From NCBI RefSeq assembly GCF_014647475.1, contig NZ_BMPG01000001.1, positions 930,001-994,000 on the forward strand: a stretch of 64,000 nt of DNA. Direction: 5' to 3'. The position numbers and the translations under genes are program-made. Below are positions 1-64,000 of the stretch, piece after piece; position 1 is the first letter of the stretch, and every line of letters begins with the position of its first letter. Source of the DNA: Halocalculus aciditolerans. GTDB taxonomy: Archaea > Halobacteriota > Halobacteria > Halobacteriales > Halobacteriaceae. The notes below the pieces were generated by a model, which did not search any database, had not been told where the DNA came from, and saw nothing but the letters and a program-made list of their open reading frames with translations.

Positions 1-69
1 GACGGGGAGATGACCGACCGCGACGTCGAGCGCCCCGTCGTCCGGCCGGAGCCCGTCGACGCCGACTGA
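1..69 (+). CDS. C-terminal end of an unidentified protein (gene begins before the window)
   Basis: The first 69 bases are open in frame 1 and end in TGA at 67-69, giving 22 acidic residues ending VRPEPVDAD. Codon use is haloarchaeal. The stop abuts the convergent DUF420 gene with no spacer. Too little is present to name the product. Confidence 0.6.
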   Translation, partial: DGEMTDRDVERPVVRPEPVDAD

Positions 70-627
70 TCAGGCGTAGGCGTGGTGGAGGAGGACGTAG
101 ACGACGGTGCCGAGCGTGAAGGAGACGACCCAGAGGCTGGCGGCGATTCGGCCGGCGCGCGCGTGGTGTGTTTCTGCGAGTTCTGCGACCGAATGCGTGC
201 CGGCGAGGATGAGCGCGTAGAAGACGACGGGGATGCAGACGATTGCGAGGAGGATGTGGACGGCGAGCAGCGGCAGGTAGACGAAGGTGTAGACGCTATC
301 CGGACCGCCGAACGCGGTGGTGCCTTCGAGGATGATGTGCCAGAGGTAGAGCGTGAGGAACGCGACGAAGAGGAGCGTGCTCGCGAGCATCGCGACGCGG
401 TGTTTCCCGAACTCCTTCCGGCGCGCCCACCGGACGCCGGCGAGGATAGTGGCGACGGCGGTGACGCTCACGACCGCGTTCGCGTGCGGGGCGAGTGCGA
501 CGAACGGGTGGTGAGGGACCGCGCGCGGTGGAATCACACCGCCGACGGCGGCGAAGACCGCCGCGAGCGCGAGCGCGGACACCACGGCCGTCGTCGCCGG
601 GACGTGCTGACGGACGAACGTTCGCAT
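70..627 (-). CDS. DUF420 family membrane protein
   Basis: A 185-residue integral membrane protein of the DUF420 type. Five hydrophobic segments are visible: near residues 10-32, 45-62, 75-95, 110-135 and 155-180. His residues lie in and near the membrane segments (for example LYLWHIILEG and LLAVHILLA), as in other DUF420 proteins, which are often found near respiratory oxidase genes; a respiratory role is inference only. I chose the ATG at 627, not the one at 654, because a TATA-like CTTATG lies about 25 bases upstream of 627, the usual spacing for a leaderless transcript. It is convergent with the partial gene at 1-69. Confidence 0.8.
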   Translation of the reverse strand: MRTFVRQHVPATTAVVSALALAAVFAAVGGVIPPRAVPHHPFVALAPHANAVVSVTAVATILAGVRWARRKEFGKHRVAMLASTLLFVAFLTLYLWHIILEGTTAFGGPDSVYTFVYLPLLAVHILLAIVCIPVVFYALILAGTHSVAELAETHHARAGRIAASLWVVSFTLGTVVYVLLHHAYA

Positions 628-712
628 ACCGCCTCGTTCGGCGGCGCGCGGCATAAGTCCCCGCGCCCCGCCGCCGTGTGGGAGTTTTGCACGCTGCCGT
701 CGAATGGAAGGT

Positions 713-721
713 CTTTTATTA
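713..721 (+). promoter_or_regulatory. Probable TATA box for tRNA-Leu(GAG)
   Basis: CTTTTATTA lies about 40 bases before the mature tRNA 5' end, an AT-rich island in GC-rich surroundings. The extra distance would be a short 5' leader removed by RNase P. Confidence 0.45.
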
Positions 722-759
722 GTCCCCGTTCTACGAATGATTGCAATCGCACGACGCGA

Positions 760-844
<85 letters not shown>

Positions 845-1074
845 TCGCACACGCGGCAGGCCGCCGCGACCGCTGCGATGCAGGTGATATCCCTCTGGGA
901 CATCACCCACGCACAACTTCACTTCGAAACCACGCCCCGTAGCCGTGGCCGCCGGCACGGGTCGTGGATTCTCTCGTCGTCGATCCCCGCCAGTCGTCGC
1001 GCCCGGCGGTTCCGTCGGCTCAGGCGTTCCCGCTACCGCACAGTTGAAAAGGCCACCCCCACATACACGTTGGT

Positions 1075-1590
1075 ATGGCTAAGTACTCGACGGGCGGGTC
1101 CCGGGGCGGAAGCTCCGACGGAACCTGCGAGCTCTGCGGGCAGACGACGGATTCGCTCACCACGGCGACCGTCGCCGGCGCGGAGCTCAACGTCTGTTCG
1201 AACTGCGCGAACCTCGACGAATCGAAGAAGACCGGCGGCCACAGCCGCGGCGAAGACCAGTCGCGGAGCGAGGCGGACCGCCGGAAGCGCGCCGCGCAGA
1301 ACACCGCCCGTCAGCTCGACTCCGCGCAGTCCGAGTCGAACTACTGGGAGGAGCACGGCTCGAACTACGACGCCGACCAGCTCCCCTACCTCGTCTCCGA
1401 CTACGGCGAACGCGTGACGAACGCGCGACAGGGCGCGGGCTACACGCAAGAAGAGCTCGCCGAGGAGCTCGGTATCGAGGAGAACGACCTGCTCGCGGTC
1501 GAGCAGGGCCGGGCGACGCAGGCGAGCGTCGGCGGCTCCGTCGTCCGCGCGCTCGAAGAGAAGTTCGATATCTCCCTCTCCGAGGAGTAG
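1075..1590 (+). CDS. Multiprotein bridging factor 1 (MBF1) homologue
   Basis: A 171-residue archaeal MBF1-type transcription factor. The N-terminus has a zinc-ribbon-like set Cys18-x2-Cys21 and Cys41-x2-Cys44. A basic linker follows, then a Cro/C1-type helix-turn-helix from about residue 105, beginning near ARQGAGYTQEELAEELGIEE. This matches the domain order and length of archaeal MBF1. By family, it is thought to bridge DNA-bound regulators, TBP or the ribosome; the exact archaeal role is uncertain. The ATG at 1075 follows a short AT-rich stretch near 1044-1068, consistent with a near-leaderless message. Confidence 0.92.
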   Translation: MAKYSTGGSRGGSSDGTCELCGQTTDSLTTATVAGAELNVCSNCANLDESKKTGGHSRGEDQSRSEADRRKRAAQNTARQLDSAQSESNYWEEHGSNYDADQLPYLVSDYGERVTNARQGAGYTQEELAEELGIEENDLLAVEQGRATQASVGGSVVRALEEKFDISLSEE

Positions 1591-1623
1591 TGTTTTAGCG
1601 GCGCGGCCGTACACTGTGAGACG

Positions 1624-2814
1624 ATGACGCAGTCGCTCGCGCCGACCGACCCGTACACGACGCGGTTCGAGGCCGCGGTCACGGCCGTCGACGGCCGTGA
1701 CGTCACGCTCTCCGAGACGTACTTCTACCCGGTCGGCGGTGGACAGCCAGCGGACCGCGGGCGGCTCGCGGGCGTCCCGGTCGAACACGTCGCCGAGGCC
1801 GACGACGCGGTCGTTCACACCCTCGTTGAGGAGCCGGACGTCCAAGTCGGCGAGGTCGTCGCCGGCGAGATAGACGAGGAGTTCCGAACGTACTGCATGC
1901 GGGCGCACACCGCGAGCCACGTCCTCTACGGCGCGGGTCGGCGACTTCTCTCCGACCTCGGCTACGGCGGGTTCGACATCGGCGAGACGAAGGTGCGCGT
2001 GGACTTCGAGACGACGACGGACGTCGACGACGACGTACTCGTCGAACTGGAGCGACTCGCGAACAGAGCGGTCTGGGACTCGCGCGCGGTCTCCTGGGAG
2101 GAAGTCCCGCAGGCGGACGCGGTGGCGCGCGACGACATCGCGTTCAACGTCGCGACCGAGGAGGGCGTGATGGCCGACTCCGACACGGTTCGCGTCGTCG
2201 ACGTGGACGGCTGGGACGTCTCCGCCTGCGGCGGCACGCACGTCGAGAACACCCGAGAAATCGGGCTCGTCGCGGTGCGCGACCGGTCGAACCCCGGCGA
2301 GGGGTTGACGCGCGTCGAGTTCTCCGTCGGCGAGGCCGCCGTCGACTCGCGCGCGGAGGAGCGCCGGGCAGCGTTCGCGGCGGCGCGCGACCTCGGCGTG
2401 CCGCGCGAAGAGCTCGACGCGGGCGTCGACAGCCTGCACGCGAACGTCGAGGAACTCGAAGGGGAGCGCGAACGCCTCCGGGACGCGCTCTTGGAGGCGC
2501 GGCTCGACGGGTTCTCGAGCTTCGAGCGTGACGGCGCGCGCTGGCTCGTCGGGACCGTCGACGCCCTCGACGCGAACGCGGTCGCCGACCGGCTGCGCGA
2601 GGCCGCGGCCGGCCGCGCGGACGTCGTCGCGGTCGCCGGCGGCGGCGAACGCGCGTTCCTCGTCGTGGCGTCCACCGGGGACGTGGACGCCGGCGGCGTC
2701 GTCGACGAGGTCACCGCCGAGTTCGGGGGTGGCGGCGGCGGTGGCGGCGCGCTCGCACAGGGCGGCGGCCTCGACGCGTCCGCGACGGACGTCGTCGACT
2801 CACTCGGGGGCTAA
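1624..2814 (+). CDS. AlaX-type alanyl-tRNA editing hydrolase with DHHA1 tail
   Basis: A 396-residue protein related to the editing half of alanyl-tRNA synthetase. The AlaX domain carries the zinc motif HTASH (about residues 95-99) and SACGGTHVEN (about 200-209). A coiled-coil stretch (about 255-290) leads to a DHHA1-like C-terminus that ends with a run of nine glycines (about 363-371). There is no aminoacylation domain, so the inferred role is trans-editing of Ser or Gly mischarged on tRNA-Ala. It starts 33 bases after MBF1. The poly-Gly tract is a likely slippage site and could vary between strains. Confidence 0.9.
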   Translation: MTQSLAPTDPYTTRFEAAVTAVDGRDVTLSETYFYPVGGGQPADRGRLAGVPVEHVAEADDAVVHTLVEEPDVQVGEVVAGEIDEEFRTYCMRAHTASHVLYGAGRRLLSDLGYGGFDIGETKVRVDFETTTDVDDDVLVELERLANRAVWDSRAVSWEEVPQADAVARDDIAFNVATEEGVMADSDTVRVVDVDGWDVSACGGTHVENTREIGLVAVRDRSNPGEGLTRVEFSVGEAAVDSRAEERRAAFAAARDLGVPREELDAGVDSLHANVEELEGERERLRDALLEARLDGFSSFERDGARWLVGTVDALDANAVADRLREAAAGRADVVAVAGGGERAFLVVASTGDVDAGGVVDEVTAEFGGGGGGGGALAQGGGLDASATDVVDSLGG

Positions 2815-2969
2815 CAGGCAGCTAGCGCGTTCTCGGGGGGTGTACTGCACAGTCGCGTCGTTCCCGCCCGAGCGGCTCGTCAGGTCATATGCAGTTTGGC
2901 CGCGGTATCTGTCTTGAACGTTCGCGGGGAACCAATCGCTTTTTCGAGGGTGGCGGCAGAAGGAGGAGT

Positions 2970-4115
2970 ATGCCTTTGAGTGGAGAGCAGGCGGCGGTGC
3001 GCGACCTCGTGCGAGAGTTCGCAGAAGAGGAGATCGCGCCGGTCGCGGCCGAATGCGACGAGGAAGCGCGGTTCCCGGAGGGCGTCTGGGACGGCCTCGC
3101 CGACCTCGACTTGACCTCCTTGACGGTTCCGGAGGCGTACGGCGGGTACGACGCGGACAAGACGACGTACTCGGTGGTGAACGAGCAGGTGGCGTACGGG
3201 AGTCTGGCGGTGGCGACGGCGCTCTCCGTGCATTCGCTGGCGACGTCGTGTATCGCGGAGTTCGGGAGCGAATCGGTGAAGGAGGAGTGGCTGCCGGAGA
3301 TGGCGGACGGCCGGCCCGTCGGGGCGTTCGCGTTGTCGGAGCCGGGCGCGGGGTCGAATCCGGCGCAGATGACGACGACGGCGCGGAGAGAGGGCGACGA
3401 GTACGTCATCAACGGGACGAAGCAGTGGATCACGAACGGCGAGCGCTCCGGCGTCGTCCTCCTGTTCGCGAAAGTCGACGACGGCTCGGAGGGAACGACT
3501 GCTGACTCGGACGCTGTCACGCAGTTCCTCGTCCCGAAGGACACGCCGGGGCTCTCGGTGGGGAAGAAGGAGGAGAAGCTCGGGCTGCGGGCGAGCGACA
3601 CGACGAGCCTGGAGTTCGACGACGCGCACATTCCCGCGGAGTACCGGCTGACGGAGGTCGGGCGGGGGCTGTCGGCGGCGTTCAGTATTCTCACCACCGG
3701 TCGTATCGGCATCGCGTCGCAGGCGGTCGGGCTGGCGCAGGCGGCGCTCGACGACGCCGTCGAATATGCAGGAGAGCGCGAGCAGTTCGGGAAGGCTATC
3801 GGGGAGATTCAGAGCGTCCGGCACAAGCTCGCGGATATGGAGACGCAGGTGCGGGCGGGCCGCGCGCTCGTTCGTGAGGCCGCCGAGCTCGCGGACGCCG
3901 GCGAGGACTTCCGGCAGGCGGCGTCGGCGGCGAAACTTTACGCGAGCGAGGCGGCGGTGGACGTGACGAACGAGGCAGTGCAGGTCCACGGCGGCTACGG
4001 CTACACGACGGACTTCGACGTCGAGCGCTACTACCGCGACTCGAAGATCACCACTATCTACGAGGGGACCTCGGAGATCCAGAAAGAAGTCATCGCGCGC
4101 GGCCTGCTCGACTGA
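2970..4115 (+). CDS. Acyl-CoA dehydrogenase
   Basis: A 381-residue flavin-dependent acyl-CoA dehydrogenase, close to full family length. Visible motifs are the FAD/substrate signature FALSEPGAGSNPAQM (about 122-136), the arginine-rich region around ALDDAVEYAGEREQFGK, and the C-terminal YEGTSEIQ, whose Glu neighbourhood matches short/medium-chain enzymes. It catalyses the first step of fatty-acyl or branched-chain acyl-CoA oxidation. The reading frame is open further upstream, but the ATG at 2970 sits 6 bases after AGGAGG and begins the family's N-terminus. It ends one base before the convergent gene at 4116. Confidence 0.93.
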   Translation: MPLSGEQAAVRDLVREFAEEEIAPVAAECDEEARFPEGVWDGLADLDLTSLTVPEAYGGYDADKTTYSVVNEQVAYGSLAVATALSVHSLATSCIAEFGSESVKEEWLPEMADGRPVGAFALSEPGAGSNPAQMTTTARREGDEYVINGTKQWITNGERSGVVLLFAKVDDGSEGTTADSDAVTQFLVPKDTPGLSVGKKEEKLGLRASDTTSLEFDDAHIPAEYRLTEVGRGLSAAFSILTTGRIGIASQAVGLAQAALDDAVEYAGEREQFGKAIGEIQSVRHKLADMETQVRAGRALVREAAELADAGEDFRQAASAAKLYASEAAVDVTNEAVQVHGGYGYTTDFDVERYYRDSKITTIYEGTSEIQKEVIARGLLD

Positions 4116-5168
4116 CTAGTCGCTGCGGCCGGTGGTTTCGGAGCGCGCGACGCCGTGCGCGCCGGAGCGAGCCTTGCCCTCGGGGGTGAGGCGGATGAAC
4201 TCGCTGTTCTCGCGGGCGTCGTCGAGGGTGTGTGCGCCGCAGTAGGAGACGCCGGAGCGGACGCCGCCGAGGAACTCGCGGAGTTCGGTCTCCAGTGGCC
4301 GTTTGAGGGCGACCATCGACTCGACGCCCTCGTCGGCGTCGGGGCGGCCGTCCTTGTCCTCGCGGCGCTCCATCGCCGCGCCCGTGGACATCCCGCGCGT
4401 GCGCTTGTATTTGACGCCGTCGACCTCGACGGTTTCACCGGGAGCCTCGGGCGTTCCCATGAAGAACCCGCCCATCATGACGGCGTCAGCGCCGCCGACG
4501 AGGGCTTTCACGGCGTCGCCGGAGGTCTGGATGCCGCCGTCGGCGATGGTGGTGACGCCGGCTTCGTCGGCGGCCTCGGCGGCGTCGGTGACGGCGGTGA
4601 ACTGGGGGACGCCCGCGCCCGCGACCTCGCGGGTCGTGCAGTGCGAGCCCGGGCCGATGCCGACTTTCACGCAGTCCGCGCCGGCGTCGGCGAGGTCGTG
4701 CACGCCCTGTTTCGTGGCGACGTTCCCGGAGACGAGCGGCGTGTCGGGGAAATCGCCGGCGAGTTCGCGGGTGACGTCGATGGCGGCCTCCATGTGGCCG
4801 TGGGCGACGTCGAGGACGAGCGCGTCGACGCCGGCGTCGACGAGGGCCTGCGCGCGTTCGGTGTGGTCTTCGGCGATGCCGAGCGCGGCGGCGACCTGTT
4901 CGCCGGCGTCGACGACGGCTTCGACCTCCGCGGCTTGCTTCTCGACGGGGAGGAAGCGGTGGACGACGCCGAGGCCGCCGAGGCGCGAGAGCTCGATTGC
5001 GGCGTCGGCTTCGGTGACGGAGTCCATCGGCGCGCTGAGGACGGGCGCGTCGAGCGTGAGGCCGGGCGCGAGTTCGGTTTCGAGCGAGACGTCGCTGCGG
5101 CTGTCGACGGGCGAGCGTTGCGGGACGACCAGTACGTCCCCGTAGGAGAGTCCGGTTCGGACGTTCAT
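4116..5168 (-). CDS. IMP dehydrogenase / GMP reductase family protein without CBS domains
   Basis: A 350-residue TIM-barrel protein of the IMPDH/GMPR family. The N-terminal SYGDVLVVPQ, the catalytic-loop motif GIGPGSHCTTR with the nucleophilic Cys, the phosphate-binding IADGGIQTSGD and the flap YKRTRGMSTGAAMERR are all present. The pair of CBS domains normally found in IMPDH is absent: the barrel runs directly from the N-terminal strand into VDAGEQVAAALG. Length and lack of CBS favour a GMP reductase or divergent IMPDH; sequence alone does not decide the direction of the reaction. Start ATG at 5168. Confidence 0.85.
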   Translation of the reverse strand: MNVRTGLSYGDVLVVPQRSPVDSRSDVSLETELAPGLTLDAPVLSAPMDSVTEADAAIELSRLGGLGVVHRFLPVEKQAAEVEAVVDAGEQVAAALGIAEDHTERAQALVDAGVDALVLDVAHGHMEAAIDVTRELAGDFPDTPLVSGNVATKQGVHDLADAGADCVKVGIGPGSHCTTREVAGAGVPQFTAVTDAAEAADEAGVTTIADGGIQTSGDAVKALVGGADAVMMGGFFMGTPEAPGETVEVDGVKYKRTRGMSTGAAMERREDKDGRPDADEGVESMVALKRPLETELREFLGGVRSGVSYCGAHTLDDARENSEFIRLTPEGKARSGAHGVARSETTGRSD

Positions 5169-5265
5169 CGGTAACCTTCGATTCCAAGTGAAGCGTCCCG
5201 TATAGGCCTCACGGTTCGTCCCACGGAGCGGAAACCGTTTTCCGATGCGGCGCGTACGCCGGCGT

Positions 5266-5784
5266 GTGAGTGAGTACGACGCCGTGGTCTACGACCTCGA
5301 CGGGACGCTCGTCGACCTCCCGGTGGACTGGTCGCGGGTCCGCACGGACGTCGAGGCCGTGCTCCGGGACGCGGGCGCAGACCCGGAGGGCCTCGTCACG
5401 TGGGAGCTGTACGACTGCGCGGAGGCGGTCGGCGTCGCGACGGAAGTGGAGGAGATTATCGCGAGCGCGGAGCGGACGAGCGCGGCGGACGCGGCGGCGC
5501 TCCCGCTACTCGCCGACGTCCGGGAGTCGGCGACGCCGGCGGCGGTCTGCTCGCTGAACTGCGAGGCGGCGTGCCGCATCGCGCTCGACCGGCACGACGC
5601 CGGCGAGCGGTTCGCCGCGGTCGTCGGGCGCGACACGGTGCCGGCGCGGAAGCCGGACCCGGCGGCGCTCCACCGCGCCATCGAGGCGCTGGACGTACCG
5701 CCGGAGCGCGTGCTCTTCGTCGGCGACGCGGACCGGGACGCGGAGACGGCGCGGCGCGCGGGCACCGGCTTCGAGTACGTGTAG
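5266..5784 (+). CDS. HAD superfamily phosphatase
   Basis: A 172-residue HAD hydrolase. Motif I is YDLDGTLV at the N-terminus, motif II is the Ser in VCSLNCE, motif III is KPDPAAL, and motif IV is FVGDADRDAETARRAG. The short helical cap between motifs I and II is typical of phosphoglycolate phosphatase-like enzymes, but the substrate is unknown. I prefer GTG 5266 (MSEYDAVVYD) over ATG 5245, because an ACCGTTTTCC stretch lies about 30 bases before it and the extra seven residues would be mostly Arg. Confidence 0.85.
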   Translation: MSEYDAVVYDLDGTLVDLPVDWSRVRTDVEAVLRDAGADPEGLVTWELYDCAEAVGVATEVEEIIASAERTSAADAAALPLLADVRESATPAAVCSLNCEAACRIALDRHDAGERFAAVVGRDTVPARKPDPAALHRAIEALDVPPERVLFVGDADRDAETARRAGTGFEYV

Positions 5785-5844
5785 TCGCCCCCGCGGATAG
5801 CCGGGTCGCCTACGTTTTTCACGGGTCGCGCGAGAAAGGAGAGT

Positions 5845-6657
5845 ATGACCAGCGTGCAGACGGTTCGCTCGATGAAGGGCGAGGAGGCGATTACGATGCT
5901 GACGGCATACGACGCGCCGACGGCGGCGCTCGTCGACGAGGCGGGCATCGACGTGGTTCTCGTCGGCGACAGCATGGGGAACGCGGTGATGGGGTACGAG
6001 ACGACGGTTCCGGTGACGATGGAGGACGTCCTCTCTCGGACGGCCGCGGTGGCGCGGGCGACGGACGACGCGCTCGTCGTCGCCGACATGCCCTTCCTCT
6101 CCTACGGGCCGGACGAGGCGACGGGCGTCGAGAACGCCGGCCGGCTCCTGAAGGAGGCGGACGCGGACGCGGTGAAACTGGAGTGCGGCGAACACACCGT
6201 CGACCTCACCGAGCGACTCACGCAGCTCGGTATTCCCGTTCAGGCCCACCTCGGATTGACGCCGCAGCACGTGAATCAGCTCGGCGGCTACTTCCGGCAG
6301 GGGACGACGCGGGAGGCCGCACAGGCGATTATCGACCTCGCGGAGGCGCACGCGGACGCGGGCGCGTTCAGCCTCGTCCTCGAGCACGTCCCGGCGAACG
6401 TCGCCGCGCAAGTGACGGAGGCCATCGACATCCCGACCATCGGCATCGGGGCCGGCCCGGACTGCGACGGCCAGGTCCTCGTCATCACCGACGTGCTCGG
6501 GCTCTCCGACCGCCTCCCGCCCTTCGCGGAGGCGTTCGGCGACGTCAAATCCGAGATGGAGTCCGCGCTCTCCGGGTACAAGAACGCCGTCGAGAACGGG
6601 GAGTTCCCGGACGAAGCGCACGCGCACAGCGACGACGACCTCGACGGCCTCTACTGA
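5845..6657 (+). CDS. panB: 3-methyl-2-oxobutanoate hydroxymethyltransferase
   Basis: A 270-residue PanB, which makes ketopantoate from alpha-ketoisovalerate and 5,10-methylene-tetrahydrofolate (or methanopterin) for coenzyme A synthesis. Family signatures are TAYDAPTAALVDEAGID, LVGDSMGNAVMGY (metal and substrate site), PVQAHLGLTPQ and IGIGAGPDCDGQVLV. The length equals that of bacterial PanB. It starts 60 bases after the HAD gene and ends in an acidic tail rich in Asp, a halophilic trait. Confidence 0.95.
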   Translation: MTSVQTVRSMKGEEAITMLTAYDAPTAALVDEAGIDVVLVGDSMGNAVMGYETTVPVTMEDVLSRTAAVARATDDALVVADMPFLSYGPDEATGVENAGRLLKEADADAVKLECGEHTVDLTERLTQLGIPVQAHLGLTPQHVNQLGGYFRQGTTREAAQAIIDLAEAHADAGAFSLVLEHVPANVAAQVTEAIDIPTIGIGAGPDCDGQVLVITDVLGLSDRLPPFAEAFGDVKSEMESALSGYKNAVENGEFPDEAHAHSDDDLDGLY

Positions 6658-6668
6658 CTCACGCCTAC

Positions 6669-6739
6669 TCCGACGCCCCGTCCTCCCCGACGCTCGTCCC
6701 CCCTCCGACGGCCACAGCCCTCCGACGCCCCGTCCTCCC
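6669..6739 (+). repeat. Short direct repeat in the panB-GNAT spacer
   Basis: The 19-base word TCCGACGCCCCGTCCTCCC occurs at 6669-6687 and again at 6721-6739. Both copies are pyrimidine-rich on this strand. Role unknown; it may reflect duplication of a short stretch. Confidence 0.6.
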
Positions 6740-6854
6740 TCTCGTCGGCGGCGGCGACGCGAACCGGTTCCATCTCTTTCCTAGAACACTACCGCACTCT
6801 AACGGGGTATCCGGAGTCGACCGTCACACCTCTAGCTCTCTTGCATCCTCTAGC

Positions 6855-6870
6855 GAAAACACGTATTTAC
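6855..6870 (+). promoter_or_regulatory. BRE/TATA promoter of the GNAT gene
   Basis: GCGAAAACACGTATTTAC holds a purine-rich BRE-like part and the TATA-like GTATTTAC. Its centre lies about 33 bases before the ATG at 6900, close to a leaderless arrangement. Confidence 0.6.
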
Positions 6871-6899
6871 GCACTGGATCGAGAACTAGTCGCCCGGAC

Positions 6900-7496
6900 A
6901 TGACTGTAGATAGCCTACCAAAATCGAATTCTGGTGAACAATCGTCCACTACTTGTTCGAGCGGGTCGTTCGCGTCGACGCGCGCGCCGCCGCCGCACAC
7001 GGTGACGGACGAAGCGGGACGGGACCTCCGCGTTCGGTCGTTCCGGGGGCTGTGTCGGGTGGACGAGGCGGAGCTCGCGGCGATGTACGCGGCGTTCGAC
7101 CCGACGATGCGCGCACAGGGGCTTCCCCCGATGGACCGCGAACGCATCCACGCGTGGCTCGACCAGATCGCGCCGGGCCTCCACGCGGTCATCGAGCACG
7201 ACGGCGGCGTCGTCGGGCACGCCGTGCTCGTGCCGACGGAGAGCGCAGCGGCGGAACTCGCGATATTCGTCCACCAGGACTACCAGGGCGCTGGCGTCGG
7301 CACGCACCTCCTCAGAACGCTCCTCGACGCCGGAGCGGCCGACGGCATCCCCGCCGTCGTCCTCCACGTCGAGCGGACGAACCCGCGCGCCATCGCGCTC
7401 TACAAGTCCTGCGGGTTCAGCGTCGCCGACGACCGGATGGAGCGGATGGAACTCCGAATGCGGCGGTCGCTCGTCCCGGGAGAACCAGACGAATAA
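6900..7496 (+). CDS. GNAT family N-acetyltransferase
   Basis: A 198-residue protein. The GNAT fold occupies about residues 45-190, with the acetyl-CoA loop YQGAGVGTHLL and the C-terminal signature NPRAIALYKSCGF. The first 35 residues are low-complexity and rich in Ser and Thr. Their codons are clearly AT-richer than the rest of the gene, unlike neighbouring genes, so the N-terminal extension may be recent or recombined. The start follows from the promoter at 6855-6870. The frame is open far upstream, but those codons are not haloarchaeal protein. The acetyl acceptor is unknown. Confidence 0.85.
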   Translation: MTVDSLPKSNSGEQSSTTCSSGSFASTRAPPPHTVTDEAGRDLRVRSFRGLCRVDEAELAAMYAAFDPTMRAQGLPPMDRERIHAWLDQIAPGLHAVIEHDGGVVGHAVLVPTESAAAELAIFVHQDYQGAGVGTHLLRTLLDAGAADGIPAVVLHVERTNPRAIALYKSCGFSVADDRMERMELRMRRSLVPGEPDE

Positions 7497-7512
7497 ACAC
7501 GGTCGAGCCGAG

Positions 7513-7731
7513 TCAGACCGACGTTGGTTCGCGGACCCAGCGCGCGTAGCCGTAGACGCAGAGGGCGGTGGCGAGCCAGACGGCCGCGCAGACGCGGATG
7601 GCGAAGTTCACCCACGCCTCCCAGCCGGGGAGCGTGAAGAACAGGGAGAGGGCGGCTACGAGGGGCGCGCCCACGACGATGGTGAGCGAGAACGTGGTCT
7701 GCATCACCCACTGGAAGTCGACGTCGCTCAT
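7513..7731 (-). CDS. Small two-helix membrane protein, function unknown
   Basis: A 72-residue protein with two hydrophobic segments (about 12-33 and 42-63) and short charged ends, MSDVDFQWVM at the start and WVREPTSV at the end. No catalytic motif is visible. It lies convergent with the GNAT gene and downstream of the hydrolase gene on the same strand, about 57 bases away, so it may be co-transcribed. It looks like a conserved haloarchaeal hypothetical family. Confidence 0.7.
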   Translation of the reverse strand: MSDVDFQWVMQTTFSLTIVVGAPLVAALSLFFTLPGWEAWVNFAIRVCAAVWLATALCVYGYARWVREPTSV

Positions 7732-7788
7732 GTCTCGTTCTTCGCGGCGACGGCGGTAAGTCCGGCGATGCGCGTCGGCTTCGCGCGG

Positions 7789-8559
7789 TCAGTCGAGAGC
7801 GGCGAGGAAGGCGTCGACCTCGCGGTTGAAGGCGTCGGGGGTTTCGAGGAAGGCGAGGTGGGCGGCGTCCGGGAGCGTCGTCCACTCGCCGCGGTCGACG
7901 TGGTCGGCGAGGTACTCGCTGAAGCGCGGCGGGGTGAGGGTGTCGTGGTCGCCGGTGAGCGCGAGGAGCGGCACGTCGAGGCCGGGGAGGCGGTCGCGGG
8001 CGTCGAAGTTGTGGCAGGCGAGGAAGTCGCGTTCGACGGTGGCGCGGCCGGCGTCGCGCATCGCGGCGCGGGAGGCGTCGGTGAGGCGGGGGTCGGGGTC
8101 GTGGAAGAGCCGGTCGGGTTCGTGGAGGAAGTCGACGGCGCGGTCGAAGTCGTGCGCGAGCCACTCTCTAAGCGGTTGGCCGACGGCGAGCCTCGCGCCG
8201 GAGCCGACGAGAACCGCTCCCTCCGGGTCGAGGCGGCCGTCGAGACACCCTGAGAGCACGACCGCGCCGCCGAGAGAGTTCCCGATGAGTACGTCGGCGT
8301 CGACGGCGTCGGCGACGGCGGCGACGTCGTCGACGTAGGCGTCGATGGCGTCCTCGGGCGGGACGTCGACGTCCGCGGAGTCGCCGTGGCCGGAGAGGTC
8401 GAGGGCGGCGACGGTTCGGCCGGCGGCGAGTCGGCCGAGCTGCGCGCGCCAGATCTGGTGAGTGCCGCCGCTTCCGTGGACACAAAGGATTCGCCGCCCG
8501 TCACCACGCGTCGACGTTCGGTACGCCGTCGTCCGCCCGTCGTGTGTGACCGTCTCCAT
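7789..8559 (-). CDS. Alpha/beta hydrolase
   Basis: A 256-residue alpha/beta-hydrolase. The oxyanion-side motif ILCVHGSGGTHQIW, the nucleophile elbow LIGNSLGGAVVL (GNSLG, Ser nucleophile) and a late His in PDAAHLAFLETPD are present, with an Asp in ALTGDHD. The fold fits esterases and proline iminopeptidase-like enzymes; the substrate cannot be read from sequence. METVTHDGR at 8559 is chosen because the longer frame has no credible promoter and adds a non-family extension. Confidence 0.85.
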   Translation of the reverse strand: METVTHDGRTTAYRTSTRGDGRRILCVHGSGGTHQIWRAQLGRLAAGRTVAALDLSGHGDSADVDVPPEDAIDAYVDDVAAVADAVDADVLIGNSLGGAVVLSGCLDGRLDPEGAVLVGSGARLAVGQPLREWLAHDFDRAVDFLHEPDRLFHDPDPRLTDASRAAMRDAGRATVERDFLACHNFDARDRLPGLDVPLLALTGDHDTLTPPRFSEYLADHVDRGEWTTLPDAAHLAFLETPDAFNREVDAFLAALD

Positions 8560-8661
8560 ACCGGGTGTGGGGCCGGCGACCCGATAAGCCCACGGGGTGT
8601 GAACCGCAATTCTACCGATGCGTGGAAAACACCCCACGTACCCCCCGAAACTAGAGTAAGG

Positions 8662-8669
8662 TTTAAATA
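8662..8669 (+). promoter_or_regulatory. TATA box for the cdc48 operon
   Basis: TTTAAATA, one of the strongest TATA boxes in the window, ends 26 bases before the ATG at 8696. The message is therefore expected to be leaderless. Confidence 0.75.
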
Positions 8670-8695
8670 CTTAGTCCGATTACTTTGGGTTAGCT

Positions 8696-8944
8696 ATGAA
8701 CGAGTCTCACTCCGAAGCCGTCCGCGAGGACGGCGGCATCGTTCGGCGGTACGACTACACTGATGCGAGCGTCGTGGCCGCCGACCTCGGTGTCGAGGAC
8801 GGCAGCGTCGACGTCGCCGACGGGACCGCCATCGTCGTCGCGACCCGCGGCGACACCGAACGCCAGTACGAGTTCGACCTCCCCGAGGGCGAGGCGGAAG
8901 CGTTTATCAATAACGGCGTCGTCACCGTCGAGGTGAAACGATGA
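8696..8944 (+). CDS. Small protein translationally coupled to the CDC48 ATPase
   Basis: An 82-residue acidic protein. The C-terminal half (from [20 protein letters not shown]) has alternating beta-strand character and ends [11 protein letters not shown], reminiscent of the last strands of the alpha-crystallin/Hsp20 fold. That resemblance is my inference. The stop overlaps the start of cdc48 by four bases (ATGA), so the two are almost certainly co-translated. A cofactor or substrate adaptor of the ATPase is a reasonable guess. It probably corresponds to a haloarchaeal DUF family of unknown function. Confidence 0.85.
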
Positions 8945-11211
8945 AGCTGACGGTCAAGCCCCTCAAGCAGAAGGACGCGGGACGCGGACTCGCGGCCATC
9001 GACCGCGGGGCGATGCGCGAGCTCGACCTCGAGAACGGCGACTACATCGTCATCGACGGGACCGGACAGGGTCGCGCCGTCGCGCGCGTCTGGCCGGGCT
9101 ACCCCGAAGACGAAGGCGAGGGCGTCATCCGCATCGACGGCCGCCTCCGCCAGGAAGCCGACGTCGGCATCGACGACCGCGTCACCGTCGAGAAAGCGGA
9201 CATCAAGCCCGCGACCAGCGTCACGGTCGCGCTCCCGCAGAACCTCCGCATCCGCGGGAACATCTCGCCGTACATCCGCGACAAGCTCTCCGGCCGCCCC
9301 GTCACTTCCGGACAGACCGTCCCCGTGAGCCTCGGGTTCGGCGGTCTCGGGAACATGAGCGGCCAGCAGGTCCCGCTCAAAATCGCTGAAACGGACCCCG
9401 ACGGCACGGTCGTCGTGACGGATTCGACGGAGATCAACATCTCCGAGCGGCCCGCCGAGGAGATTCAGAGCGGCGGGGACGCCGGTAGCCGCGACAGCAC
9501 GCCGAACGTCGCCTACGAGGACATCGGCGGTCTCGACCGCGAGCTCGAACAGGTGCGGGAGATGATCGAGTTGCCGATGCGTCACCCCGAGCTCTTCCAA
9601 CAGCTCGGCATCGAGCCGCCGAAGGGCGTGCTCCTCCACGGCCCGCCCGGCACGGGGAAGACGCTCATCGCGAAAGCGGTGGCGAACGAAATCGACGCGC
9701 ACTTCGAGACTATCTCCGGCCCCGAGATCATGTCGAAGTACTACGGGGAGTCCGAAGAGCAGCTGCGCGAGGTCTTCGAGAACGCCGAAGAGGAGTCGCC
9801 GGCGATCATCTTCATCGACGAGATCGACTCCATCGCGCCGAAGCGCGAGGAGACGAGCGGCGACGTCGAACGCCGCGTCGTCGCCCAGCTCCTCAGCCTC
9901 ATGGACGGCCTCGAAGAGCGCGGCGACGTGACGGTCATCGCGGCGACGAACCGCGTCGACGCCATCGACCCCGCGCTCCGCCGCGGCGGCCGGTTCGACC
10001 GCGAGATCGAAATCGGCGTCCCCGACCAGGACGGCCGGAAGGAGATTCTCCAAGTCCACACGCGCGGCATGCCGCTCTCCGAGGGCGTCGACGTCGACTA
10101 CCTCGCCGAGAACACGCACGGGTTCGTCGGCGCGGACATCGAATCCCTCGCGAAGGAGGGCGCGATGAACGCGCTCCGCCGCATCCGCCCGCAGATCGAC
10201 CTCGAATCCGACGAGATCGACGCGGAAATCCTCGAGTCCATCCACGTCACCGAATCGGACTTCAAGGAGGCGCTGAAGGGCATCGAGCCGAGCGCGATGC
10301 GCGAGGTCTTCGTCGAAGTCCCCGACGTCACGTGGAATCAGGTCGGCGGCCTCGAAGACACCAAAGAGCGGCTGCGCGAGACCATCCAGTGGCCGCTCGA
10401 CTACCCCGAGGTCTTCGAATCCATGGACCTCGAGTCCGCGAAGGGCGTCCTCATGTACGGCCCGCCGGGGACCGGGAAGACCCTGCTCGCCAAGGCCGTG
10501 GCGAACGAGGCGAACTCGAACTTCATCTCCATCAAGGGCCCCGAACTCCTCAACAAATATGTGGGAGAGTCCGAGAAGGGGGTCCGTGAAGTCTTCGAGA
10601 AGGCTCGGTCGAACGCACCCACCGTGGTGTTCTTCGACGAGATCGACTCCATCGCCGGGCAGCGCGGCCGCAACCAGAGCGACTCCGGCGTCGGCGAACG
10701 CGTCGTCAGCCAGCTCCTCACCGAACTCGACGGCATCGAGGACTTAGAGGATGTCGTCGTCATCGCGACGACGAACCGCCCGGACCTCATCGATTCGGCA
10801 CTCCTCCGCCCCGGCCGCCTCGACCGCCACGTCCACGTTCCGGTCCCCGACCGCGACGCCCGCGAAGCCATCCTCGAGGTCCACACGCGGAACAAACCGC
10901 TCGCCGACGACGTCGACCTCGCCGACGTCGCGCGGCGCACTGACGGCTTCGTCGGCGCGGACCTCGAAGCCCTCGCCCGCGAAGCCACGATGAACGCCAC
11001 CCGCGAGTTCATCAACTCCGTCGATCCCGAGGAGGCCATCGAATCCGTCGGGAACGTCCGCGTCACCGCCGACCACTTCGAGCAAGCGCTCGACGAAGTC
11101 ACCCCGAGCGTCGACGAAGACGTCCGCGAACAGTACGACGAAATCGAACAGCGCTTCGAAAAAGCCGAATCCCCCGAAGAACAGGAAGTCGCCGGCCGCG
11201 GGTTCCAGTAG
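8941..11211 (+). CDS. AAA+ ATPase of the CDC48/VCP (VAT) type
   Basis: A 756-residue full-length CDC48: an N-domain of about 190 residues with a double-psi barrel ([25 protein letters not shown]), then tandem AAA modules D1 and D2. Walker A GPPGTGKT occurs near residues 235 and 507. Walker B is [10 protein letters not shown] near 290 and [10 protein letters not shown] near 560. Arginine-finger and sensor motifs ([40 protein letters not shown]) are intact. As a hexameric unfoldase it should feed proteins to the proteasome. It is coupled to the small protein upstream, and a multi-hairpin element follows its stop. Confidence 0.97.
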
Positions 11212-11216
11212 GACCC

Positions 11217-11330
11217 TTTTAGGCGAGCGGGTCGCAACGCGACCCGCTCGATAAACATTTCCACCAAAAGCCCTGCGCGACCCCTTCGGGACCGCTTGGG
11301 CCTCACCGCGAAGCGGCGAGCGAATCCCCG
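11217..11330 (+). repeat. Multi-hairpin 3' element, copy A (after cdc48)
   Basis: A T-tract (11217-11220) lies 6 bases after the cdc48 stop. Then comes a 12-bp hairpin, CGAGCGGGTCGC (11224-11235) with GCGACCCGCTCG (11239-11250), loop AAC. It is followed by ATAAA and CCACCAAAAGCCC (11261-11273). A second hairpin is closed by GCCC (11270-11273) and GGGC (11298-11301), and a third is CTCaCCGC/GCGGcGAG (11302-11320). The same order recurs in copies B-E. The rest of the 321-base gap (11331-11532) has no gene that I can see, only short inverted words. Confidence 0.8.
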
Positions 11331-11532
11331 ACCTCCCGGGCTCTCACGAGCCGCTCGGTCGACGAACGCTGGTAGCGTCTCCCTCCCGTTCTACGAACGT
11401 TTACGAGTCATTAGGCGGCGACCCCGTGTCGTGACCTGAGAATCGCCGCGGAGCGTCTACGGTTGTGCGGCACCCGTTCCGCGAAGTAACAGTCGCCGCC
11501 TGTACGCCAGAGACCGCGAGAACGAGCGAACG

Positions 11533-12366
11533 CTACTGTTCCGGCGTAAGTTCTTCGGCGGCGTCGCGTTCGAGGAGGGGGTCGGCGTTCTCCTTGGGGA
11601 GGGTGACGACGTCGTCCGCTTCGAGCGTGTAGGTGCGCTCGTCGAGGCCGAAGATCTCGCCGACGTCCTGCGTGACGCGCACGGTCTTCCGGGAGAGCGC
11701 GGGTTCGTCCGCAGCCGCCTCGGGCTCGTCGACGTCGCCGGCGTCGCGCGGCGGCTCCTCGGGCGGCGGCGTCGGGTCCGCTCGGTCCTCGTCGCCCATC
11801 GCCGCCGCGGCGCTCGACGCCGCCGGCTCCGGGTCGGTCGGCGCGGACGGCGCGACCGTCTCCCCGTCGTCAGTCGACGCCGGTTCCGGTTCCGCCGTCC
11901 TCGACGCACTCTCGCGCTCCAGATCGAGCGACCGCTCAGGCGACTCTGACGTCGCCGCGGCGTCGCGGTCGGTGGTCGCCTCGCCCGCGATGACGTCGAG
12001 GACGTGGCGTTTGTTCTCCTCGATGCGAGCGACGAGGTCGTCGTAGAGCGCCGTCTCCTCGGTCGTGAGACCGTCGGCGTTCGCGCGCATCCCGGCGGCG
12101 GCGAGACTCGCCTGCTTCACGATCTTCCCCATCCGCCGCTCGTAGATGGCTTCCGCGACCTGCTCGGCCGTCTCGATCTCGTCCGTGAGCTGCTGGACTT
12201 CCTCGGAACGGAAGGGGTCGTCGGCTTCCGCGGCCGCCTCGTCTCGCTCGTCTTCGAGGTCGCGGAGGTAGTCCGCGACCTCCTCGTAGAACGATTCGCG
12301 GAGCTCTTGGAGGCCGTCGGTCGCGCGCTCGCGCGTCTGCGCCGCGCGGAGGTCTTCGAGATTCAT
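11533..12366 (-). CDS. GINS complex subunit (Gins51-like)
   Basis: A 277-residue protein encoded with the primase. The N-terminal half is helical (NLEDLRAAQTRERATDGLQE onward), including the GINS A-domain features DPFRSEEVQQLTDEIETAEQVAEAIYERRMGKI. A long acidic Pro/Ser/Ala linker of about 80 residues (about 145-225) follows, then a small C-terminal B-domain (KTVRVTQDVGEIFGLDERTYTLE...). It is expected to join MCM and Cdc45/GAN in the replicative helicase. It overlaps the primase stop by four bases (ATGA), a conserved archaeal pairing. The linker length is unusual and low-complexity. Confidence 0.88.
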   Translation of the reverse strand: MNLEDLRAAQTRERATDGLQELRESFYEEVADYLRDLEDERDEAAAEADDPFRSEEVQQLTDEIETAEQVAEAIYERRMGKIVKQASLAAAGMRANADGLTTEETALYDDLVARIEENKRHVLDVIAGEATTDRDAAATSESPERSLDLERESASRTAEPEPASTDDGETVAPSAPTDPEPAASSAAAAMGDEDRADPTPPPEEPPRDAGDVDEPEAAADEPALSRKTVRVTQDVGEIFGLDERTYTLEADDVVTLPKENADPLLERDAAEELTPEQ

Positions 12367-13538
12367 TCTTTCGCCTTCTCCGCCCACCCGCGAGCCATCA
12401 AGTAGATGCCCGCGTACTCGGGTATCGACACCACACCCGGTTCGACTGTAAGCGTTTCCCCACGCAGTTCGACGGTTCGGTTCGCCGTGACTTCGACGGT
12501 GATGTCGTGTCCGACGAAAGTATCGGGGACGGCGTCGACGAGCGGGTCGAACGCCTCGAGCTCCGACTCGTCGAGCCGCAGCACGCGCAGCCCGCTCCCG
12601 CCGTGCAGCGTTCCGGGGAACCGGATGAGCCGGTTCGTGTCCGTCGTCACCGGCTCGTCGATGGGCGCGTTGTACTCGTCGACGGCCTCGCCGAGGAGCT
12701 GCCGGACGAGCTTGATGTACGCCCCGCCGAGTTCGATGTTCCCCTGCCGGATCTCCTCGCGGCGGTCCTCCACGACGTTCAGAATCGCGTTCGCGCGTCC
12801 CTCGCCGACGCCGTCGAACGTCTGGAGGCGGAGGCGCGCCTCGTCGTCGTCCATCTCGCGGAGGTCGTCGACGTAGTCGTTGACGTAGTCGTTCACGCGC
12901 CGCCCCCACCCGCCGTCGGTGGGGAGCGTCTTCTTCTCGACGGGGTTCTTCAGGCGGCGGCCGCCGACCATCTGCTTCTCCGAGAGAGCGTCGAGTTCGA
13001 TGCCGTTTCCGCGGACGTAGTCGACGATTTCGCGGCGTTCCTGCCGGTCGAGCTTTCGGACGCGCTCGTCGCGGACGTGCGCGTGGTAGCCGCGGCCGCC
13101 GGAGAAGACGCACTGGACGTCCGTGAAGCCGAAGTCGCGTTCGAGGAAGTCGAGGAGCTTCAGGAGGGCCTGCTTCCCGGCTTCGAGCATCTCCGCGTAG
13201 GAGTCCTCGCCCGGCGTGATCTGCGGGAGGTGGTCGGCGTCGATGTCGAACACGACGTCCGCGCCCCGCCACCCCTTCTCCCCCATCGTTCGCGCGCCGG
13301 GGTCGTCGTAGTAGCCGCCGGAGAAGTAGACGTGCCGCGGGCGTTCGCGCTGGAGGAACTCCTGTACGTTACCGATGTCGAGGACGGACTTGTGCCGGAC
13401 CATCGTCGTGTCCGGCCCGCTCGTCCACGGGATGTACCCCCACTCGCGCGCCTCCGCGCCCGGCGGCAGTTCGACGTCGACCCGCCGGTAGTAGTCGCGG
13501 AAGCGGCCCCTGAGGTACGCTCGCGTTCGCTCCTCCAT
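12363..13538 (-). CDS. priS: DNA primase small (catalytic) subunit
   Basis: A 391-residue archaeal/eukaryal-type primase catalytic subunit. The N-terminal MEERTRAYLRGRFRDYYRRV and HVYFSGGYYDDPG are typical. The metal-binding VVFDIDADH (about residues 92-100) carries the catalytic Asp pair, and FSGGRGYHAHVRDE is the conserved SGxRGxH nucleotide-binding motif. It makes RNA/DNA primers together with PriL, which is not in this window. The ATG at 13538 was chosen because the upstream extension is Arg/Pro-rich and non-homologous in character. It is first in an operon with GINS. Confidence 0.95.
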   Translation of the reverse strand: MEERTRAYLRGRFRDYYRRVDVELPPGAEAREWGYIPWTSGPDTTMVRHKSVLDIGNVQEFLQRERPRHVYFSGGYYDDPGARTMGEKGWRGADVVFDIDADHLPQITPGEDSYAEMLEAGKQALLKLLDFLERDFGFTDVQCVFSGGRGYHAHVRDERVRKLDRQERREIVDYVRGNGIELDALSEKQMVGGRRLKNPVEKKTLPTDGGWGRRVNDYVNDYVDDLREMDDDEARLRLQTFDGVGEGRANAILNVVEDRREEIRQGNIELGGAYIKLVRQLLGEAVDEYNAPIDEPVTTDTNRLIRFPGTLHGGSGLRVLRLDESELEAFDPLVDAVPDTFVGHDITVEVTANRTVELRGETLTVEPGVVSIPEYAGIYLMARGWAEKAKE

Positions 13539-13582
13539 ACGACCCACTGCTTGCTGGCCGCCGAGTATAGGCGTGTCGTTCG

Positions 13583-14062
13583 CTACCGGCGGAAGAACTG
13601 ACTGATGCGCTCGGAGAGCTTCTCCGCGTCGCCGAGACGGAGGTAGTACGCGCTCCCGCCGTCCTCGTAGTAGTTGTCGATGCGGCGCTCGATACGGAAG
13701 CCGAGATGACGGTAGAACTCGAGTGCGTTCTCGTTCGTCGTGCGGGCGTGACACGAGACGCTTCGCGCGTCCTCGGCGACGTCGCCGACGAGCTTCGAAC
13801 CGTACCCCTCGCCCCGGTGGTCGGGGTCGACGGCGAGGAAGAGAATGTAGCCGTCACGGCGCGCGGCGGCGAACCCGACGAGGTCGTCGTTCCCGGAGAC
13901 GTAAACGTAGACCGTCGCACGCCTGTAGGCGTCGGAGAAAAAGCCGTACTCCTGCTTGAGCAGCCCGTCCTCAGCCCGGATGCGCTCTTTGAGGTCCCAG
14001 GCGGCGTCGAGGTACTCGTCGCTTCCGCGGGGAACGGTTCGCTGTTCGACCGTGACACTCAC
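13583..14062 (-). CDS. GNAT acetyltransferase (RimI-like)
   Basis: A 159-residue GNAT protein. Motif A is LAVDPDHRGEGYGSKLVGD, and the C-terminal signature is NENALEFYRHLGFRIERRI followed by a dimer-like tail. It resembles RimI-type N-terminal acetyltransferases; the target is unproven. The GTG at 14062 is preferred because a TATA-like ATTATATCC (14087-14095, read on this strand) ends about 25 bases upstream. It starts divergently from the DUF502 operon across an 87-base spacer and sits 44 bases before priS. Confidence 0.8.
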   Translation of the reverse strand: MSVTVEQRTVPRGSDEYLDAAWDLKERIRAEDGLLKQEYGFFSDAYRRATVYVYVSGNDDLVGFAAARRDGYILFLAVDPDHRGEGYGSKLVGDVAEDARSVSCHARTTNENALEFYRHLGFRIERRIDNYYEDGGSAYYLRLGDAEKLSERISQFFRR

Positions 14063-14149
14063 TACTCTCACTGTAGTTCGCGCGTGGATATAATTCCACC
14101 GTCGTCGCCCACAACGCCTTAGCGCCTCCGCGCCGTGTCTCCGGTACGA

Positions 14150-14938
14150 ATGCCGATTGATCGTTCTCGCCCCGGCGAGCGCATGCAGGAAGCGGGCGAG
14201 TCTATCGCCGACCGCATCCGAGAGTCCGCGCTCACGGGTATCGCTATCATCGTTCCGTTGCTCATCACGCTCTACGTTTTCGTCACGGGCGTCAACCTCC
14301 TCTCGAACGTTCTCGACCCTATCGCCGACCTCCTCATTCAGGCGTCCATCACGCCGACGACGTCCCGTATCATCGTCGAAATCGCGGCGGTGACGTCGCT
14401 CGCGGTGTTGACGCTCGGCCTCGGGTTCGTCGCGACGTTCAAGACCGGCGAGCAGATTATCGGGTACTTCGATAAGGTCATCGAACGAATTCCGGGGCTC
14501 GGGAGCGTCTACACGAGCTTCCGGCAGATGAGCGACGTGATGGTGGAGTCGGACGCGAACAACTTCCAGGAAGTGAAGCTCGTCGAGTACCCCCACGAGG
14601 GGACGTACACGCTCGGGTTCGAGACGACGAAGACGCCGGAGCCGATTCGGGAGGCCGCCCGCGACGACTCGCTACGGACGCTCTTCCTCCCGCTCGCACC
14701 AAACCCCGTCATGGGCGGGTTCCTCTCCCACATCCCCGAAGACCGCATCATGGACGTCGATATGTCCGTCGAGGAGGGGATGCGCGCCGTCATCACCACG
14801 GGCGTCGCCGTCGCCGAAACGGATTCGAGCGCCGGCCTCTCCCGCGAGGAACTCACCCGCCTCTCCGGCGCGGACGTCACGGACGCGATGGCGGCGACGA
14901 ACACGAACGACACGGACGAAGACGAGCCGCTCCCGTGA
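14150..14938 (+). CDS. DUF502 family membrane protein
   Basis: A 262-residue protein with two N-terminal transmembrane helices (about 25-47 and 70-95), then IERIPGLGSVYTSFRQMSD, the signature of DUF502. The soluble part contains a beta-rich region (VKLVEYPHEGTYTLGFET) and PNPVMGGFLSHIP. The acidic C-terminal tail is typical of halophiles. It is first in the archease-rtcB operon and overlaps archease by four bases (GTGA). A link to RNA repair is suggested only by position. Start ATG 14150; the GTG at 14135 is less likely. Confidence 0.85.
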   Translation: MPIDRSRPGERMQEAGESIADRIRESALTGIAIIVPLLITLYVFVTGVNLLSNVLDPIADLLIQASITPTTSRIIVEIAAVTSLAVLTLGLGFVATFKTGEQIIGYFDKVIERIPGLGSVYTSFRQMSDVMVESDANNFQEVKLVEYPHEGTYTLGFETTKTPEPIREAARDDSLRTLFLPLAPNPVMGGFLSHIPEDRIMDVDMSVEEGMRAVITTGVAVAETDSSAGLSREELTRLSGADVTDAMAATNTNDTDEDEPLP

Positions 14939-15414
14939 CCCGCGGCCGATTCGACCTCCGAGAACACACCGCGGACGTCGCCGTCGAAGCGCGCGGCGAG
15001 ACGCCCGGCGCGGTGTTCGCCGCCGTGGCAGAGGGGATGGCGGCCGCGATGTGCGACCTCGATAGCGTCCCCGACACCGGCGACCGCTTCGACGTCACCG
15101 CGAGCGCGCCGAACCCCGAACGCCTCCTCTACGACTACCTCGACACCCTCATCTACGAACGCGACGTCTGCAGCGTCCTCCCCGTCGACAACCACGCGAC
15201 GGTCTCCGTCGACGACGAGAGCGACGGGACGGACGAGAACACGTGGACGCTCTCCGGGTCCGCGCGCGGCGTCCCCCTCGCCGACGTCGCCGCCCGCGAC
15301 CTCAAAGCCGTCACCTACAGCGAGATGGTCGTCGAAGAACGCGACCCTGACACCGACCCGTCTGTCGAATCGGGTCGGACCGTGTGGTACGCCTACGTCG
15401 TCTTCGACGTCTAG
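14935..15414 (+). CDS. Archease, RtcB-activating protein
   Basis: A 159-residue archease. FDLREHTADVAVEARG holds the conserved D and H that bind metal, and the C-terminus LKAVTYSEMVVEE is the other family signature. By family knowledge, archease speeds RtcB guanylylation and broadens nucleotide use. It sits 46 bases upstream of rtcB, matching that role. GTG start overlapping the previous stop. The acidic loop DDESDGTDENT is a haloarchaeal insertion. Confidence 0.93.
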   Translation: MTRGRFDLREHTADVAVEARGETPGAVFAAVAEGMAAAMCDLDSVPDTGDRFDVTASAPNPERLLYDYLDTLIYERDVCSVLPVDNHATVSVDDESDGTDENTWTLSGSARGVPLADVAARDLKAVTYSEMVVEERDPDTDPSVESGRTVWYAYVVFDV

Positions 15415-15460
15415 CGGCCGAGTCAAAACCTACTCCTACGTCCCGGACTTCCCTTCGGGT

Positions 15461-18346
15461 ATGACTACGTTCGACGCTGGCGACGTCACGCTCCGCGAGA
15501 TCGCCGACTACGTCTGGGAGGTCGAGCAGACGGGCGAGATGGGGACGCCCGCGCGCGTTCTCGCGAGCGAACCCCTCCTCGAACAGATATCGGGCGACGA
15601 CACCATCGAGCAGATATCGAACGTCACCCACCTCCCCGGCGTCGCCGAACACGCGCTCTGCATGCCGGACGGCCACCAGGGCTACGGTTTTCCCGTCGGC
15701 GGCGTCGCCGCCACATCGGTCGAAGACGGCTGCATCAGTCCCGGTGGCGTGGGGTTCGACATTTCGTGTCTGTCCGGCGATTCGGAAGTCCTTCTCGAGT
15801 TCGGTCGGTCGCGGCAGATCCGCGCGATGGATTCGGCGCTCGAGACGGATCGCGCGGTCGTCCAGACGGACGACGCGGAGACGCCGTCCGACGTCCGACT
15901 CTTCACTGAGACGTCCAACCGGACGGTCCACGAGGTGACAACGGAATCCGGCGATACTGTCGAAGCAACCCTCGACCATCCGTTCGCGACGCCGGAGGGG
16001 ATGGTCGAACTCGGCGATCTCGACGTCGGTGACGACGTCTTCCAGCGGCAGTTCGTCGGCCTTCCAGACGAAGAGCCGGCGGAGTTCACCGTCCTCGACG
16101 CGTCAGATTTCTCCGACGAAGACCCCCAGCTCGCCCGCGCCCTCGAGGAACGCGACCTCTTGCCGCTGAAGTCGACTGACGAAGCGTTCGCCAGACTCCT
16201 AAAGCTCGTTGGCTTCCACACCGGCGACGGGAGTTTCGGCGGCGACCAGACGTGGTTCTACGCGAATCCCGCGGACCTCGAGTCGATTCGAGACGATATC
16301 GAAGCGCTCGGGTTCACGCCGTCCCGAATCTACGAGCGGGAACGCGACCACGACGTCGGAGGGAACGAGTTCACGACGACAGAGTACAGCGTGCGGTCGA
16401 CGTCGAACGCGTTCAAGCAACTTCTCGTTCGTCTTGGTGTCCCAACTGGGAAGAAAGTCCAGTCGGGGTTCACCACTCCTGATTACCTCGACCGGCTTGC
16501 AGACTGGCAGGTCGCGCTCTACCTCTCGGCGTTCTTCGGTGCCGAGATGAGCGCCCCGGCGCAGATGCGGGGGAAGACGCTGTACGCGCCGTCGGTCTCC
16601 CACAACCGGAGCGTCGAACGAGCGGAGGCGGGCGAAGCGTTCCTCCGCGGCCTGATGCGACACCTGAACCGGCTCGGCGTGAAGACGAACGTGCTCGAGG
16701 AAGTCGAACGCGGGGAGAACGCGGACGGTGAGACCGTGCGATTCCGGTTCGGCGTCTCGAACGGGAACGAGAACCTCGTCCGGTTCTTCTCGACCATCGG
16801 CTACCGGTACAACCGAGAGAAACAGCGGAAGGCAGCGGTCGCGACCGCCTACCTGAAGCGGAAGGAACGACACGTCGCGGAGCGCGCACGCATCGCTGAG
16901 GAAGCGAAAGCGATGGCGGACGGCGGCGCAACCCTCTCCGACGTGAAGGGTGCGTTCGAGATCAACGACCGGTTCATCGAGCGGAGTGTCTACGGGGGGC
17001 GAAGCGGCCGCCCGCGGCCGGCGACGTCCTTCCCGGACTACGAGGAGTTCGCAGAGACGGTCGAAACACGTGGACTCGCGGTGGCGACCCCCATCGCGTC
17101 GATCACGGAGCTCGGAGAGAAATCCGTCTACGACATCGGTGTCCGCCACGACGAACACAACTTCGTGGCGAACGGCTTTGTCGTCTCGAACTGCGGCGTC
17201 CGGATGGTCCGCACGAACCTCACGTACAGCGACCTCGAGGGACGCGAGGAAGAGCTGGTGAACGCGCTCTTCGACGCCGTGCCCTCGGGATTGGGCGGCG
17301 GCGGCGTCGTCGAGGCCGGTGAGGCGGACATCGAGGACGTGCTCTCCCGCGGGATGGACTGGGCGCTCGACGAGGGTTACGCCGTCTCGGACGACCTCGA
17401 ACACTGCGAGGACAACGGCGTGCGGCCGGACGCGAACCCCGGGTTCGTCTCGCAGAAAGCGAAAGACCGCGGGGTCAATCAGCTCGGGAGTCTCGGGAGC
17501 GGGAATCACTTCCTCGAAGTCCAGCGCGTCACGGACGTCTATCGCGACGACGTCGCGGCCGCCTACGGCCTCGAACGCGACCAGCTCGTCGTCCTCATCC
17601 ACTGCGGGAGCCGCGGGCTCGGCCACCAGGTCTGTTCCGATTATCTCCGCCGCATCGAGGACGCCCACCCGGACTTCCTCGCGCAGTTACCGGACAAGAA
17701 CCTCGCCGCCGCCCCGTCCGGGAGCGTGCTCGCCGAGGAGTACTACGGCGCGATGTGCGCCGCCGTGAACTTCGCGTGGGTGAACCGCCAGCTCATCACC
17801 CACCAGGTCCGCGAGACGTTCGCGGACGTCTTCGAGACGCCCTGGGAGGACCTCGGCATGGACCTCCTCTACGACGTCTCGCACAACATCGCGAAGAAGG
17901 AGACCCACGACGTCGACGGCGAGGAGGAAGAGCTCTACGTCCACCGGAAGGGCGCGACGCGCGCGTTCCCCGCCGGCCACCCCGAAGTTCCGGAGGCCTA
18001 CCGCGACGTCGGCCAGCCCGTCATCATTCCCGGAAGCATGGGCGCGGGGAGCTACGTGCTCCGCGGCGGCGAGCACTCGATGGACCTCACGTTCGGCTCG
18101 ACGGCGCACGGCGCGGGCCGCACGATGAGCCGCACGCAGGCGAAACGCGAGTTCGACCCCGACGACGTCCAGGGCGGTCTGAAGGACCAGGAACACATCT
18201 ACGTCAAAGCCCAGTCGGGCGAAACCATCGCCGAGGAAGCCCCCGGCGTCTACAAGGACGTCGACGAAGTCGTCCGCGTCTCCGACGAACTCGGCATCGG
18301 CGACCGCGTCGCCCGCACCTTCCCCGTCTGCAACATCAAGGGCTGA
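15461..18346 (+). CDS. rtcB: RtcB tRNA-splicing ligase precursor with an in-frame intein
   Basis: A 961-residue precursor: the extein halves total about 486 residues, the normal RtcB length, and an intein of 475 residues splits them (residues 103-577). RtcB joins 2',3'-cyclic phosphate and 5'-OH RNA ends with GTP and Mn2+, completing tRNA splicing. The intein lies exactly before the metal-ligand Cys in GVGFDIS/CGVRMV, the site known from Pyrococcus. C-terminal extein motifs include LGSLGSGNHFLEVQ, VLIHCGSRGLGHQ, YDVSHNIAK and the guanylate-accepting His region GSTAHGAGRTMSR. All active-site segments look intact after splicing. Confidence 0.96.
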   Translation: MTTFDAGDVTLREIADYVWEVEQTGEMGTPARVLASEPLLEQISGDDTIEQISNVTHLPGVAEHALCMPDGHQGYGFPVGGVAATSVEDGCISPGGVGFDISCLSGDSEVLLEFGRSRQIRAMDSALETDRAVVQTDDAETPSDVRLFTETSNRTVHEVTTESGDTVEATLDHPFATPEGMVELGDLDVGDDVFQRQFVGLPDEEPAEFTVLDASDFSDEDPQLARALEERDLLPLKSTDEAFARLLKLVGFHTGDGSFGGDQTWFYANPADLESIRDDIEALGFTPSRIYERERDHDVGGNEFTTTEYSVRSTSNAFKQLLVRLGVPTGKKVQSGFTTPDYLDRLADWQVALYLSAFFGAEMSAPAQMRGKTLYAPSVSHNRSVERAEAGEAFLRGLMRHLNRLGVKTNVLEEVERGENADGETVRFRFGVSNGNENLVRFFSTIGYRYNREKQRKAAVATAYLKRKERHVAERARIAEEAKAMADGGATLSDVKGAFEINDRFIERSVYGGRSGRPRPATSFPDYEEFAETVETRGLAVATPIASITELGEKSVYDIGVRHDEHNFVANGFVVSNCGVRMVRTNLTYSDLEGREEELVNALFDAVPSGLGGGGVVEAGEADIEDVLSRGMDWALDEGYAVSDDLEHCEDNGVRPDANPGFVSQKAKDRGVNQLGSLGSGNHFLEVQRVTDVYRDDVAAAYGLERDQLVVLIHCGSRGLGHQVCSDYLRRIEDAHPDFLAQLPDKNLAAAPSGSVLAEEYYGAMCAAVNFAWVNRQLITHQVRETFADVFETPWEDLGMDLLYDVSHNIAKKETHDVDGEEEELYVHRKGATRAFPAGHPEVPEAYRDVGQPVIIPGSMGAGSYVLRGGEHSMDLTFGSTAHGAGRTMSRTQAKREFDPDDVQGGLKDQEHIYVKAQSGETIAEEAPGVYKDVDEVVRVSDELGIGDRVARTFPVCNIKG
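15767..17191 (+). mobile_element. Intein with LAGLIDADG homing endonuclease inside rtcB
   Basis: 475 residues starting CLSGDSEVLLEFG (block A, nucleophile Cys1) with block B TLDHPFATPEG (TxxH) and ending HNFVANGFVVSN followed by Cys+1. The penultimate residue is Ser where His is usual; the terminal Asn is kept. Two LAGLIDADG motifs are readable: KLVGFHTGDGSF (about precursor residue 249) and ALYLSAFFGAEMS (about 353), with acidic residues Asp and Glu at the catalytic spots, so the endonuclease may be active. Base use is slightly less GC-biased than in the exteins. Confidence 0.93.
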
Positions 18347-18363
18347 CCCCTATCGGCTGAACC

Positions 18364-18768
18364 CTACCGACTGAAGCCGCCCGGACCGCCCGGCCCCTGC
18401 GGCCCGCGCGGCCCGCTGGGGACGCGTCCTTCCGCGAGTTCGACGTACTCGCTCTCCGGTCTCGCGTCGCGCTCCTCGCCCGCCTCGTAGCGGACGAAGT
18501 TGAGGTAGAACGCCTCGCCACACCCATCGGCCTGTCTCTCTGTACTTCCCGTGGCTCGCGTCTCCGCGTGCTCCCAGCGACAGCCGTCGCTCTCCCCGCA
18601 GACGAGGCGGACGCCGTCGACGCCGTCGCCCTCGTACTCCTCGTCGGGCGCGGCGTACGTCCACCCCTCCAGCGGGTAGGGCGTAACGGATTTGTCGGCG
18701 AGGTAGGCGTCGCGGTCGAGGACGGCGACGGTGCCACAGCGCGGGCAGTAGTAGCGGACGTCGACCAT
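18364..18768 (-). CDS. Zinc-ribbon-like small protein with Gly/Pro-rich tail
   Basis: A 134-residue protein. The N-terminal RYYCPRCGTVAVLDRDAYL is a zinc-ribbon knuckle; a second Cys pair (RLVCGESDGCRW) and CGEAFYLNF follow, so one or two metal sites are likely. The last 18 residues, PSGPRGPQGPGGPGGFSR, have a collagen-like G-x-y pattern. Function unknown; it is convergent with rtcB, 17 bases apart. It looks like a conserved haloarchaeal family. The tail is likely variable between strains. Confidence 0.75.
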   Translation of the reverse strand: MVDVRYYCPRCGTVAVLDRDAYLADKSVTPYPLEGWTYAAPDEEYEGDGVDGVRLVCGESDGCRWEHAETRATGSTERQADGCGEAFYLNFVRYEAGEERDARPESEYVELAEGRVPSGPRGPQGPGGPGGFSR

Positions 18769-18851
18769 ACGACGTGAACGGCGAGAAGACGGTTAGCTCT
18801 CGTGGTCGGCTCTCGGTACTCGATACGCGATGCGTCGAACGGTTCGCCCCC

Positions 18852-19238
18852 CTAGGCCATCGGGGCTTCGAGCTCGTCCCCGCGCGGTTCGTCGCCGAGG
18901 TGTCGGCGGACGAAGCCGGCGAGCGCGACGGCACCGGCCGCGACGGCGGCACCGGCGTACTTCGCGGCGTCGACCGCGTAGACGCCGGCGACGACGAGGC
19001 CAGTGATGGCTGCCCGCCCCGCCTTCTTGTAGAGGGGCGTGGGGCCGCCGTGGCCGGGGAGAGAGTTCACGTCGGGTTCGACGCGCTCGGCTCGACCGGA
19101 CAGACCGGCGGTCAGGCGAGTGAAGAACCCGCCGTCGCCGAGGGTCGCGTGCATCGACGCCTCCTCTGCAGCGAACAGCCCCGTGACGGCCGCCAGCACG
19201 CGGAGCGTCGTCGCGAGGTGAAGTCGTGCGCGTTGCAT
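18852..19238 (-). CDS. Hypothetical membrane-associated protein
   Basis: A 128-residue protein with one clear hydrophobic stretch (about residues 70-108, AAITGLVVAGVYAVDAAKYAG...) that may form one or two helices, and an N-terminal amphipathic helix. The middle part SLPGHGGPTPLYKKAGRA is a hydrophilic loop. No motif of known function. Codon use is normal. Divergent from the isomerase gene at 19465 across 226 bases; that spacer carries inverted TTACCC...GGGTAA words near 19282-19326 but no recognised operator. Confidence 0.65.
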   Translation of the reverse strand: MQRARLHLATTLRVLAAVTGLFAAEEASMHATLGDGGFFTRLTAGLSGRAERVEPDVNSLPGHGGPTPLYKKAGRAAITGLVVAGVYAVDAAKYAGAAVAAGAVALAGFVRRHLGDEPRGDELEAPMA

Positions 19239-19464
19239 CGTAACTTCCCGTACCCGACGGATGGGAAATAAGTTGTCGGCCGTTGGGGCCGTTACCCTTA
19301 ACTAAGACGCCGCTATCCGGGGTAAGCGGCCGGTTGATAAGTTCACCCTGTGGTACGAACACCCACCCGCGACCACGCTCGCGCTGCGCGACGGCTCACC
19401 GGCTGCCGCGTCGGTGTGTCGCGGGTGAGAAAGACCTTTGCTCGCCTCGCGTCACGGTCCGGGT

Positions 19465-20316
19465 ATGATCGACGAGACTGTCGCGGAGATTCAGGGGATG
19501 CGGACGCACTCGTCGTCCGTGGTCGCCGTGAAGGCCGCTCGCTCGCTCGCGGACCTCCTCGACGAGGAGTATCCGACGGCGGAGGAGTACCTGCGCGCGC
19601 TCGAACGGAACTCGGGGGCGCTCCGGCGCGCGAACCCCTCGCACGCGTCGCTCGTGACGACGCAGCGCGACATCGTCGCCGCCGTCGAGGACGCCGACCC
19701 CGCGACCGTCGCGGAGGCGAAGGACGCGACACGGGAGGCCATCGACGCGGTCGTCGAGCAGGTGGAGAACGCGAAGCACGCCGCCGCCGCGAACGTCGCC
19801 GACCGCCTCGACGACGGCACGACCCTCCTCACGCACGACTACTCCTCGACGGTGCTGGAAGCCATCGAACTCGCCGCGGAGGCGGGGAACGAACTGGACG
19901 TCTACATCACGGAAGCCCGCCCGCGACAGATCGGGCGGAAGACCGCGCGCGCGCTCGGCGGCATGGACCGCGTCGAACCGACGCTCGTCGTCGACGCCGC
20001 CGCGGGCTACGTCCTCGACGACTCCGACCTCGTCCTCACCGGCATGGACTGCATCGTCGACGACACGCTCTACAACCGCGTCGGAACCTACCCTATCGCC
20101 GCGACCGCCGCCGACGCCGACGTCCCGCTCGTCGTCACCGGCTCCTCCGCGAAAATCGTGAACGCCGGGTTCCGCTTCGAGAACGACTTCCGCCCGGAGA
20201 GCGAGGTCATCCGCGAACCACCGGAGGGCTTCGCGGTCGCCAACCCCTCCTACGACGCGACGCCGACTCGCCTCGTCGACGCCGTCGTCACCGACGAAGG
20301 CGACGCCGAGCTATAG
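19465..20316 (+). CDS. eIF2B-alpha/ribose-1,5-bisphosphate isomerase family protein
   Basis: A 283-residue member of the eIF2B alpha/beta/delta superfamily. An N-terminal helical domain (to about 115) precedes a Rossmann-like half with TLLTHDYSSTV, VYITEARPRQIGRK, VLTGMDCIVDDTLYNRVGTYPIA and VVTGSSAKIV, matching R15P isomerase (the Cys and Asp in GMDCIVDD are the catalytic pair in that family). That enzyme converts ribose-1,5-bisphosphate to ribulose-1,5-bisphosphate in archaeal nucleoside breakdown. No RuBisCO is in this window. The neighbour TrmB, a sugar-metabolism regulator, is convergent. Start ATG 19465 chosen over 19438 on family alignment. Confidence 0.82.
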   Translation: MIDETVAEIQGMRTHSSSVVAVKAARSLADLLDEEYPTAEEYLRALERNSGALRRANPSHASLVTTQRDIVAAVEDADPATVAEAKDATREAIDAVVEQVENAKHAAAANVADRLDDGTTLLTHDYSSTVLEAIELAAEAGNELDVYITEARPRQIGRKTARALGGMDRVEPTLVVDAAAGYVLDDSDLVLTGMDCIVDDTLYNRVGTYPIAATAADADVPLVVTGSSAKIVNAGFRFENDFRPESEVIREPPEGFAVANPSYDATPTRLVDAVVTDEGDAEL

Positions 20317-20322
20317 CTCGGT

Positions 20323-21369
20323 TCAGTTTTCGCGCAGTTCGATTTCGTGGGCTTCGACGTCCTCGTAGGCGGCGACGCGGCCGCCGACGGAGACGCGCTC
20401 GCCGCCGTCCTCGACGTAGAGGGTGGCGACTTCCTCGCTCTCGTCGAAGTCGACGTCGACGACGGGGCCGGCGACGACGCGGGCGTCACCCGTTTCGACG
20501 TCGCGGCCTTCGACGGTCGCGTGGACGTCGCCGTCGATGGCCTGGAGGTCCTTCACGCAACGGCGGAGAGAGGCGTACCGGCGGGGGAGCGCGGTCGCCG
20601 CGGACTCGGCGAGCAGGTCGAAGTCGGCGGTCGTCCAGATGACCGTGTTGAAGAAGCCGGAGACGAGGAAGCCGAGGGCGCTACGGTGGAAGATGACGCC
20701 GTAGCGGTCGGGGTCTTCGCGGACGGCGTCCTGCGTCGCGTAGATGGAGTAGTCGCCGTCGGCGACGGCGAGCACGGGCGTGGTGATGCCGCGGCGGCCG
20801 CGGACGACGGAGGCGACGGCGTCGTAGTCGTACTCGTCGGGGTCGGGCGCTTCGACGGCAGGCGTGAGCACGAGCGTGACGTGAACGCCGCGCTCGCGCG
20901 CCGCTTCGAGCTCATCGCTGAAACGGTCGAGGAGCGACGGCGTCAGCGACGCGACGAGCTCGTACTCGGCGGCCTCGATGACGTCGCCGAAGTACCGGTG
21001 GATGGTCGACCGGCTCTTCACGAGGCTCACCGCCTCCGTGTCGCGCGCCGGCGCGGTGTAGAGCTGTTCGAGGTCGTCTACCATCGACGTCACGTTCGAC
21101 TGGAGGTTCTCGAACGCGACCGCGGGCTCGACCGCGATGGCCTTCATCGGCCGGGACTCCCGAATCTCGACGAGGCCGCGCTCGCCGAGGCTCCGAACGG
21201 TGTCGTAGACGCGCGGCTGCGGGATGTCCGTCTCTGCCGCGATGTCGCTCGCCGTGAGTTCCCCGTGCTGGAGCACCGCGAGGTAGGCCTCGATCTCGTA
21301 CTCCCCGAGGTCGAACGCTTCGCCGACCCGTTCGAGGGTGTTCCGGAGATCGGACTCGGATTCGCTCAT
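20323..21369 (-). CDS. TrmB-type transcriptional regulator
   Basis: A 348-residue TrmB: an N-terminal winged helix (about 15-85, with [22 protein letters not shown] and [19 protein letters not shown]), a coiled-coil linker, then the TrmB sugar-binding-like C-terminus (from [11 protein letters not shown] to [17 protein letters not shown]). In Halobacterium the homologue switches gluconeogenesis and glycolysis genes in response to sugar; its operator is reported as TACT-N7/8-GAGTA, which I did not find upstream of pgk by eye. A TATA box lies at 21392-21399, consistent with a leaderless message. Confidence 0.9.
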
Positions 21370-21391
21370 AGCGGTTGACTCGCGGGCGGAG

Positions 21392-21399
21392 AAATAAAA
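21392..21399 (-). promoter_or_regulatory. TATA box of trmB
   Basis: On the minus strand the sequence reads GGAAGCTTTTATTTCTCC, with TTTTATTT as TATA and GGAAGC as a BRE-like part. It ends 23 bases before the ATG at 21369. Confidence 0.6.
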
Positions 21400-21432
21400 G
21401 CTTCCACCGACGCTCGACCGGAGAGCCCGGAT

Positions 21433-22560
21433 TCAGACGCCGAACGTCGCGCGGAGCATATCGCGCGTCCCCGGGCCGAGGCCGACCGCGGCGACGGCGA
21501 CGATGAGTAACACGGTGTATCGCGGGTTCTCCTCGTACATCTCGTCGTTGAACAGCCAGACGACGAGGAGGGCGGCGACGAGCTTCACGCCGAGGAACGG
21601 CCACGCGTCGCCGATGCGCTGTGTCACCCACGCCGGCTGGAAGCGGCCGGTGACGTCGACGACGAACTGGTTCACGGGGTGTTTCGGGTAGAGATCAGAG
21701 GGCAGGCCGAGCTCCTGCGCCCAGTCGAGCGCGATGACGTTCGCGACGCCGTCGACCGCGTGCGCGAACACGACGAACGCGCCCGCGTACCCCGTCCCCG
21801 CGTTCACTTCCGGCCAGAACCGCTCCGTCACCCACCACAGCCCGCCCGTACAGAGCGCGGAGAACGCGACCGTCAACACGGTGAACACCGGGTGAAGCGA
21901 CACCTGCGCGGTCGTCGCCGCGAGGTAGACGAGGTAGGCGATGCAGAGCGCGAACAGCCCGCCGCCGGCTGCGACGAGGGGGTACTCGTAGCGGTCGACG
22001 ACCCCGCGGCGCGCGAGCGACACCGCCGCGACGAGCGCGACGACCGTCACCGCGAACACCGTGAAGTAGATGACGGGGCTGATGAAGAGGGCGTTCAGCG
22101 GGTACTCGATGCTCGCCGCGCCCGTCCCCGCGAGCGCGTTGTCCGCGTCCTCGACGACGCGGAGCGCCCCCCCGAAGAAGAGGAACGGCGAGAGCGCCCA
22201 CAGCAGCCCGAAGTCGTCGCCGATGTCGAGGCGGTCGACGAGGAAGACGACGCCCGACAGCAGGCCGACGAGCGTGACCGCGTAGCCCACCTCGGACACG
22301 AGCGTGTAGCCGGGGTGCGCCACCGGCCCCGCGTACTGCGAGCACGCGTTCCACGTCGCGCCGAGCTGCTGTGCGCCGTTCGCCCACGCCACGCACTGCG
22401 CGCCGTGCGCGTCCGCGTACACCGGCCCCCAGAAGTACTGCCAGACGAACCGTGCGTAGACGAGGTCCGGCAGGAGGAGCGATCCGAGCACGAGCACCGC
22501 CGCCGCCCCGCCGACGAGCGCCGTCCACAGCCGCTCGCGTTCGGTCTCCGGGAACGTCAT
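21433..22560 (-). CDS. DUF63 family membrane protein
   Basis: A 375-residue archaeal multi-spanning membrane protein. Nine or more hydrophobic helices span the length, and the DUF63 signatures VVEDADNA (about residue 135) and the later VFAHAVDGVAN (histidine within a helix, about 260) are present. Function unknown; the conserved charged residues within the membrane suggest a channel, transporter or protease-like role, but this is speculation. It follows trmB upstream on the same strand, 63 bases away, and may share its regulation. Confidence 0.88.
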   Translation of the reverse strand: MTFPETERERLWTALVGGAAAVLVLGSLLLPDLVYARFVWQYFWGPVYADAHGAQCVAWANGAQQLGATWNACSQYAGPVAHPGYTLVSEVGYAVTLVGLLSGVVFLVDRLDIGDDFGLLWALSPFLFFGGALRVVEDADNALAGTGAASIEYPLNALFISPVIYFTVFAVTVVALVAAVSLARRGVVDRYEYPLVAAGGGLFALCIAYLVYLAATTAQVSLHPVFTVLTVAFSALCTGGLWWVTERFWPEVNAGTGYAGAFVVFAHAVDGVANVIALDWAQELGLPSDLYPKHPVNQFVVDVTGRFQPAWVTQRIGDAWPFLGVKLVAALLVVWLFNDEMYEENPRYTVLLIVAVAAVGLGPGTRDMLRATFGV

Positions 22561-22585
22561 GCGCGAAGGGTGGGACAGACCGCCC

Positions 22586-23050
22586 TTACTGGTTCCGGTC
22601 TGGAACCGGGAGTTCGTGCGTCTCGTACTCGGTGCCGAGGACGACCATCGTCTGCGTCCGCGAGAAGCCGTCGAGCTGGGAGACCTCCTCGAACATCAAC
22701 TGCCGGAGATCCTCCGTGTTCGCCGCGAACACCCGCATCACGATATCCCACTCGCCCGTCGTCAGGTTGATCTCCTGCACGCCGTCGACGGCCTTCAGGT
22801 GCTCCAGCGTCTCGTCCTCGCGACCCTGCTCGACGCGCAGCCCGACGATCGCCGAAATCTCGTACCCGATTGCTTTCGGGTCGACGTCCGCGTGATACCC
22901 CCGGATGATCCCCTCCTCCTCCATCCGATTCACGCGGTCGTGGACCGTCGCGCTCGACATCTCGATGCGCCGCGCGATCTCCGAGAACGGCGTCCGCGCG
23001 TCCTCCTGTAACGCCCGCAGAATCTCCCGGTCCGTATCGTCGATCTCCAT
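22586..23050 (-). CDS. Lrp/AsnC family transcriptional regulator
   Basis: A 154-residue Lrp/AsnC protein. The N-terminal helix-turn-helix is DDTDREILRALQEDARTPFSEIARRIEMSSATVHDRVNRME, and the C-terminal RAM ligand domain includes VGLRVEQGREDETLEHLKAVDGVQEINLTTGEWDIVMRVFA. It is expected to bind DNA as an octamer and sense an amino acid or similar ligand. The ligand is unknown. It precedes DUF63 by 25 bases on the same strand, which suggests an operon. Confidence 0.93.
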   Translation of the reverse strand: MEIDDTDREILRALQEDARTPFSEIARRIEMSSATVHDRVNRMEEEGIIRGYHADVDPKAIGYEISAIVGLRVEQGREDETLEHLKAVDGVQEINLTTGEWDIVMRVFAANTEDLRQLMFEEVSQLDGFSRTQTMVVLGTEYETHELPVPDRNQ

Positions 23051-23368
23051 ACTCCCCCTCGGTGTTTCGGCCGCTTTACCCTTCTCCCTCGTGCAATCAC
23101 CGCACTCTCGCGCGACGAACCAGCGGCTCCGTGTTCGACGCGGCGAGTGAGTTGAGTGAAGCGCTCGGGAGAGCTACTTCCTGACGCCGATTCGACCGGC
23201 GACGTCGACACTGCCGCCGCATCCCACTCTGCGAGTGAGAGGATTCGAACGACGGTCGCTTGCGCTCCCAACTCGACGCTCGCTACCGCTCGCGTCGACC
23301 ACGGTCGGAGCAGAGCTCCTCCCTGATGCGAACCCTTCCGTCTCAGTTCGTCGCTTCGCGACAGAACA
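23051..23368. other. 318-base intergenic stretch with hairpins and a tRNA T-arm look-alike
   Basis: No gene is evident. Apart from the T-arm look-alike, listed as its own entry, it holds the 20-base hairpin word GGTCGGAGCAGAGCTCCTCC (23303-23322), which with one change also occurs at 43160 and, inverted, at 43475. It also holds GTCGCTTCGCGAC (23350-23362), a short hairpin just after the tRNA 3' end. Read on the minus strand this is the trailer of tRNA-Leu(CAA). Confidence 0.5.
23230..23250 (-). repeat. Degenerate copy of the tRNA-Leu 3' end
   Basis: This 21-base word matches the true tRNA 3' end at 23369-23389 at 17 of 21 positions, including the whole GATTCGAAC T-loop segment and the terminal TGCG, in the same orientation and 139 bases away. 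It resembles a decayed att-type duplication, but no integrase is nearby. Confidence 0.5.
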
Positions 23369-23451
23369 TGCGGGGGAAGGGATTCGAACCCTTGAACTCC
23401 TACGAGAGCGGGACTTGAATCCGCCGCCGTTGACCGCTTGGCTACCCCCGC
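23369..23451 (-). tRNA. tRNA-Leu (anticodon CAA)
   Basis: The acceptor stem GCGGGGG/CCCCCGC is perfect, with discriminator A at 23369. The T arm AAGGG-TTCGAAT-CCCTT and a long variable arm (TCTCGTAGGAGTTC region) mark class II. The anticodon loop is TTCAAGT, giving CAA; the stem GCGGA/CCCGC has one A-C mismatch at its loop end. The discriminator A favours Leu over Ser. No encoded CCA, no intron seen. Confidence 0.88.
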
Positions 23452-23545
23452 GCGCAGCGTAAATTCGCCTCGGTCGCTTTAAAACGCTGCGTTCCGCTCC
23501 GAGAAGCGAACGGGCTTTGACGGTCCGTCCCGTGGAGTGGAGTAG

Positions 23546-24385
23546 ATGCGAGTGACGCAGTTGGGCGACGGTGACCCGGAGCTCGCCATAGTCGGGGGCA
23601 TCCACGGTGACGAGCCGTGCGGCGTTCGAGCGGTCGAGCGCTTGGCGGCCGAGGACCCCGACGTCGAGCGACCGGTGAAACTCGTCGTCGCGAACGAACG
23701 CGCGCTGGAACGCGGCGTCCGGTACACGGACGCCGACTTGAACCGAGCGTTCACGGACGACACGCCCGAGGACGCCTACGAGCGGGGGTTGGCGAAGGAG
23801 CTCGCCGCGGAGCTCGCGGGGCTCACGGCGTTCTCGATTCACTCGACGCAGAGCCACGCCGACCCGTTCGCGGTCTCCGACGGCCAAGCGCCGCACGTCC
23901 GCGACATCGTGCCGAAGCTCTCCGTCGTCGCGCTCGTCGACACCGCCGGGTTCGAGGCGGGGCGGCTCTTCGCCACCGCGGCGGACATCGTCGAAGTCGA
24001 AGCCGGCCTCCAGGGCTCCGAGACCGCTGCGGCGAACGCCTACACGCTGGCCCGCGAGTTCCTCACCGCGACCGGCGCGCTCCCCGGGAACGCCGTCGCG
24101 CGGGAACTCCCGGTCTTCGCGATGGGTGACCCGATTCCGAAACCGCCCGCCGACGAGTACGAAGTGTTCGCGGAGAACTTCCAGAAAGTCGAAGCCAGCG
24201 AGGTGTTCGCCGCCGCCGACGGGAAATCCATCCGCGCGGACGAGGCGTTCTGGCCCGTCCTCCTCTCCCCGTACGGCTACGAGAACCAGTTCGGCTACAA
24301 GGGCTGGCCGAAGACGGACCTCGGTCAGTCCCCCGTCGAGGGCGCGAACTCCACGAGCGTCAACTCCCGGTCGAGCTCGCAGTAG
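23546..24385 (+). CDS. Succinylglutamate desuccinylase/aspartoacylase family protein (M14-like)
   Basis: A 279-residue zinc deacylase/peptidase-fold protein. Zinc ligands are readable in IVGGIHGDEPCG (His20, Glu23) and AFSIHSTQSH (His near 97), and DADLNRAF is the substrate-binding Asn-Arg. It probably removes an acyl or aminoacyl group from a small substrate; which one is unknown. The last 20 residues are Ser/Asn-rich and are read across the convergent UPF0179 gene by 61 bases, so the natural C-terminus may have been lengthened by loss of an earlier stop. Confidence 0.85.
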   Translation: MRVTQLGDGDPELAIVGGIHGDEPCGVRAVERLAAEDPDVERPVKLVVANERALERGVRYTDADLNRAFTDDTPEDAYERGLAKELAAELAGLTAFSIHSTQSHADPFAVSDGQAPHVRDIVPKLSVVALVDTAGFEAGRLFATAADIVEVEAGLQGSETAAANAYTLAREFLTATGALPGNAVARELPVFAMGDPIPKPPADEYEVFAENFQKVEASEVFAAADGKSIRADEAFWPVLLSPYGYENQFGYKGWPKTDLGQSPVEGANSTSVNSRSSSQ

Positions 24386-24771
24386 TCGTGCGGCGGCTCC
24401 CCGAGTATCTCGTCGATTCGATACGTCTCTCCTTGTTCTGCGCCTAGCGGTTCGCAGTACTCGTGGCTCGGACAGGTGACGTGCGGGCAGGAGCCCGCGA
24501 GCTTCCCGGCGCTCCCCGCGTACGCGCCCTTCGACGGGACGTTCGCCGGAATCGACGCCGGTTCGACCTCGACGGCGCGCACGCCGTCGTCGTGCACGCC
24601 GCAGTCGAGCGTCTGCCCGCCGTCCCGGACGTCCGTCACCTCGTACCGCACGCCCTCCTCCAGGTTCAGACACTGCTTCCGGTACGGACACCCCTCGCAG
24701 GCGGACGCCTCCCCCCGATAGACGAACTCGCCGCCCTCCTCCGCGAGTCGCGTCCCGAGCAACGTAATCAT
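24325..24771 (-). CDS. UPF0179 family cysteine-rich protein
   Basis: A 148-residue archaeal UPF0179 protein. Eight cysteines occur in pairs: CEGCPYRKQCLNLEEG near residues 24-33, LDCGVHD, CPHVTCPSHEYC and HDYCEL. The spacing suggests iron-sulfur or zinc binding. Function unknown. The start ITLLGTRLAEEGGEFVYRG matches the family. It overlaps the convergent deacylase gene by 61 bases at its 3' end. Confidence 0.87.
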   Translation of the reverse strand: MITLLGTRLAEEGGEFVYRGEASACEGCPYRKQCLNLEEGVRYEVTDVRDGGQTLDCGVHDDGVRAVEVEPASIPANVPSKGAYAGSAGKLAGSCPHVTCPSHEYCEPLGAEQGETYRIDEILGEPPHDYCELDRELTLVEFAPSTGD

Positions 24772-24895
24772 ACGCCGAAATTCGGGGGACGAGGGGAAAA
24801 ACGTCGTGGTGCCCGCGACACGCCGAGCGCCAACCGGGGTGGTGTCCGCGACACGCCGACGCGTCTGGCGAGCCCCGGCAGCGCTGGGCCGAGCG

Positions 24896-25291
24896 TCAGT
24901 CGGTGAGGTCGTCGAGCGCGTCGAAGTAGTCCTCCCGCGGGACTTGGTAGGCGCTCCGGTAGTCGACGTCGCCGGCGGCGAACGCCGACGCGAGCGCGAT
25001 GGCGGCGTCGACGGCGGCGTCGCGGGAGTCGAAGTCGGCTTCGACCTCGCGCACGCGGACCTCGGGTTCGAGCGTGAGCGAGACGAACCACCGGTCGCTC
25101 TCCGCGCCCGGCCCGCGCATCCGCCGCTCCGGCGGGCGCTGACTCACGTAGACCGTCGGCAGGCACGCCGCGGGGTAAGCGTCACCGTCGAAGACGTCCG
25201 GCCGGAAGACGAGCACCGCCCGCCCGTCGTCCGCGTCGCTCCACACCACCCAGGACTCCGGGAGCGCGTCCCACGCGTCGCCGTCGCTCAT
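24896..25291 (-). CDS. Conserved haloarchaeal protein (probably DUF5820)
   Basis: A 131-residue soluble acidic protein: WDALPESWVVWSDADDGRAV, then VLVFRPDVFDGDAYPAACLPTVYV and a repeat-like hydrophobic core, ending YQVPREDYFDALDDLTD. No catalytic residues stand out. I recall this pattern as a haloarchaeal DUF (DUF5820); the number is from memory. The ATG at 25291 gives the conserved MSDGDAWDALPESW start. It sits 124 bases upstream of UPF0179 on the same strand. Confidence 0.78.
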   Translation of the reverse strand: MSDGDAWDALPESWVVWSDADDGRAVLVFRPDVFDGDAYPAACLPTVYVSQRPPERRMRGPGAESDRWFVSLTLEPEVRVREVEADFDSRDAAVDAAIALASAFAAGDVDYRSAYQVPREDYFDALDDLTD

Positions 25292-25630
25292 CGCCCGACC
25301 GTTCGCCGCCCGCGCGGATAAACGCACAGTTCCGTCCGCGCTAACCACCGCACCGACTCCGGGCCTCGCCGTGCGTCCCTCGTCGACCTCCGCGAGTCGC
25401 TCCGTGGGCGCGGCTCCGACCACCTTCGCCACGCGCCCCGAGCATGCTCTCACCCCGAGAGCACTCACGCCCCGCGGAGGCTCACCCCCGACGAACAGAC
25501 GAAATACGGTGTCTCCCTCGGCGACAACCCCGCGCCGTCGTCGACCCCGACACGCACGCGCTCCCGACCCACCGACGACACAGCCCTCCCGCCCCACACC
25601 CTTATAGTGACTTGATTCAAACAGGAACGC
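25292..25630. other. 339-base intergenic region between divergent genes
   Basis: No convincing gene: the open frames here lack start signals and show no protein-like composition. It holds the divergent promoters, including CTTATAGTG (25602-25610) for the gene at 25631. It is rich in CCCGC and CACGC words but has no strong hairpin. Confidence 0.5.
25602..25610 (+). promoter_or_regulatory. TATA box of the small membrane protein at 25631
   Basis: CTTATAGTG is centred about 26 bases before the ATG at 25631, the exact spacing for a leaderless archaeal message. Confidence 0.6.
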
Positions 25631-25894
25631 ATGCTGCCACGACGTGTCACCGACCCCCTCCACGCCGCCGCCCAGCGCAGCAGCCGCTTCCTCGACGACC
25701 ACTGGCTGGTCCGCTGGTTCGTCATTCCCGTCCTCTTCATGGGCCTCCTCGTCCTCCCCGGCTTCGCCCCCGGCGACAGCCTTCAACTCACCGCCGCCTA
25801 CCTCGCCCTCGCCGCCCTCTCACTCCTCCTCGCCCTCGCCGTCGAACGCACCGCTATCTACGTCTACGCCCGAGCTACCGGTAGAACGACGTAA
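25631..25894 (+). CDS. Small two-helix membrane protein, function unknown
   Basis: An 87-residue protein with a basic amphipathic N-terminus (PRRVTDPLHAAAQRSSRFLDD) and two transmembrane helices (about 27-46 and 52-74), ending in YVYARATGRTT. Its strong leaderless promoter and normal codon use support expression. No family assigned. It ends 28 bases before the tRNA-Glu gene, which lies on the other strand. Confidence 0.7.
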   Translation: MLPRRVTDPLHAAAQRSSRFLDDHWLVRWFVIPVLFMGLLVLPGFAPGDSLQLTAAYLALAALSLLLALAVERTAIYVYARATGRTT

Positions 25895-25922
25895 CCACTA
25901 CGACTCGGAGAACGATCGAGAA

Positions 25923-25997
25923 TGCTCGGTAGGGGATTTGAACCCCTGTCGCAGGCTCGAAAGGCCCGCATGATTGGCCGGACTACACCAACCGAGC
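25923..25997 (-). tRNA. tRNA-Glu (anticodon TTC)
   Basis: The acceptor stem GCTCGGT/ACCGAGC is perfect, with discriminator A. The D arm reads TGGTGTAGTCCGGCCAATCA. The anticodon stem CGGGC/GCCTG encloses CTTTCGA, anticodon TTC. The T arm is AGGGG-TTCAAAT-CCCCT. 75 bases, CCA not encoded. Confidence 0.95.
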
Positions 25998-26059
25998 CAA
26001 CTGCATTCGTATCGAATCGCCGCCGGCTAATAAACCCTATCAATCGGCTACGCCGTGTC

Positions 26060-26818
26060 TTAGTCTGACACAGAGATATCGATGTGGCCGTGTTCGACGC
26101 CGAGGTGGCACGTTCGGCAGAGTAACACGAGATTCGACAGGTCGTGTGCGTCGCCCAAGTCTCTCTCCCGGTCGTTGCGGAACGTTCGAACAGGCACAAT
26201 GTGGTGCACTTCTAACCGCGTGTCGCTTCCGTCGTGCCCGCACAGTCGACAGACGGCGTCTCTGTCCCTTACGCGTTCTCTGGCGACACTCCATCCGGGT
26301 CCGTATCGTCGGCTGTAGCCACCTTTCCAGTTCGGATTCGATTCTCCGCTCGTCGACGCACTCATCCGCTCTCGGGTCCGCTCTGATTTTTCACGTCCAC
26401 GTAGCCGTTCTGAGATTCGCTCTCTGACAGACGGAGGAATACGCTTTCCCTCGTGTGCTCGGGACATCTTCTTCCGGGTCTCCTCACTGACTTCCCGCCC
26501 CTGCATCGACTCCGATATTTTCGCTTTCACGTCGTCGTCGCGTTCGACGCCGTAGAGCCCGTGGTTCTCGCCGTCGACGTCGCGGGTTTCGATGCCGTGT
26601 TTCTGCATCCACTTCCGAATCGTGCGGGGTGAGACGCCGCAGGCGTCGGCGAGCGCTCGCTGGGTGCGGCCGGCGTCGTGGTACTGGGTGGTGAGCCAGT
26701 CGGCGTCGCGATAGGTGGCGTCGGGGTCAACGTCGCGGTCAGTGTCGACATCGGCGTCGGTATCGACGCCTGAGTCAGCGTCGAGGTCGGTGTCTGGGTC
26801 GGAGTCGGCGTCGGACAT
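26060..26818 (-). CDS. Free-standing HNH endonuclease with NUMOD-type DNA-binding modules
   Basis: 252 residues. An Asp-rich low-complexity start (about 1-32) is followed by a helix-turn-helix (TQRALADACGVSPRTIRKWMQKHG, about 52-75) and repeated NUMOD3-like segments (GREVSEETRKKMSRAHEGKR, RERISERLRGREKSERTRE, SGESNPNWKGG). The C-terminal HNH nuclease has CRLCGHDGSDTRLEVHHIVPVRTF and LVLLCRTCH, with a zinc Cys quartet and the His pair. This is the architecture of intron or phage homing endonucleases, yet it is not inside an intron or intein. It lies 63 bases from tRNA-Glu. Probably a mobile gene. Confidence 0.85.
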   Translation of the reverse strand: MSDADSDPDTDLDADSGVDTDADVDTDRDVDPDATYRDADWLTTQYHDAGRTQRALADACGVSPRTIRKWMQKHGIETRDVDGENHGLYGVERDDDVKAKISESMQGREVSEETRKKMSRAHEGKRIPPSVRERISERLRGREKSERTRERMSASTSGESNPNWKGGYSRRYGPGWSVARERVRDRDAVCRLCGHDGSDTRLEVHHIVPVRTFRNDRERDLGDAHDLSNLVLLCRTCHLGVEHGHIDISVSD

Positions 26819-26936
26819 CGCCGGGCGGGAGTACGACGAGACGGAAGATGGGTCTCTGTGTGTCGGCGTTTGTGTCCGGAGAATTCGGGTTGGAGCGCGT
26901 GGTTCGGGGGAAAATACCCCCCGCGTGTGCGCGTGG

Positions 26937-28904
26937 TTATTGTCCGGTGAAGTCGGGGTCGCGGTCGCCCATGAAGGCGGTGAGCCCCTCCATGAGGTCT
27001 TCGGTGTTCATGAGCTGGCCGAAGGCGAGGGCTTCGGCTTCGAGGCCGGCTTCGGTGCTCTCACGGCCGGCGCGGAACGCGCGCTTCGTGTAGCGCTGGG
27101 CGACGGGCGGACCCCGCGCGAGGTCGCGGGCGAGCTCCATCGCGGTCTCGGCGAACTCGTCGTTCGGCGTGACGTCGTTCACGAAGCCGTAGTCCGCCAT
27201 GGTGTCGGCGTCGTAGCGCTCGGCGGTCATGATGATCTCCTTCGCGCGGCCCTCGCCGACGATATGCTTGAGTCGTTGCGTGCCGCCCCAGCCGGGGAGG
27301 AGGCCGAGGTTGTGCTCGGGCTGGCCGAACGTGGAGCGCTGGCTGGCGACGCGCATGTCGGCGCAGGCGGCGAGCTCCATACCGCCGCCGAGGCAGTAGC
27401 CGTCGATGCCGGCGACGACGGGTTTGTCGGACTCTTCGAGGCGGCCGAACGCCTGCTGTCCGGTGCGGGAGAGTTCGACGGCGTCGAGGGGGTCGGCGCT
27501 CCCCGCCATGCTCTGGACGTCCGCGCCCGCGGAGAACGCCTGCTCTCCTGCGCCCGTGATGAGGATGGCGCGGACTTCCTCGTCGGCTTCGAGGACGTCC
27601 ATCGCGGCTTCGAACTCCTCGAGGAGTTCGGCGGAGATGGTGTTCATTCGGTGGGCGCGGTCGAGCGTGATGTGGCCGACGCGGTCGTCGACGGCGACTT
27701 CGAGGTTCGAGTAGCTCTGCTCGGTCTCCGTGCTGACCTCGTGGTGGAAGTTCTCGCCGCCGCTGGCGAGCTGCACGAGTTCGTCCGCGGCCTCGTAGCG
27801 CGCCTCGTCCGTCTCGGAGTAGAGGTCGGCGAGCGTCTCGTAGAGGTCGAGCAGGCCGTAGTCGTCGGCCATCCGCGCGGGGCCCTCGGGGAAGCCCGCG
27901 CCGAGCATCACGGCTTCGTCGACCTCGTCGGCGCTCGCGACGTCGTTCCCGACGAGCTTCGCCGTCTCGTTCGCCATCACGGCGAGCACGCGCGACTTCA
28001 CGTCTCCGCGGACGGCGTCCGCGGAGATGTCCGCGCCGCCGTCCTCGTAGTCGTAAAAGCCCTGGCCGGATTTCTTCCCGAGGTCGCCGGCGTCGACTTT
28101 CTCGGTGAGGAGCGGGCAGGGCTCGTAGGCGTCTCCGAGCACGGACTGCATGTAGTCGAGGACGTCGTAGGCGACGTCGATGCCGACTTGGTCGGCGAGT
28201 TCGAACGCGCCCATCGGCAGGCCGATGTCGTACTTCGTCGTCGAGTCGACTTCGGCGATGGTGGCGTCGCCCTCGTGGACGATCCACGCGGCCTCGTTGA
28301 GGAGCGGGACGAGCACGCGGTTCACGATGAAGCCCGGGGAGTCCTTGTGGACGCGGACGGGCGTCTTTCCCATCGCTCGCGCGAGGTCGACGGCGAGGTC
28401 GACGGTCTCCTCTAAGGTGTGTGCGCCCTCGATGACCTCGACGAGCTGCATGCGGATGGGCGGATTGAAGAAGTGCATCCCGCAGAACTGCTGCGGGCGG
28501 TCCGTGACCTCCGAGAGCTCCGTGACGGAGAGGCTGGAGGTGTTCGTCGCGAACACGGCGTCCTCGGGGGCGTACTGTTCGAGCTCCCGGTAGACGTTCT
28601 TCTTGATGTCCATCTTCTCCGGGACGGCCTCGATGACGAACTCCACGTCGCTCACGGCCTCCTCTAAGTCGACGACGGGCGTGACGCGGTCGAGCGCGGC
28701 GTCGGCTTCGTCCTGCGTGAGCTGTTCGTTGTCGACGAGCTTATCGAGACTCCACTCGACCTGCTCGTAGCCGTGCTCGACGAACTCCGCTTTGATGTCG
28801 CGGAGCGTCACGTCGAACCCGGCGAGCGCGGCGACTTCCGCGATGCCGTGGCCCATACTTCCGGCTCCGAGCACCGCGATGCTATCGACGTCGTCGATGT
28901 CCAT
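26937..28904 (-). CDS. Fused 3-hydroxyacyl-CoA dehydrogenase / enoyl-CoA hydratase
   Basis: A 655-residue bifunctional beta-oxidation enzyme. The N-terminal NAD domain begins IAVLGAGSMGHGIAEVAA; the catalytic GMHFFNPP (His) and the C-terminal dimer domain with PGFIVNRVL follow to about 385. The crotonase part (from about 400) contains TLDRAHRMNTIS, the oxyanion AFSAGADVQSM and GYCLGGGMELAACADMRVA, plus FGQPEHNLGLLPGWGG with the catalytic Glu. The order dehydrogenase-then-hydratase is the reverse of bacterial FadB and is usual in archaea. It fits with the acyl-CoA dehydrogenase at 2970. Start ATG 28904. Confidence 0.93.
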   Translation of the reverse strand: MDIDDVDSIAVLGAGSMGHGIAEVAALAGFDVTLRDIKAEFVEHGYEQVEWSLDKLVDNEQLTQDEADAALDRVTPVVDLEEAVSDVEFVIEAVPEKMDIKKNVYRELEQYAPEDAVFATNTSSLSVTELSEVTDRPQQFCGMHFFNPPIRMQLVEVIEGAHTLEETVDLAVDLARAMGKTPVRVHKDSPGFIVNRVLVPLLNEAAWIVHEGDATIAEVDSTTKYDIGLPMGAFELADQVGIDVAYDVLDYMQSVLGDAYEPCPLLTEKVDAGDLGKKSGQGFYDYEDGGADISADAVRGDVKSRVLAVMANETAKLVGNDVASADEVDEAVMLGAGFPEGPARMADDYGLLDLYETLADLYSETDEARYEAADELVQLASGGENFHHEVSTETEQSYSNLEVAVDDRVGHITLDRAHRMNTISAELLEEFEAAMDVLEADEEVRAILITGAGEQAFSAGADVQSMAGSADPLDAVELSRTGQQAFGRLEESDKPVVAGIDGYCLGGGMELAACADMRVASQRSTFGQPEHNLGLLPGWGGTQRLKHIVGEGRAKEIIMTAERYDADTMADYGFVNDVTPNDEFAETAMELARDLARGPPVAQRYTKRAFRAGRESTEAGLEAEALAFGQLMNTEDLMEGLTAFMGDRDPDFTGQ

Positions 28905-29068
28905 ACCGAGTCGTCTCGGGGCCACCGATTGAAGGTTTCCCTCCCGCGTCGGGAACGCTCGGCGGGTTTACGGGCGTTGACGCGGATTCACTCGGGAACC
29001 AGCCGGTGCGTGGCGCTCCCGGACGACCTGACGAAACATTAACTTGACTCCGGTCGGAGAGATTCGAT

Positions 29069-29518
29069 ATGCCCCGTCACGCCCTCCCGGCCGCCGTCAG
29101 CGGCGGCCTCGCCCTCGTCGACGGCGTCCTCCGCGGCCTCCAGCAGTTCGGTCCCGCCTTCCTCGTCGACCTCGGCACGACCACGATCACCCTCGGCCAA
29201 GTCATCGTGGCCGTCCACGTCCTCGGGGCGCTCGTCTCCCCGATCCTCGCCCTCGCCGCCGGCTACTGGCTCGGCGGCCGCGTGCCGTTCGACCGGGAGT
29301 GGTCGACCGTCCTCCTCGCGGTCGCCGCGGCGGCGCTCGTCGCGTTCTTCGTCGGTGAAGGCGCGTTCGTCGTCGGCGCGACGGTCGTCGCCGACGGGAT
29401 GAGCGTGACCGGGCCATCCACCGCGCTCGTCGTCGTCTGGGAGGCCGTCGTCGGAACCGTCACGCTCGCCACCGCCGTCTTCGCCGGCGGGGCCGTCCGC
29501 ACCTTCCGACAGACATAG
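29069..29518 (+). CDS. Four-helix membrane protein, function unknown
   Basis: 149 residues with four hydrophobic helices (about 8-30, 40-65, 78-100, 115-140) and almost no charged loops. No motif known to me. Start ATG 29069 follows TTAACTTGACTCC, a weak TATA region. It is 26 bases upstream of the glycosylase gene and probably co-transcribed, although a shared function is not evident. Confidence 0.7.
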   Translation: MPRHALPAAVSGGLALVDGVLRGLQQFGPAFLVDLGTTTITLGQVIVAVHVLGALVSPILALAAGYWLGGRVPFDREWSTVLLAVAAAALVAFFVGEGAFVVGATVVADGMSVTGPSTALVVVWEAVVGTVTLATAVFAGGAVRTFRQT

Positions 29519-29544
29519 CCCGCTCCGCCGCCTTCTCTCCCGGC

Positions 29545-30132
29545 ATGACCGACACCGACGATGACGCCCGCGACGCCCGTGCCGTCCTCACTCGCGACCC
29601 CGCCATGGCCGACCTCGTCGCCGAACACGGCCCCCTCACTCTCGAACCCGCCGACGACCCCTTCGAGCGCCTCGTCGTCGCCGTCGTCAACCAACAGCTC
29701 TCCACGCAGTCCGCCGCCGCCATCCGCGACCGCCTCTTCGACGCCGTCGACGTCACCCCCGACGGCATCCGGAACGCCGACGACGACACCCTCCGCGACT
29801 GCGGACTCTCCGCGCAGAAAATCCGCTACGTCCGAAACATCGCCGACCACTTCCCCGACGGCATCGACACGGCCACCTACGCCGACGCCACCGACGACGA
29901 CGTCCGCGCCGACCTCACACAGATCACCGGCGTCGGCGACTGGACCGCCGACATGTTCCTCATCTTCTGCCTCGGCCGCCCCGACGTCTTCCCCGTCGGC
30001 GACCTCGGCATCCGCAACGCCATGACCGCCGTCTACGGCATCGAAGACCGTGCGGCCATGGTCGAAAAAGCCGAAGAGTGGTCGCCCTATCGCAGCCACG
30101 CCGCCCGCTACCTCTGGCGCGCCGTCGACTGA
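29545..30132 (+). CDS. DNA-3-methyladenine glycosylase, HhH-GPD family
   Basis: A 195-residue AlkA-like glycosylase. The Phe-Glu-Arg region ADDPFERLVVAVVNQQLST is the family's N-terminal signature (QQLS). The helix-hairpin-helix is LTQITGVGDWTADMFLIF, followed by the catalytic Asp in PVGDLGIRNAM. It should remove alkylated bases from DNA. Shorter than E. coli AlkA because the N-terminal domain is missing, as in many archaeal enzymes. Confidence 0.92.
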   Translation: MTDTDDDARDARAVLTRDPAMADLVAEHGPLTLEPADDPFERLVVAVVNQQLSTQSAAAIRDRLFDAVDVTPDGIRNADDDTLRDCGLSAQKIRYVRNIADHFPDGIDTATYADATDDDVRADLTQITGVGDWTADMFLIFCLGRPDVFPVGDLGIRNAMTAVYGIEDRAAMVEKAEEWSPYRSHAARYLWRAVD

Positions 30133-30170
30133 CGCGACAGCGATTCGACGCGTTCTCCCCGAGAGCCCGT

Positions 30171-30180
30171 GGTTTTAGTG
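30171..30180 (+). promoter_or_regulatory. TATA box before a 10-codon leader ORF
   Basis: GGTTTTAGTG is centred about 30 bases before the ATG at 30206, so transcription likely begins at or just before that ATG and not at the GTG at 30235. Confidence 0.5.
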
Positions 30181-30205
30181 TCCCTTCCCGCATACTCGCC
30201 GGTAG

Positions 30206-30238
30206 ATGCTCGACCGCCGCCCCGGTGATCGCTCGTGA
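30206..30238 (+). CDS. 10-codon leader ORF overlapping the next start
   Basis: ATG-CTC-GAC to TGA encodes MLDRRPGDRS and ends inside the GTG start of the next gene (GTGA, 4-base overlap). The TATA box at 30171-30180 places the transcript start close to this ATG. Translation of the next gene may depend on reading this leader. Expression not shown. Confidence 0.4.
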   Translation: MLDRRPGDRS

Positions 30239-30489
30239 GCGCCTTCTCACTCATCATCTTCGTCCCCGCCATCGCCATCGCCGGCATCGCCGGCTACGTC
30301 CTCGCCGACGAATACGAAGACCGCCTCCGCTCCTGGTACGCCATCGTCGAAGACCTCCTCTGGCTCGTCGAAATCGCCTTCATCCTCTCCTGGTTCGCCC
30401 TCCTCACCCAGCAGGGCTTCGGCGGCCTCGTCGTCGCCGTCCTCGGCTCGCTCGCCATCGGCGGCTACTTCTACTTCGACGAACGCTAA
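30235..30489 (+). CDS. Small membrane protein, function unknown
   Basis: 84 residues with three hydrophobic segments (about 4-24, 38-58, 62-80) and a central acidic stretch DEYEDRLRSWYAIVEDLLW. It starts with GTG, overlapped by the leader ORF. It is followed by a 218-base spacer rich in inverted words. No family recognised. Confidence 0.65.
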   Translation: MSAFSLIIFVPAIAIAGIAGYVLADEYEDRLRSWYAIVEDLLWLVEIAFILSWFALLTQQGFGGLVVAVLGSLAIGGYFYFDER

Positions 30490-30651
30490 TCTCTTCGTCC
30501 GCTCACCACGTCGAGCGGCCGCTCCGAATTTCGTGCTCGAACCGGGCTGACTCGTTCCCACGTTGCCCGGCTCGCGTGTCGCTCCCTCTCGGTCGCTCCC
30601 GTCACCGGAACGCAGAGCGTTCCGGCTGCGAGCGAGAACAGAGTTCTCGCC

Positions 30652-30710
30652 ACCGCTCGCCTGAACGCGGTTCTCACTCCTCGTTTCGCTCGTCGTTCCG
30701 AACCGCGTTA
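30652..30710 (-). repeat. GAACCGCG hairpin repeat, copy 1 (overlaps the stop of the RimK gene)
   Basis: AACGCGGTTC (30664-30673) and GAACCGCGTT (30700-30709) pair perfectly over 10 bp, and the second arm covers two bases of the stop codon of the RimK-like gene. The outer 11-base word ACCGCTCGCCT (30652-30662), TCTCACTCCTC and CGTTCCGAACCGCGT recur at 51405-51505. Confidence 0.7.
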
Positions 30711-32039
30711 TTCTTCGGAGTCGCCTTCGTCGGTGGCGTCGACGCGGCGGCGGACGTCGACCTGGTAGTTCTTGAGGATGTCGCGGCCGAGGAGGAGGGG
30801 GTACTCCATGTGGCCGCGGTCTTCGAGGCTGGCGGCGACGGTGTGGCGGTCGCCGCCGACGCCGACGACGATGTCGACGACGGGCCGGGACTTCCCGGAT
30901 TTCACGCTCCCGGATTTCACCTTCGTCATGGACTTGATGGGGCCAGCGCCGATTTCGGCGGCGAGCCGGGTGTCGATGCTGGTGCGGGACGCGCCGGTGT
31001 CGGATTTCGCGAGGACGCGACGCGTCCCCGAGGTCCCGGAGACGAGGACTTCCTCGGTGTAGCCGATGACCTGGTCGGCCTCCGTGGGCGCTTCCTCGCG
31101 CTGCGTCGGGACGCCCTTCGGCGTGGAGGTGTCCATGCGCGCGGAGAGCGCTTCGACCTGCTCGTCGTCGACGCTCCCGCCGGCCTCGCGGATGGCGGCG
31201 CGCGCGATGTAGGGCGCGGGGCAGACGCCCGTCGCCGAGAAGAGCCCTTTGAAGCCCGCGGTCGGGTTGACTTCGAGGACGTACCAGCCGTCGTCGCCCT
31301 GAATGACGTCGACGCCCGCGTAGTCGAGACCGATGGTCTCGGCGGCGCGAACGGCGATATCCTCGACCTCCTTCGGGAGGTCCTCGACGCCTTCGACGTC
31401 GCCGCCGAGCGCGACGTTCGTCCGCCAGTCGTTATCCGGGGCGTACCGCCGCATCGCGCCGACGATTTCGTCGTCGACGACGTAGACGCGGAGGTCCTGG
31501 TGGCGGTCCTCGTCCCGCTCGATGAGCCGCTGTAAGAAGGCGTAGCGGTCGCCGACCATCGGGTTCACGTCCTCGTCCCTCCCGACCTTCCACGTCCCGC
31601 CGCCGTGCGTCCCGATAGCCGTCTTGAAGACCGCTTCCTCGCCGTACCGGCTGCGCTCGTCGTTCAGGCGGTCGGCGTCGAGAGAGAGGAGGGCGTCGGG
31701 AACGCGGACGTTCGCGTCCGTGAGCGCCGTCGCCGTCGCGAACTTGTGGAAGGCGGTGAGGACGTTCGACGGCCGGTTCAGCATCGGTCGCGTCCGCGCG
31801 TACGTGCTCGCCAGCCCGAGGAGCTCCGCCGGCTGCTCCGTGTTCGACAGCAGCAGGCGGTTCGCCACGATGTCCACGTCCGGTGAGAGCGACACCTCTC
31901 CGTCCGCGATGTCGATGGAGATAGTGTCGTCGCGCAGCCACACGCCCGTGTGCCCGAGGTCTTCGACCGCGTTCAGGATAGCCTTCGTCTCACGGCTCGT
32001 GTGCAGGCTCAACACGCCCACGCGAACGTCGTCGTTCAT
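30708..32039 (-). CDS. RimK-type ATP-grasp ligase fused to a retropepsin-like protease domain
   Basis: 443 residues. The ATP-grasp ligase spans about 1-290, with NRLLLSNTEQPAELL, AFHKFATATALTDANVRVP, VFKTAIGTHGGGTWKV and the Mg2+-binding VLEVNPTAGFKG. A linker of about 45 residues leads to a C-terminal aspartic-protease-like fold (from about 340) with RVLAKSDTGASRTSID (DTGAS) and YPLLLGRDIL. RimK-type ligases add amino acids, often Glu, to a protein or small molecule; the fused protease type is known as an ATP-dependent zinc protease partner in bacteria. It diverges from the M14-like gene at 32132 across 92 bases, suggesting an add/remove cycle. Confidence 0.88.
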   Translation of the reverse strand: MNDDVRVGVLSLHTSRETKAILNAVEDLGHTGVWLRDDTISIDIADGEVSLSPDVDIVANRLLLSNTEQPAELLGLASTYARTRPMLNRPSNVLTAFHKFATATALTDANVRVPDALLSLDADRLNDERSRYGEEAVFKTAIGTHGGGTWKVGRDEDVNPMVGDRYAFLQRLIERDEDRHQDLRVYVVDDEIVGAMRRYAPDNDWRTNVALGGDVEGVEDLPKEVEDIAVRAAETIGLDYAGVDVIQGDDGWYVLEVNPTAGFKGLFSATGVCPAPYIARAAIREAGGSVDDEQVEALSARMDTSTPKGVPTQREEAPTEADQVIGYTEEVLVSGTSGTRRVLAKSDTGASRTSIDTRLAAEIGAGPIKSMTKVKSGSVKSGKSRPVVDIVVGVGGDRHTVAASLEDRGHMEYPLLLGRDILKNYQVDVRRRVDATDEGDSEE

Positions 32040-32131
32040 ACTCACTGGCACAGAGCCGCCGGCCAAAGGCCTGCCGAACTCCGCGCACGGAGTCGAAAAG
32101 CGTTACCCCGCGCCCCTACTCCACTCGAGTA

Positions 32132-33142
32132 ATGGCTCACGGGGCGTTCACCTTCAACGGCGGTTCGGTCGCACCCGGGGAGACCCAGCACTTCCGGTAC
32201 AGCGTCAGCGAAACCTACCTCGGCGACCCCGTCCGCCTCCCCGTCAACGTCGTGAACGGCGAGCGGGACGGCCCGACGGTCGTCCTCACCGCCGCGACAC
32301 ACGGCGACGAACTCAACGGCATCGAGGTCGTCCGCGAAGTCGCCACCGACTGGGACCACACCGACCTCCGCGGCACCCTCGTCTGCCTCCCCGTCGTGAA
32401 CGTCCCGGGCTTCATCGCCCAACAGCGCTACCTCCCGATCTACGACCGCGACCTCAACCGCTCCTTCCCCGGCGACCCCGATTCGACGTCCGCGAAGCGG
32501 ATGGCGAACACCATCTTCCGGAACTTCATCGAACCGGGCGACGTCTGCCTCGACTTCCACACGTCGACTCGCGGCCGCTCGAACATGATTCACGTCCGCG
32601 CCGACATGAGCGACGACGACGTCGCCCGCCTCGCGAGGGCGTTCGGATCGAACGTCATCCTCGACAGCGACGGGCCGTCGGGGACGCTCCGCCGCGAAGC
32701 CAGCGAAGCCGGCGTCCCCACCGTCACCGTCGAGATGGGGGAAGCCCACCGCTTCCAGCGCGCGTTCATCGACCGCGCGCTCGACGGCGTCGTCAGCGTC
32801 CTCGCCGAGTACGGCCTCCGCGAAATCGGGAGCGTCCGCTGGCCCGGCTGGCGCACCGTCATCGAATCCGGCGAGAAGACGTGGCTCCGCGCGGACGTCG
32901 GCGGCCTCGTCGAAACCCACCACGAGCAGGGCGACCTCGTCGAGGAAGGCGACACCATCTGCACCATCGCCAACCCCTTCAAGACCGAGCGCACGACGGT
33001 CGAAGCGCCCTTCACCGGCCTGCTGGTCGGCATCCTCGAGAACCCGCTCGTCTACCCGGGGAACCCGCTCTGCCACCTCGTCGAACTCGACGAACCGACG
33101 ACTCGCGCCTACGAGCAGGCCGGTGGGACGCCGCAGGCCTGA
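32132..33142 (+). CDS. Succinylglutamate desuccinylase/aspartoacylase family (M14-like) zinc enzyme
   Basis: 336 residues. Zinc ligands are in TAATHGDELNGIE (His57, Glu60) and CLDFHTSTRG (His near 150), and DRDLNRSFPGDP provides the substrate Asn-Arg. A glutamate that fits catalysis is in VTVEMGEAHR. The C-terminal beta-barrel (KTWLRADVGG to PLCHLVEL) resembles a biotinyl-like hammerhead, seen in deacylases of this family. Its divergent pairing with the RimK-type ligase implies that the two act on the same substrate. The ATG at 32132 follows CCGCGCCCCTACTCC. Confidence 0.88.
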   Translation: MAHGAFTFNGGSVAPGETQHFRYSVSETYLGDPVRLPVNVVNGERDGPTVVLTAATHGDELNGIEVVREVATDWDHTDLRGTLVCLPVVNVPGFIAQQRYLPIYDRDLNRSFPGDPDSTSAKRMANTIFRNFIEPGDVCLDFHTSTRGRSNMIHVRADMSDDDVARLARAFGSNVILDSDGPSGTLRREASEAGVPTVTVEMGEAHRFQRAFIDRALDGVVSVLAEYGLREIGSVRWPGWRTVIESGEKTWLRADVGGLVETHHEQGDLVEEGDTICTIANPFKTERTTVEAPFTGLLVGILENPLVYPGNPLCHLVELDEPTTRAYEQAGGTPQA

Positions 33143-33205
33143 CCCGCAGACGGCCATGCCCGCTTAGTAACTTCTATGTGCGGGCGGCAAGGAGTGACAA
33201 GTGGT

Positions 33206-33604
33206 ATGAGCCAGTCGTACGACCGAGGCCTCGTCGAGGACTTCGGCCGGTGGAAGGAGTTCTCGGCCGGGATGTGGGCCTGGGTTCTCCATAAATTCAC
33301 GGGCTGGGTGCTCATCGGGTACCTATTCACGCATATCGCTGTACTGAGCACCGCACTCCAGAGTCCGGAGGCGTACACGCAGACGCTCCACGGACTAGAG
33401 AGCCTGGCCGTCGTCCGCGTCCTCGAAGTCGGACTGCTCGCGGTCGCCGTCTTCCACATTCTGAACGGCGTCCGCCTCCTCTTCGTGGACCTCGGGCTCG
33501 GCCTCGACCTCGACGTACAGGAGAAGAGTTTCTACGCGGCGCTCGTCCTCACGGCCGTCATCGTCGTGGCGAGCGTCCCGACCTTCATGGAGGGGGTGTT
33601 CTGA
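33206..33604 (+). CDS. sdhC: Succinate dehydrogenase membrane subunit C (cytochrome b556-like)
   Basis: 132 residues, three transmembrane helices. The heme-ligand region is [14 protein letters not shown] (His in helix 2), and [21 protein letters not shown] is the SdhC signature near the N-terminus. First gene of sdhCDBA; its stop and the sdhD start share one base (TGATG). ATG 33206 is chosen because [18 protein letters not shown] is the haloarchaeal SdhC start. A TATA-like CTTAGTAAC lies 36-44 bases upstream. Confidence 0.93.
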
Positions 33605-33984
33605 TGTCGAACTCGAACAACCCGGAACGCGTCTCCAGCTTCGCGTACGGTGGCACGCGCTGGCTGCTTCAGCGCCTCACCGCCGCGTTCCTCGTCGTGG
33701 TGCTCGCGTTCCACTTCTTCCTCCTCCACTTCGCCGTGCACGCACCAGAAATCACGTTCGCCGGGTCGCACTTCCGCATGCAGCAACTCGGCTATCTCGT
33801 GACGATGGTGCTCTTCCTCGCAACGGCGACGTTCCACGGGACGAACGGCATCTACAACGCCCTCGTCAACCAGGGCATCGAGGGGACGCAGAAACAGGCG
33901 GCGAAGTGGATTCTCGTCGTCGCGAGCCTCCTGCTCTTCGTGCAGGGCGCGCGCGTCGCCTGGCAGCTGACGGTGGGATTCTAA
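33604..33984 (+). CDS. sdhD: Succinate dehydrogenase membrane subunit D
   Basis: 126 residues with three helices; WLLQRLTAAFLVVVLAFHFFLLHFAVH and FLATATFHGTNGIYNALVNQG carry histidines suitable for heme and quinone contact. Start overlaps the sdhC stop by one base, and the next gene begins 5 bases after its end, so all four subunits are likely made from one transcript. Confidence 0.92.
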   Translation: MSNSNNPERVSSFAYGGTRWLLQRLTAAFLVVVLAFHFFLLHFAVHAPEITFAGSHFRMQQLGYLVTMVLFLATATFHGTNGIYNALVNQGIEGTQKQAAKWILVVASLLLFVQGARVAWQLTVGF

Positions 33985-33988
33985 CACT

Positions 33989-34831
33989 ATGAGCACGCAA
34001 ACGCCGAACACGGACGCCGAATCGGACTCGCCGCAGGCCGAGCGGATGGAGCGGAAGGCCGAGCGGGACGACGAAGCACGCGCGAAAGCCGGGACGGACG
34101 CCGACGAGCGCCAGATCACGCTCAAGGTCTTCCGCTACGACCCGGAGATTCCGGACAAACAGGAGCCGCGCTTCGACACCTTCGAAGTCCCCTTCGAGCC
34201 CGGTATCACCGTCCTCGACGCGCTCATCTACGCGCGCGACACCTACGACTCCAGTCTCACCTTCCGGCACTCCTGCCGGCAGGCCGTCTGCGGGAGCGAC
34301 GCGCTCTTCATCAACGGCAGCCAGCGCCTCGGCTGTCAGACGCAGGTCGCCGACCTCGACGACTCCGAGACGGTTCGCGTCGAGCCGCTCCCCCACCGCG
34401 ACGTCGTGAAAGACCTCGTCGTGGACATGGACCACTTCTACGACCAGATGGAGTCCGTGGAGCCGTACTTCAGTCCGACAGAAGAGCCGGACGGCGAACA
34501 GCTCCAGTCCCGCGAGAACCGCGAGAAGATCAAGATGAGCACGCGCTGCATCTGGTGTGGCGCGTGTATGTCCTCCTGTAACATCGCCGCCGGCGACAAC
34601 GAGTACCTCGGGCCGGCCGCGATCAACAAGGCCTACCGCTTCTACTTCGACGACCGCGAGGACGAACAGCGCCAGCAGGAACGCCTCGAAATCATCGAGC
34701 AAGAACACGGCGTCTGGCGGTGTCAGACCCAGTTCTCCTGTACGACGGTGTGTCCGAAGGACATCCCGCTCACGGAGCACATTCAGGAGCTGAAGCGCGA
34801 GGCAGTCAAGCAGAACCTCAAATTCTGGTAA
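33989..34831 (+). CDS. sdhB: Succinate dehydrogenase iron-sulfur subunit B
   Basis: 280 residues. The [2Fe-2S] site is C96-x4-C101-x2-D104-x11-C116: an Asp replaces the third Cys, as is known in E. coli SdhB. The [4Fe-4S] cysteines are in STRCIWCGACMSSC, and a third group in CQTQFSCTTVCPKDIP. An acidic 35-residue N-terminal extension precedes the ferredoxin domain, a haloarchaeal feature. Links the flavin subunit to the membrane anchor. Confidence 0.95.
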   Translation: MSTQTPNTDAESDSPQAERMERKAERDDEARAKAGTDADERQITLKVFRYDPEIPDKQEPRFDTFEVPFEPGITVLDALIYARDTYDSSLTFRHSCRQAVCGSDALFINGSQRLGCQTQVADLDDSETVRVEPLPHRDVVKDLVVDMDHFYDQMESVEPYFSPTEEPDGEQLQSRENREKIKMSTRCIWCGACMSSCNIAAGDNEYLGPAAINKAYRFYFDDREDEQRQQERLEIIEQEHGVWRCQTQFSCTTVCPKDIPLTEHIQELKREAVKQNLKFW

Positions 34832-34834
34832 TCT

Positions 34835-36655
34835 ATGTACGAACACGACGTTATCGTAGTCGGCGGCGGCGGCGCGGGACTCCGCGCGGCCATCGGCGCG
34901 CACGAGGCGGGTGCGGACGTGGCTATCGTCACGAAACTCCACCCGGTTCGCTCCCACACGGGCGCGGCCGAGGGCGGTATCAACGCGGCGCTCCGCGACG
35001 GCGACGACTGGGAGCTCCACGCCTACGACACGGTCAAGGGCGGAGACTACCTCACTGACGCGCCGGCGGCGGAGACGCTCGCGCAGGACGCCCCCGAGAA
35101 CGTAGTACAGCTCGAGAACTGGGGGATGCCCTTCAGTCGCGAAGACGACGGCCGGATGAGTCAGCGGCCGTTCGGCGGGCTCTCCTTCCCACGTACCACG
35201 TACGCGGGCGCGGAGACCGGCCACCACCTCCTCCACACGCTCTACGAGCAGGTCGTCAAGCGCGGCATCACGGTCTACGACGAGTGGTACGTCACGCGTC
35301 TCGCCGTCACGGACGAGGACGACCCCGAAGACCGCAGCTGCCACGGCTGCGTCGCCTGGGACGTCCAGACCGGCGAAATAGCCGGATTCCGCGGGCGCGA
35401 CGGCGTCATCCTCGCAACCGGCGGTGACGGCCAGGTCTTCGACCACACGACGAACGCCGTCGCCAACACCGCGGACGGCGTCGCGATGGCGTACCGCGCC
35501 GGCGTCCCCATCGAGGACATGGAGTTCGTCCAGTTCCACCCGACGACGCTCCCCTCCACGGGCGTCCTCATCTCCGAAGGGACGCGCGGCGAGGGCGGTA
35601 TCCTCTACAACTCCGAGGGCGAACGCCTCATGTTCGAGTACGGATACGCCACGAACGACGGCGAACTCGCCTCCCGCGACGTCGTCTCCCGCGCCGAGCT
35701 CACCGAGATCAACAGCGGGCGCGGCGTCGACGACGAGTACGTCCACCTCGACATGCGCCACCTCGGCGAGGAGCGCATCATGGACCGCTTGGAGAACATC
35801 CTCCACCTCGCGGAGGACTTCGAGGGGGTCGACGGCCTCGAAGACCCCATGCCGGTCAAACCCGGCCACCACTACGAGATGGGTGGCATCGAGACGAACG
35901 AGAACGGCGAGACCTGCATCGACGGCCTCTACGCGATCGGCGAAGCCGCCTGCGTCTCCGTCCACGGCTCCAACCGCCTCGGGGGCAACGCGCTCCCCGA
36001 ACTCATCGTCTTCGGCGGCCGCGCCGGCCGCCACGCCGCCGGCGCGGACGTCGGCGAACCCGAGATTCCCGTCGGCAAATCCGGCGACGGCATCGAGGAG
36101 AGCGACGTCCAGTACCCCGTCGACCCCGGCAGCGCCGACGAGACGTCCGCCGTCGTCTCCGGCGACACGCCCGACGACGTCATCGACGCCGCCGTCGAGG
36201 CCGAAACCGAGCGCATCGACGGCCTCCTCGAAAAAGAGGACGGCGTCAACCACGCCGAAGTCCGTTCGAAGATTCAGAAGACGATGACGGACAACGTCAA
36301 CGTCTTCCGCGAAGAAGACGGCATCCGGGAGGCTCTCGAAGTCATCCGGGAAGCCCGCGAGGAGTACCAGGACGTCTACGTCGCCGACAAATCCCGGACG
36401 TTCAACACGGACCTCCAGCACACCATCGAGACACGGAACGTCATCGACACCGCCGAAATCATCGCCATGGGCGCGCTCGCCCGCGAGGAGTTCCGCGGCG
36501 CGCACTGGCGCAAGGAGTTCCAGGAGCGCCGCGACGACGAGTGGCTCAAGCACACCTGCGTCTCCTGGAACGACGGGAACCCCGAACTCTGGTACCGTCC
36601 CGTCCTCCTCGACGGCGAGAACAAGACCTACGAACCGAAAGAACGGTCCTACTAA
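34835..36655 (+). CDS. sdhA: Succinate dehydrogenase flavoprotein subunit A
   Basis: 606 residues. The FAD-binding motif VVGGGGAGLRAA (8-19) and covalent-FAD His41 in PVRSHTGAAEGG are present, as are GMPFSREDDGRMSQRPFGG, VQFHPTTLPSTG (substrate His) and HTCVSWNDG near the C-terminus. Full length and intact. Oxidises succinate to fumarate and passes electrons to menaquinone through SdhB. Starts 3 bases after sdhB. A multi-hairpin element follows the stop. Confidence 0.97.
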   Translation: MYEHDVIVVGGGGAGLRAAIGAHEAGADVAIVTKLHPVRSHTGAAEGGINAALRDGDDWELHAYDTVKGGDYLTDAPAAETLAQDAPENVVQLENWGMPFSREDDGRMSQRPFGGLSFPRTTYAGAETGHHLLHTLYEQVVKRGITVYDEWYVTRLAVTDEDDPEDRSCHGCVAWDVQTGEIAGFRGRDGVILATGGDGQVFDHTTNAVANTADGVAMAYRAGVPIEDMEFVQFHPTTLPSTGVLISEGTRGEGGILYNSEGERLMFEYGYATNDGELASRDVVSRAELTEINSGRGVDDEYVHLDMRHLGEERIMDRLENILHLAEDFEGVDGLEDPMPVKPGHHYEMGGIETNENGETCIDGLYAIGEAACVSVHGSNRLGGNALPELIVFGGRAGRHAAGADVGEPEIPVGKSGDGIEESDVQYPVDPGSADETSAVVSGDTPDDVIDAAVEAETERIDGLLEKEDGVNHAEVRSKIQKTMTDNVNVFREEDGIREALEVIREAREEYQDVYVADKSRTFNTDLQHTIETRNVIDTAEIIAMGALAREEFRGAHWRKEFQERRDDEWLKHTCVSWNDGNPELWYRPVLLDGENKTYEPKERSY

Positions 36656-36661
36656 CGCACG

Positions 36662-36796
36662 TTTTTATCGCGAGCGCCCGGCGATGCCGGGCGCTCGATA
36701 AAGACCTGCACTAAAAGCTCGGCGCGCTCCCGTCGCGCCCATTCGGGCGCGGTGGTCGCGCTTGAGCCTCGCGCGGAGCGCGAGTGAACCGCTCGG
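36662..36796 (+). repeat. Multi-hairpin 3' element, copy B (after sdhA)
   Basis: T-tract 36662-36666, 6 bases after the sdhA stop. Hairpin 1 is CGAGCGCCCGGC (36671-36682)/GCCGGGCGCTCG (36686-36697), loop GAT; then ATAAAG and CTGCACTAAAAGCTC (36706-36720). Hairpin 2 is closed by GCTC (36717-36720) and GAGC (36764-36767), where the other copies have GCCC/GGGC. Hairpin 3 is CTCGCGC/GCGCGAG (36768-36784), followed by TGAACCGCTCGG. Hairpin 1 arms are identical to copy E. Confidence 0.82.
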
Positions 36797-37092
36797 CTCG
36801 GCCTTTTCAAGGCGTCACCAGTAATCTGAGATTTCTGGTTGGCGAACGAGACGCTTCGCGTCTCGTTAACGCTCGCCTCGCGGATGCTCACCGTCCTTGT
36901 TTCGTCGCTGTTCTCGGTTTCTTCCGAATTACTTCGACAGTAACGCGGACGCTACCCTGCCGACGATTCGCCGAACGTTCAAGTGTGAGAGCGCGGCGAA
37001 CTCGGGCCGTGACGTGAGAACGCGCCCGGGAGGGGGTTCGGTGAGTGGCGGCGACCTCCCGGCGAGTCGAAGAGCGCGGGCCGTCCGAACGC
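36797..37092. other. Remainder of the 437-base sdhA-XapX spacer
   Basis: No gene. It holds a CCAG-AATCT hairpin near 36819-36839 and a perfect AACGAGACGC/GCGTCTCGTT hairpin with loop TTC (36845-36867). Similar TTC-loop hairpins occur at 43045-43067 and 58238-58258. Beyond 36880 I see nothing specific. Confidence 0.5.
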
Positions 37093-37290
37093 TTAGAGGC
37101 CGAGCCGGCCGAGGACGTCGACGCCGACGCCGGTGTATTCGACGGCTTTGTAGCCGAGGTAGATGCCGACGATTCCCATCACGCCCGCGAGGTTCGGGGG
37201 CGCGGGGATGGGGACGCGGAGCGCGGCGAAGACCGCACCGGTCACCGCGCCGACGAGGAGCGCGACGGCGACGAGAGTCGTGTTCATCAC
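37093..37290 (-). CDS. XapX domain membrane protein
   Basis: 65 residues, two transmembrane helices, with the XapX signature ALRVPIPAPPNLAGVMGIVGIYLGYKAVE read across the loop and second helix. Function unknown; in bacteria the domain occurs in small proteins of uncertain transport role. A complete small gene with a normal ATG. Confidence 0.85.
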   Translation of the reverse strand: MMNTTLVAVALLVGAVTGAVFAALRVPIPAPPNLAGVMGIVGIYLGYKAVEYTGVGVDVLGRLGL

Positions 37291-37394
37291 TCGTCGGGTC
37301 GCGCTCCGCGGTCAAAAAGGTCGAGATTCACCGGACGCACTCGTCTGCCGAGGGAGATACGGCCCGGGTCGACAGACGGGCCAGTGCCGGCGCG

Positions 37395-37847
37395 TTACTC
37401 CTTGTACTCCTTGCGGTAGCCCTTGAACTCGGTGCGGTGGGCTTCCTCGTCGGCGAGGAGCGTGACCGCGAGGTCCTCGGTGACGGGGTCGTCGGCTTCC
37501 TCGGCGGCCGTGATGAGCGCGCGGTAGGTCTCGATGGCGTCGTTCTCGGCGGCGACGACGCCGTCGATGACGGAGACGACGTCCGTGGTGTCCTCGGGCG
37601 GCTGGAGGTCGTGCTGGCTGGCTTCGAACGCCGCGGAGCCGGGCGGCGCGGCGTCGAGCTGCTTGAGTCGCTCGCCGAGCTGTTCGGCGTGCCCGAGTTC
37701 CTCCTGGATGTCCGTCTGGAGGCTCTCCTTGATCTCCTCGGCGCGCACGCCGTCGAGGACGATGCTGTTCGAGAGGTAGTTCATGACCGTCTCGATCTCG
37801 TCCTGATACGCCTTCTGCAGTAGCTCGATGACTTGGTCGTCTGCCAT
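37395..37847 (-). CDS. Ferritin-like four-helix diiron protein
   Basis: 150 residues. Two long helical pairs with ferritin-type ligands: EIETVMNYL (Glu), EELGHAEQL (ExxH), then VVAAENDAIETY (Glu) and LLADEEAHRTEF (ExxH). This is the bacterioferritin/rubrerythrin-like pattern, so an iron-binding or peroxide-related role is likely. It sits 46 bases downstream of purD on the same strand, and nothing links it to purine synthesis. Confidence 0.85.
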   Translation of the reverse strand: MADDQVIELLQKAYQDEIETVMNYLSNSIVLDGVRAEEIKESLQTDIQEELGHAEQLGERLKQLDAAPPGSAAFEASQHDLQPPEDTTDVVSVIDGVVAAENDAIETYRALITAAEEADDPVTEDLAVTLLADEEAHRTEFKGYRKEYKE

Positions 37848-37893
37848 GTTTCGGTCTTCGAGCGCCTCCGATAAAGGTCTAGGTGCCGCCGCG

Positions 37894-39180
37894 CTACTCG
37901 CCGCGGAGGGTCGCCATGTGGTCGATGCGCCGTTGGACGAGCGCGTCGGTGCCGATGTCGTGGCGGACGTGGAAGCCGTCGTCGACGTCGGCGAGTGCGG
38001 CTTCCGCCTGGGCCTCGGCGGCGGTGATGCTGTCGGAGCGACCGACGACCGCGAACGACCGGGAGGTCGTCGTGTAGACGCCGCCGTCGCGGGCGTCGAC
38101 GCTCGCGTAGAAGAGGAGAGCGTCGCCTACGGAGTCCTCGTCGACGACGACTTCCGCGCCGGCTTCGGGGTCGGTGGGGTAGCCGGCGGGGACGGCGTAC
38201 TTGCAGACGGTCGCTTCGCCCGAGAACTCGAGGGCGGGGAGGGCGTCGCCGTCGCGCGCGGCGGTGAGGACGTCGATGAACGGCGTCTCCATGACGGGGA
38301 GCGTATTCATGGCTTCGGGGTCGCCGAAGCGCGCGTTGAACTCGACGACCATCGGGCCGTCCGTGGTGAGCATGAACTGGCCGTAGAGCACGCCGCGATA
38401 CTCGGGGAGCGCGTCCACGACGGCCTCCAGTACCTCGACGGCGGCCTCGTAGTCGCCGTCCTGCATGAACGGCAGTTCCAGCGTCGTGTCGCTGTAACTC
38501 CCCATCCCGCCGGTGTTCGGGCCGTCGTCGCCCTCGTAGGCGCGTTTGTGGTCTTGGACGGCGGGCGTGGTGCGGAGGTCGCCGTCGGCGACGAACGCCT
38601 GGATCGTGAACTCCTCGCCGACGAGGCGGTCCTCGACGACCCACTCGCCGTGGCCGCTGTCGCGGACGTAGTCGGCGGCCTCGGCGTGCGTCACTTGGTC
38701 GCCGGTGACTTTCACGCCTTTTCCGCCCGTGAGGCCGGTTGGTTTGACGGCGACGTCGCGCTCGAGTGATTCGACGTAGTCGGCGGCCTCGCTCGCGTCG
38801 TCGAACGTCTCGAAGCCCGGCGTGCCGGGGATGTCGTGTTCGGCCATGAAGTCGCGCTGGAAGGCCTTGTCCGTCTCCAGGCGGGCGTCGGCCTGTCGCG
38901 GCGCGAACGCGTAGATACCGGCGTCCTCTAGGGCGTCGACGACGCCGGCCTGTAGCGGGGCTTCGGGGCCGACGGCGACGAGCGTTGCGCCGACGGCTTC
39001 CGCGGCCTCGACGACCGCGTCGGCGTCCGTCTCGTCCACGATGTGTACGGAGTTCGCGAGGCGGTCGATACCCGGGTTCCGGTTACTCGCCGCGGCGTGC
39101 AGGTCGCAGTCGGGCGCGAGCGCGCGCGCCATCGCGTGTTCGCGGCCGCCGCCCCCTACGAGGAGCACTGTTTCGGTCAT
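37894..39180 (-). CDS. purD: Phosphoribosylamine-glycine ligase
   Basis: 428 residues, an ATP-grasp enzyme that makes GAR in purine synthesis. VLLVGGGGREHAMARAL is the N-terminal signature. PTGLTGGKGVKVTG is the ATP loop, and EFNARFGDPEAMNTLPVM is the metal site. Full length. The ATG at 39180 is chosen because the upstream extension is not family-like. No other purine gene adjoins it. Confidence 0.95.
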   Translation of the reverse strand: MTETVLLVGGGGREHAMARALAPDCDLHAAASNRNPGIDRLANSVHIVDETDADAVVEAAEAVGATLVAVGPEAPLQAGVVDALEDAGIYAFAPRQADARLETDKAFQRDFMAEHDIPGTPGFETFDDASEAADYVESLERDVAVKPTGLTGGKGVKVTGDQVTHAEAADYVRDSGHGEWVVEDRLVGEEFTIQAFVADGDLRTTPAVQDHKRAYEGDDGPNTGGMGSYSDTTLELPFMQDGDYEAAVEVLEAVVDALPEYRGVLYGQFMLTTDGPMVVEFNARFGDPEAMNTLPVMETPFIDVLTAARDGDALPALEFSGEATVCKYAVPAGYPTDPEAGAEVVVDEDSVGDALLFYASVDARDGGVYTTTSRSFAVVGRSDSITAAEAQAEAALADVDDGFHVRHDIGTDALVQRRIDHMATLRGE

Positions 39181-39303
39181 ACCCGACCCGTGAACGCACG
39201 GAAGTGTAAACCTTCTCCTACTGAACACACTGAGTGTACACGAACGTGCCTTCGTTTCGTCGAGTCACGCGGGCTTTTCCGCCTCGCGGACGTCGACTCC
39301 CGT

Positions 39304-41409
39304 ATGAGCGACCCGACGCGGCGCAACCGACTCGACGAGGAGGCGAGCCCGTACCTCCGCCAGCACGCCGACAATCCCGTTCACTGGCAGCCGTGGGACG
39401 ACGACGCCTTCGAGGCTGCCGCGGAGCGCGACGTCCCCGTGTTCCTCTCCGTCGGCTACTCGGCCTGCCACTGGTGTCACGTGATGGCCGAGGAGTCCTT
39501 CGCGGACGACGACGTCGCCGAGACGGTGAACGAGCACTTCGTCCCCGTGAAGGTCGACCGGGAGGAGCGCCCGGACGTCGACGACGTCTACATGACGGTC
39601 GCACAGCTCGTGCGCGGCGGCGGTGGCTGGCCACTCTCCGTCTTCCTCACTCCCGACCGCCGGCCGTTCTGGGTGGGGACGTACGTCCCGAAGGAGGCGA
39701 CGCGGAACCAGCCGGGGTTCGAGCAGCTACTCGAGGACGTCCACGAGGCGTGGGAGACGGACCGCGAATCCATCGAGGAGCGCGCGGATCAGTGGGCGGC
39801 GGCGGCGCGCGGCGAGCTCGAAGCCGTACCGGACGAAGCCGGCGACCCGCCCGGAGCCGAGGTGCTCTCGGAGGCGGCGGCGGACGCGGTGCGGAGCGCG
39901 GACCGGGCGAACGGCGGATTCGGCCGGCAGCCGAAGTTCCCGCAGCCGGGGCGCGTCCGCCTCCTCCTCCGCGCCGCGCGCGAACTCGGCGGCGACGACT
40001 ACCGGGAGGTCGCGGCCGACGCGCTCGACGCGATGGCGAACGGCGGTCTCTACGACCACCTCGGGGGCGGCTTCCACCGGTACTGCACGGATTCGGACTG
40101 GACGGTCCCGCACTTCGAGAAGATGCTCTACGACCAGGCCGAACTCTCCACGGCGTACCTCGCGGGCTACCAGGCGACGGGCGAGGAGCGGTACGCCGAC
40201 GTCGTCGAGTCGACGCTCGCGTTCACCGACCGCGAACTCGGACACGATGCTGGCGGGTTCTTCAGCACGCTCGACGCGCGGAGCGACGGCGTCGAGGGGA
40301 AGTTCTACGTCTGGACGCCCGGCGAAGTTCGAGAGGTACTCGGCGACGATGACCTCGCGGCGCTCGCCTGCGACCGCTGGGGAATCACGGACGCGGGGAA
40401 CTTCGAGGGCGCGACGGTGTTGACGGCGGACGCGTCGCTCACGGCGCTCGCCGACGAGTACGGACTCAGCGAAGACGAGGCCGCGGCGCGCGTCGAGAAC
40501 GCCCGGGAAGCGCTGTTCGCGGCGCGCTCCTCGCGAACGCGACCGGCGCGCGACGAGAAAATCATCGGCTCGTGGAACGGCCTGATGGTGTCGGCGTTCG
40601 CCCGCGCGGGCCTCGCCTTCGACGACGAGTACGCCGCCCGCGCCGCCGACGCGCTCGGGTTCGTCCGCGAGCACCTGTGGAGCGAGGACGAGAACCGACT
40701 CGCGCGCCGCTGGAAGGACGGCGACGTGAAGGGCGACGGCTACCTCGAAGACTACGCCTTCCTCGCGCGCGGCGCGCTCGACACCTACGCGGCGACCGGC
40801 GACCACGACCACCTCGCGTTCGCGCTCGACCTCGCCCGCGCCCTGTGTGAGGTGTTCTACGACGCCGATGTGGAGGCGCTGTACGCCGCGCCCGCCAGCG
40901 ACGACCTGCTCGCGCGTCCGCAGGACCTCACCGACCAGTCGACGCCGTCGCCCGCGGGCGTCGCCGTCGACGTCCTCCAGCGCCTCGACGCGTTCGCGCC
41001 CGACGAGGCGTTCGGCGATATCGTCGACGCCGTCCTCTCGACGCACGCGGAGACCATCGAGAACAGTCCGCTCCAGCACGTCTCCCTCGTCGACGCCGCC
41101 GTCACGCGCGCGAACGGCCTCCTCGAAACGACGGTCGCCGCAGACCGCGTCCCCGACGAGTGGCGCGCGCTCCTCACCGAGTCGTATCGTCCGGACCTCT
41201 TGCTCACCCGTCGCCCGCGCGGCGACGGCGAACTCGACGCGTGGCTCGACGACCTCGGCGTCGCCGAGACGCCCGCAATCTGGGCGGACCGCGGGGCGCG
41301 GGACGGCGCGGACGCCACCGCCTACGTCTGCCGGCGCGCGTGCTCACCGCCGCTCCACGAGACCGCAGAAGTCGACTCCTGGCTGGCGGACTTCGCCGTT
41401 ACGCCGTGA
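39304..41409 (+). CDS. Thioredoxin-like DUF255 protein (YyaL/SPATA20 family)
   Basis: 701 residues. The N-terminal thioredoxin-fold domain holds YSACHWCHVMAEESF (Cys-x2-Cys, about residues 54-57), followed by an (alpha/alpha)6 barrel of the N-acylglucosamine epimerase type, with GGFHRYCTDSDWTVPHFEKMLYDQA and IGSWNGLMVSAFARAG. The biological role is unknown. Start ATG 39304 gives the conserved NRLDEEASPYLRQHADNPV. It overlaps the convergent thioredoxin-like gene by 11 bases. Confidence 0.92.
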   Translation: MSDPTRRNRLDEEASPYLRQHADNPVHWQPWDDDAFEAAAERDVPVFLSVGYSACHWCHVMAEESFADDDVAETVNEHFVPVKVDREERPDVDDVYMTVAQLVRGGGGWPLSVFLTPDRRPFWVGTYVPKEATRNQPGFEQLLEDVHEAWETDRESIEERADQWAAAARGELEAVPDEAGDPPGAEVLSEAAADAVRSADRANGGFGRQPKFPQPGRVRLLLRAARELGGDDYREVAADALDAMANGGLYDHLGGGFHRYCTDSDWTVPHFEKMLYDQAELSTAYLAGYQATGEERYADVVESTLAFTDRELGHDAGGFFSTLDARSDGVEGKFYVWTPGEVREVLGDDDLAALACDRWGITDAGNFEGATVLTADASLTALADEYGLSEDEAAARVENAREALFAARSSRTRPARDEKIIGSWNGLMVSAFARAGLAFDDEYAARAADALGFVREHLWSEDENRLARRWKDGDVKGDGYLEDYAFLARGALDTYAATGDHDHLAFALDLARALCEVFYDADVEALYAAPASDDLLARPQDLTDQSTPSPAGVAVDVLQRLDAFAPDEAFGDIVDAVLSTHAETIENSPLQHVSLVDAAVTRANGLLETTVAADRVPDEWRALLTESYRPDLLLTRRPRGDGELDAWLDDLGVAETPAIWADRGARDGADATAYVCRRACSPPLHETAEVDSWLADFAVTP

Positions 41410-41794
41410 GGTCCGCCGTGGAGAGCTGGTTCGCGAGCGTCACAGCGATGGAGTCCGGGGCGTCCTCGACGAAGCGAGCGAGCTCCTCGCCGTCGAGTTC
41501 GACGACGACCGTCGGAATCAACTCGATGTCGTACTCGTCGACGAGCTCGCCGGATTTCGAGCCGTCCGCGTTCTTCTCGACGGGGTAGTGGTGGACGCGG
41601 TCGCCGGCGGGGTCGACGCCCGCTTCGTCGAGCGCGGCCGCGAACGTCGGGAGCTGGTTCTGACAGTCGCCGCACCAGTCGCCGCCCCACACGCGGAAGA
41701 CGACGTTCTCACTGAGCGAGCGGAGCGTCCCCACCGCGTCGTCGTCGAGGTCGGCGTCCGCCGCGGGCTGCATCGTTTCGAGCGTGCCAGTCAT
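41399..41794 (-). CDS. Thioredoxin family protein
   Basis: 131 residues with active site WGGDWCGDCQ (Cys41, Cys44) and the cis-Pro strand IELIPTVVVELDG. It differs from classical WCGPC by GD between the cysteines, as in TlpA-like or YbbN-type halophilic thioredoxins. It likely acts as a disulfide reductase in the cytosol; no signal peptide. Its 3' end overlaps the DUF255 gene. Confidence 0.88.
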   Translation of the reverse strand: MTGTLETMQPAADADLDDDAVGTLRSLSENVVFRVWGGDWCGDCQNQLPTFAAALDEAGVDPAGDRVHHYPVEKNADGSKSGELVDEYDIELIPTVVVELDGEELARFVEDAPDSIAVTLANQLSTADLTA

Positions 41795-41992
41795 ACCCGG
41801 GAGAACGCACTCGACCGGCTTAACGCGTGCGGGGACGGAGAGATTCGCCAGCACTCGGCGGCGCGCCAGCAGCGTCGGTGACTCTCGCGCTGTCGACGGG
41901 GGTCGCTCCCGGCGTCGGCGGCATCGCTCGTCGTCGGCGGCCTCTGCCGGCGTCCATCACTCCCTTAAGCGTGAACTGCCTACGGGGGAGTA

Positions 41993-43027
41993 ATGAAGGA
42001 TAGCATACTGGACGCAATCGGCACGCCGCTGGTCCGCGTCGCCTCCCCCGAAGGCGCGACGGTCGCGGCGAAGGTGGAATCCTTCAACCCCGGTGGGTCC
42101 GCGAAAGACCGCCCCGCGCGAGCGATGGTCGAAGCCGCCGAGCGCGCCGGCGACATCGAACCCGGCGACCGCCTCGTCGAAGCGACGAGCGGGAACACGG
42201 GGATCGGCCTCGCCGTCGTCGCCGCCGCCCGCGGCTACGACCTCACCATCGTCATGCCCGCCTCGATGTCCGAAGAACGCCGCCGCCTCCTCCGCGCGTA
42301 CGGTGCGGACCTCGAACTCGTCGAGGGCGAGATGCAGACCGCCAACGCTCGCGCCGACCAGATCGCCGCGGAGGCCGACGCCTTCCTCATCGGCCAGTTC
42401 AAGAACCCCGCGAACCCGCGTTCGCACTACGAGACCACCGCCGAGGAAATCCTCGACCAGGTCGACGGCCGCGAAATTGACGCCTTCGTCGCCGGCGTCG
42501 GAACCGGCGGCACCATCACCGGCACCGCCACCCGCCTCCTCGAGGAGTTCCCCGACATGGAGGTCGTCGCCGTCGAACCCACCGAGAACGCCGTCCTCTC
42601 CACCGGCAAATCCGGGAACGACCGGTTCCAGGGGATGGGCCCCGGCTTCGTCTCCGACATCCTCGACGTCGACCTCATCGACACCATCGAAACCGTCGAC
42701 ATCGACACCGCCGAAGCCGAATGCCGCCGCCTCGCCCGCGACGAAGGCATCCTCGTCGGCCAGTCCTCCGGCGCTGCCAGCATCGTCGCCCGCCGCGTCG
42801 CCGAACGCATCGCCCAACCCGAACTCAACTGCCCCGACGTCGAACTCCCCGAAATGTTCGACAACCCCGGCGACCCCCCCGAACTCCGCTCCGACGGCGG
42901 CCGCGACCTCGACGACCACCGACCATCCTCCGACGGCGGCCCCGACGGCTACGACGACTGCCCCCTCGTCGTCACCGTCTTCCCCGACTCCGGCGAACGC
43001 TACCTCACCGCCGGGACCTTCGACTGA
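41993..43027 (+). CDS. cysK: PLP-dependent cysteine synthase
   Basis: 344 residues. PLP lysine K39 in NPGGSAKDRPA, the Asn loop EATSGNTGIGLA, and the phosphate-binding GVGTGGTITGTA are intact; GQSSGAAS is near the C-terminus. It makes cysteine from O-acetylserine or O-phosphoserine and sulfide. The last 40 residues are Asp/Gly-rich with a hydrophobic end (CPLVVTVFPDSGERYLTAGTF), longer than in bacteria. Element C follows the stop. Confidence 0.92.
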   Translation: MKDSILDAIGTPLVRVASPEGATVAAKVESFNPGGSAKDRPARAMVEAAERAGDIEPGDRLVEATSGNTGIGLAVVAAARGYDLTIVMPASMSEERRRLLRAYGADLELVEGEMQTANARADQIAAEADAFLIGQFKNPANPRSHYETTAEEILDQVDGREIDAFVAGVGTGGTITGTATRLLEEFPDMEVVAVEPTENAVLSTGKSGNDRFQGMGPGFVSDILDVDLIDTIETVDIDTAEAECRRLARDEGILVGQSSGAASIVARRVAERIAQPELNCPDVELPEMFDNPGDPPELRSDGGRDLDDHRPSSDGGPDGYDDCPLVVTVFPDSGERYLTAGTFD

Positions 43028-43029
43028 AC

Positions 43030-43306
43030 TTTTCTATTGTCGTTCGAAAGGCGCTTCGCGCCTTTCGTGATGACGAGACGGCAGCGCCGTCTCGAACCAC
43101 GAGCGCTGGCGGAGCCAGCGCTCGATAAAAAGCTTCACCAAAACCCTCCTCGCTCCCAGGGTCGGAGCAAAGCTCCTCCTTGCCCGCACTCGCTCCGCTC
43201 GCGCGGACTCCGGTCGCTCGTCGGCCTCGCGCTCGCTGGCTCGCGGCTTCGCCGCTCGCCTATTCCGTCGCGCTTCGCGCGACGTGCCGCTCGCGCGAGT
43301 GAACGG
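43030..43306 (+). repeat. Multi-hairpin 3' element, copy C (after cysK)
   Basis: T-tract 43030-43033 after the cysK stop. Two extra hairpins come first: CGAAAGGCGC/GCGCCTTTCG (43045-43067) and CGAGACGGC/GCCGTCTCG (43074-43094). Then hairpin 1: CGAGCGCTGGC (43100-43110)/GCCAGCGCTCG (43114-43124), loop GGA, followed by ATAAAAA and CTTCACCAAAA. Hairpin 2 is long and holds the 60-base arm shared with copy D. It ends GCGCGAGTGAACGG (43293-43306). Confidence 0.78.
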
Positions 43307-43503
43307 CGACCCTTCCGGGTTCTTCGAACCACTCGGGTCACCGATGCCGGACGGATATCCCTCCAACTCCGGTTAGCATTCGCCGCCCGAGCGGTCCGTT
43401 AGAACCCGATTCACTCGCCGTAGGCGAGGCCCAAGCGCGACCAGAGTCCGCGCGAGCGGAGCGAGTGCGGGCAAGGAGGAGCTTTGCTCCGACCCTGGGA
43501 GCG
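43151..43503. repeat. 60-base perfect inverted repeat between cysK and the convergent gene
   Basis: 43151-43210 is the exact reverse complement of 43444-43503, base for base, with 233 bases between. Each arm lies inside one multi-hairpin element (C and D), so the two elements face each other. The internal hairpin GGTCGGAGCAAAGCTCCTCC is found in both arms. Confidence 0.9.
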
Positions 43504-43567
43504 CGCAGGGCTTTTAGTGAAGGTTTTTATCGAGCATGGCGCAGCGCGCCATGCTCGCAATAAAAAA
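43408..43567 (-). repeat. Multi-hairpin 3' element, copy D (after the gene ending at 43570)
   Basis: Read on the minus strand: T-tract (43562-43567), hairpin 1 of 12 bp CGAGCATGGCGC/GCGCCATGCTCG (43531-43557), then ATAAAAACCTTCACTAAAAGCCC. Hairpin 2 is closed by GCCC/GGGC (43508-43511 with 43429-43432) and extended by the 60-base arm. Hairpin 3 is CTCGCC/GGCGAG (43414-43428), then TGAATC. The region 43307-43407 between C and D holds no gene that I can support. Confidence 0.82.
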
Positions 43568-43569
43568 GT

Positions 43570-44022
43570 TCATGCGAAGAATTCGCCTTTCGTCACTCTG
43601 ACGACGACGGATTCGTCGTAGTCGGCGCGTTCGTAGGTTCCTTCTTGGGCGTCGCCGCGGAGGACGAAAGTCGGGTCGACGAGGCGGTCGTCGTCGACGC
43701 CGTAGACTTTGAGGCGGTTGACGGGTTCGTCGGGGTCGAGGTCGCCGTCGCGGATCTGGCGGGCGAGGGGGCGAGAGAGCCATTCGGTGGTGCTGACGGA
43801 CGGCTCGCGGATGATGGCGTCGCGGGTGAGGCGGGCGAGGTACCAGTTGAGGTCGTTGAGGAGGGTGACGGCGTTCCCGAGGCTGTTCGTCCGTAGCTGG
43901 AGGGTGTTCGTCCAGGGTTCGGAGACGTCGTAGGTGGCGAGGGCGCGGCGCGCGGTCTCGTAGGAGTAGATGTCGATGCGGAGGTCGACGTCCTCCTTGC
44001 CGAGGAGGCAGACGCGAGTCAC
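43570..44022 (-). CDS. Conserved haloarchaeal protein (possibly DUF5804), coupled to thiI
   Basis: 150 residues, soluble, mixed alpha/beta: TRVCLLGKEDVDLRIDIYSY, then SLGNAVTLLNDLNWYLARLTRDAI, and the C-terminal PTFVLRGDAQEGTYERADYDESVVV. No catalytic motif seen. GTG start overlaps the thiI stop by four bases (GTGA), so it is probably co-translated and may serve in the same tRNA modification route. The DUF number is from memory. Element D follows. Confidence 0.78.
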   Translation of the reverse strand: MTRVCLLGKEDVDLRIDIYSYETARRALATYDVSEPWTNTLQLRTNSLGNAVTLLNDLNWYLARLTRDAIIREPSVSTTEWLSRPLARQIRDGDLDPDEPVNRLKVYGVDDDRLVDPTFVLRGDAQEGTYERADYDESVVVRVTKGEFFA

Positions 44023-45218
44023 CGCGCGTCCACCTCGCCGAGCTCGCCACGGGGGTCGATAGTGGTCGCTGACTGGGCGGCCGCTCGCGCCCACTCGGGG
44101 AGGGCGTCGGGTTCGGCGTCGATGGTGGCGGCGTGCGAGCCCTTCGTCTCCGGGCTGTTCGGTGCGAGGCGCTCGCAACCGACGTTCATCGTGGAGTCGC
44201 GATAGGTGTCGAGGTCGCGGGCGAGCGCGATAATCTCCTGTTTGTCCATCGTGAGGAGCGGGCGGTGGACGGGGAGGCTGGTGGCGCGGTCGACGACGCC
44301 GAGGTTCGTCGTCGTCTGACTCGACTTCTGCCCGATAGCCTCGCCGGTGACGATGCCGACGGCCCCGGTCTCGTGGGCGATCTCCTCGGCGACCATGTAC
44401 ATGAAGCGGCGGTAGGAGAGCATTCTCGTCTTGCCGACCTCGTCGTGGAGGCGCTGCGCGTACTCGCCGGCAGCAACGCGGCGGACGGTCATGTCGTAGT
44501 TCGGCGCGAAATCGGCGAGGCGGCGGACGGTTTCGACGGCGCGCGCTTCGTGGTCGGGGCCGCCGAACGGGCCGAGGTCGAGGTAGACCGGGATAATCGG
44601 CGCGCCGCGTTTCATCCCGAGGTAGGCGGCGACGGGCGAGTCGATTCCGCCGGAGACGAGCGCGACGAGCGGGTTCTGCGTCCCGAGCGGGAGGCCGCCC
44701 GGGCCCTCCCGGTTTTCGAGGAAGACGAACGCCTCTTCCGCTCGGACTTCGACGGAGAACGTCACGTCGGGGTCGTCGAGGTCGACTTCGGGGTCGAAGG
44801 CGTCTTCCACCGCTTCCCAGACGGCCTGTCCGCCCACGCGGCCGACGTCCTCGCTCGTGAAGTCGTGCTCGCCGGCGCGGCGGGCGTCGACGGCGAACGC
44901 GCCCTCCGTATAGGCGTCGCGCGCGGTTTCGGCGAGGACGCCGGTGATGTCGTCCATCTCGGGGGTGACGCTTCGCGCGGGGCTAGCGGAGACGACGCCG
45001 AACGCGTCGCTCGCGGCGTCCGCCGCCGCGTCGGGGTCGGTCTCCCGAATCACGAGCCGCCCCCACTGGCGTTCGACGCTCCCCGGAATCCCTCTGTCCG
45101 CGAGGAGCGCCTCGATGTTCTCGGCGAGCCGCTGCTCCATCTTCCCCTGCACGCGGCTACTCTTCACGCCGACGTCCCCGTGCCTCACGAGGACGCAATC
45201 GGCTCCCGGCGGCTGCAT
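44019..45218 (-). CDS. thiI: ThiI-type tRNA 4-thiouridine synthetase
   Basis: 399 residues. An N-terminal ferredoxin-like/THUMP part (to about 170) is followed by the PP-loop ATPase with VALVSGGIDSPVAAY (about 187-201), then GEYAQRLHDEVGKTRMLSYRRFMY and GIVTGEAIGQKSSQTTTNL. The C-terminal rhodanese domain with the persulfide Cys of E. coli ThiI is missing, as in most archaea, so sulfur must come from another carrier. It thiolates U8 of tRNA. I prefer ATG 45218 over GTG 45224. Confidence 0.9.
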   Translation of the reverse strand: MQPPGADCVLVRHGDVGVKSSRVQGKMEQRLAENIEALLADRGIPGSVERQWGRLVIRETDPDAAADAASDAFGVVSASPARSVTPEMDDITGVLAETARDAYTEGAFAVDARRAGEHDFTSEDVGRVGGQAVWEAVEDAFDPEVDLDDPDVTFSVEVRAEEAFVFLENREGPGGLPLGTQNPLVALVSGGIDSPVAAYLGMKRGAPIIPVYLDLGPFGGPDHEARAVETVRRLADFAPNYDMTVRRVAAGEYAQRLHDEVGKTRMLSYRRFMYMVAEEIAHETGAVGIVTGEAIGQKSSQTTTNLGVVDRATSLPVHRPLLTMDKQEIIALARDLDTYRDSTMNVGCERLAPNSPETKGSHAATIDAEPDALPEWARAAAQSATTIDPRGELGEVDAR

Positions 45219-45353
45219 AGTCACTGAGAGACTCCCGGGGAATAAACCGCCTTCGCCTCGCAGGATTCTCCCGTCTTCGATACTGACGTCGACGGAACCC
45301 GGTTACACTCGCGTCAGCGCGCACTCAAGTCCCCACGTCCCCTACGACGAGGT

Positions 45354-46343
45354 ATGGCAGAACCGAACCCCACGCCGGGGATTCATCACGTGACGTGCAT
45401 CGCGGGCGACCCGCAGGAGAACCTCGACTTCTACGTCGGGACGCTCGGCCTCCGCCTCGCGAAGCGCTCCATCAATCAGGACGACCCCTCGACCTACCAC
45501 TTCTTCTTCACGGACGCGGAGGGGACGCCGGGGACGAGCATGACGTTCTTCCCCTGGGAGGACATGCGGCAGGGGAAGGTCGGCTCCGGGCAAGTGTCTC
45601 GAACGGCGTTCCGCGTGCCCGAGGGCAGCCTCGACTACTGGGAGGGCCGCTTCGACACCTACGGCGTCGACTACGACGACCGCGTCGAGCGCTTCGGCGA
45701 GACCGTCCTCCCCTTCCGCGACCCGGACGGCCTCCCCGTCGAACTCGTCGAAGTCGAAATTCCCGACGACGATCCAACCGTTCCGTGGACGGAGTTCGTC
45801 CCCGAGGAGCACGCTATCCGCGGCTTCCACTCCGTGACGCTCTGGCTCGCCGACACCCAGCCCACCGAGGAACTCCTCGGCGTCATGGGCTTCGAGGAGG
45901 TCGGCGAGGAGGAAGCCGAGGGCGACACGCCCGGCGACGTCCGCACGCGCTTCGAAGCCACCGGGAAAGTCGGAAGATACGTCGACGTCCTCCCGACCAT
46001 CCAGGGCGGCCGGCAGGGCCACGGCACCGTCCACCACGTCGCCTTCCAGACCCCCACGGACGACGACCAGGACGCGATGCGGAACGCCGTCCGCTCGCGC
46101 GGCCTCAACCCCACCCCGCAGATCGACCGCCACTGGTTCCGCTCCGTCTACTTCCGCGAACACGGCGGCGTCCTCTTCGAACTCGCCACCCGCGAACCGG
46201 GATACACCGCCGACGAACCCCTCGACGACCTCGGCGGCCGCCTCGTCCTCCCCGGTAAGTTCGAAGCCCAGCGCGACCAGATCGAAGCCGGCCTCACCGA
46301 CATCACCATCCCCGAACCCGAAAACGTCGAAGCCGAGAACTGA
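45354..46343 (+). CDS. VOC (glyoxalase fold) ring-cleaving dioxygenase-like protein
   Basis: 329 residues with two tandem VOC modules. The metal ligands fit PGIHHVTCIAGDP (His in strand 1), FHSVTLWLADTQPT, HHVAFQTPTDDDQDAM and the C-terminal GGVLFELATREPG (Glu). This resembles extradiol dioxygenases and the ring-cleaving MhqO-like group, but substrate and activity are unproven. Acidic and complete; ends PEPENVEAEN. Confidence 0.85.
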   Translation: MAEPNPTPGIHHVTCIAGDPQENLDFYVGTLGLRLAKRSINQDDPSTYHFFFTDAEGTPGTSMTFFPWEDMRQGKVGSGQVSRTAFRVPEGSLDYWEGRFDTYGVDYDDRVERFGETVLPFRDPDGLPVELVEVEIPDDDPTVPWTEFVPEEHAIRGFHSVTLWLADTQPTEELLGVMGFEEVGEEEAEGDTPGDVRTRFEATGKVGRYVDVLPTIQGGRQGHGTVHHVAFQTPTDDDQDAMRNAVRSRGLNPTPQIDRHWFRSVYFREHGGVLFELATREPGYTADEPLDDLGGRLVLPGKFEAQRDQIEAGLTDITIPEPENVEAEN

Positions 46344-46471
46344 CGCCGTCGGACGGGGAGATGGGGGCTTTTGCGGTGATGGTTCGGTCGTTAGGTGGAT
46401 GTGCGAGTCTATCGCCCGTCAGTCCGGGACCTCGACCGAGATTTCTTGTAGGCAGGGAAGAATGTCCCAGC

Positions 46472-46816
46472 ATGACTGATCCGGAATCGCTGGCGGTCGG
46501 CGGTCTTGCTGGAGTGGCTGCAGCTGGCGTCAACTATATCGATGGGCTGGAGAGCGTGCAACTCTTGGTGTGTCTCGGAGCAGTCTGGGCAGTCGGTGGG
46601 TGGTCACTGTCTCAGAATCGCCGAGTCCTGCGGCACTCAGACACCGTACATCGACTGCTATGTGTTCTGTTACTTGTCGGTATTCCGCCGTTCGCCATTC
46701 ACGCCGACCTCCCGCTCGGCGAGTTTCGGGTTCCCCTCATGTTTCTCGCAACGGGCGTCGCAGCTGCAGGCATCGGTCTGGGAGCAGATATGAACAAATC
46801 GAGCAATGGGAACTGA
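46472..46816 (+). CDS. Small membrane protein in an AT-richer patch, function unknown
   Basis: 114 residues with three or four hydrophobic helices (about 8-25, 30-47, 60-77, 88-108). Codons are clearly less GC-rich than the neighbours (for example GAA, TTT, TGT in runs), suggesting recent arrival. The patch from about 46380 to 46900 is AT-richer throughout. Start ATG 46472 chosen by the run of compact coding sense. It sits between the VOC gene and element E. Confidence 0.6.
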   Translation: MTDPESLAVGGLAGVAAAGVNYIDGLESVQLLVCLGAVWAVGGWSLSQNRRVLRHSDTVHRLLCVLLLVGIPPFAIHADLPLGEFRVPLMFLATGVAAAGIGLGADMNKSSNGN

Positions 46817-46980
46817 ACCGTAGCTCCATGACCGCAGATGAATCCCGACGGGAAGGAGTGACGCAGGACTCTTCCGGTAACCTCCCACCCTGTACTGAAC
46901 GGTGAGAATTTCCTATCGCAGGTGAAACGAACGAGCGTTGAGCGTCCGCGAGCGAGCGGCTCGAAGAGCCCGAGCGGAGC

Positions 46981-47091
46981 GGTTCACTCGCGCGATAGCG
47001 CGAGGCCCAAGCGACCCCAGAGGGGTCGCGCAGGGCTTTTGGTGGAGCTTTTTATCGAGCGCCCGGCGACGCCGGGCGCTCGCAATAAAAA
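46981..47091 (-). repeat. Multi-hairpin 3' element, copy E (after the S-adenosylmethionine synthetase gene)
   Basis: Read on the minus strand: T-tract (47087-47091), hairpin 1 of 12 bp CGAGCGCCCGGC/GCCGGGCGCTCG (47056-47082), ATAAAAAGCTCCACCAAAAGCCC, hairpin 2 GCGACCCC/GGGGTCGC closed by GCCC/GGGC, and hairpin 3 CTCGCGC/GCGCGAG (46987-47004). Further inverted words (GAGCGAGCGGCTCG region) extend to about 46930. Same order and orientation relative to the gene as the other copies. Confidence 0.84.
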
Positions 47092-47097
47092 GGTCCG

Positions 47098-48318
47098 TTA
47101 GAAGGTAGAGAGTTCGCCGTCGATGACGCGTTGGGTGATGTCGGTGACGTTGGCGAGTTCGTCGTCGACGATGGCTTGGATGTCGGCTTCGACGTCGGCG
47201 ATGGCGGTGTCGTCGTCGGTGACGACGTGGACGTCGGCGACGTGGGGTTCGTCGATGGGGCGGCCGATCTGGGAGAGGAGGCGGACGCGGAGGTCGCGGA
47301 TTCCCTCTACTTCGTCGACGACGGAGTGCGCGATTTCGGTGGAGAGGAGGTTGTAGATCTTCCCGATGTGGTTGACGGGGTTCTTTCCACTGGTTGCTTC
47401 CATGCTCATGGAGCGGTTGGGGGTGATGAGGCCGTTGGCGCGGTTTCCTCTTCCTACTGAGCCGTCGTCGCCCTGTTCGGCGCTGGTGCCGGTGGTGGTG
47501 AGGTAGATGGAGCCGTCTTCGTAGTCGTCGGCGGTGTTGACGTGGACGGAGACGTCGCGCGTGGTGTATTCGTCGGCGAGGTCGAGGACGGCGGACTGGA
47601 TGTCGCCGACGAGTGCTTCGTAGTCGTCGAGGCCGTCGATGTAGGCGTCGACGGCGGCGGCGGCGACGGTGAGGTCGATCTGGTCGCCTTCGCGTTTCCC
47701 CATGACTTTGACGTCCTGACCGATGCCGGGGTGGTCGTCGTGGAACGCGCGGTTGAGGTAGCGTTCGGTTTCGAGGACGAGCGTCTCGGTTTCGGTGAGG
47801 GGCGCGTGGCCGACGCCGAAGGAGGTGTCGTTCGCCATCGGGACCTGCTTGCCGTCCTCGCCGAAGACGTCTTGGAGGTCGCCGGATCCTTCGCCGAGTT
47901 TCACGTCGACGATGACGTCCGTTTCGAGGTCGAGGTCGGGGAAGTGCTCGCGGAGGTAGTCGCGCGCGGCTTCGAGCGCGATGGAGTCCACGGGGATGTG
48001 GTGTTCGACGCCGTCGTCGTCGACGTAGTACTTCGTCGCGCGGCCGACGATGAGGATGTAGATGGGTTCGACGACTTCGCCGCCGCCGTAGGCCGGCGCG
48101 GCGTTCCCGGCGACGAGCTGCGTCTCGTCCGTGTTGTAGTGGAGGACTTTCCCGACGCGGTCGAGGTAGGTCTGGGCGAGCTCTCGGGAGACGCGCTCGG
48201 CGATGCCGTCACAGATGGAGTCGGGGTGGCCGATGCCCTTTCGCTCGACGATTTCGACGGCCTCGTCCTCGACCGCGCCGCGGTCGAGGGTCTGCACGCG
48301 GATGTTCCGCTCAGTCAT
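47098..48318 (-). CDS. Archaeal-type S-adenosylmethionine synthetase
   Basis: 406 residues, the divergent archaeal methionine adenosyltransferase. [17 protein letters not shown] and [16 protein letters not shown] at the start, [14 protein letters not shown] and the ATP site [29 protein letters not shown] toward the C-terminus are diagnostic. Makes AdoMet from ATP and methionine. Length is typical (about 400). I checked the upstream region by eye and saw no riboswitch. Element E follows the stop. Confidence 0.96.
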
Positions 48319-48386
48319 ACTCGCTCTTGGCGCTCGCCCGGCCTATAACCTTCCGGAACCACACGGACTGTGAGTATACCTACCAG

Positions 48387-48926
48387 TTATTCGAGGAGGA
48401 GGCCGAGGTAGGACGTCGTCACCTGACTCTCGGGGTCGAGGCCGAGGTCGCGGAGCACGTCGAACGCGCCCTCGCGCGCGGACTCGACGTCCCCTGACTC
48501 CCGTTCGACTTCGACGAACTCGCCGACGCCCTCCACGGTGTCGAGCGTCACGGTGTACCCCTTGAAGTCGAAGTGGGTGCGCGTCTTGTTGACGGTCGCC
48601 GCGGGGTCGAAGTCGAGGGCTTCGAGAATCGCGCCCATGTCGTCGCCGTCGCCGACGCCCACCTCGATCTCGCGGCGCGTCTTCGACTTCGTATCCACTT
48701 TCGGGCCCTTGTACGTCACGCGCGCCGCCTCCGTGCGCTCCGTGTCGTCCTCGAAGCGGACGCGTCGGATGCGGAGCGCCTCGTCGGTCGCTTCGAAGTC
48801 GCGGTGAGGCGCGTTGTAGTAGGTGTCTGACTGGTGGACGGTGTCGGATTCGGTGGCGTCCGTGTCCGCGAGCGCCGCGCGGACCTCGTCGTGGTCCGCG
48901 GGGACTTTCACTTCGACCTCGTACAT
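48387..48926 (-). CDS. CYTH domain protein (class IV adenylate cyclase/thiamine triphosphatase fold)
   Basis: 179 residues beginning MYEVEVKV, with the ExExK-type CYTH signature. It continues with DTYYNAPHRDF, ALRIRR, TYKGPKV and GEFVEVERESGD, matching CyaB-type proteins with a beta-tunnel. Archaeal members likely hydrolyse organic triphosphates; cyclase activity is not established in haloarchaea. Complete; separated from the AdoMet synthetase gene by 68 bases on the same strand. Confidence 0.88.
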   Translation of the reverse strand: MYEVEVKVPADHDEVRAALADTDATESDTVHQSDTYYNAPHRDFEATDEALRIRRVRFEDDTERTEAARVTYKGPKVDTKSKTRREIEVGVGDGDDMGAILEALDFDPAATVNKTRTHFDFKGYTVTLDTVEGVGEFVEVERESGDVESAREGAFDVLRDLGLDPESQVTTSYLGLLLE

Positions 48927-49041
48927 AGTCGTGGGTCGCGGACCGATTGGATAAACCGCCCGGAACCGCGCGGCTCTATAGCTCTCCCTATCCCTCATAG
49001 CGACCTTCATAATCCACACGGGACGATACATAGTCGAGCCG

Positions 49042-49224
49042 ATGTCAACGCAGTCCCACCTCGTCGACCCGGACGCGGATGCACTGGCCGCCGTCGTCGA
49101 ATCCGGCGTCACCGGCCCCGACCGCTGCACGGTCTACCCGCGAGACCTCCCGGAAGCCGACCGGACGACCACGTGGCTCACCGTCAACGCGTCAGTCCTC
49201 TGCGACCTCGACGACCACCGGTAG
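49042..49224 (+). CDS. Small haloarchaeal protein, function unknown
   Basis: 60 residues, acidic, MSTQSHLVDPDADALAAVVE, then GPDRCTVYPRDLPEADRTTTWLTVNASVLCDLDDHR. The pattern (RCTxYP ... TTWL ... DLDD) resembles a small haloarchaeal DUF that is probably a regulatory or accessory protein. One small domain, no membrane segment. Upstream of the FKBP gene by 52 bases on the same strand. Confidence 0.7.
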   Translation: MSTQSHLVDPDADALAAVVESGVTGPDRCTVYPRDLPEADRTTTWLTVNASVLCDLDDHR

Positions 49225-49276
49225 CTCGCGCGGCGGAAACGTGATTCTTAAGGGTGGAACGACTGTCCATTGGTGT

Positions 49277-50224
49277 ATGAGTGACGACCAAGAGGCCGAC
49301 GTGGCCGACGAGACCGAGGCCGACGAAGCGGCCGAGGAAGAGACCGGATTCCAGCGCGGCGACTTCATCAAACTCGCGTACACCGCACGAACCGTCGAGG
49401 ACGGCGACCTCGTCGACACCACCGACAAGGAAGTGGCCGAGGAAGCCGACGTCGACGTCGAGGACCGCGACTTCTCCCCGCGCACCATCGTGCTCGGCGA
49501 GGGCCACATCTTCGAACCCGTCGAAGAGGACATCATCGGGAAGGAGATCGGCGACGACGGCAGCGTCGTCGTCCCCGCCGCCGACGCGTTCGGCGAGTAC
49601 GACGAGTCCGAAGTCCGCACCGTGAGCGCGGACAAGATCCCCGAGGACTCCCGCTACCCCGGCGCGCACGTCGACATCGACGGCGAGCACGGCCACGTCG
49701 AGACCATCATCGGCGGCCGCGCCCGCGTCGACTTCAACCACGCCCTCGCCGGCGAGGACATCGAGTACGAGTACGAGATCGTCGACGAGGTCACGGACAC
49801 CCTCGAGAAGGCCCGTGGCATGATCTCGATGTACTTCGACGTCGAACTCGACATGCACATCGAGACCGACGAGGTCGAGGAGGAAGTCCCCGCGGAGGAC
49901 GAGGACGAGGAGCCCGAGACGGAGACGGTGGAGCAGGAGACGCTCTACATCGAATCCGACCCGCAGCTCCAGTTCAACCAGCAGTGGATGATGGGCAAAC
50001 AGCAGATCCTCCAGCAGGTCATGCAGCAGACCGGCATCGACCGCGTCATCGTCCAGGAGATCATCGACGGCTCCGGCATGGGCGGCATGATGGGCGGGAT
50101 GGGCGGTATGATGGGCGGCATGGGCGGCGGCGAGGACCTCGGTGACCTCGAGGACGCCCTCGAAGACGCCGACGTCGACGCCGACGAAATCGCCGAGGAG
50201 CTCGAAGCCGAAGACCTCGAGTAA
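49277..50224 (+). CDS. FKBP-type peptidyl-prolyl isomerase (SlyD-like) with Met-Gly tail
   Basis: 315 residues. The FKBP fold spans about 30-190: RGDFIKLAYTARTVEDGDLVDTT, PRTIVLGEGHIFEPVEEDIIG and the insert-in-flap domain, then GRARVDFNHALAGEDIEYEYEI. An acidic linker leads to a C-terminal helical domain, then a repeated Gly-Met tail of the form GGMMGGM (about 271-285). Likely a cytosolic chaperone-isomerase. The Met-rich repeat may be a metal or substrate-binding tail; it probably varies in length. Confidence 0.92.
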   Translation: MSDDQEADVADETEADEAAEEETGFQRGDFIKLAYTARTVEDGDLVDTTDKEVAEEADVDVEDRDFSPRTIVLGEGHIFEPVEEDIIGKEIGDDGSVVVPAADAFGEYDESEVRTVSADKIPEDSRYPGAHVDIDGEHGHVETIIGGRARVDFNHALAGEDIEYEYEIVDEVTDTLEKARGMISMYFDVELDMHIETDEVEEEVPAEDEDEEPETETVEQETLYIESDPQLQFNQQWMMGKQQILQQVMQQTGIDRVIVQEIIDGSGMGGMMGGMGGMMGGMGGGEDLGDLEDALEDADVDADEIAEELEAEDLE

Positions 50225-50334
50225 ACCACCCGACCTCCGACTGTTCACGTTCTTTCGCGACACGACCGACAGCGACGGCCGTCGCGTCCGCCGCGGAGTT
50301 TCGTCGACCACGCCACCGGTCGCCGCTGTCCGAA

Positions 50335-50343
50335 CGGTTATCC
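50335..50343 (+). promoter_or_regulatory. TATA box before a 26-codon leader ORF
   Basis: CGGTTATCC is centred about 27 bases before the ATG at 50367, so transcription probably starts at that ATG and not at the Nudix start 70 bases later. Confidence 0.5.
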
Positions 50344-50366
50344 GATTCCTCGCCCAATATCGTGGT

Positions 50367-50447
50367 ATGAGAATCTACACCACGCCGACGGTCGGGCATC
50401 GTTCAGTGAACGCGTTCGAGAAATGGGGTCCCGACGATGCGCGTTGA
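50367..50447 (+). CDS. 26-residue small protein overlapping the Nudix start
   Basis: The ORF encodes 26 residues, MRIYTTPTVGHRSVNAFEKW then GPDDAR, and ends 11 bases inside the Nudix gene in another frame. A TATA box at the leaderless spacing points to its ATG as the transcript start. It may be a real microprotein or a leader whose translation feeds ribosomes to the Nudix gene. Expression is unproven. Confidence 0.5.
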   Translation: MRIYTTPTVGHRSVNAFEKWGPDDAR

Positions 50448-50994
50448 CGACCGCTGGTACCGCGCCCAGCAGTCCGCACAGCGCGGCGAGCAGGCCTATC
50501 ACGACCTGCGCGAGCGCTACGACGACTTCACCGAACGCGAACGCACTCAGCGCGTCTCCCGCGGCCACTTCGAGACGCTGGTCGACCGCATCGACGCCAC
50601 CGGCGCGCCGTTCGGCGCACACACCCTCGTCTACCGTCCCGACGGCGACCTCCTCCTCGTCCGCCACACCGGCGTCGACCTCTGGGTCCTCCCCGGCGGC
50701 GGCGTCGAATCCCACGAATCCTACCGCGAAGCCGCCGAGCGCGAACTCCGCGAGGAAGCCGGCGTCGACGCGACCTACGACGGCCTCGCCATCCTCACCC
50801 GCCTCACCATCGAGAGCGGCGACTACCGGACCACCGGCGTCCTCCCCGTCTTCGAAGCGACCACGGACCAATCACCCGTCCCCGACGACCCCGACGAGGA
50901 GATCAGCGCCGCCCGCTGGTTCACCGACCTCCCCCGCGACACCCGCGACCGCGACACCCTCGTCCAGTGGCGCAACCGCCGCCTCCGCGCCTGA
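50437..50994 (+). CDS. Nudix hydrolase
   Basis: 185 residues. The Nudix box GGGVESHESYREAAERELREEAG (about 87-109) is complete, with the catalytic Glu cluster REEAG. A helical N-terminal segment of about 45 residues precedes it. Hydrolyses a nucleoside diphosphate linked to a group X; substrate unknown. Overlaps the preceding 26-codon ORF. Normal haloarchaeal codon use. Confidence 0.9.
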   Translation: MRVDDRWYRAQQSAQRGEQAYHDLRERYDDFTERERTQRVSRGHFETLVDRIDATGAPFGAHTLVYRPDGDLLLVRHTGVDLWVLPGGGVESHESYREAAERELREEAGVDATYDGLAILTRLTIESGDYRTTGVLPVFEATTDQSPVPDDPDEEISAARWFTDLPRDTRDRDTLVQWRNRRLRA

Positions 50995-51107
50995 CGGAAA
51001 CACCGTCCGGAGACCTCGCGCCACGGGACACACGAAACCGTCTCCTCCGGCGTTGACACTCCACCAGCGTACGGACCGCAAAAACCGTCGGCTCGCCGCG
51101 ACTCTCG

Positions 51108-51299
51108 TTACTCTTCGTCGACGTCGGCTTCCTCGAGGTTGTCCTCGGGGACGCCGGCCTCCTGCCCGTCGTCGAACGACACGGTGTAGTTCGCGTCGCC
51201 GAACATCGTCTCGACCTTCTGCGTGATCTTCCCGGTCTCGCCGTCGTACTCGGAGTGCTCGTCGTGCAGGACGACGTGGTCGCCTTCTTCGAAGCTCAT
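51108..51299 (-). CDS. Small SH3-like barrel protein, function unknown
   Basis: 63 residues, FEEGDHVVLHDEHSEYDGETGKITQKVETMFGDANYTVSFDDGQ then an acidic tail. The alternation and DGETGKIT turn suggest a small KOW/SH3-type beta-barrel. Very acidic. No enzyme motif. It appears conserved in haloarchaea, but I do not know its role. Followed by a 222-base gap with a hairpin repeat. Confidence 0.75.
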   Translation of the reverse strand: MSFEEGDHVVLHDEHSEYDGETGKITQKVETMFGDANYTVSFDDGQEAGVPEDNLEEADVDEE

Positions 51300-51404
51300 A
51301 CCTCCCCGTTAGACCACCCCGGAGAAAAGTGGCGTGATATCCGATTTCCACCCGACTCACTCACGCAGCGCTCCGCCTCCGACCACGTCGCCGACGCCGC
51401 ACCG

Positions 51405-51505
51405 ACCGCTCGCCTCGACGCGGTTCTCACTCCTCATCGTTTGTCAATCGCGCTGGCTCGCGTCCCGCCTCACTCACGCGAACTCCGGTCGTTCCGAACC
51501 GCGTC
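51405..51505 (-). repeat. GAACCGCG hairpin repeat, copy 2
   Basis: GACGCGGTTC (51417-51426) pairs perfectly with GAACCGCGTC (51496-51505). Compared with copy 1 the outermost pair changes A-T to G-C on both arms, a compensatory change. The flanks ACCGCTCGCCT (51405-51415), TCTCACTCCTC and CGTTCCGAACCGCGT are the same. The loop is 69 bases here, 26 in copy 1. It lies just downstream of the stop of the gene at 51522. Confidence 0.75.
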
Positions 51506-51521
51506 GTCCCTCCGAACCACG

Positions 51522-52343
51522 TCACTTCCACTCTTTCCCGTCTCTCGTCTCGGCGTCCATGCGGCGGAGGGCGGCGCGGGCGTTGGAGGCGTGGTAGCCG
51601 AAGTAGACGTCGTCGGCGTATTCGCCGGCGACTTCGGCGGCGTGGATGAGGTTTTCGACGTCGGGGTCGACAGCGTACAGTTCGACGGAGAACGGGATGT
51701 CGAGGGCGTCCCGGAAGCCGCGGCAGAGCGTTTCGAGCCAGTAGGTGGTGCCGTAGGCGGTGTCGTAGATGGGGACGACGAACTCGTCGACGTACTCGGA
51801 GAGGGCGTCGAGGTCGAGGCCGGCGCGCTCGTAGAGGTGACCGGGGTAGGGGTCGGGGTAGAGGGTGAGGTAGAGCTTTCCAGGAATTCGTTTGTCGGCT
51901 TCCTCGACGAACTCGGTGATGACGTCGGCTCGCCACGCCTGCCAGTCGTCGAACTCGCTCTCCGCGAAGGTGTCTTCGCAGCGGTCGCAGCGGCAGTATC
52001 CGTCGCGGGGGAAGCCGACGTCGTCGAGGCGGACGTCGTCGTTGGCGTCCGCGCAGGCTTTGACGACTTCGAGGAGCCCGTTCTTGTAGTGCCCGGCGCT
52101 CGGGCAGATGTAGCCCCAGTCGAAGAAGGTGCTGTCGCGGGTGGCGCGGTTGCCGTCGGCGTCGACGGGGACGAGGTCGGGGTCGGTTTCGGCGGTGGCG
52201 GTGTCGCCGAAGCAGGAGACCATGTTCACGGCGTTCGGCACGGGGTCGGTGTGGCGGCCGGTGACGTCCTTGACCTCGTAGAAGCCCGTGTCGAACTCCG
52301 CCCAGTCGAGTTCCTCGGCGTTCCGCGTGACGACGCCGTACAT
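51522..52343 (-). CDS. Conserved haloarchaeal protein, TIM-barrel-like, function unknown
   Basis: 273 residues. Cys-x2-Cys-like pattern in PRDGYCRCDRCEDTFAESEF and repeated hydrophobic beta strands (LYLTLYPDPYPGHLY, EFVVPIYDTAYG, FSVELYAVDPDVENL, DVYFGYHASNA) that resemble a glycosidase-like barrel with a metal-binding loop. No family that I can name with confidence. A promoter lies in the 87-base spacer shared with the kinase gene. Complete gene with ATG 52343. Confidence 0.75.
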   Translation of the reverse strand: MYGVVTRNAEELDWAEFDTGFYEVKDVTGRHTDPVPNAVNMVSCFGDTATAETDPDLVPVDADGNRATRDSTFFDWGYICPSAGHYKNGLLEVVKACADANDDVRLDDVGFPRDGYCRCDRCEDTFAESEFDDWQAWRADVITEFVEEADKRIPGKLYLTLYPDPYPGHLYERAGLDLDALSEYVDEFVVPIYDTAYGTTYWLETLCRGFRDALDIPFSVELYAVDPDVENLIHAAEVAGEYADDVYFGYHASNARAALRRMDAETRDGKEWK

Positions 52344-52430
52344 AGATTCTACTTGGGGTGCGGTCGGGGTAAGCGATTCGCTTCTCTGGAAAACGTTATA
52401 CCGCCGGCTGACGGACTACGTGTCATTCCG

Positions 52431-53738
52431 ATGTCTGTCGTCGTTCACGCGCGGACGGGGGCGTCCTCGCCGTCGTTCGACCCGTCCGGGTTCGGGGTGA
52501 CGGTGAAACCCGCCGACTCCGTGGAGGGTGTCGTGGACGCGCTCGCCGCGAGCAGGGTGGACTGCGTGGTCTGCGCGGTCGACCCGGCGTCCGGGGACGG
52601 CCTCGACGTGCTGCGCGCGGTCCGCGACCGCGACCCCGCGCTCCCGGTGCTCGCGTACACGGACGCCGACGACGCCGAGGCCGCAGCAGAAGTGACGCGC
52701 GCCGGGGCGACCGAGTACGTCTCGGCGGAACGCCTCACTGACGCGGACGCGGCGCTTCGCGACCGAATCCGCGCGCTCACCGACGCCGGGACGCCGCTCG
52801 GCCCGGTCGTCGAGTCCTCGCCGGACCCGACGCTCCTCCTCGCGGGCGACTACACGGTCCGCTACCGAAACGCCGCCGCGGCCGACTTCGCACCCGCGAC
52901 CGCAGTCGGTGACTCCGTCTTCGACGTGGTCCACGACGCGGACGCCGACGCGGTCCGCGCGGCCGCCGAGCACGGTGACTCGGACGGCTCGGTCGTCGTC
53001 CGGCTCCGCGACGGCGAGGGCGAGTGGCGGCGCGCGTCAGTGCGCGTCGCGGACCGCCGTGCCGACCGCCGCGTGAACGGGTTCGTCGTCACGATGCGGG
53101 ACGCGAGCGACGCGGCCGTCGACGAGCACGTCGTCGCGCAGGCGGTCCACGACCTCCGCACGCCGCTCGCGACCGCGCGAACCTACCTCGACATCGCCCG
53201 GGACGACCCCGACCGCCTCGACGACGTCGACGCTGCCCACGACCGCCTCGAAACCCTCGTCGACGACCTGCGTACGCTCGCCACCGCGGGGCGCGCCCTC
53301 GACGAGCCGGAGCGCGTCGACCCCGCAGCCATCGCACGGGAGGCCTGGGAGACGTCCGGTGCGGCCGACGTGACGTTCGTCGTCGACACCGACCCCGACG
53401 AACTCGCCGGCGACCCGGAGCGCCTGCGCCGACTCTTCGAGAACCTCTTCCGGAACGCCTGCGACCACGGCGCGTCCACCGTTCGCCTCGCCGCCGTCGA
53501 CGGCGGGTTCGCGGTCGAGGACGACGGCGACGGTATCCCCGAATCCGACCGCGACGCCGTCTTCGAACAGGGGTTCACGACGCGCGACGACGGCACGGGA
53601 TACGGCCTCGCCATCGTCGAGGAGATCGCGGACGCCCACGGTCTGACTGCGCGCGTCGAGGAGAGCGCGGACGGCGGCGCACGATTCGTTTTCACCCGCG
53701 ACACACATGTCGGCGGACGTGACGATAGTAAGTGCTAA
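52431..53738 (+). CDS. Cytosolic sensor histidine kinase with receiver-like and PAS-like domains
   Basis: 435 residues, no transmembrane helix. A receiver-like part (about 10-115, with VDCVVCAVDPASGDGLDVL and VLAYTDADD) is followed by a PAS-like domain (about 125-230), HisKA with the phosphate-accepting His near 240 in QAVHDLRTPLATAR, and HATPase with NLFRNACDHGAS (N box), VEDDGDGIPESDRD and GYGLAIVEEIADAHG. A TATA box AACGTTATAC lies about 30 bases upstream of ATG 52431. Upstream of the HalX regulator; the two are likely a signalling pair. Confidence 0.92.
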   Translation: MSVVVHARTGASSPSFDPSGFGVTVKPADSVEGVVDALAASRVDCVVCAVDPASGDGLDVLRAVRDRDPALPVLAYTDADDAEAAAEVTRAGATEYVSAERLTDADAALRDRIRALTDAGTPLGPVVESSPDPTLLLAGDYTVRYRNAAAADFAPATAVGDSVFDVVHDADADAVRAAAEHGDSDGSVVVRLRDGEGEWRRASVRVADRRADRRVNGFVVTMRDASDAAVDEHVVAQAVHDLRTPLATARTYLDIARDDPDRLDDVDAAHDRLETLVDDLRTLATAGRALDEPERVDPAAIAREAWETSGAADVTFVVDTDPDELAGDPERLRRLFENLFRNACDHGASTVRLAAVDGGFAVEDDGDGIPESDRDAVFEQGFTTRDDGTGYGLAIVEEIADAHGLTARVEESADGGARFVFTRDTHVGGRDDSKC

Positions 53739-53803
53739 GAGGTCCCAGCGCCGTCTGTGTGCATAGTGACAGCCCCCCACGGGCAGACCTATCAGGGGAA
53801 TCC

Positions 53804-54394
53804 ATGTCGAACTCGCAGTCGGACGTGACGCCGAACGAGAACCCCGAGATCCTGGTCGTCGAAGACGACGAAGCGCTCGCCGAAGCCATGGCCGTCTGGC
53901 TCGGTGCCGAATACGACGTGACGACGGCGACCGACGCCGCGACCGCGCGAGCGAGCGTCCACGACGGCCTCGACGCCATCCTCCTCGACCGAAACCTCCC
54001 CGACGCCTCCGGCGGCGACGTCCTCAGAGCCATCCGCGACGACGGCTACACCGTTCCCGTCGCCATGGTCACCGGCGTCGAACCCGACGCCGACGACGCC
54101 GCGCTCCCCTTCGACGACTACCTCGTGAAACCAGCGACGCGGAGCGACCTCACCGACCTCGTCGAACGCCTCCGGCGGCGCGGACGCTACGACGACGCGT
54201 TCCGCGACTACTACGCGCTCGTCACGAAACGCGCCACGCTCCGCACGTCCAACGCCGACGGCGAGCTCGCGGCGTCCACGGACTACCGGGAGCTAGAGAC
54301 ACGGATCGCGGAACGCGAACGCCGTCTGGACGACGCCGTCACGGCCATCGACGAACACGACGACGTCGCGGCGATTTTCGAGAAACTCTCCTAG
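53804..54394 (+). CDS. HalX-type response regulator
   Basis: 196 residues. The receiver domain has ILVVEDDEALAEAMAV, phosphorylation Asp62 in DAILLDRNLPDASGG, and DDYLVKPATRSDL (Lys). The C-terminal HalX domain is predicted helical, ETRIAERERRLDDAVTAIDEHDD. HalX regulators are haloarchaeal and have no recognised DNA-binding domain, so output probably goes through protein contact. ATG 53804 removes a non-conserved extension. It overlaps the microprotein on the other strand by four bases. Confidence 0.92.
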   Translation: MSNSQSDVTPNENPEILVVEDDEALAEAMAVWLGAEYDVTTATDAATARASVHDGLDAILLDRNLPDASGGDVLRAIRDDGYTVPVAMVTGVEPDADDAALPFDDYLVKPATRSDLTDLVERLRRRGRYDDAFRDYYALVTKRATLRTSNADGELAASTDYRELETRIAERERRLDDAVTAIDEHDDVAAIFEKLS

Positions 54395-54501
54395 TCGATG
54401 CGGTCGATGTCCTCGGGTTCGGCGTCCTCGCCGACGAGGACCTTCCAGATGAGGGCGATCAGGAGCAGTGCGACGGCGACTTTCACGATGGAGCGGGCCA
54501 T
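54391..54501 (-). CDS. 36-residue single-pass membrane microprotein
   Basis: MARSIVKVAVALLLIALIWK followed by an acidic tail, VLVGEDAEPEDIDRID: one transmembrane helix (about 5-22) with positive N-terminus and negative C-terminus. ATG 54501, TAG stop at 54391-54393. Good codon use and a complete, compact frame support a real gene. Function unknown; it overlaps the HalX regulator stop by four bases tail to tail. Confidence 0.6.
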   Translation of the reverse strand: MARSIVKVAVALLLIALIWKVLVGEDAEPEDIDRID

Positions 54502-54600
54502 ATCCGAGTGAGTGTTCGCCTCCCCTATACGTCTTCGGGGATGTGAGCGAGAGTGTACGCGAGAATGCGAGCGGCGATGCGAGCGGCGGTCGCGCGACCG

Positions 54601-55065
54601 CTACACGTCGATGTGGGCGGTGAGGTCGTCGCGGATGATGGTCTCGCAGTACTCACAGCGCACGCCGTCGTCGAGGACGGAGAAGTCGGTGTCGACGGGT
54701 TCGCCGGCGTTCGTGATGCACTCGCGGTTCGGGCACTGGAGGATGCCGACGACCTCCGCGGGGCGGGTGACGCGGTTCTTCTCGACGACCTCGTACTCCC
54801 GGATGATGTTGATGGTGGCGTCGGGCGCGATGAGGGAGAGCACGTCGAGTTCCCCCTGGCTGAGCTCGCGGCTCTCGACTTTCACGACGTCCTTCTTCCC
54901 GAGGCGTTTCGACGGGACGTTCATCCCGAGACTCACCGTCTCGCCGCCGGTGCCGTCGATGCCGAGGATGGCGAGGACGTGGAGGGCTTCGCCGGCGGTG
55001 ACGTGGTCGATGACGGTGCCGGAGCGAATCTTGTTGACGCGGAGTTCGGTGTCTGTGTCAGTCAT
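54601..55065 (-). CDS. pyrI: Aspartate carbamoyltransferase regulatory subunit
   Basis: 154 residues. The N-terminal allosteric nucleotide domain ([30 protein letters not shown]) and the zinc domain with Cys111, Cys116, Cys137 and Cys140 ([16 protein letters not shown]) are intact. Binds CTP/ATP and controls the catalytic subunit PyrB. Start overlaps the pyrB stop by 8 bases, so both are made together. Confidence 0.95.
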
Positions 55066-55972
55066 CGGTCTGGAGGAGGCTGTCGAGGAGCGCCATGCGG
55101 ACGGGGACGCCGTTGTGCGCCTGGTCGAAGTACGTCGCGTTCGAGGTGTCGTCGATGGCGGCCGAAATCTCGTCGACCCGCGGGAGGGGATGCATCACGG
55201 CGACGTCGTCCTTCGCGTCGTCGAGCGTCTCCGGCGTGATGCGGTACTGGCCGGCGACCTTCTGGTACTCGTCTTCGTCCGGGAAGCGCTCGCGCTGGAT
55301 GCGCGTCACGTAGAGCACGTCGAGCGCGGGGAGGACGGCTTCTAACTCCTCGTGCTCGCGGACGTGCGCGCCGGCCTCGTGGAGGTCGTAGCGAACACTC
55401 CGCGGGAGTTTCAGGCTCTGCGGGCTGATGAAGTGCTGGCGGACGTCGAAGTTCGTGAGCGCGTGCGCGAGCGAGTGGACCGTTCGTCCGTACTTCAGGT
55501 CGCCCATGATACCGATGGTGAGGTCGTCGAGGCCCGCGTTCTCCCGAATCGTGTAGAGGTCGAGGAGCGTCTGACTCGGATGGTGGCCCGCGCCGTCGCC
55601 CGCGTTCACGAGCGGGACGTCGACGTGCTCGGCCGCCATCTTCGCTGCGCCCTGCTTCGGGTGGCGGAGGACGATGCCGTCCGCGTACCCCTCGATGACG
55701 CGGACGGTGTCAGCGAGCGACTCGCCTTTCTTCACGGAGGAGGACTCGACTGAGCCCATGTCGATGACGTCGCCGCCGAGGCGCTTCGCGGCGGTCTCGA
55801 AGCTCATCTTCGTCCGCGTGCTCGGCTCGAAGAAACAGAGCGCGAGGAGCTTCCCCGGGTGTCGGTCGCCCGCGGCAGACGGGTCGGCCGCGAACTCGCT
55901 CGCCCGGTCGAGGACGGTCTCGATGTCCTCCCGTGAGAGCTGTTTCGCGGTCAGGAGGCTACGCCCAAGCAT
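55058..55972 (-). CDS. pyrB: Aspartate carbamoyltransferase catalytic subunit
   Basis: 304 residues. [21 protein letters not shown] holds the carbamoyl-phosphate motif STRTK (51-55); [12 protein letters not shown] and [11 protein letters not shown] are present. Makes carbamoyl aspartate, the committed pyrimidine step. First gene of pyrBI, reading toward lower coordinates. Divergent from the ParA-like gene at 56057 across 84 bases. Confidence 0.96.
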
Positions 55973-56056
55973 TATCTATCCTCGTGGCCGGAGCCGCCTT
56001 GAATCTCCCGAAGCGCCCACGAACCTTTATCGCCGAGGCCGCGGCGAGACGCGGGT

Positions 56057-56680
56057 ATGCTCGCTATCGCCGGTGGGAAGGGCGGCACCGGGAAGACGAC
56101 GACGACGCTCGCGCTCGCGGCCGCCTACGGCCGACAACGCCGCCGCGTCCTCGCCGTCGACGCCGACGCGGACGCGCCGAACCTCCACCTCGTCGCCGGC
56201 GTCGACGCGGGCGAAGGCGTGCGCGCGCTCGCCGCCGGCCGCGACCCCCGGGCCGTCGCGCGACCCGCACCGGGGACGCCCGGCGTCTGGGTCGCGCCCG
56301 CCCGGCCCGGCGCACCCGTCGCGGACGCCCTCGACACACTCGCCGTCGACGAGAACGCGTCGGTCCTCGTCGACTGCCCGGCCGGCGCGGGCCCGGACGC
56401 CGTCGCGCCGCTCCGCGCCGCCGACCGCGCACTCCTCGTCACGACGCCAACCCGACACGCCGTCGCGGACACCGTGAAGACCGCGGCGATGGCGCGCGCG
56501 CTCGACACGCACGTCGCCGGCGTGCTCGTCACGAAGACCGACACCGTCCCCGACCGGCTCGCGCGGGCGTTCGACGCACCCGTCCTCGCCGCGGTCCCCG
56601 AAGCTACCCGCCTAATGAAAATTTCGGCCGCTCGGACAGTTTACGACGGTATATCGGGGTTCCTCGGGCCGAATCCTTAA
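56057..56680 (+). CDS. ParA/MinD-family ATPase
   Basis: 207 residues with the deviant Walker A IAGGKGGTGKTTTTLALAAA (4-23), switch-like VLAVDADADAPNLHLV and VLVDCPAGAG. It ends in a short C-terminal segment, with no membrane-targeting helix evident. Its partner at 56706 is 25 bases downstream. MinD paralogues in haloarchaea position motility and chemosensory structures, but this protein's target is unknown. Confidence 0.88.
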   Translation: MLAIAGGKGGTGKTTTTLALAAAYGRQRRRVLAVDADADAPNLHLVAGVDAGEGVRALAAGRDPRAVARPAPGTPGVWVAPARPGAPVADALDTLAVDENASVLVDCPAGAGPDAVAPLRAADRALLVTTPTRHAVADTVKTAAMARALDTHVAGVLVTKTDTVPDRLARAFDAPVLAAVPEATRLMKISAARTVYDGISGFLGPNP

Positions 56681-56705
56681 CTACGACCGAGCCGTGACTA
56701 GGAGC

Positions 56706-57332
56706 ATGGCCGAGCGGCTCCCCACGGGGATCGACGTGCTCGACAGGGAGCTCGACGGCGGTTTCCCCGCCGGGAGCGTCGTCGCCTATCAGGACCCACC
56801 CGCGAGCCAGGGCGAACTCCTCCTCTACGAGCTCTCCATCCCCCGCCCCACCTACTACCTCACCGCCGACCGCACGGAGTCCGCCGTCGCCGACGCCTTC
56901 GAATCCTCCGCCGTCCCCGCCAACGCACCCGAGCTCACCTTCCTCCCCGAGGGCGCACCCCTCGACACCGGCCGCCGCGCCTTCCGCAACGTCCCCGAAG
57001 GCTCGACGCTCATCATCGATCCAGCCGACGCCCTCGAACGCACCGAACGCAGCCGCTACCAGACCTTCCTCTCCGAACTCCAGAACCACATGCGGAACAC
57101 GAACAGCGTCGCGATCCTCCACTGCCTGAAGAGCGACCACAGCCCCGAACTCCGCGACACCACCGAACACATGGCCGACGTCGTCATCGACCTCCGCCAG
57201 ACGGTCACCGCGAGCGACGTCGAAACCCGCATCTCCATTCCGAAACTCCGCGGCGGCCGCGCCCTCAGCGAGACCATCAAACTCAACCTCGGCGACCGCG
57301 TCCGGATCGACACCTCCCGGGATATCGCGTAG
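56706..57332 (+). CDS. RecA/KaiC-fold protein with a degenerate Walker A
   Basis: 208 residues with the RecA/RAD55 core: LPTGIDVLDRELDGGFPAGSV (6-25), LIIDPADALERTERSR and the C-terminal strand pattern LNLGDRVRIDT. The P-loop position reads YQDPPASQGELLLYEL (28-43), without the GxxxxGK[ST] residues, so ATP binding is doubtful. It may act as a regulator or scaffold for the ParA-like ATPase just upstream. Start ATG 56706; the GTG at 56694 is possible. Confidence 0.8.
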   Translation: MAERLPTGIDVLDRELDGGFPAGSVVAYQDPPASQGELLLYELSIPRPTYYLTADRTESAVADAFESSAVPANAPELTFLPEGAPLDTGRRAFRNVPEGSTLIIDPADALERTERSRYQTFLSELQNHMRNTNSVAILHCLKSDHSPELRDTTEHMADVVIDLRQTVTASDVETRISIPKLRGGRALSETIKLNLGDRVRIDTSRDIA

Positions 57333-57368
57333 GTGGCTCGGAGCGAGCGCTAGCGAGCGAGAGCCACC
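57332..57368 (+). repeat. Stop-overlapping hairpin related to the GAACCGCG family
   Basis: GGTGGCTC (57332-57339) pairs with GAGCCACC (57361-57368); the first base is also the last base of the stop codon of the RecA-like gene. Downstream GAACGAGCGAGCGGGG recalls the GGCGAGCGGT flank of the other copies. The relation is by architecture only. Confidence 0.45.
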
Positions 57369-57513
57369 GAACGAGCGAGCGGGGAGGAACGACCCGCGAG
57401 CCACAGCTAGTTCGAAGCGAGCGATAGCGAGGCGTGAGGCAGTCGGCGAGACCCACTGCACACGCGACCGGGGGACGCGGTCCTTTTACTGCTCGCGGTG
57501 TTATCGAGGAGTA

Positions 57514-57939
57514 ATGGCTAGCGTTCCGTTCCACTACATCGACCTGCGGGCGTTCGCGTACGAGACGGAGGACGTCGAGCGGGTCGAGCGCGCGCTCCGG
57601 CATTTCCTGCCGGAGGAGTTCGAGTTGGAGGCGTCGGAGACGACGGGGCACAACGGCGACCGCATCCTGATTCTGTCGGCGCGCGTGGAGAACGCGGACG
57701 GGATGCGGGTGGTGTTGGACGCGATTCGCGAGGGCGCGGATCTGGAGACGGTACGCGAGCAGGTGCGGAATCGCGTGACGGAGAACTGCGAGTTCTACGT
57801 GCACTTCGACAAGCAGGAGGCCTACCGGGGGGCGAGTCGGCTCGGCGACGGCATCGTGTTGCGCGCGAAAGTGGAGGCGTATCCGGCGAAGCGCGAGGCG
57901 GCGGTCGAGAACGCGACGGACGCGCTCGCGGAGCAGTAA
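57514..57939 (+). CDS. Small RNA-binding protein, COG1325 type
   Basis: 141 residues. FHYIDLRAFAYETEDVERVERALRHFLP, then SETTGHNGDRILILSARVEN and CEFYVHFDKQEAYRGASRLGDGIVLRAKVEAYP match the archaeal DUF54/COG1325 group, which often lies near exosome or RNase P genes elsewhere. It is expected to bind RNA; details unknown. Followed by unusual non-coding DNA (57962-58351). Confidence 0.85.
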   Translation: MASVPFHYIDLRAFAYETEDVERVERALRHFLPEEFELEASETTGHNGDRILILSARVENADGMRVVLDAIREGADLETVREQVRNRVTENCEFYVHFDKQEAYRGASRLGDGIVLRAKVEAYPAKREAAVENATDALAEQ

Positions 57940-57961
57940 GCGTCGAAACGTAAAGAGCGGA

Positions 57962-58004
57962 CGTCGACGATGGGGGAAAGGGGGGGAAGGGGGTATCGTC
58001 GACG
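57962..58004. repeat. Perfect 10-bp inverted repeat enclosing a G-rich tract
   Basis: CGTCGACGAT (57962-57971) and ATCGTCGACG (57995-58004) are exact reverse complements. Between them lies G5-A3-G7-A2-G5-T. The G7 run could split to give four G-tracts on the + strand, so a G-quadruplex held at the tip of a hairpin is possible. It begins 22 bases after the stop of the RNA-binding protein gene. Confidence 0.85.
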
Positions 58005-58070
58005 CCCGGTATCGACAACGAGACCGGTTTCGGAACCACCGGTCAACTCGCGGTAACGGCTCCAGGGTGA

Positions 58071-58079
58071 TAAGTATAC
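58071..58079 (+). promoter_or_regulatory. TATA box for the 253-base structured segment
   Basis: TAAGTATAC is centred near 58075; a start about 26 bases downstream falls at 58099-58101, exactly where the complementary end GTTTAGTTA begins. The G-rich stretch TCCAGGGTGA just before may serve as BRE. Confidence 0.5.
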
Positions 58080-58098
58080 GGTCCGTCCTGGGGGCGGT

Positions 58099-58351
58099 GT
58101 TTAGTTAAGCGAAAGCTGGCCGGTCAACCGCTTGTGGGTGGGAATTCGAAAGGGGCCGAGCGGTCGTGAGCCGAACCGACGCAAGCACGCCCGAAGGGCG
58201 GGTGTGGTTCGAAAGGCGCGACGCGCCTTTCGTCATCCCGCAAGACGCTTCGCGTCTTGCTTACGACAGCGAGGTGTAGGCCACGAGCGCGAGGGGGCTT
58301 TCGGTAACGCCGACGTCGCCGCCCCATTCGACTGAATCTGCCTAACTAAAC
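58099..58351 (+). ncRNA. Candidate structured RNA (or small inverted-repeat element), 253 bases
   Basis: The ends pair: GTTTAGTTAAGC (58099-58110) with GCCTAACTAAAC (58340-58351), 11 of 12 positions. Inside are an AGC-GAAA-GCT hairpin with a GNRA loop (58107-58116), ACCGCTTG with CGAGCGGT, CGAACC/GGTTCG enclosing CACGCCC-GAA-GGGCG, AAAGGCGC/GCGCCTTT, and GCAAGACGC/GCGTCTTGC (58238-58258). A TATA box precedes it at transcription-start spacing. It lacks the conserved GGAAGGGAGCAG-like loop of SRP RNA and the GAGGAAAGUC of RNase P RNA. No direct target duplication was found, so a mobile origin is not proven. Confidence 0.5.
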
Positions 58352-58606
58352 ACGACCGGTCTTATCGGGCTAAGTCTATCAGGTGGCTGGGGTTTTCTGG
58401 CGGGAGTTATCGCAGGGGAAGTTCTGAGCTTATTCACTGACGACACGTTTTCGTTCATCGTGAACGACACCGACACACCAGGGGTAGATTACCCCAGGAT
58501 CGATGTTTTAGTTGATGACCATCACCATCCAAGTGTTGGTGATGGTATCGGCGTTGGTACGTATCAAGGTCATATGTGGAAAGATCCAGTTTTCATCGTA
58601 GTCTAA
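58346..58606 (+). pseudogene. 5'-truncated ORF abutting the structured segment
   Basis: The frame is open from 58346 to TAA 58604-58606 and reads TTGLIGLSLSGGWGFLAGVI, a helix, then a hydrophilic part with DVLVDDHHHPSVGDGIGVGT and an end at KDPVFIVV. It looks like real protein but has no ATG, GTG or TTG near the start; the first GTG is about 37 codons in. Its 5' limit coincides with the 3' end of the structured segment, as if that segment had replaced the original start. Codons are AT-rich. Confidence 0.5.
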
Positions 58607-58698
58607 TCTACCACCACTGTGGGGGTCCATCTCCCTCTTAGTATCCACGAAAAGACACAATAGCAGACGGTGTATTACTAACTAACAGGAGTACACCG

Positions 58699-58962
58699 AT
58701 GACCATGATTCAGTCAATTATTCTCTACTCGCCCGGGATAGTTCTCGGATTCATTCTCGCTGTAATTAGCCTGACTGTGGGACCCAGAATTGAACAATGG
58801 TCCGGTCCTAAGACGATTGTGAAATTTCTGGGAATCGTCTTGCTCTCCACTATCGCTGTCGTATATACGAACGGGCAATACATGGCCGCGCTTTCGCTGA
58901 TGTGTGGACTAATAATCGGTGTCACCGCGATTCTGCTGTTCCGCCATTTGAAGGGTTACTAA
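58699..58962 (+). CDS. Small membrane protein in an AT-rich island
   Basis: 87 residues with three hydrophobic helices (about 5-27, 40-58, 63-80) and a final RHLKGY. The region is far less GC-rich than the rest of the window (codons such as ATT, TTA, AGA). An AGGAG (58687-58691) lies 7 bases before the ATG, one of few clear Shine-Dalgarno-like sites here. Probably foreign DNA. Function unknown. An 92-base gap before it has no other feature. Confidence 0.65.
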   Translation: MTMIQSIILYSPGIVLGFILAVISLTVGPRIEQWSGPKTIVKFLGIVLLSTIAVVYTNGQYMAALSLMCGLIIGVTAILLFRHLKGY

Positions 58963-59109
58963 GATAAAGTGTCTATTCGATAGAATAACTCCCGTTCTAT
59001 GTTTCCTTATTCCATAGCCGCCAACCATCAATAGAAGTCTCTGACTGCCGATCGCTGAAACACGAGACAGACCCAATTTGACTGGAGGTGCTATAGTTGA
59101 TGCGGAGAC

Positions 59110-59265
59110 CTACCGATTCCCGGATGGGCGGCCGAAGAAGACGGGCCGCGAACTCTTCGAGAGCGTCGCGGTGGTTCGCATCAACGAACGCTGCGTCGGG
59201 TCCTCCAAGGCGTCGACGACCTCGCCGAACGTCGCGGGGTCGGGCTTTAAGAGAACAGTCTCCCA
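59110..59265 (-). pseudogene. Possible relic of a winged-helix regulator
   Basis: On the minus strand 51 residues are open, including LLKPDPATFGEVVDALEDPT and QRSLMRTTATL, with haloarchaeal codon bias and a stop at 59110-59112, but with no start codon: a stop lies just upstream at 59266-59268. The ALEDPTQRSLM motif resembles ArsR-type winged-helix proteins (ALADPTRRRIL). The rest of the 379-base gap (58963-59341) shows no gene; the open frame on the + strand over this stretch runs into the tRNA and is unlikely to be real. Confidence 0.4.
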
Positions 59266-59341
59266 CTACGCGCGTGAGAGTCATGCCGAACACCCCGGCT
59301 GGGCGAAGAAGGTCGTCTGTGGCTCTGAACCTGAGCTTCTA

Positions 59342-59415
59342 AGCCAGTGGGGGGATTTGAACCCCCGATCTCTCGATTACAAGTCGAGCGCTTGAACCAC
59401 CCAAGCGCCACTGGC
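59342..59415 (-). tRNA. tRNA-Thr (anticodon TGT)
   Basis: The acceptor stem GCCAGTG/CACTGGC is perfect, with discriminator T, the archaeal Thr identity base. The anticodon stem CTCGA/TCGAG encloses CTTGTAA, anticodon TGT. The T arm is CGGGGG-TTCAAAT-CCCCCC with a D arm GCTTGGGTGGTTCAAGC. 74 bases, CCA not encoded. Confidence 0.95.
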
Positions 59416-59423
59416 GCGAGTGG

Positions 59424-59918
59424 CTATTCTCGGTCGGGGGTTGAGTTTGTGTCGGTTTCGGCGGGGCGTTCCATGAGGACGCGGTGGGGGGTGTAGCCGC
59501 GGGACTCGTAGAGGGCGCGGGCGTCGTCGTTGTCGGCCATGACGGAGATGGCGAGTGTGTCGACGTCGTCGTCGCGGAGGCGGGTTTCGGCGGCGTCGAG
59601 GAGGCGGGAGCCGATGCCGTCGTGTCGGTAGGGTTCGGTGACGTAGACGTTGTCGATGAGGCCGCGCGTGGCGTCCTCCTGGTAGAGGCCGGTTTCGACG
59701 TGGAACATGACGAACCCGACGATTTGGCGGGTTCGCGCGACGAGGAGGTTGTCGGTGACGATGTACTGGCTGACGACGTCGCGGGCGGTGGTGCGGTTGG
59801 GTTCGGCGAGGAGGTGGGTGCCGTGTTGGCGTTGGTCGGCGACGAGGTCGACCCAGAGGTCGAGGACGGCGTCGAGGTCGTCGGTGGTCGCGGGTTCGAT
59901 AGTCGCCTCGGTGGTCAT
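59424..59918 (-). CDS. GNAT family N-acetyltransferase
   Basis: 164 residues. The acetyl-CoA loop is PYRHDGIGSRLLDAAETRL and the C-terminal signature DDARALYESRGYTPHRVLME. It starts inside the pgk stop (4-base overlap), so it is co-translated with pgk. The target is unknown; a link to glycolysis is positional only. The adjacent tRNA-Thr lies on the same strand, 9 bases after the stop. Confidence 0.88.
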   Translation of the reverse strand: MTTEATIEPATTDDLDAVLDLWVDLVADQRQHGTHLLAEPNRTTARDVVSQYIVTDNLLVARTRQIVGFVMFHVETGLYQEDATRGLIDNVYVTEPYRHDGIGSRLLDAAETRLRDDDVDTLAISVMADNDDARALYESRGYTPHRVLMERPAETDTNSTPDRE

Positions 59919-61117
59919 CTGCGGAGGGCGTCGACGGCGGGGAGGGTGCCGCCGGTGAGGATGGTGAGCGCCGCGCCGCCGCCGGTGGAGACGTGGTCGA
60001 ACCCCTCGACGTCGAACTTCCGGATGGCGGCGGCGGTGTCGCCGCCGCCGACGATGCTGTAGGCGTCGCTGTCGGCGACGGCGGTGAAGAGGTCGCGGCT
60101 CCCGTCGCCGAAGAGGTCGTGTTCGAAGACGCCGGCGGGGCCGTTGAGGACGACGGTGCCGGCGGCGTCGAAGTAGTCGGTGTAGGCGGCGACGGTGGCG
60201 GGACCGATGTCCATCGCGGATTCGCCGTCGCGGGGCGGGAGGTCGGTCTTGGAGAGGACGACGCGTTCGCCGTCGCGTTCGACGGCGACGTCGACGGGGA
60301 GGTCGATGCGGTCGGGGTAGCGTCCGAGGAGGTCGGCGGCGCGCCCGATCTCGTCCCAGTAGCCGCGGTCGCGGACGAACTCCTCGCTGGCGGTGCCGAT
60401 GTCGACGCCGGCGGCGAGGAGGAAGACGTTCCCGACGACGCCGGTGGTGAGGACGGTGTCGGCGAGGCCGTTTTCGAGGGCGTGCTCGGCGACGTCGATG
60501 GAGTCGGGGACTTTTGCGCCGCCGACGACGTAGACGCGGGGTTCGGGCGTGTCTTCGACGCTTCCCAGCACGTCGAGTTCGCGCTCCAGGATGCGCCCGG
60601 CGTACGCGGGGAGGCGTTCGGGGAAGCCGACGAGGCTCGGCTGGCTGCGGTGGGCGGCGGCGAACGCGTCGCTGACGTAGGCGTCGAGGGCGGGGGCGAG
60701 CCGGGAGACGAGGAAGGTCTCGGCGGCGCGCGCCGGCTCGAACTCCATGTACTCCTCGCTGTAGAAGCGCGTGTTCTCGAGGACGACGATTTCGCCGGGG
60801 TCGAGCGCGCCGACGGCGTCGCGGGCGTCGGCGGAGAACGTCCCGTCGCAGTAGGAGACGGGGGCGTCGAGGAGTTCGTCGAGGCGCTCGGCGTGCGCTT
60901 CGAGGCGGGCGAAGTCGTCGCCGCCGGGTCGGCCCTGATGGGCGAGGAGGGCGACGCGGCCGCCGCGCTCGGCGAGCTCGGCGATGGTTTCTCGATGCGC
61001 GCGGATGCGCGCGTCGTCTGTGAGGCCGCCGTCGGCGTCCACTGGACTGTTGATGTCGACGCGGACGCCGAGGGCCGCGCCGTCGACGTCGAGGTCGTCG
61101 AGGGTCCGAACCGGCAT
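59915..61117 (-). CDS. pgk: Phosphoglycerate kinase
   Basis: 400 residues. VRVDINSPVD (substrate Asp-Asn), ALLAHQGRPGG, the hinge VVLNGPAGVFEHD and the C-terminal VGGGDTAAAIRKFDV with STGGGAALTIL (nucleotide loop) match PGK. Converts 1,3-bisphosphoglycerate and ADP to 3-phosphoglycerate and ATP in glycolysis and the reverse in gluconeogenesis. First gene of the pgk-GNAT pair. Confidence 0.96.
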   Translation of the reverse strand: MPVRTLDDLDVDGAALGVRVDINSPVDADGGLTDDARIRAHRETIAELAERGGRVALLAHQGRPGGDDFARLEAHAERLDELLDAPVSYCDGTFSADARDAVGALDPGEIVVLENTRFYSEEYMEFEPARAAETFLVSRLAPALDAYVSDAFAAAHRSQPSLVGFPERLPAYAGRILERELDVLGSVEDTPEPRVYVVGGAKVPDSIDVAEHALENGLADTVLTTGVVGNVFLLAAGVDIGTASEEFVRDRGYWDEIGRAADLLGRYPDRIDLPVDVAVERDGERVVLSKTDLPPRDGESAMDIGPATVAAYTDYFDAAGTVVLNGPAGVFEHDLFGDGSRDLFTAVADSDAYSIVGGGDTAAAIRKFDVEGFDHVSTGGGAALTILTGGTLPAVDALRR

Positions 61118-61172
61118 TACGGGGCACTGGGCGACGACCGGGCTTAGTCGTTACTGTCGCGTGCGCGGCAAA

Positions 61173-61184
61173 GAAAGCTTTAAC
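61173..61184 (+). promoter_or_regulatory. BRE/TATA promoter of the liv operon
   Basis: GAAAGCTTTAAC holds a BRE-like GAAAG and TATA CTTTAA. A start about 26 bases downstream would leave a 5' leader of roughly 15 bases before the ATG at 61221. Confidence 0.6.
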
Positions 61185-61220
61185 CGGGCTAGTCACTCTC
61201 TGTCGTGTACAAGGTTACCA

Positions 61221-62339
61221 ATGGCCGCAAATCCCTTAGAATCGTACATTTCGGAGAACTCGGTGCCCGCGCTGGTCCTCACCGTCTTCCTGGTCCTCGT
61301 CGGCGTCGGCCTCCTTCTCGACCTCGCCTTCCGGCTCGCCACCGACCCGAGTATCGTGTCGACGATGGCGACGTACACGTGGGACGGGCTCACGCTCGGC
61401 CTCGTCCTCGGGTTGGCAGGCGTCGGTCTCTCCATGACGTACAGCATTCTGAACTTCGCGAACTTCGCGCACGGCGACTACCTCACGACCGGCGCGTTCG
61501 CCGGCTGGGCGACGACGTGGGCGATCGCGGGCTTCGGCTCCGCGGACCTCGGCAGCCTCATCCTGCTCGGCGCGGGCGGCGACACCTACGCCAGTGACGT
61601 CGGCGTGAACGTCCTCGCCGCGCCGCTCGGCATCGTCGCCGGCCTCGTCGTCGCCGTCGTCGCGACGATACTCCTCTCGCTGTTCATCGACCGCACCGTC
61701 TTCAAACCGCTGCGGAGCGCGGAAGGCATCACCGTCCTCATCGCCTCTATCGGTGTCGCGCTCGCGCTCCGGTACGTCATCGTTCTCGTCTGGCAGCAGT
61801 CGAAACGCGGCCTCACCAGCGGCGAGACGAACGCGTTCACGTGGACGCGCGGCAGCGAGACCCTCCTCCAGATCTCCTGGAGCGACATCACGCTCGTCGT
61901 CATCACCGTCGGACTGATGCTCGGCATCCACCTCCTCTTGCAGACGACGAAGCTCGGGAAGGCGATGCGCGCCATGGCCGACAACGAGGACCTCGCGCGC
62001 ATCACGGGTATCCCGACGGAGCGCGTCGTCACGTGGACGTGGATCGTCGGCGGCGGCCTCGCGGGCGCGGCCGGCTACCTCATCGCGCTCAAACAGGGGA
62101 CGCTCGGCTACAACCTCGGCTGGCTCCTCTTGCTCCTCATCTTCGCCGCCGTCATCCTCGGCGGCATCGGGAGCGTCTACGGCGCAATCGGCGGCGGCCT
62201 CATCATCGGGCTCGCCGCGAAGGTGAGCCTCCTCTGGCTCCCCGAGAGCTCGTTCGCCCGGCCGACCGCGTTCCTCGTCATGATTCTCATCCTCGTCCTG
62301 CGCCCGCAGGGCCTCTTCGCAGGGAGGGAGACAGCATGA
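61221..62339 (+). CDS. livH: Branched-chain amino acid-type ABC permease (LivH-like)
   Basis: 372 residues with eight or more transmembrane helices. LAGVGLSMTYSILNFANFAHGDYLT is the LivH signature, and GIPTERVVTWTWIVGGGLAGAAGYLIALKQGT is the EAA-like loop with following helix. A shared TMD2-type permease for branched-chain amino acids, urea or short amides; the solute is unknown because the substrate-binding protein is not in this window. Overlaps livM by four bases (ATGA). Confidence 0.92.
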   Translation: MAANPLESYISENSVPALVLTVFLVLVGVGLLLDLAFRLATDPSIVSTMATYTWDGLTLGLVLGLAGVGLSMTYSILNFANFAHGDYLTTGAFAGWATTWAIAGFGSADLGSLILLGAGGDTYASDVGVNVLAAPLGIVAGLVVAVVATILLSLFIDRTVFKPLRSAEGITVLIASIGVALALRYVIVLVWQQSKRGLTSGETNAFTWTRGSETLLQISWSDITLVVITVGLMLGIHLLLQTTKLGKAMRAMADNEDLARITGIPTERVVTWTWIVGGGLAGAAGYLIALKQGTLGYNLGWLLLLLIFAAVILGGIGSVYGAIGGGLIIGLAAKVSLLWLPESSFARPTAFLVMILILVLRPQGLFAGRETA

Positions 62340-63637
62340 GCGACGAACCGTTCATCGACCGGGCCGCAGAACGCCTCGGCGGCGACCTCGGTCTCGTCAT
62401 CGCGTTCTTCGTCGGCATCTACGCGCTGTACATCGCGTTCGGCCTCCTCCTCGGATACGGGGCGAACGGCACGGCGAACGCGCTCCGCCGCATCACGTTC
62501 CTCGCGGCCGTCTACGCGCTCGCCGTCCTCGCCCTGAACCTCCACTGGGGGTACACGGGCCTGTTCAACATCGGCGTCGCCGGCTTCATGGCCGTCGGCG
62601 TCTACACGATGGCGATGGTGAGCGCCGCCCCCGTCCCGGGTGCCGCTGCAGGCTCCTTCCAGGGCGGCCTCGGACTCCCGCTCTGGGTCGGCATCCTCGC
62701 CGGCATGGCCGCCGCCGGCCTCTTCGGGGCCGTCGCGAGCCTCCCCGCGCTCCGGTTGCGCGCGGACTACCTCGCCATCGTCACCATCGGTCTCTCCGAG
62801 ATCGCGCGGTTCACCTACCAGTCGACGACCTTCCAGCCGTGGACGGGCGGCGGGAGCGGGTTCACCCTCGACTCCACGCCCGCGTCCGTCGTCGCCGACC
62901 TCTCGCCGAACGTCGCAGTCGGCGGCGTCAGCGCCCCCGTCGTCAACGGGTGGTTCTACGCCATCTTCCTCCTCGTGATGGTCGGCGTCTTCTACTGGTT
63001 CCTCGCGCGCGTCGCGAACTCGCCGTTCGGCCGCGTGCTCGCCGGTATCCGCGAAGACGAGGAAGCGACGCAGAGCCTCGGGAAGCACACGCCGAAGTTC
63101 AAGATGAAGTCCTTCGTCGTCGGCTGTGCGTTCATGGGTCTCGTGGGCATCCTCTGGCAGGGCTCCCGCGGGTTCATCAACCCGACGACGTTCAAACCCC
63201 AGGTGACGTTCTTCATCTGGATCGCCATCATCATCGGCGGCGCGGGGTCGAACACGGGGAGCGTCCTCGGCGGCGCGCTCTTCGCCGGCCTCCTCTTCGA
63301 GGGGCCGCGCTACGTCGCGAACGTCCTCTCCGAGTTCCTCGCGCTCCCGTCCAGCCCGGACACCATCCTCCAGGCCTTCGGCGGCCCCGGCGTCTTCCTC
63401 TCCTACTTCATGAACAACGTCGGCCCCATCCGCCTCATCCTCACGGGCGTCGTCCTCGTCGTCCTGATGCATCGGCGGCCCGACGGCCTCCTCGGCCACC
63501 GTCAGGAGCCCGCCGCCGCCGTCAACATCCTCGGCGACCGCGGGGACGAATCGCGCTCGACGACCACCGGCGAAGCGCTCGCCACCGACGCGACCGACGA
63601 CGACGCCACCGAGGGGAACGGGGGTGAGTCGAAGTGA
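62336..63637 (+). CDS. livM: Branched-chain amino acid-type ABC permease (LivM-like)
   Basis: 433 residues, eight to ten helices. ALNLHWGYTGLFNIGVAGFMAVGVYT and the EAA loop NSPFGRVLAGIREDEEATQSLGKHTPKFKM match LivM. A long acidic tail after DGLLGHRQEPAAAV (about 390-433) is a haloarchaeal addition. Pairs with LivH in the membrane channel. Starts with ATG overlapping the livH stop; ends overlapping the livG GTG by four bases. Confidence 0.92.
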   Translation: MSDEPFIDRAAERLGGDLGLVIAFFVGIYALYIAFGLLLGYGANGTANALRRITFLAAVYALAVLALNLHWGYTGLFNIGVAGFMAVGVYTMAMVSAAPVPGAAAGSFQGGLGLPLWVGILAGMAAAGLFGAVASLPALRLRADYLAIVTIGLSEIARFTYQSTTFQPWTGGGSGFTLDSTPASVVADLSPNVAVGGVSAPVVNGWFYAIFLLVMVGVFYWFLARVANSPFGRVLAGIREDEEATQSLGKHTPKFKMKSFVVGCAFMGLVGILWQGSRGFINPTTFKPQVTFFIWIAIIIGGAGSNTGSVLGGALFAGLLFEGPRYVANVLSEFLALPSSPDTILQAFGGPGVFLSYFMNNVGPIRLILTGVVLVVLMHRRPDGLLGHRQEPAAAVNILGDRGDESRSTTTGEALATDATDDDATEGNGGESK

Positions 63638-64000
63638 GCGATTCTCCCACTGACGTCGTCCTCGACGTCGACTCGCTGGAGAAGCATTTCGGCGGCATCA
63701 CCGCCGTCGACGGCGCGTCCTTCGGCATCGAGCGCGGCGAGTTCACGGGACTCATCGGGCCGAACGGCGCGGGGAAGTCCACGACGTTCAACTGCATCGC
63801 CGGCACGCTCTCGCCCTCCGCGGGCACCGTCACCTTCGACGACACGGACGTCACCGGGATGGAACCCTACCAGGTCGCGAACCAGGGGCTCGTCCGCACT
63901 TTCCAGATCGCCCGGGAACTCTCCGAGATGACCGTTCTGGAGAACCTCATGCTCGCCCCGCCCGGACAGGAGGGCGAGAAGCTCTGGAAGGCCGTCACGC
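63634..64000 (+). CDS. livG: Branched-chain amino acid-type ABC ATP-binding protein (LivG-like), 5' part
   Basis: The first 122 residues are visible before the window ends. LEKHFGGITAVDGASFGIERGEFTGLIGPNGAGKSTTFNCIAG contains the Walker A GPNGAGKST. VRTFQIARELSEMTVLENLMLAP is the Q-loop and LivG-type continuation. GTG start overlaps the livM stop (GTGA). The signature motif and Walker B lie beyond the window. Expected to be followed by livF. Confidence 0.92.
   Translation, partial: MSDSPTDVVLDVDSLEKHFGGITAVDGASFGIERGEFTGLIGPNGAGKSTTFNCIAGTLSPSAGTVTFDDTDVTGMEPYQVANQGLVRTFQIARELSEMTVLENLMLAPPGQEGEKLWKAVT

Follow-up and report, generated by a model that had tools for sequence, protein, structure and literature searches.

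Dispersed hairpin-array elements at gene ends of salt-loving archaea: candidate two-way transcription terminators or insulators

The window analysed here, a stretch of 64,000 nucleotides from Halocalculus aciditolerans, carries five copies of an element that belongs to a large dispersed family, with about 30-40 copies in its own genome according to covariance-model searches. Each own-genome copy folds as a linear array of stem-loops, and most copies start directly behind a gene. The family is widespread in salt-loving archaea and apparently undescribed: no description was found in the open-access literature searched. Judging from sequence and predicted folding, we lean, with moderate confidence, towards reading the copies as dispersed elements of transcript boundaries that most probably act as two-way terminators or insulators of transcription.

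Results

Extent of the family

A sequence-only reading of the window had proposed five elements (A to E) sharing one order of motifs, to be checked by a covariance model in this and other haloarchaeal genomes and by comparison with Rfam. All five are present in the sequence with that order, and many further copies were recovered. A model built from five own-genome copies yields 41 matches in this genome at an E-value of 0.01 (a few of these may come from the opposite strand of one palindromic copy), and a second model yields 30 at 1e-4, with 31 candidates scored. Since only 15-95 candidates were scored per genome, genome-wide counts are lower bounds. In the own genome the best match has an E-value of 8e-28, and reversed-pattern controls gave no hits there; the family is far beyond chance.

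The five-copy model also finds the element in 21 of 23 other genomes of the same taxonomic family, with 2-23 matches each; three members with copies are Halarchaeum species, as named by contig. With a refined model 168 of the 243 genomes of the order are matched, representing 52 of 77 genera. A sample of 120 genomes from the phylum contained ten with matches, all from this order, and none outside it. No copy was detected in one genome (G014) of genus g5, which is otherwise rich in the element, or in any sampled g11 genome; we conclude that the element can be lost or replaced. Comparison with Rfam 15 gave no match at the gathering score over the window copies, and none at an E-value of 0.1 for five other copies.

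Structure of the element

The T-tract behind the gene (T4-6) is itself the 5' arm of the first stem-loop (SL1), as it pairs with the downstream ATAAA(AA), and this makes the hairpin about 20 bp long. The earlier description of an 11-12 bp hairpin with the T-tract as a separate leader therefore has to be given up. In other copies the base of SL1 reads TTTTGC/GCAAAA or TTTTAC/GTAAAA. Nearly all copies start with a tract of T3-6, some with only T3-T4. Past the A-tract, the linker pairs with the three nucleotides that follow the stop codon and precede the T-tract (GTA-TAC, CGA-TCG, GCA-TGC, CCA-TGG and GGA-TCC are seen), and the two sites covary: in a shuffle test 2.09 pairs of 3 form at the matched offset against 1.41 after shuffling (z about 8). 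The linker is followed by a nearly invariant AAAA(A), by SL2, by SL3 with GTGAA and, in 60 of 69 copies, by a fourth stem-loop (SL4). Because this further stem-loop follows GTGAA, the unit measures about 160-180 bp.

Two other folds were rejected. A three-way junction closed by TTCAC/GTGAA fits elements C and D, but is mismatched in A, B, E and many relatives, and the linear folding contradicts it as well. A kink-turn in SL2 would have its bulge on the wrong side, and we therefore claim only a tandem G.A on the opposite strand.

Table 1. Elements and nested insert in the window, with the evidence for each
Feature	Position	Strand	Evidence
Element A, behind cdc48	11214..11370	+	sequence; covariance-model hit 11214-11324, 103 bits
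Element B, behind sdhA	36656..36788	+	sequence; covariance-model hit 36661-36788, 93.6 bits
Element C, behind cysK-family gene	43028..43350	+	sequence; motif match 43120-43143
Nested two-hairpin insert TCGTTCGAAAG...CTTTCGTGATGACGA...TCGAACCA	43040..43099	+	about 60 bp, between T-tract and SL1 of element C
Element D, behind gene ending 43570 (partner of thiI)	43375..43569	-	sequence; covariance-model hit 43410-43567, 93.1 bits
Element E, behind AdoMet synthetase gene	46940..47097	-	sequence; covariance-model hit 46983-47092, 125.3 bits

As had been read from the letters, each window copy lies in sense with its gene (Table 1). Profile searches confirm CDC48, SdhA, the cysteine synthase family and methionine adenosyltransferase as neighbours; the gene that ends at 43570 has ThiI as its upstream partner. 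These genes had also been called highly used; their names stand, whereas high expression is not known for all of them and they are better described as mainly housekeeping genes.

The cdc48 stop ends at 11211, and SL1 of element A reaches from the T-tract at 11217 to ATAAA at 11255; then come the linker CCACCAAAA, SL2, SL3 with the end GCGAA at 11324, and SL4 (about 11325-11370). Behind the sdhA stop (ending at 36655) the near-stop triplet GCA pairs with the linker TGC, and SL4 of element B is degenerate or replaced by another hairpin. The stop before element C ends at 43027 and its T-tract occupies 43030-43033. As the nested insert separates this tract from hairpin 1, SL1 starts only at 43100 (ending at 43124); SL2 and SL3 are expanded, and GTGAA near 43304 is followed by an SL4-like hairpin. 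Element D has a double-hairpin insert in SL2 and its SL4 at about 43375-43409. For element E (stop ending at 47098) the near-stop GGA pairs with the linker TCC, and SL4 lies at about 46940-46982.

An insert similar to the nested one of element C is found inside a further copy (L102 in G023), and its core 15-mer is present in 11 of 31 related genomes. It resembles SMR repeats, which target palindromes. In several copies SL2 is enlarged by the other, double-hairpin insert (TCGGAGC...GCTCCTCCTTGCCCGC...GCGCGGACT): at about 43430-43500 in D, at 43150-43215 in C, and also in L048 and L055.

Covariation between the arms

That differing arms with kept pairing reflect a conserved structure, as the sequence-only reading argued, is strongly supported. 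Covariation was counted over 68 copies in a model-fitted alignment (A7) biased towards the model's structure. Pairing holds in 92.8% of the cells, and both partners vary in 34 of 37 pairs. The alignment scores 0.518 for covariation and its shuffles 0.137, and sliding the partners by 1-3 columns lowers pairing to 40-53%. The structure-based fit and the relatedness of the copies push these figures upward, but the controls lie far below them. MAFFT alignments of the raw copies (A1, A3, A6) misplace SL1. Similar changes are seen behind presumed orthologous TBP genes of three Halarchaeum genomes (Pfam confirms one of the three genes), where SL1 and the triplet-linker pair differ and are still paired.

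Genomic placement

Using gene calls from our own codon model, 56 of 69 copies start 1-13 nt past the sense 3' end of a gene, in agreement with the role at gene 3' ends suggested earlier. Of these, 52 follow stop codons and four directly follow tRNA-Ser, tRNA-Pro and two RNase P RNAs. One further copy follows tRNA-Val, and element C is displaced from its gene end only by its insert. Placement after both stop codons and the ends of tRNA or RNase P RNA favours a transcript-boundary element over a purely mRNA feature. The genes upstream of copies include those for TBP, a TFIIS-type zinc ribbon protein, EF-1 beta, FtsZ, SRP54, aRF1, IlvE and 2-oxoacid oxidoreductase.

A minority of copies lies 44-81 bp upstream of a divergent gene. 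Orthologous copies in three Halarchaeum genomes (L068, L070 and L024) are located 53 bp upstream of a divergent gene that we take to be rps24e, and there the SL1 arms are replaced yet paired.

Within the window, T4 or longer occurs within 25 nt of 7 of 61 gene ends, and five of these seven are the elements. Convergent genes may each bear their own copy, facing each other; in convergent pairs the copies are only modestly over-represented (36 of 53, compared with about half of the spaced window gene ends). Many gene ends do without the element, including that of sdhA in one genus.

Strand asymmetry

In 57 of 69 copies the more stable fold is that of the strand opposite to the gene; the mean difference is 6.3 kcal/mol. 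This preference is found in 15 of 17 genomes, in SL1 and SL2+3 separately, and with RNA or DNA parameters. Where the sense strand has C.C and T.T mismatches, the opposite strand has the purine-purine mismatches G.G and A.A, and the commonest SL2 context, TC/TC, reads GA/GA there (29 copies). G.U wobbles are of the sense type in 10 cases and of the opposite-strand type in 17, both small counts.

Read on the opposite strand, SL4, SL3 and SL2 run at once into T4-5 (C-TTTT(T) after SL2), and about 8 nt further comes the T-run complementary to the SL1 A-tract. A GC-rich hairpin directly followed by a T-run, the mark of a hairpin terminator, is thus present on this strand. The coding strand has the T-run of a T-stretch terminator just downstream of the gene (T3-6, 1-13 nt past stops).

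Persistence and exchange of copies

Behind the AdoMet synthetase gene the element occurs in three genera, and it is absent, reduced or decayed where a co-directional thiI closely follows. For intact copies at this locus the next called gene is never closer than 318 nt, and an operonic thiI 38-63 nt downstream goes with absence of the element; this spacing effect is partly trivial because the element itself occupies about 170 bp. Four genera have the element at the sdhA locus; genus g5 lacks it there, and its sdhA is often faced by a convergent gene that ends nearby.

Some copies are most like their orthologs and others most like paralogs in the same genome; for the G022 copy behind AdoMet synthetase the best matches are paralogs. 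The same SL2 is seen at unrelated loci in two genera. At one orthologous locus, two copies (G003 L076 and G015 L016) have a near-identical SL1 and a wholly different SL2 and SL3. Direct repeats flank two copies, with lengths of 53 bp (92%) at L036:1441-1648 and 28 bp (93%) at L075:1458-1648. The repeats consist of part of a neighbouring gene end, and it looks as though a long duplication had brought the copy in. The ortholog-like and paralog-like copies and the direct repeats together indicate that some copies stay in place while others are exchanged or newly gained.

Discussion

The more stable opposite strand and the SL2 that runs into T4-5 there are the reasons why we favour a two-way terminator or insulator. 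End placement on mRNA and stable RNA, T-tracts on both strands and facing convergent copies all fit such a role. The covariation of the stems and of the near-stop triplet with the linker, the large share of elements among window gene ends with T4 or longer, and the wide spacing behind intact AdoMet synthetase copies also speak for it. Outgoing transcription would halt at the first T-tract. A polymerase coming from downstream would make SL4, SL3 and SL2, better folded on that strand, and would halt at two T-tracts before it enters the gene or its promoter; we infer here that the opposite-strand hairpins act on the incoming polymerase. The arms might diverge freely because only pairing, mismatch positions and the T and A tracts would matter, and copies may spread and be refreshed through exchange between loci. 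In Haloferax volcanii a T5C stretch gives 95% termination in vivo (PMC7237163), which by analogy supports the T-tract step of the model. Against the model it might be argued that the sense T-tract alone could suffice, which leaves SL2-SL4 unexplained. Copies with only T3-T4, the many gene ends that lack an element and the modest convergent excess count against it as well. A more tentative version, possible but on the doubtful side, is that the functional molecule is the opposite-strand RNA. Its G.A-rich hairpin array, perhaps protein-bound, would stop the incoming polymerase and shield housekeeping genes, and the elements would form an insulator class copied between loci.

The main rival is a mobile repeat of REP or SMR type that need serve no host function: an enzyme acting in trans would recognise its hairpins on one DNA strand, and insertion would be targeted to T-tract gene ends. 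We regard this as unlikely, even though it would suit a dispersed multi-copy family with one SL2 shared by unrelated loci of two genera, the paralog-like G022 copy and the two copies between direct repeats. The single-strand preference, which holds with DNA parameters too, and the C(GNA)G loops on that strand resemble IS200/IS605-type substrates, and palindromic mobile repeats (PATE and SMR) have been described in haloarchaea, in Haloquadratum (PMC3119063). However, a mobile repeat does not readily explain the one orientation and the narrow placement of 56 of 69 copies, nor the persistence behind AdoMet synthetase in three genera, and a BLAST search, weak on arms so variable, found no match in viral contigs, plasmids or phages. 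Both readings are compatible if a repeat has been adopted as terminator.

To a structured 3' UTR that protects or processes the sense mRNA we give little probability. Its sense orientation, site right after stop codons and stable hairpins would be expected, but copies behind tRNAs and RNase P RNA would not, nor would the several copies 44-81 bp upstream of divergent genes, a T-tract that comes before the structure or an opposite strand that folds better. Of the earlier reading as an mRNA 3' element or terminator, structure conservation and the gene-end role thus stand, whereas a purely mRNA element is improbable. It is very unlikely that pairing is kept by mutation alone, through template switching or gene conversion that perfects palindromes and so creates covariation without selection on the fold. 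Arms that are often perfectly complementary and interchangeable in sequence would agree with this, as would the wholesale difference in SL2 and SL3 beside a near-identical SL1 at one locus; fixed, strand-polarised mismatches (C.C beside the T-tract, TC/TC in SL2) nevertheless persist, and the copies keep their tracts, order and position.

Descriptions of archaeal termination centre on a T-stretch and factors and mostly treat structure as dispensable. If the two-way reading is correct, the elements would add to this picture a class of structured terminators or insulators, widespread in one archaeal order and placed where housekeeping genes end. Their natural variants would be ready material on how archaeal RNA polymerase and aCPSF1 stop, and would also bear on how convergent genes stay apart. 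If the elements are mobile instead, they would constitute a gene-end-targeting archaeal repeat family, also apparently undescribed.

Comparison with known systems

REP/BIME elements (RAYT transposases) are likewise extragenic, dispersed and palindromic with fixed mismatches, whereas the present element has about four hairpins in 160-180 bp and starts at the stop codon in one orientation. A mobile hairpin of REP type had been offered as an alternative by the sequence-only reading; the shared SL2, paralog likeness and direct repeats speak for it, but REPs are palindromes of 20-40 bp tagged GTAG or CGTC, and no constant tag occurs among the copies listed. The PATE and SMR repeats of Haloquadratum are also short, non-coding and palindromic, and SMR-like inserts are found inside our elements. 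PATEs carry IS605-type ends, while SMRs are about 110 bp long with inverted termini and target other mobile elements (PMC3119063). The present copies differ in that they covary and sit at gene 3' ends rather than in mobile-element palindromes, and the candidate termini TTCAC/GTGAA pair in only some of them.

Haloarchaeal T-stretch terminators (such as T5C) share with the element the T4-6 within about 10 nt of the stop, and the T-runs on the opposite strand are a further likeness. The known signal needs no structure (PMC7237163), whereas here the tract is an arm of a stem of about 20 bp in a conserved array of four stem-loops. Bacterial intrinsic (two-way) terminators share the GC-rich hairpin that runs directly into T4-5, as seen on the opposite strand. 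The element, by contrast, is archaeal; its four hairpins and common linkers recur in a dispersed repeat family, and its sense T-tract comes before the hairpins.
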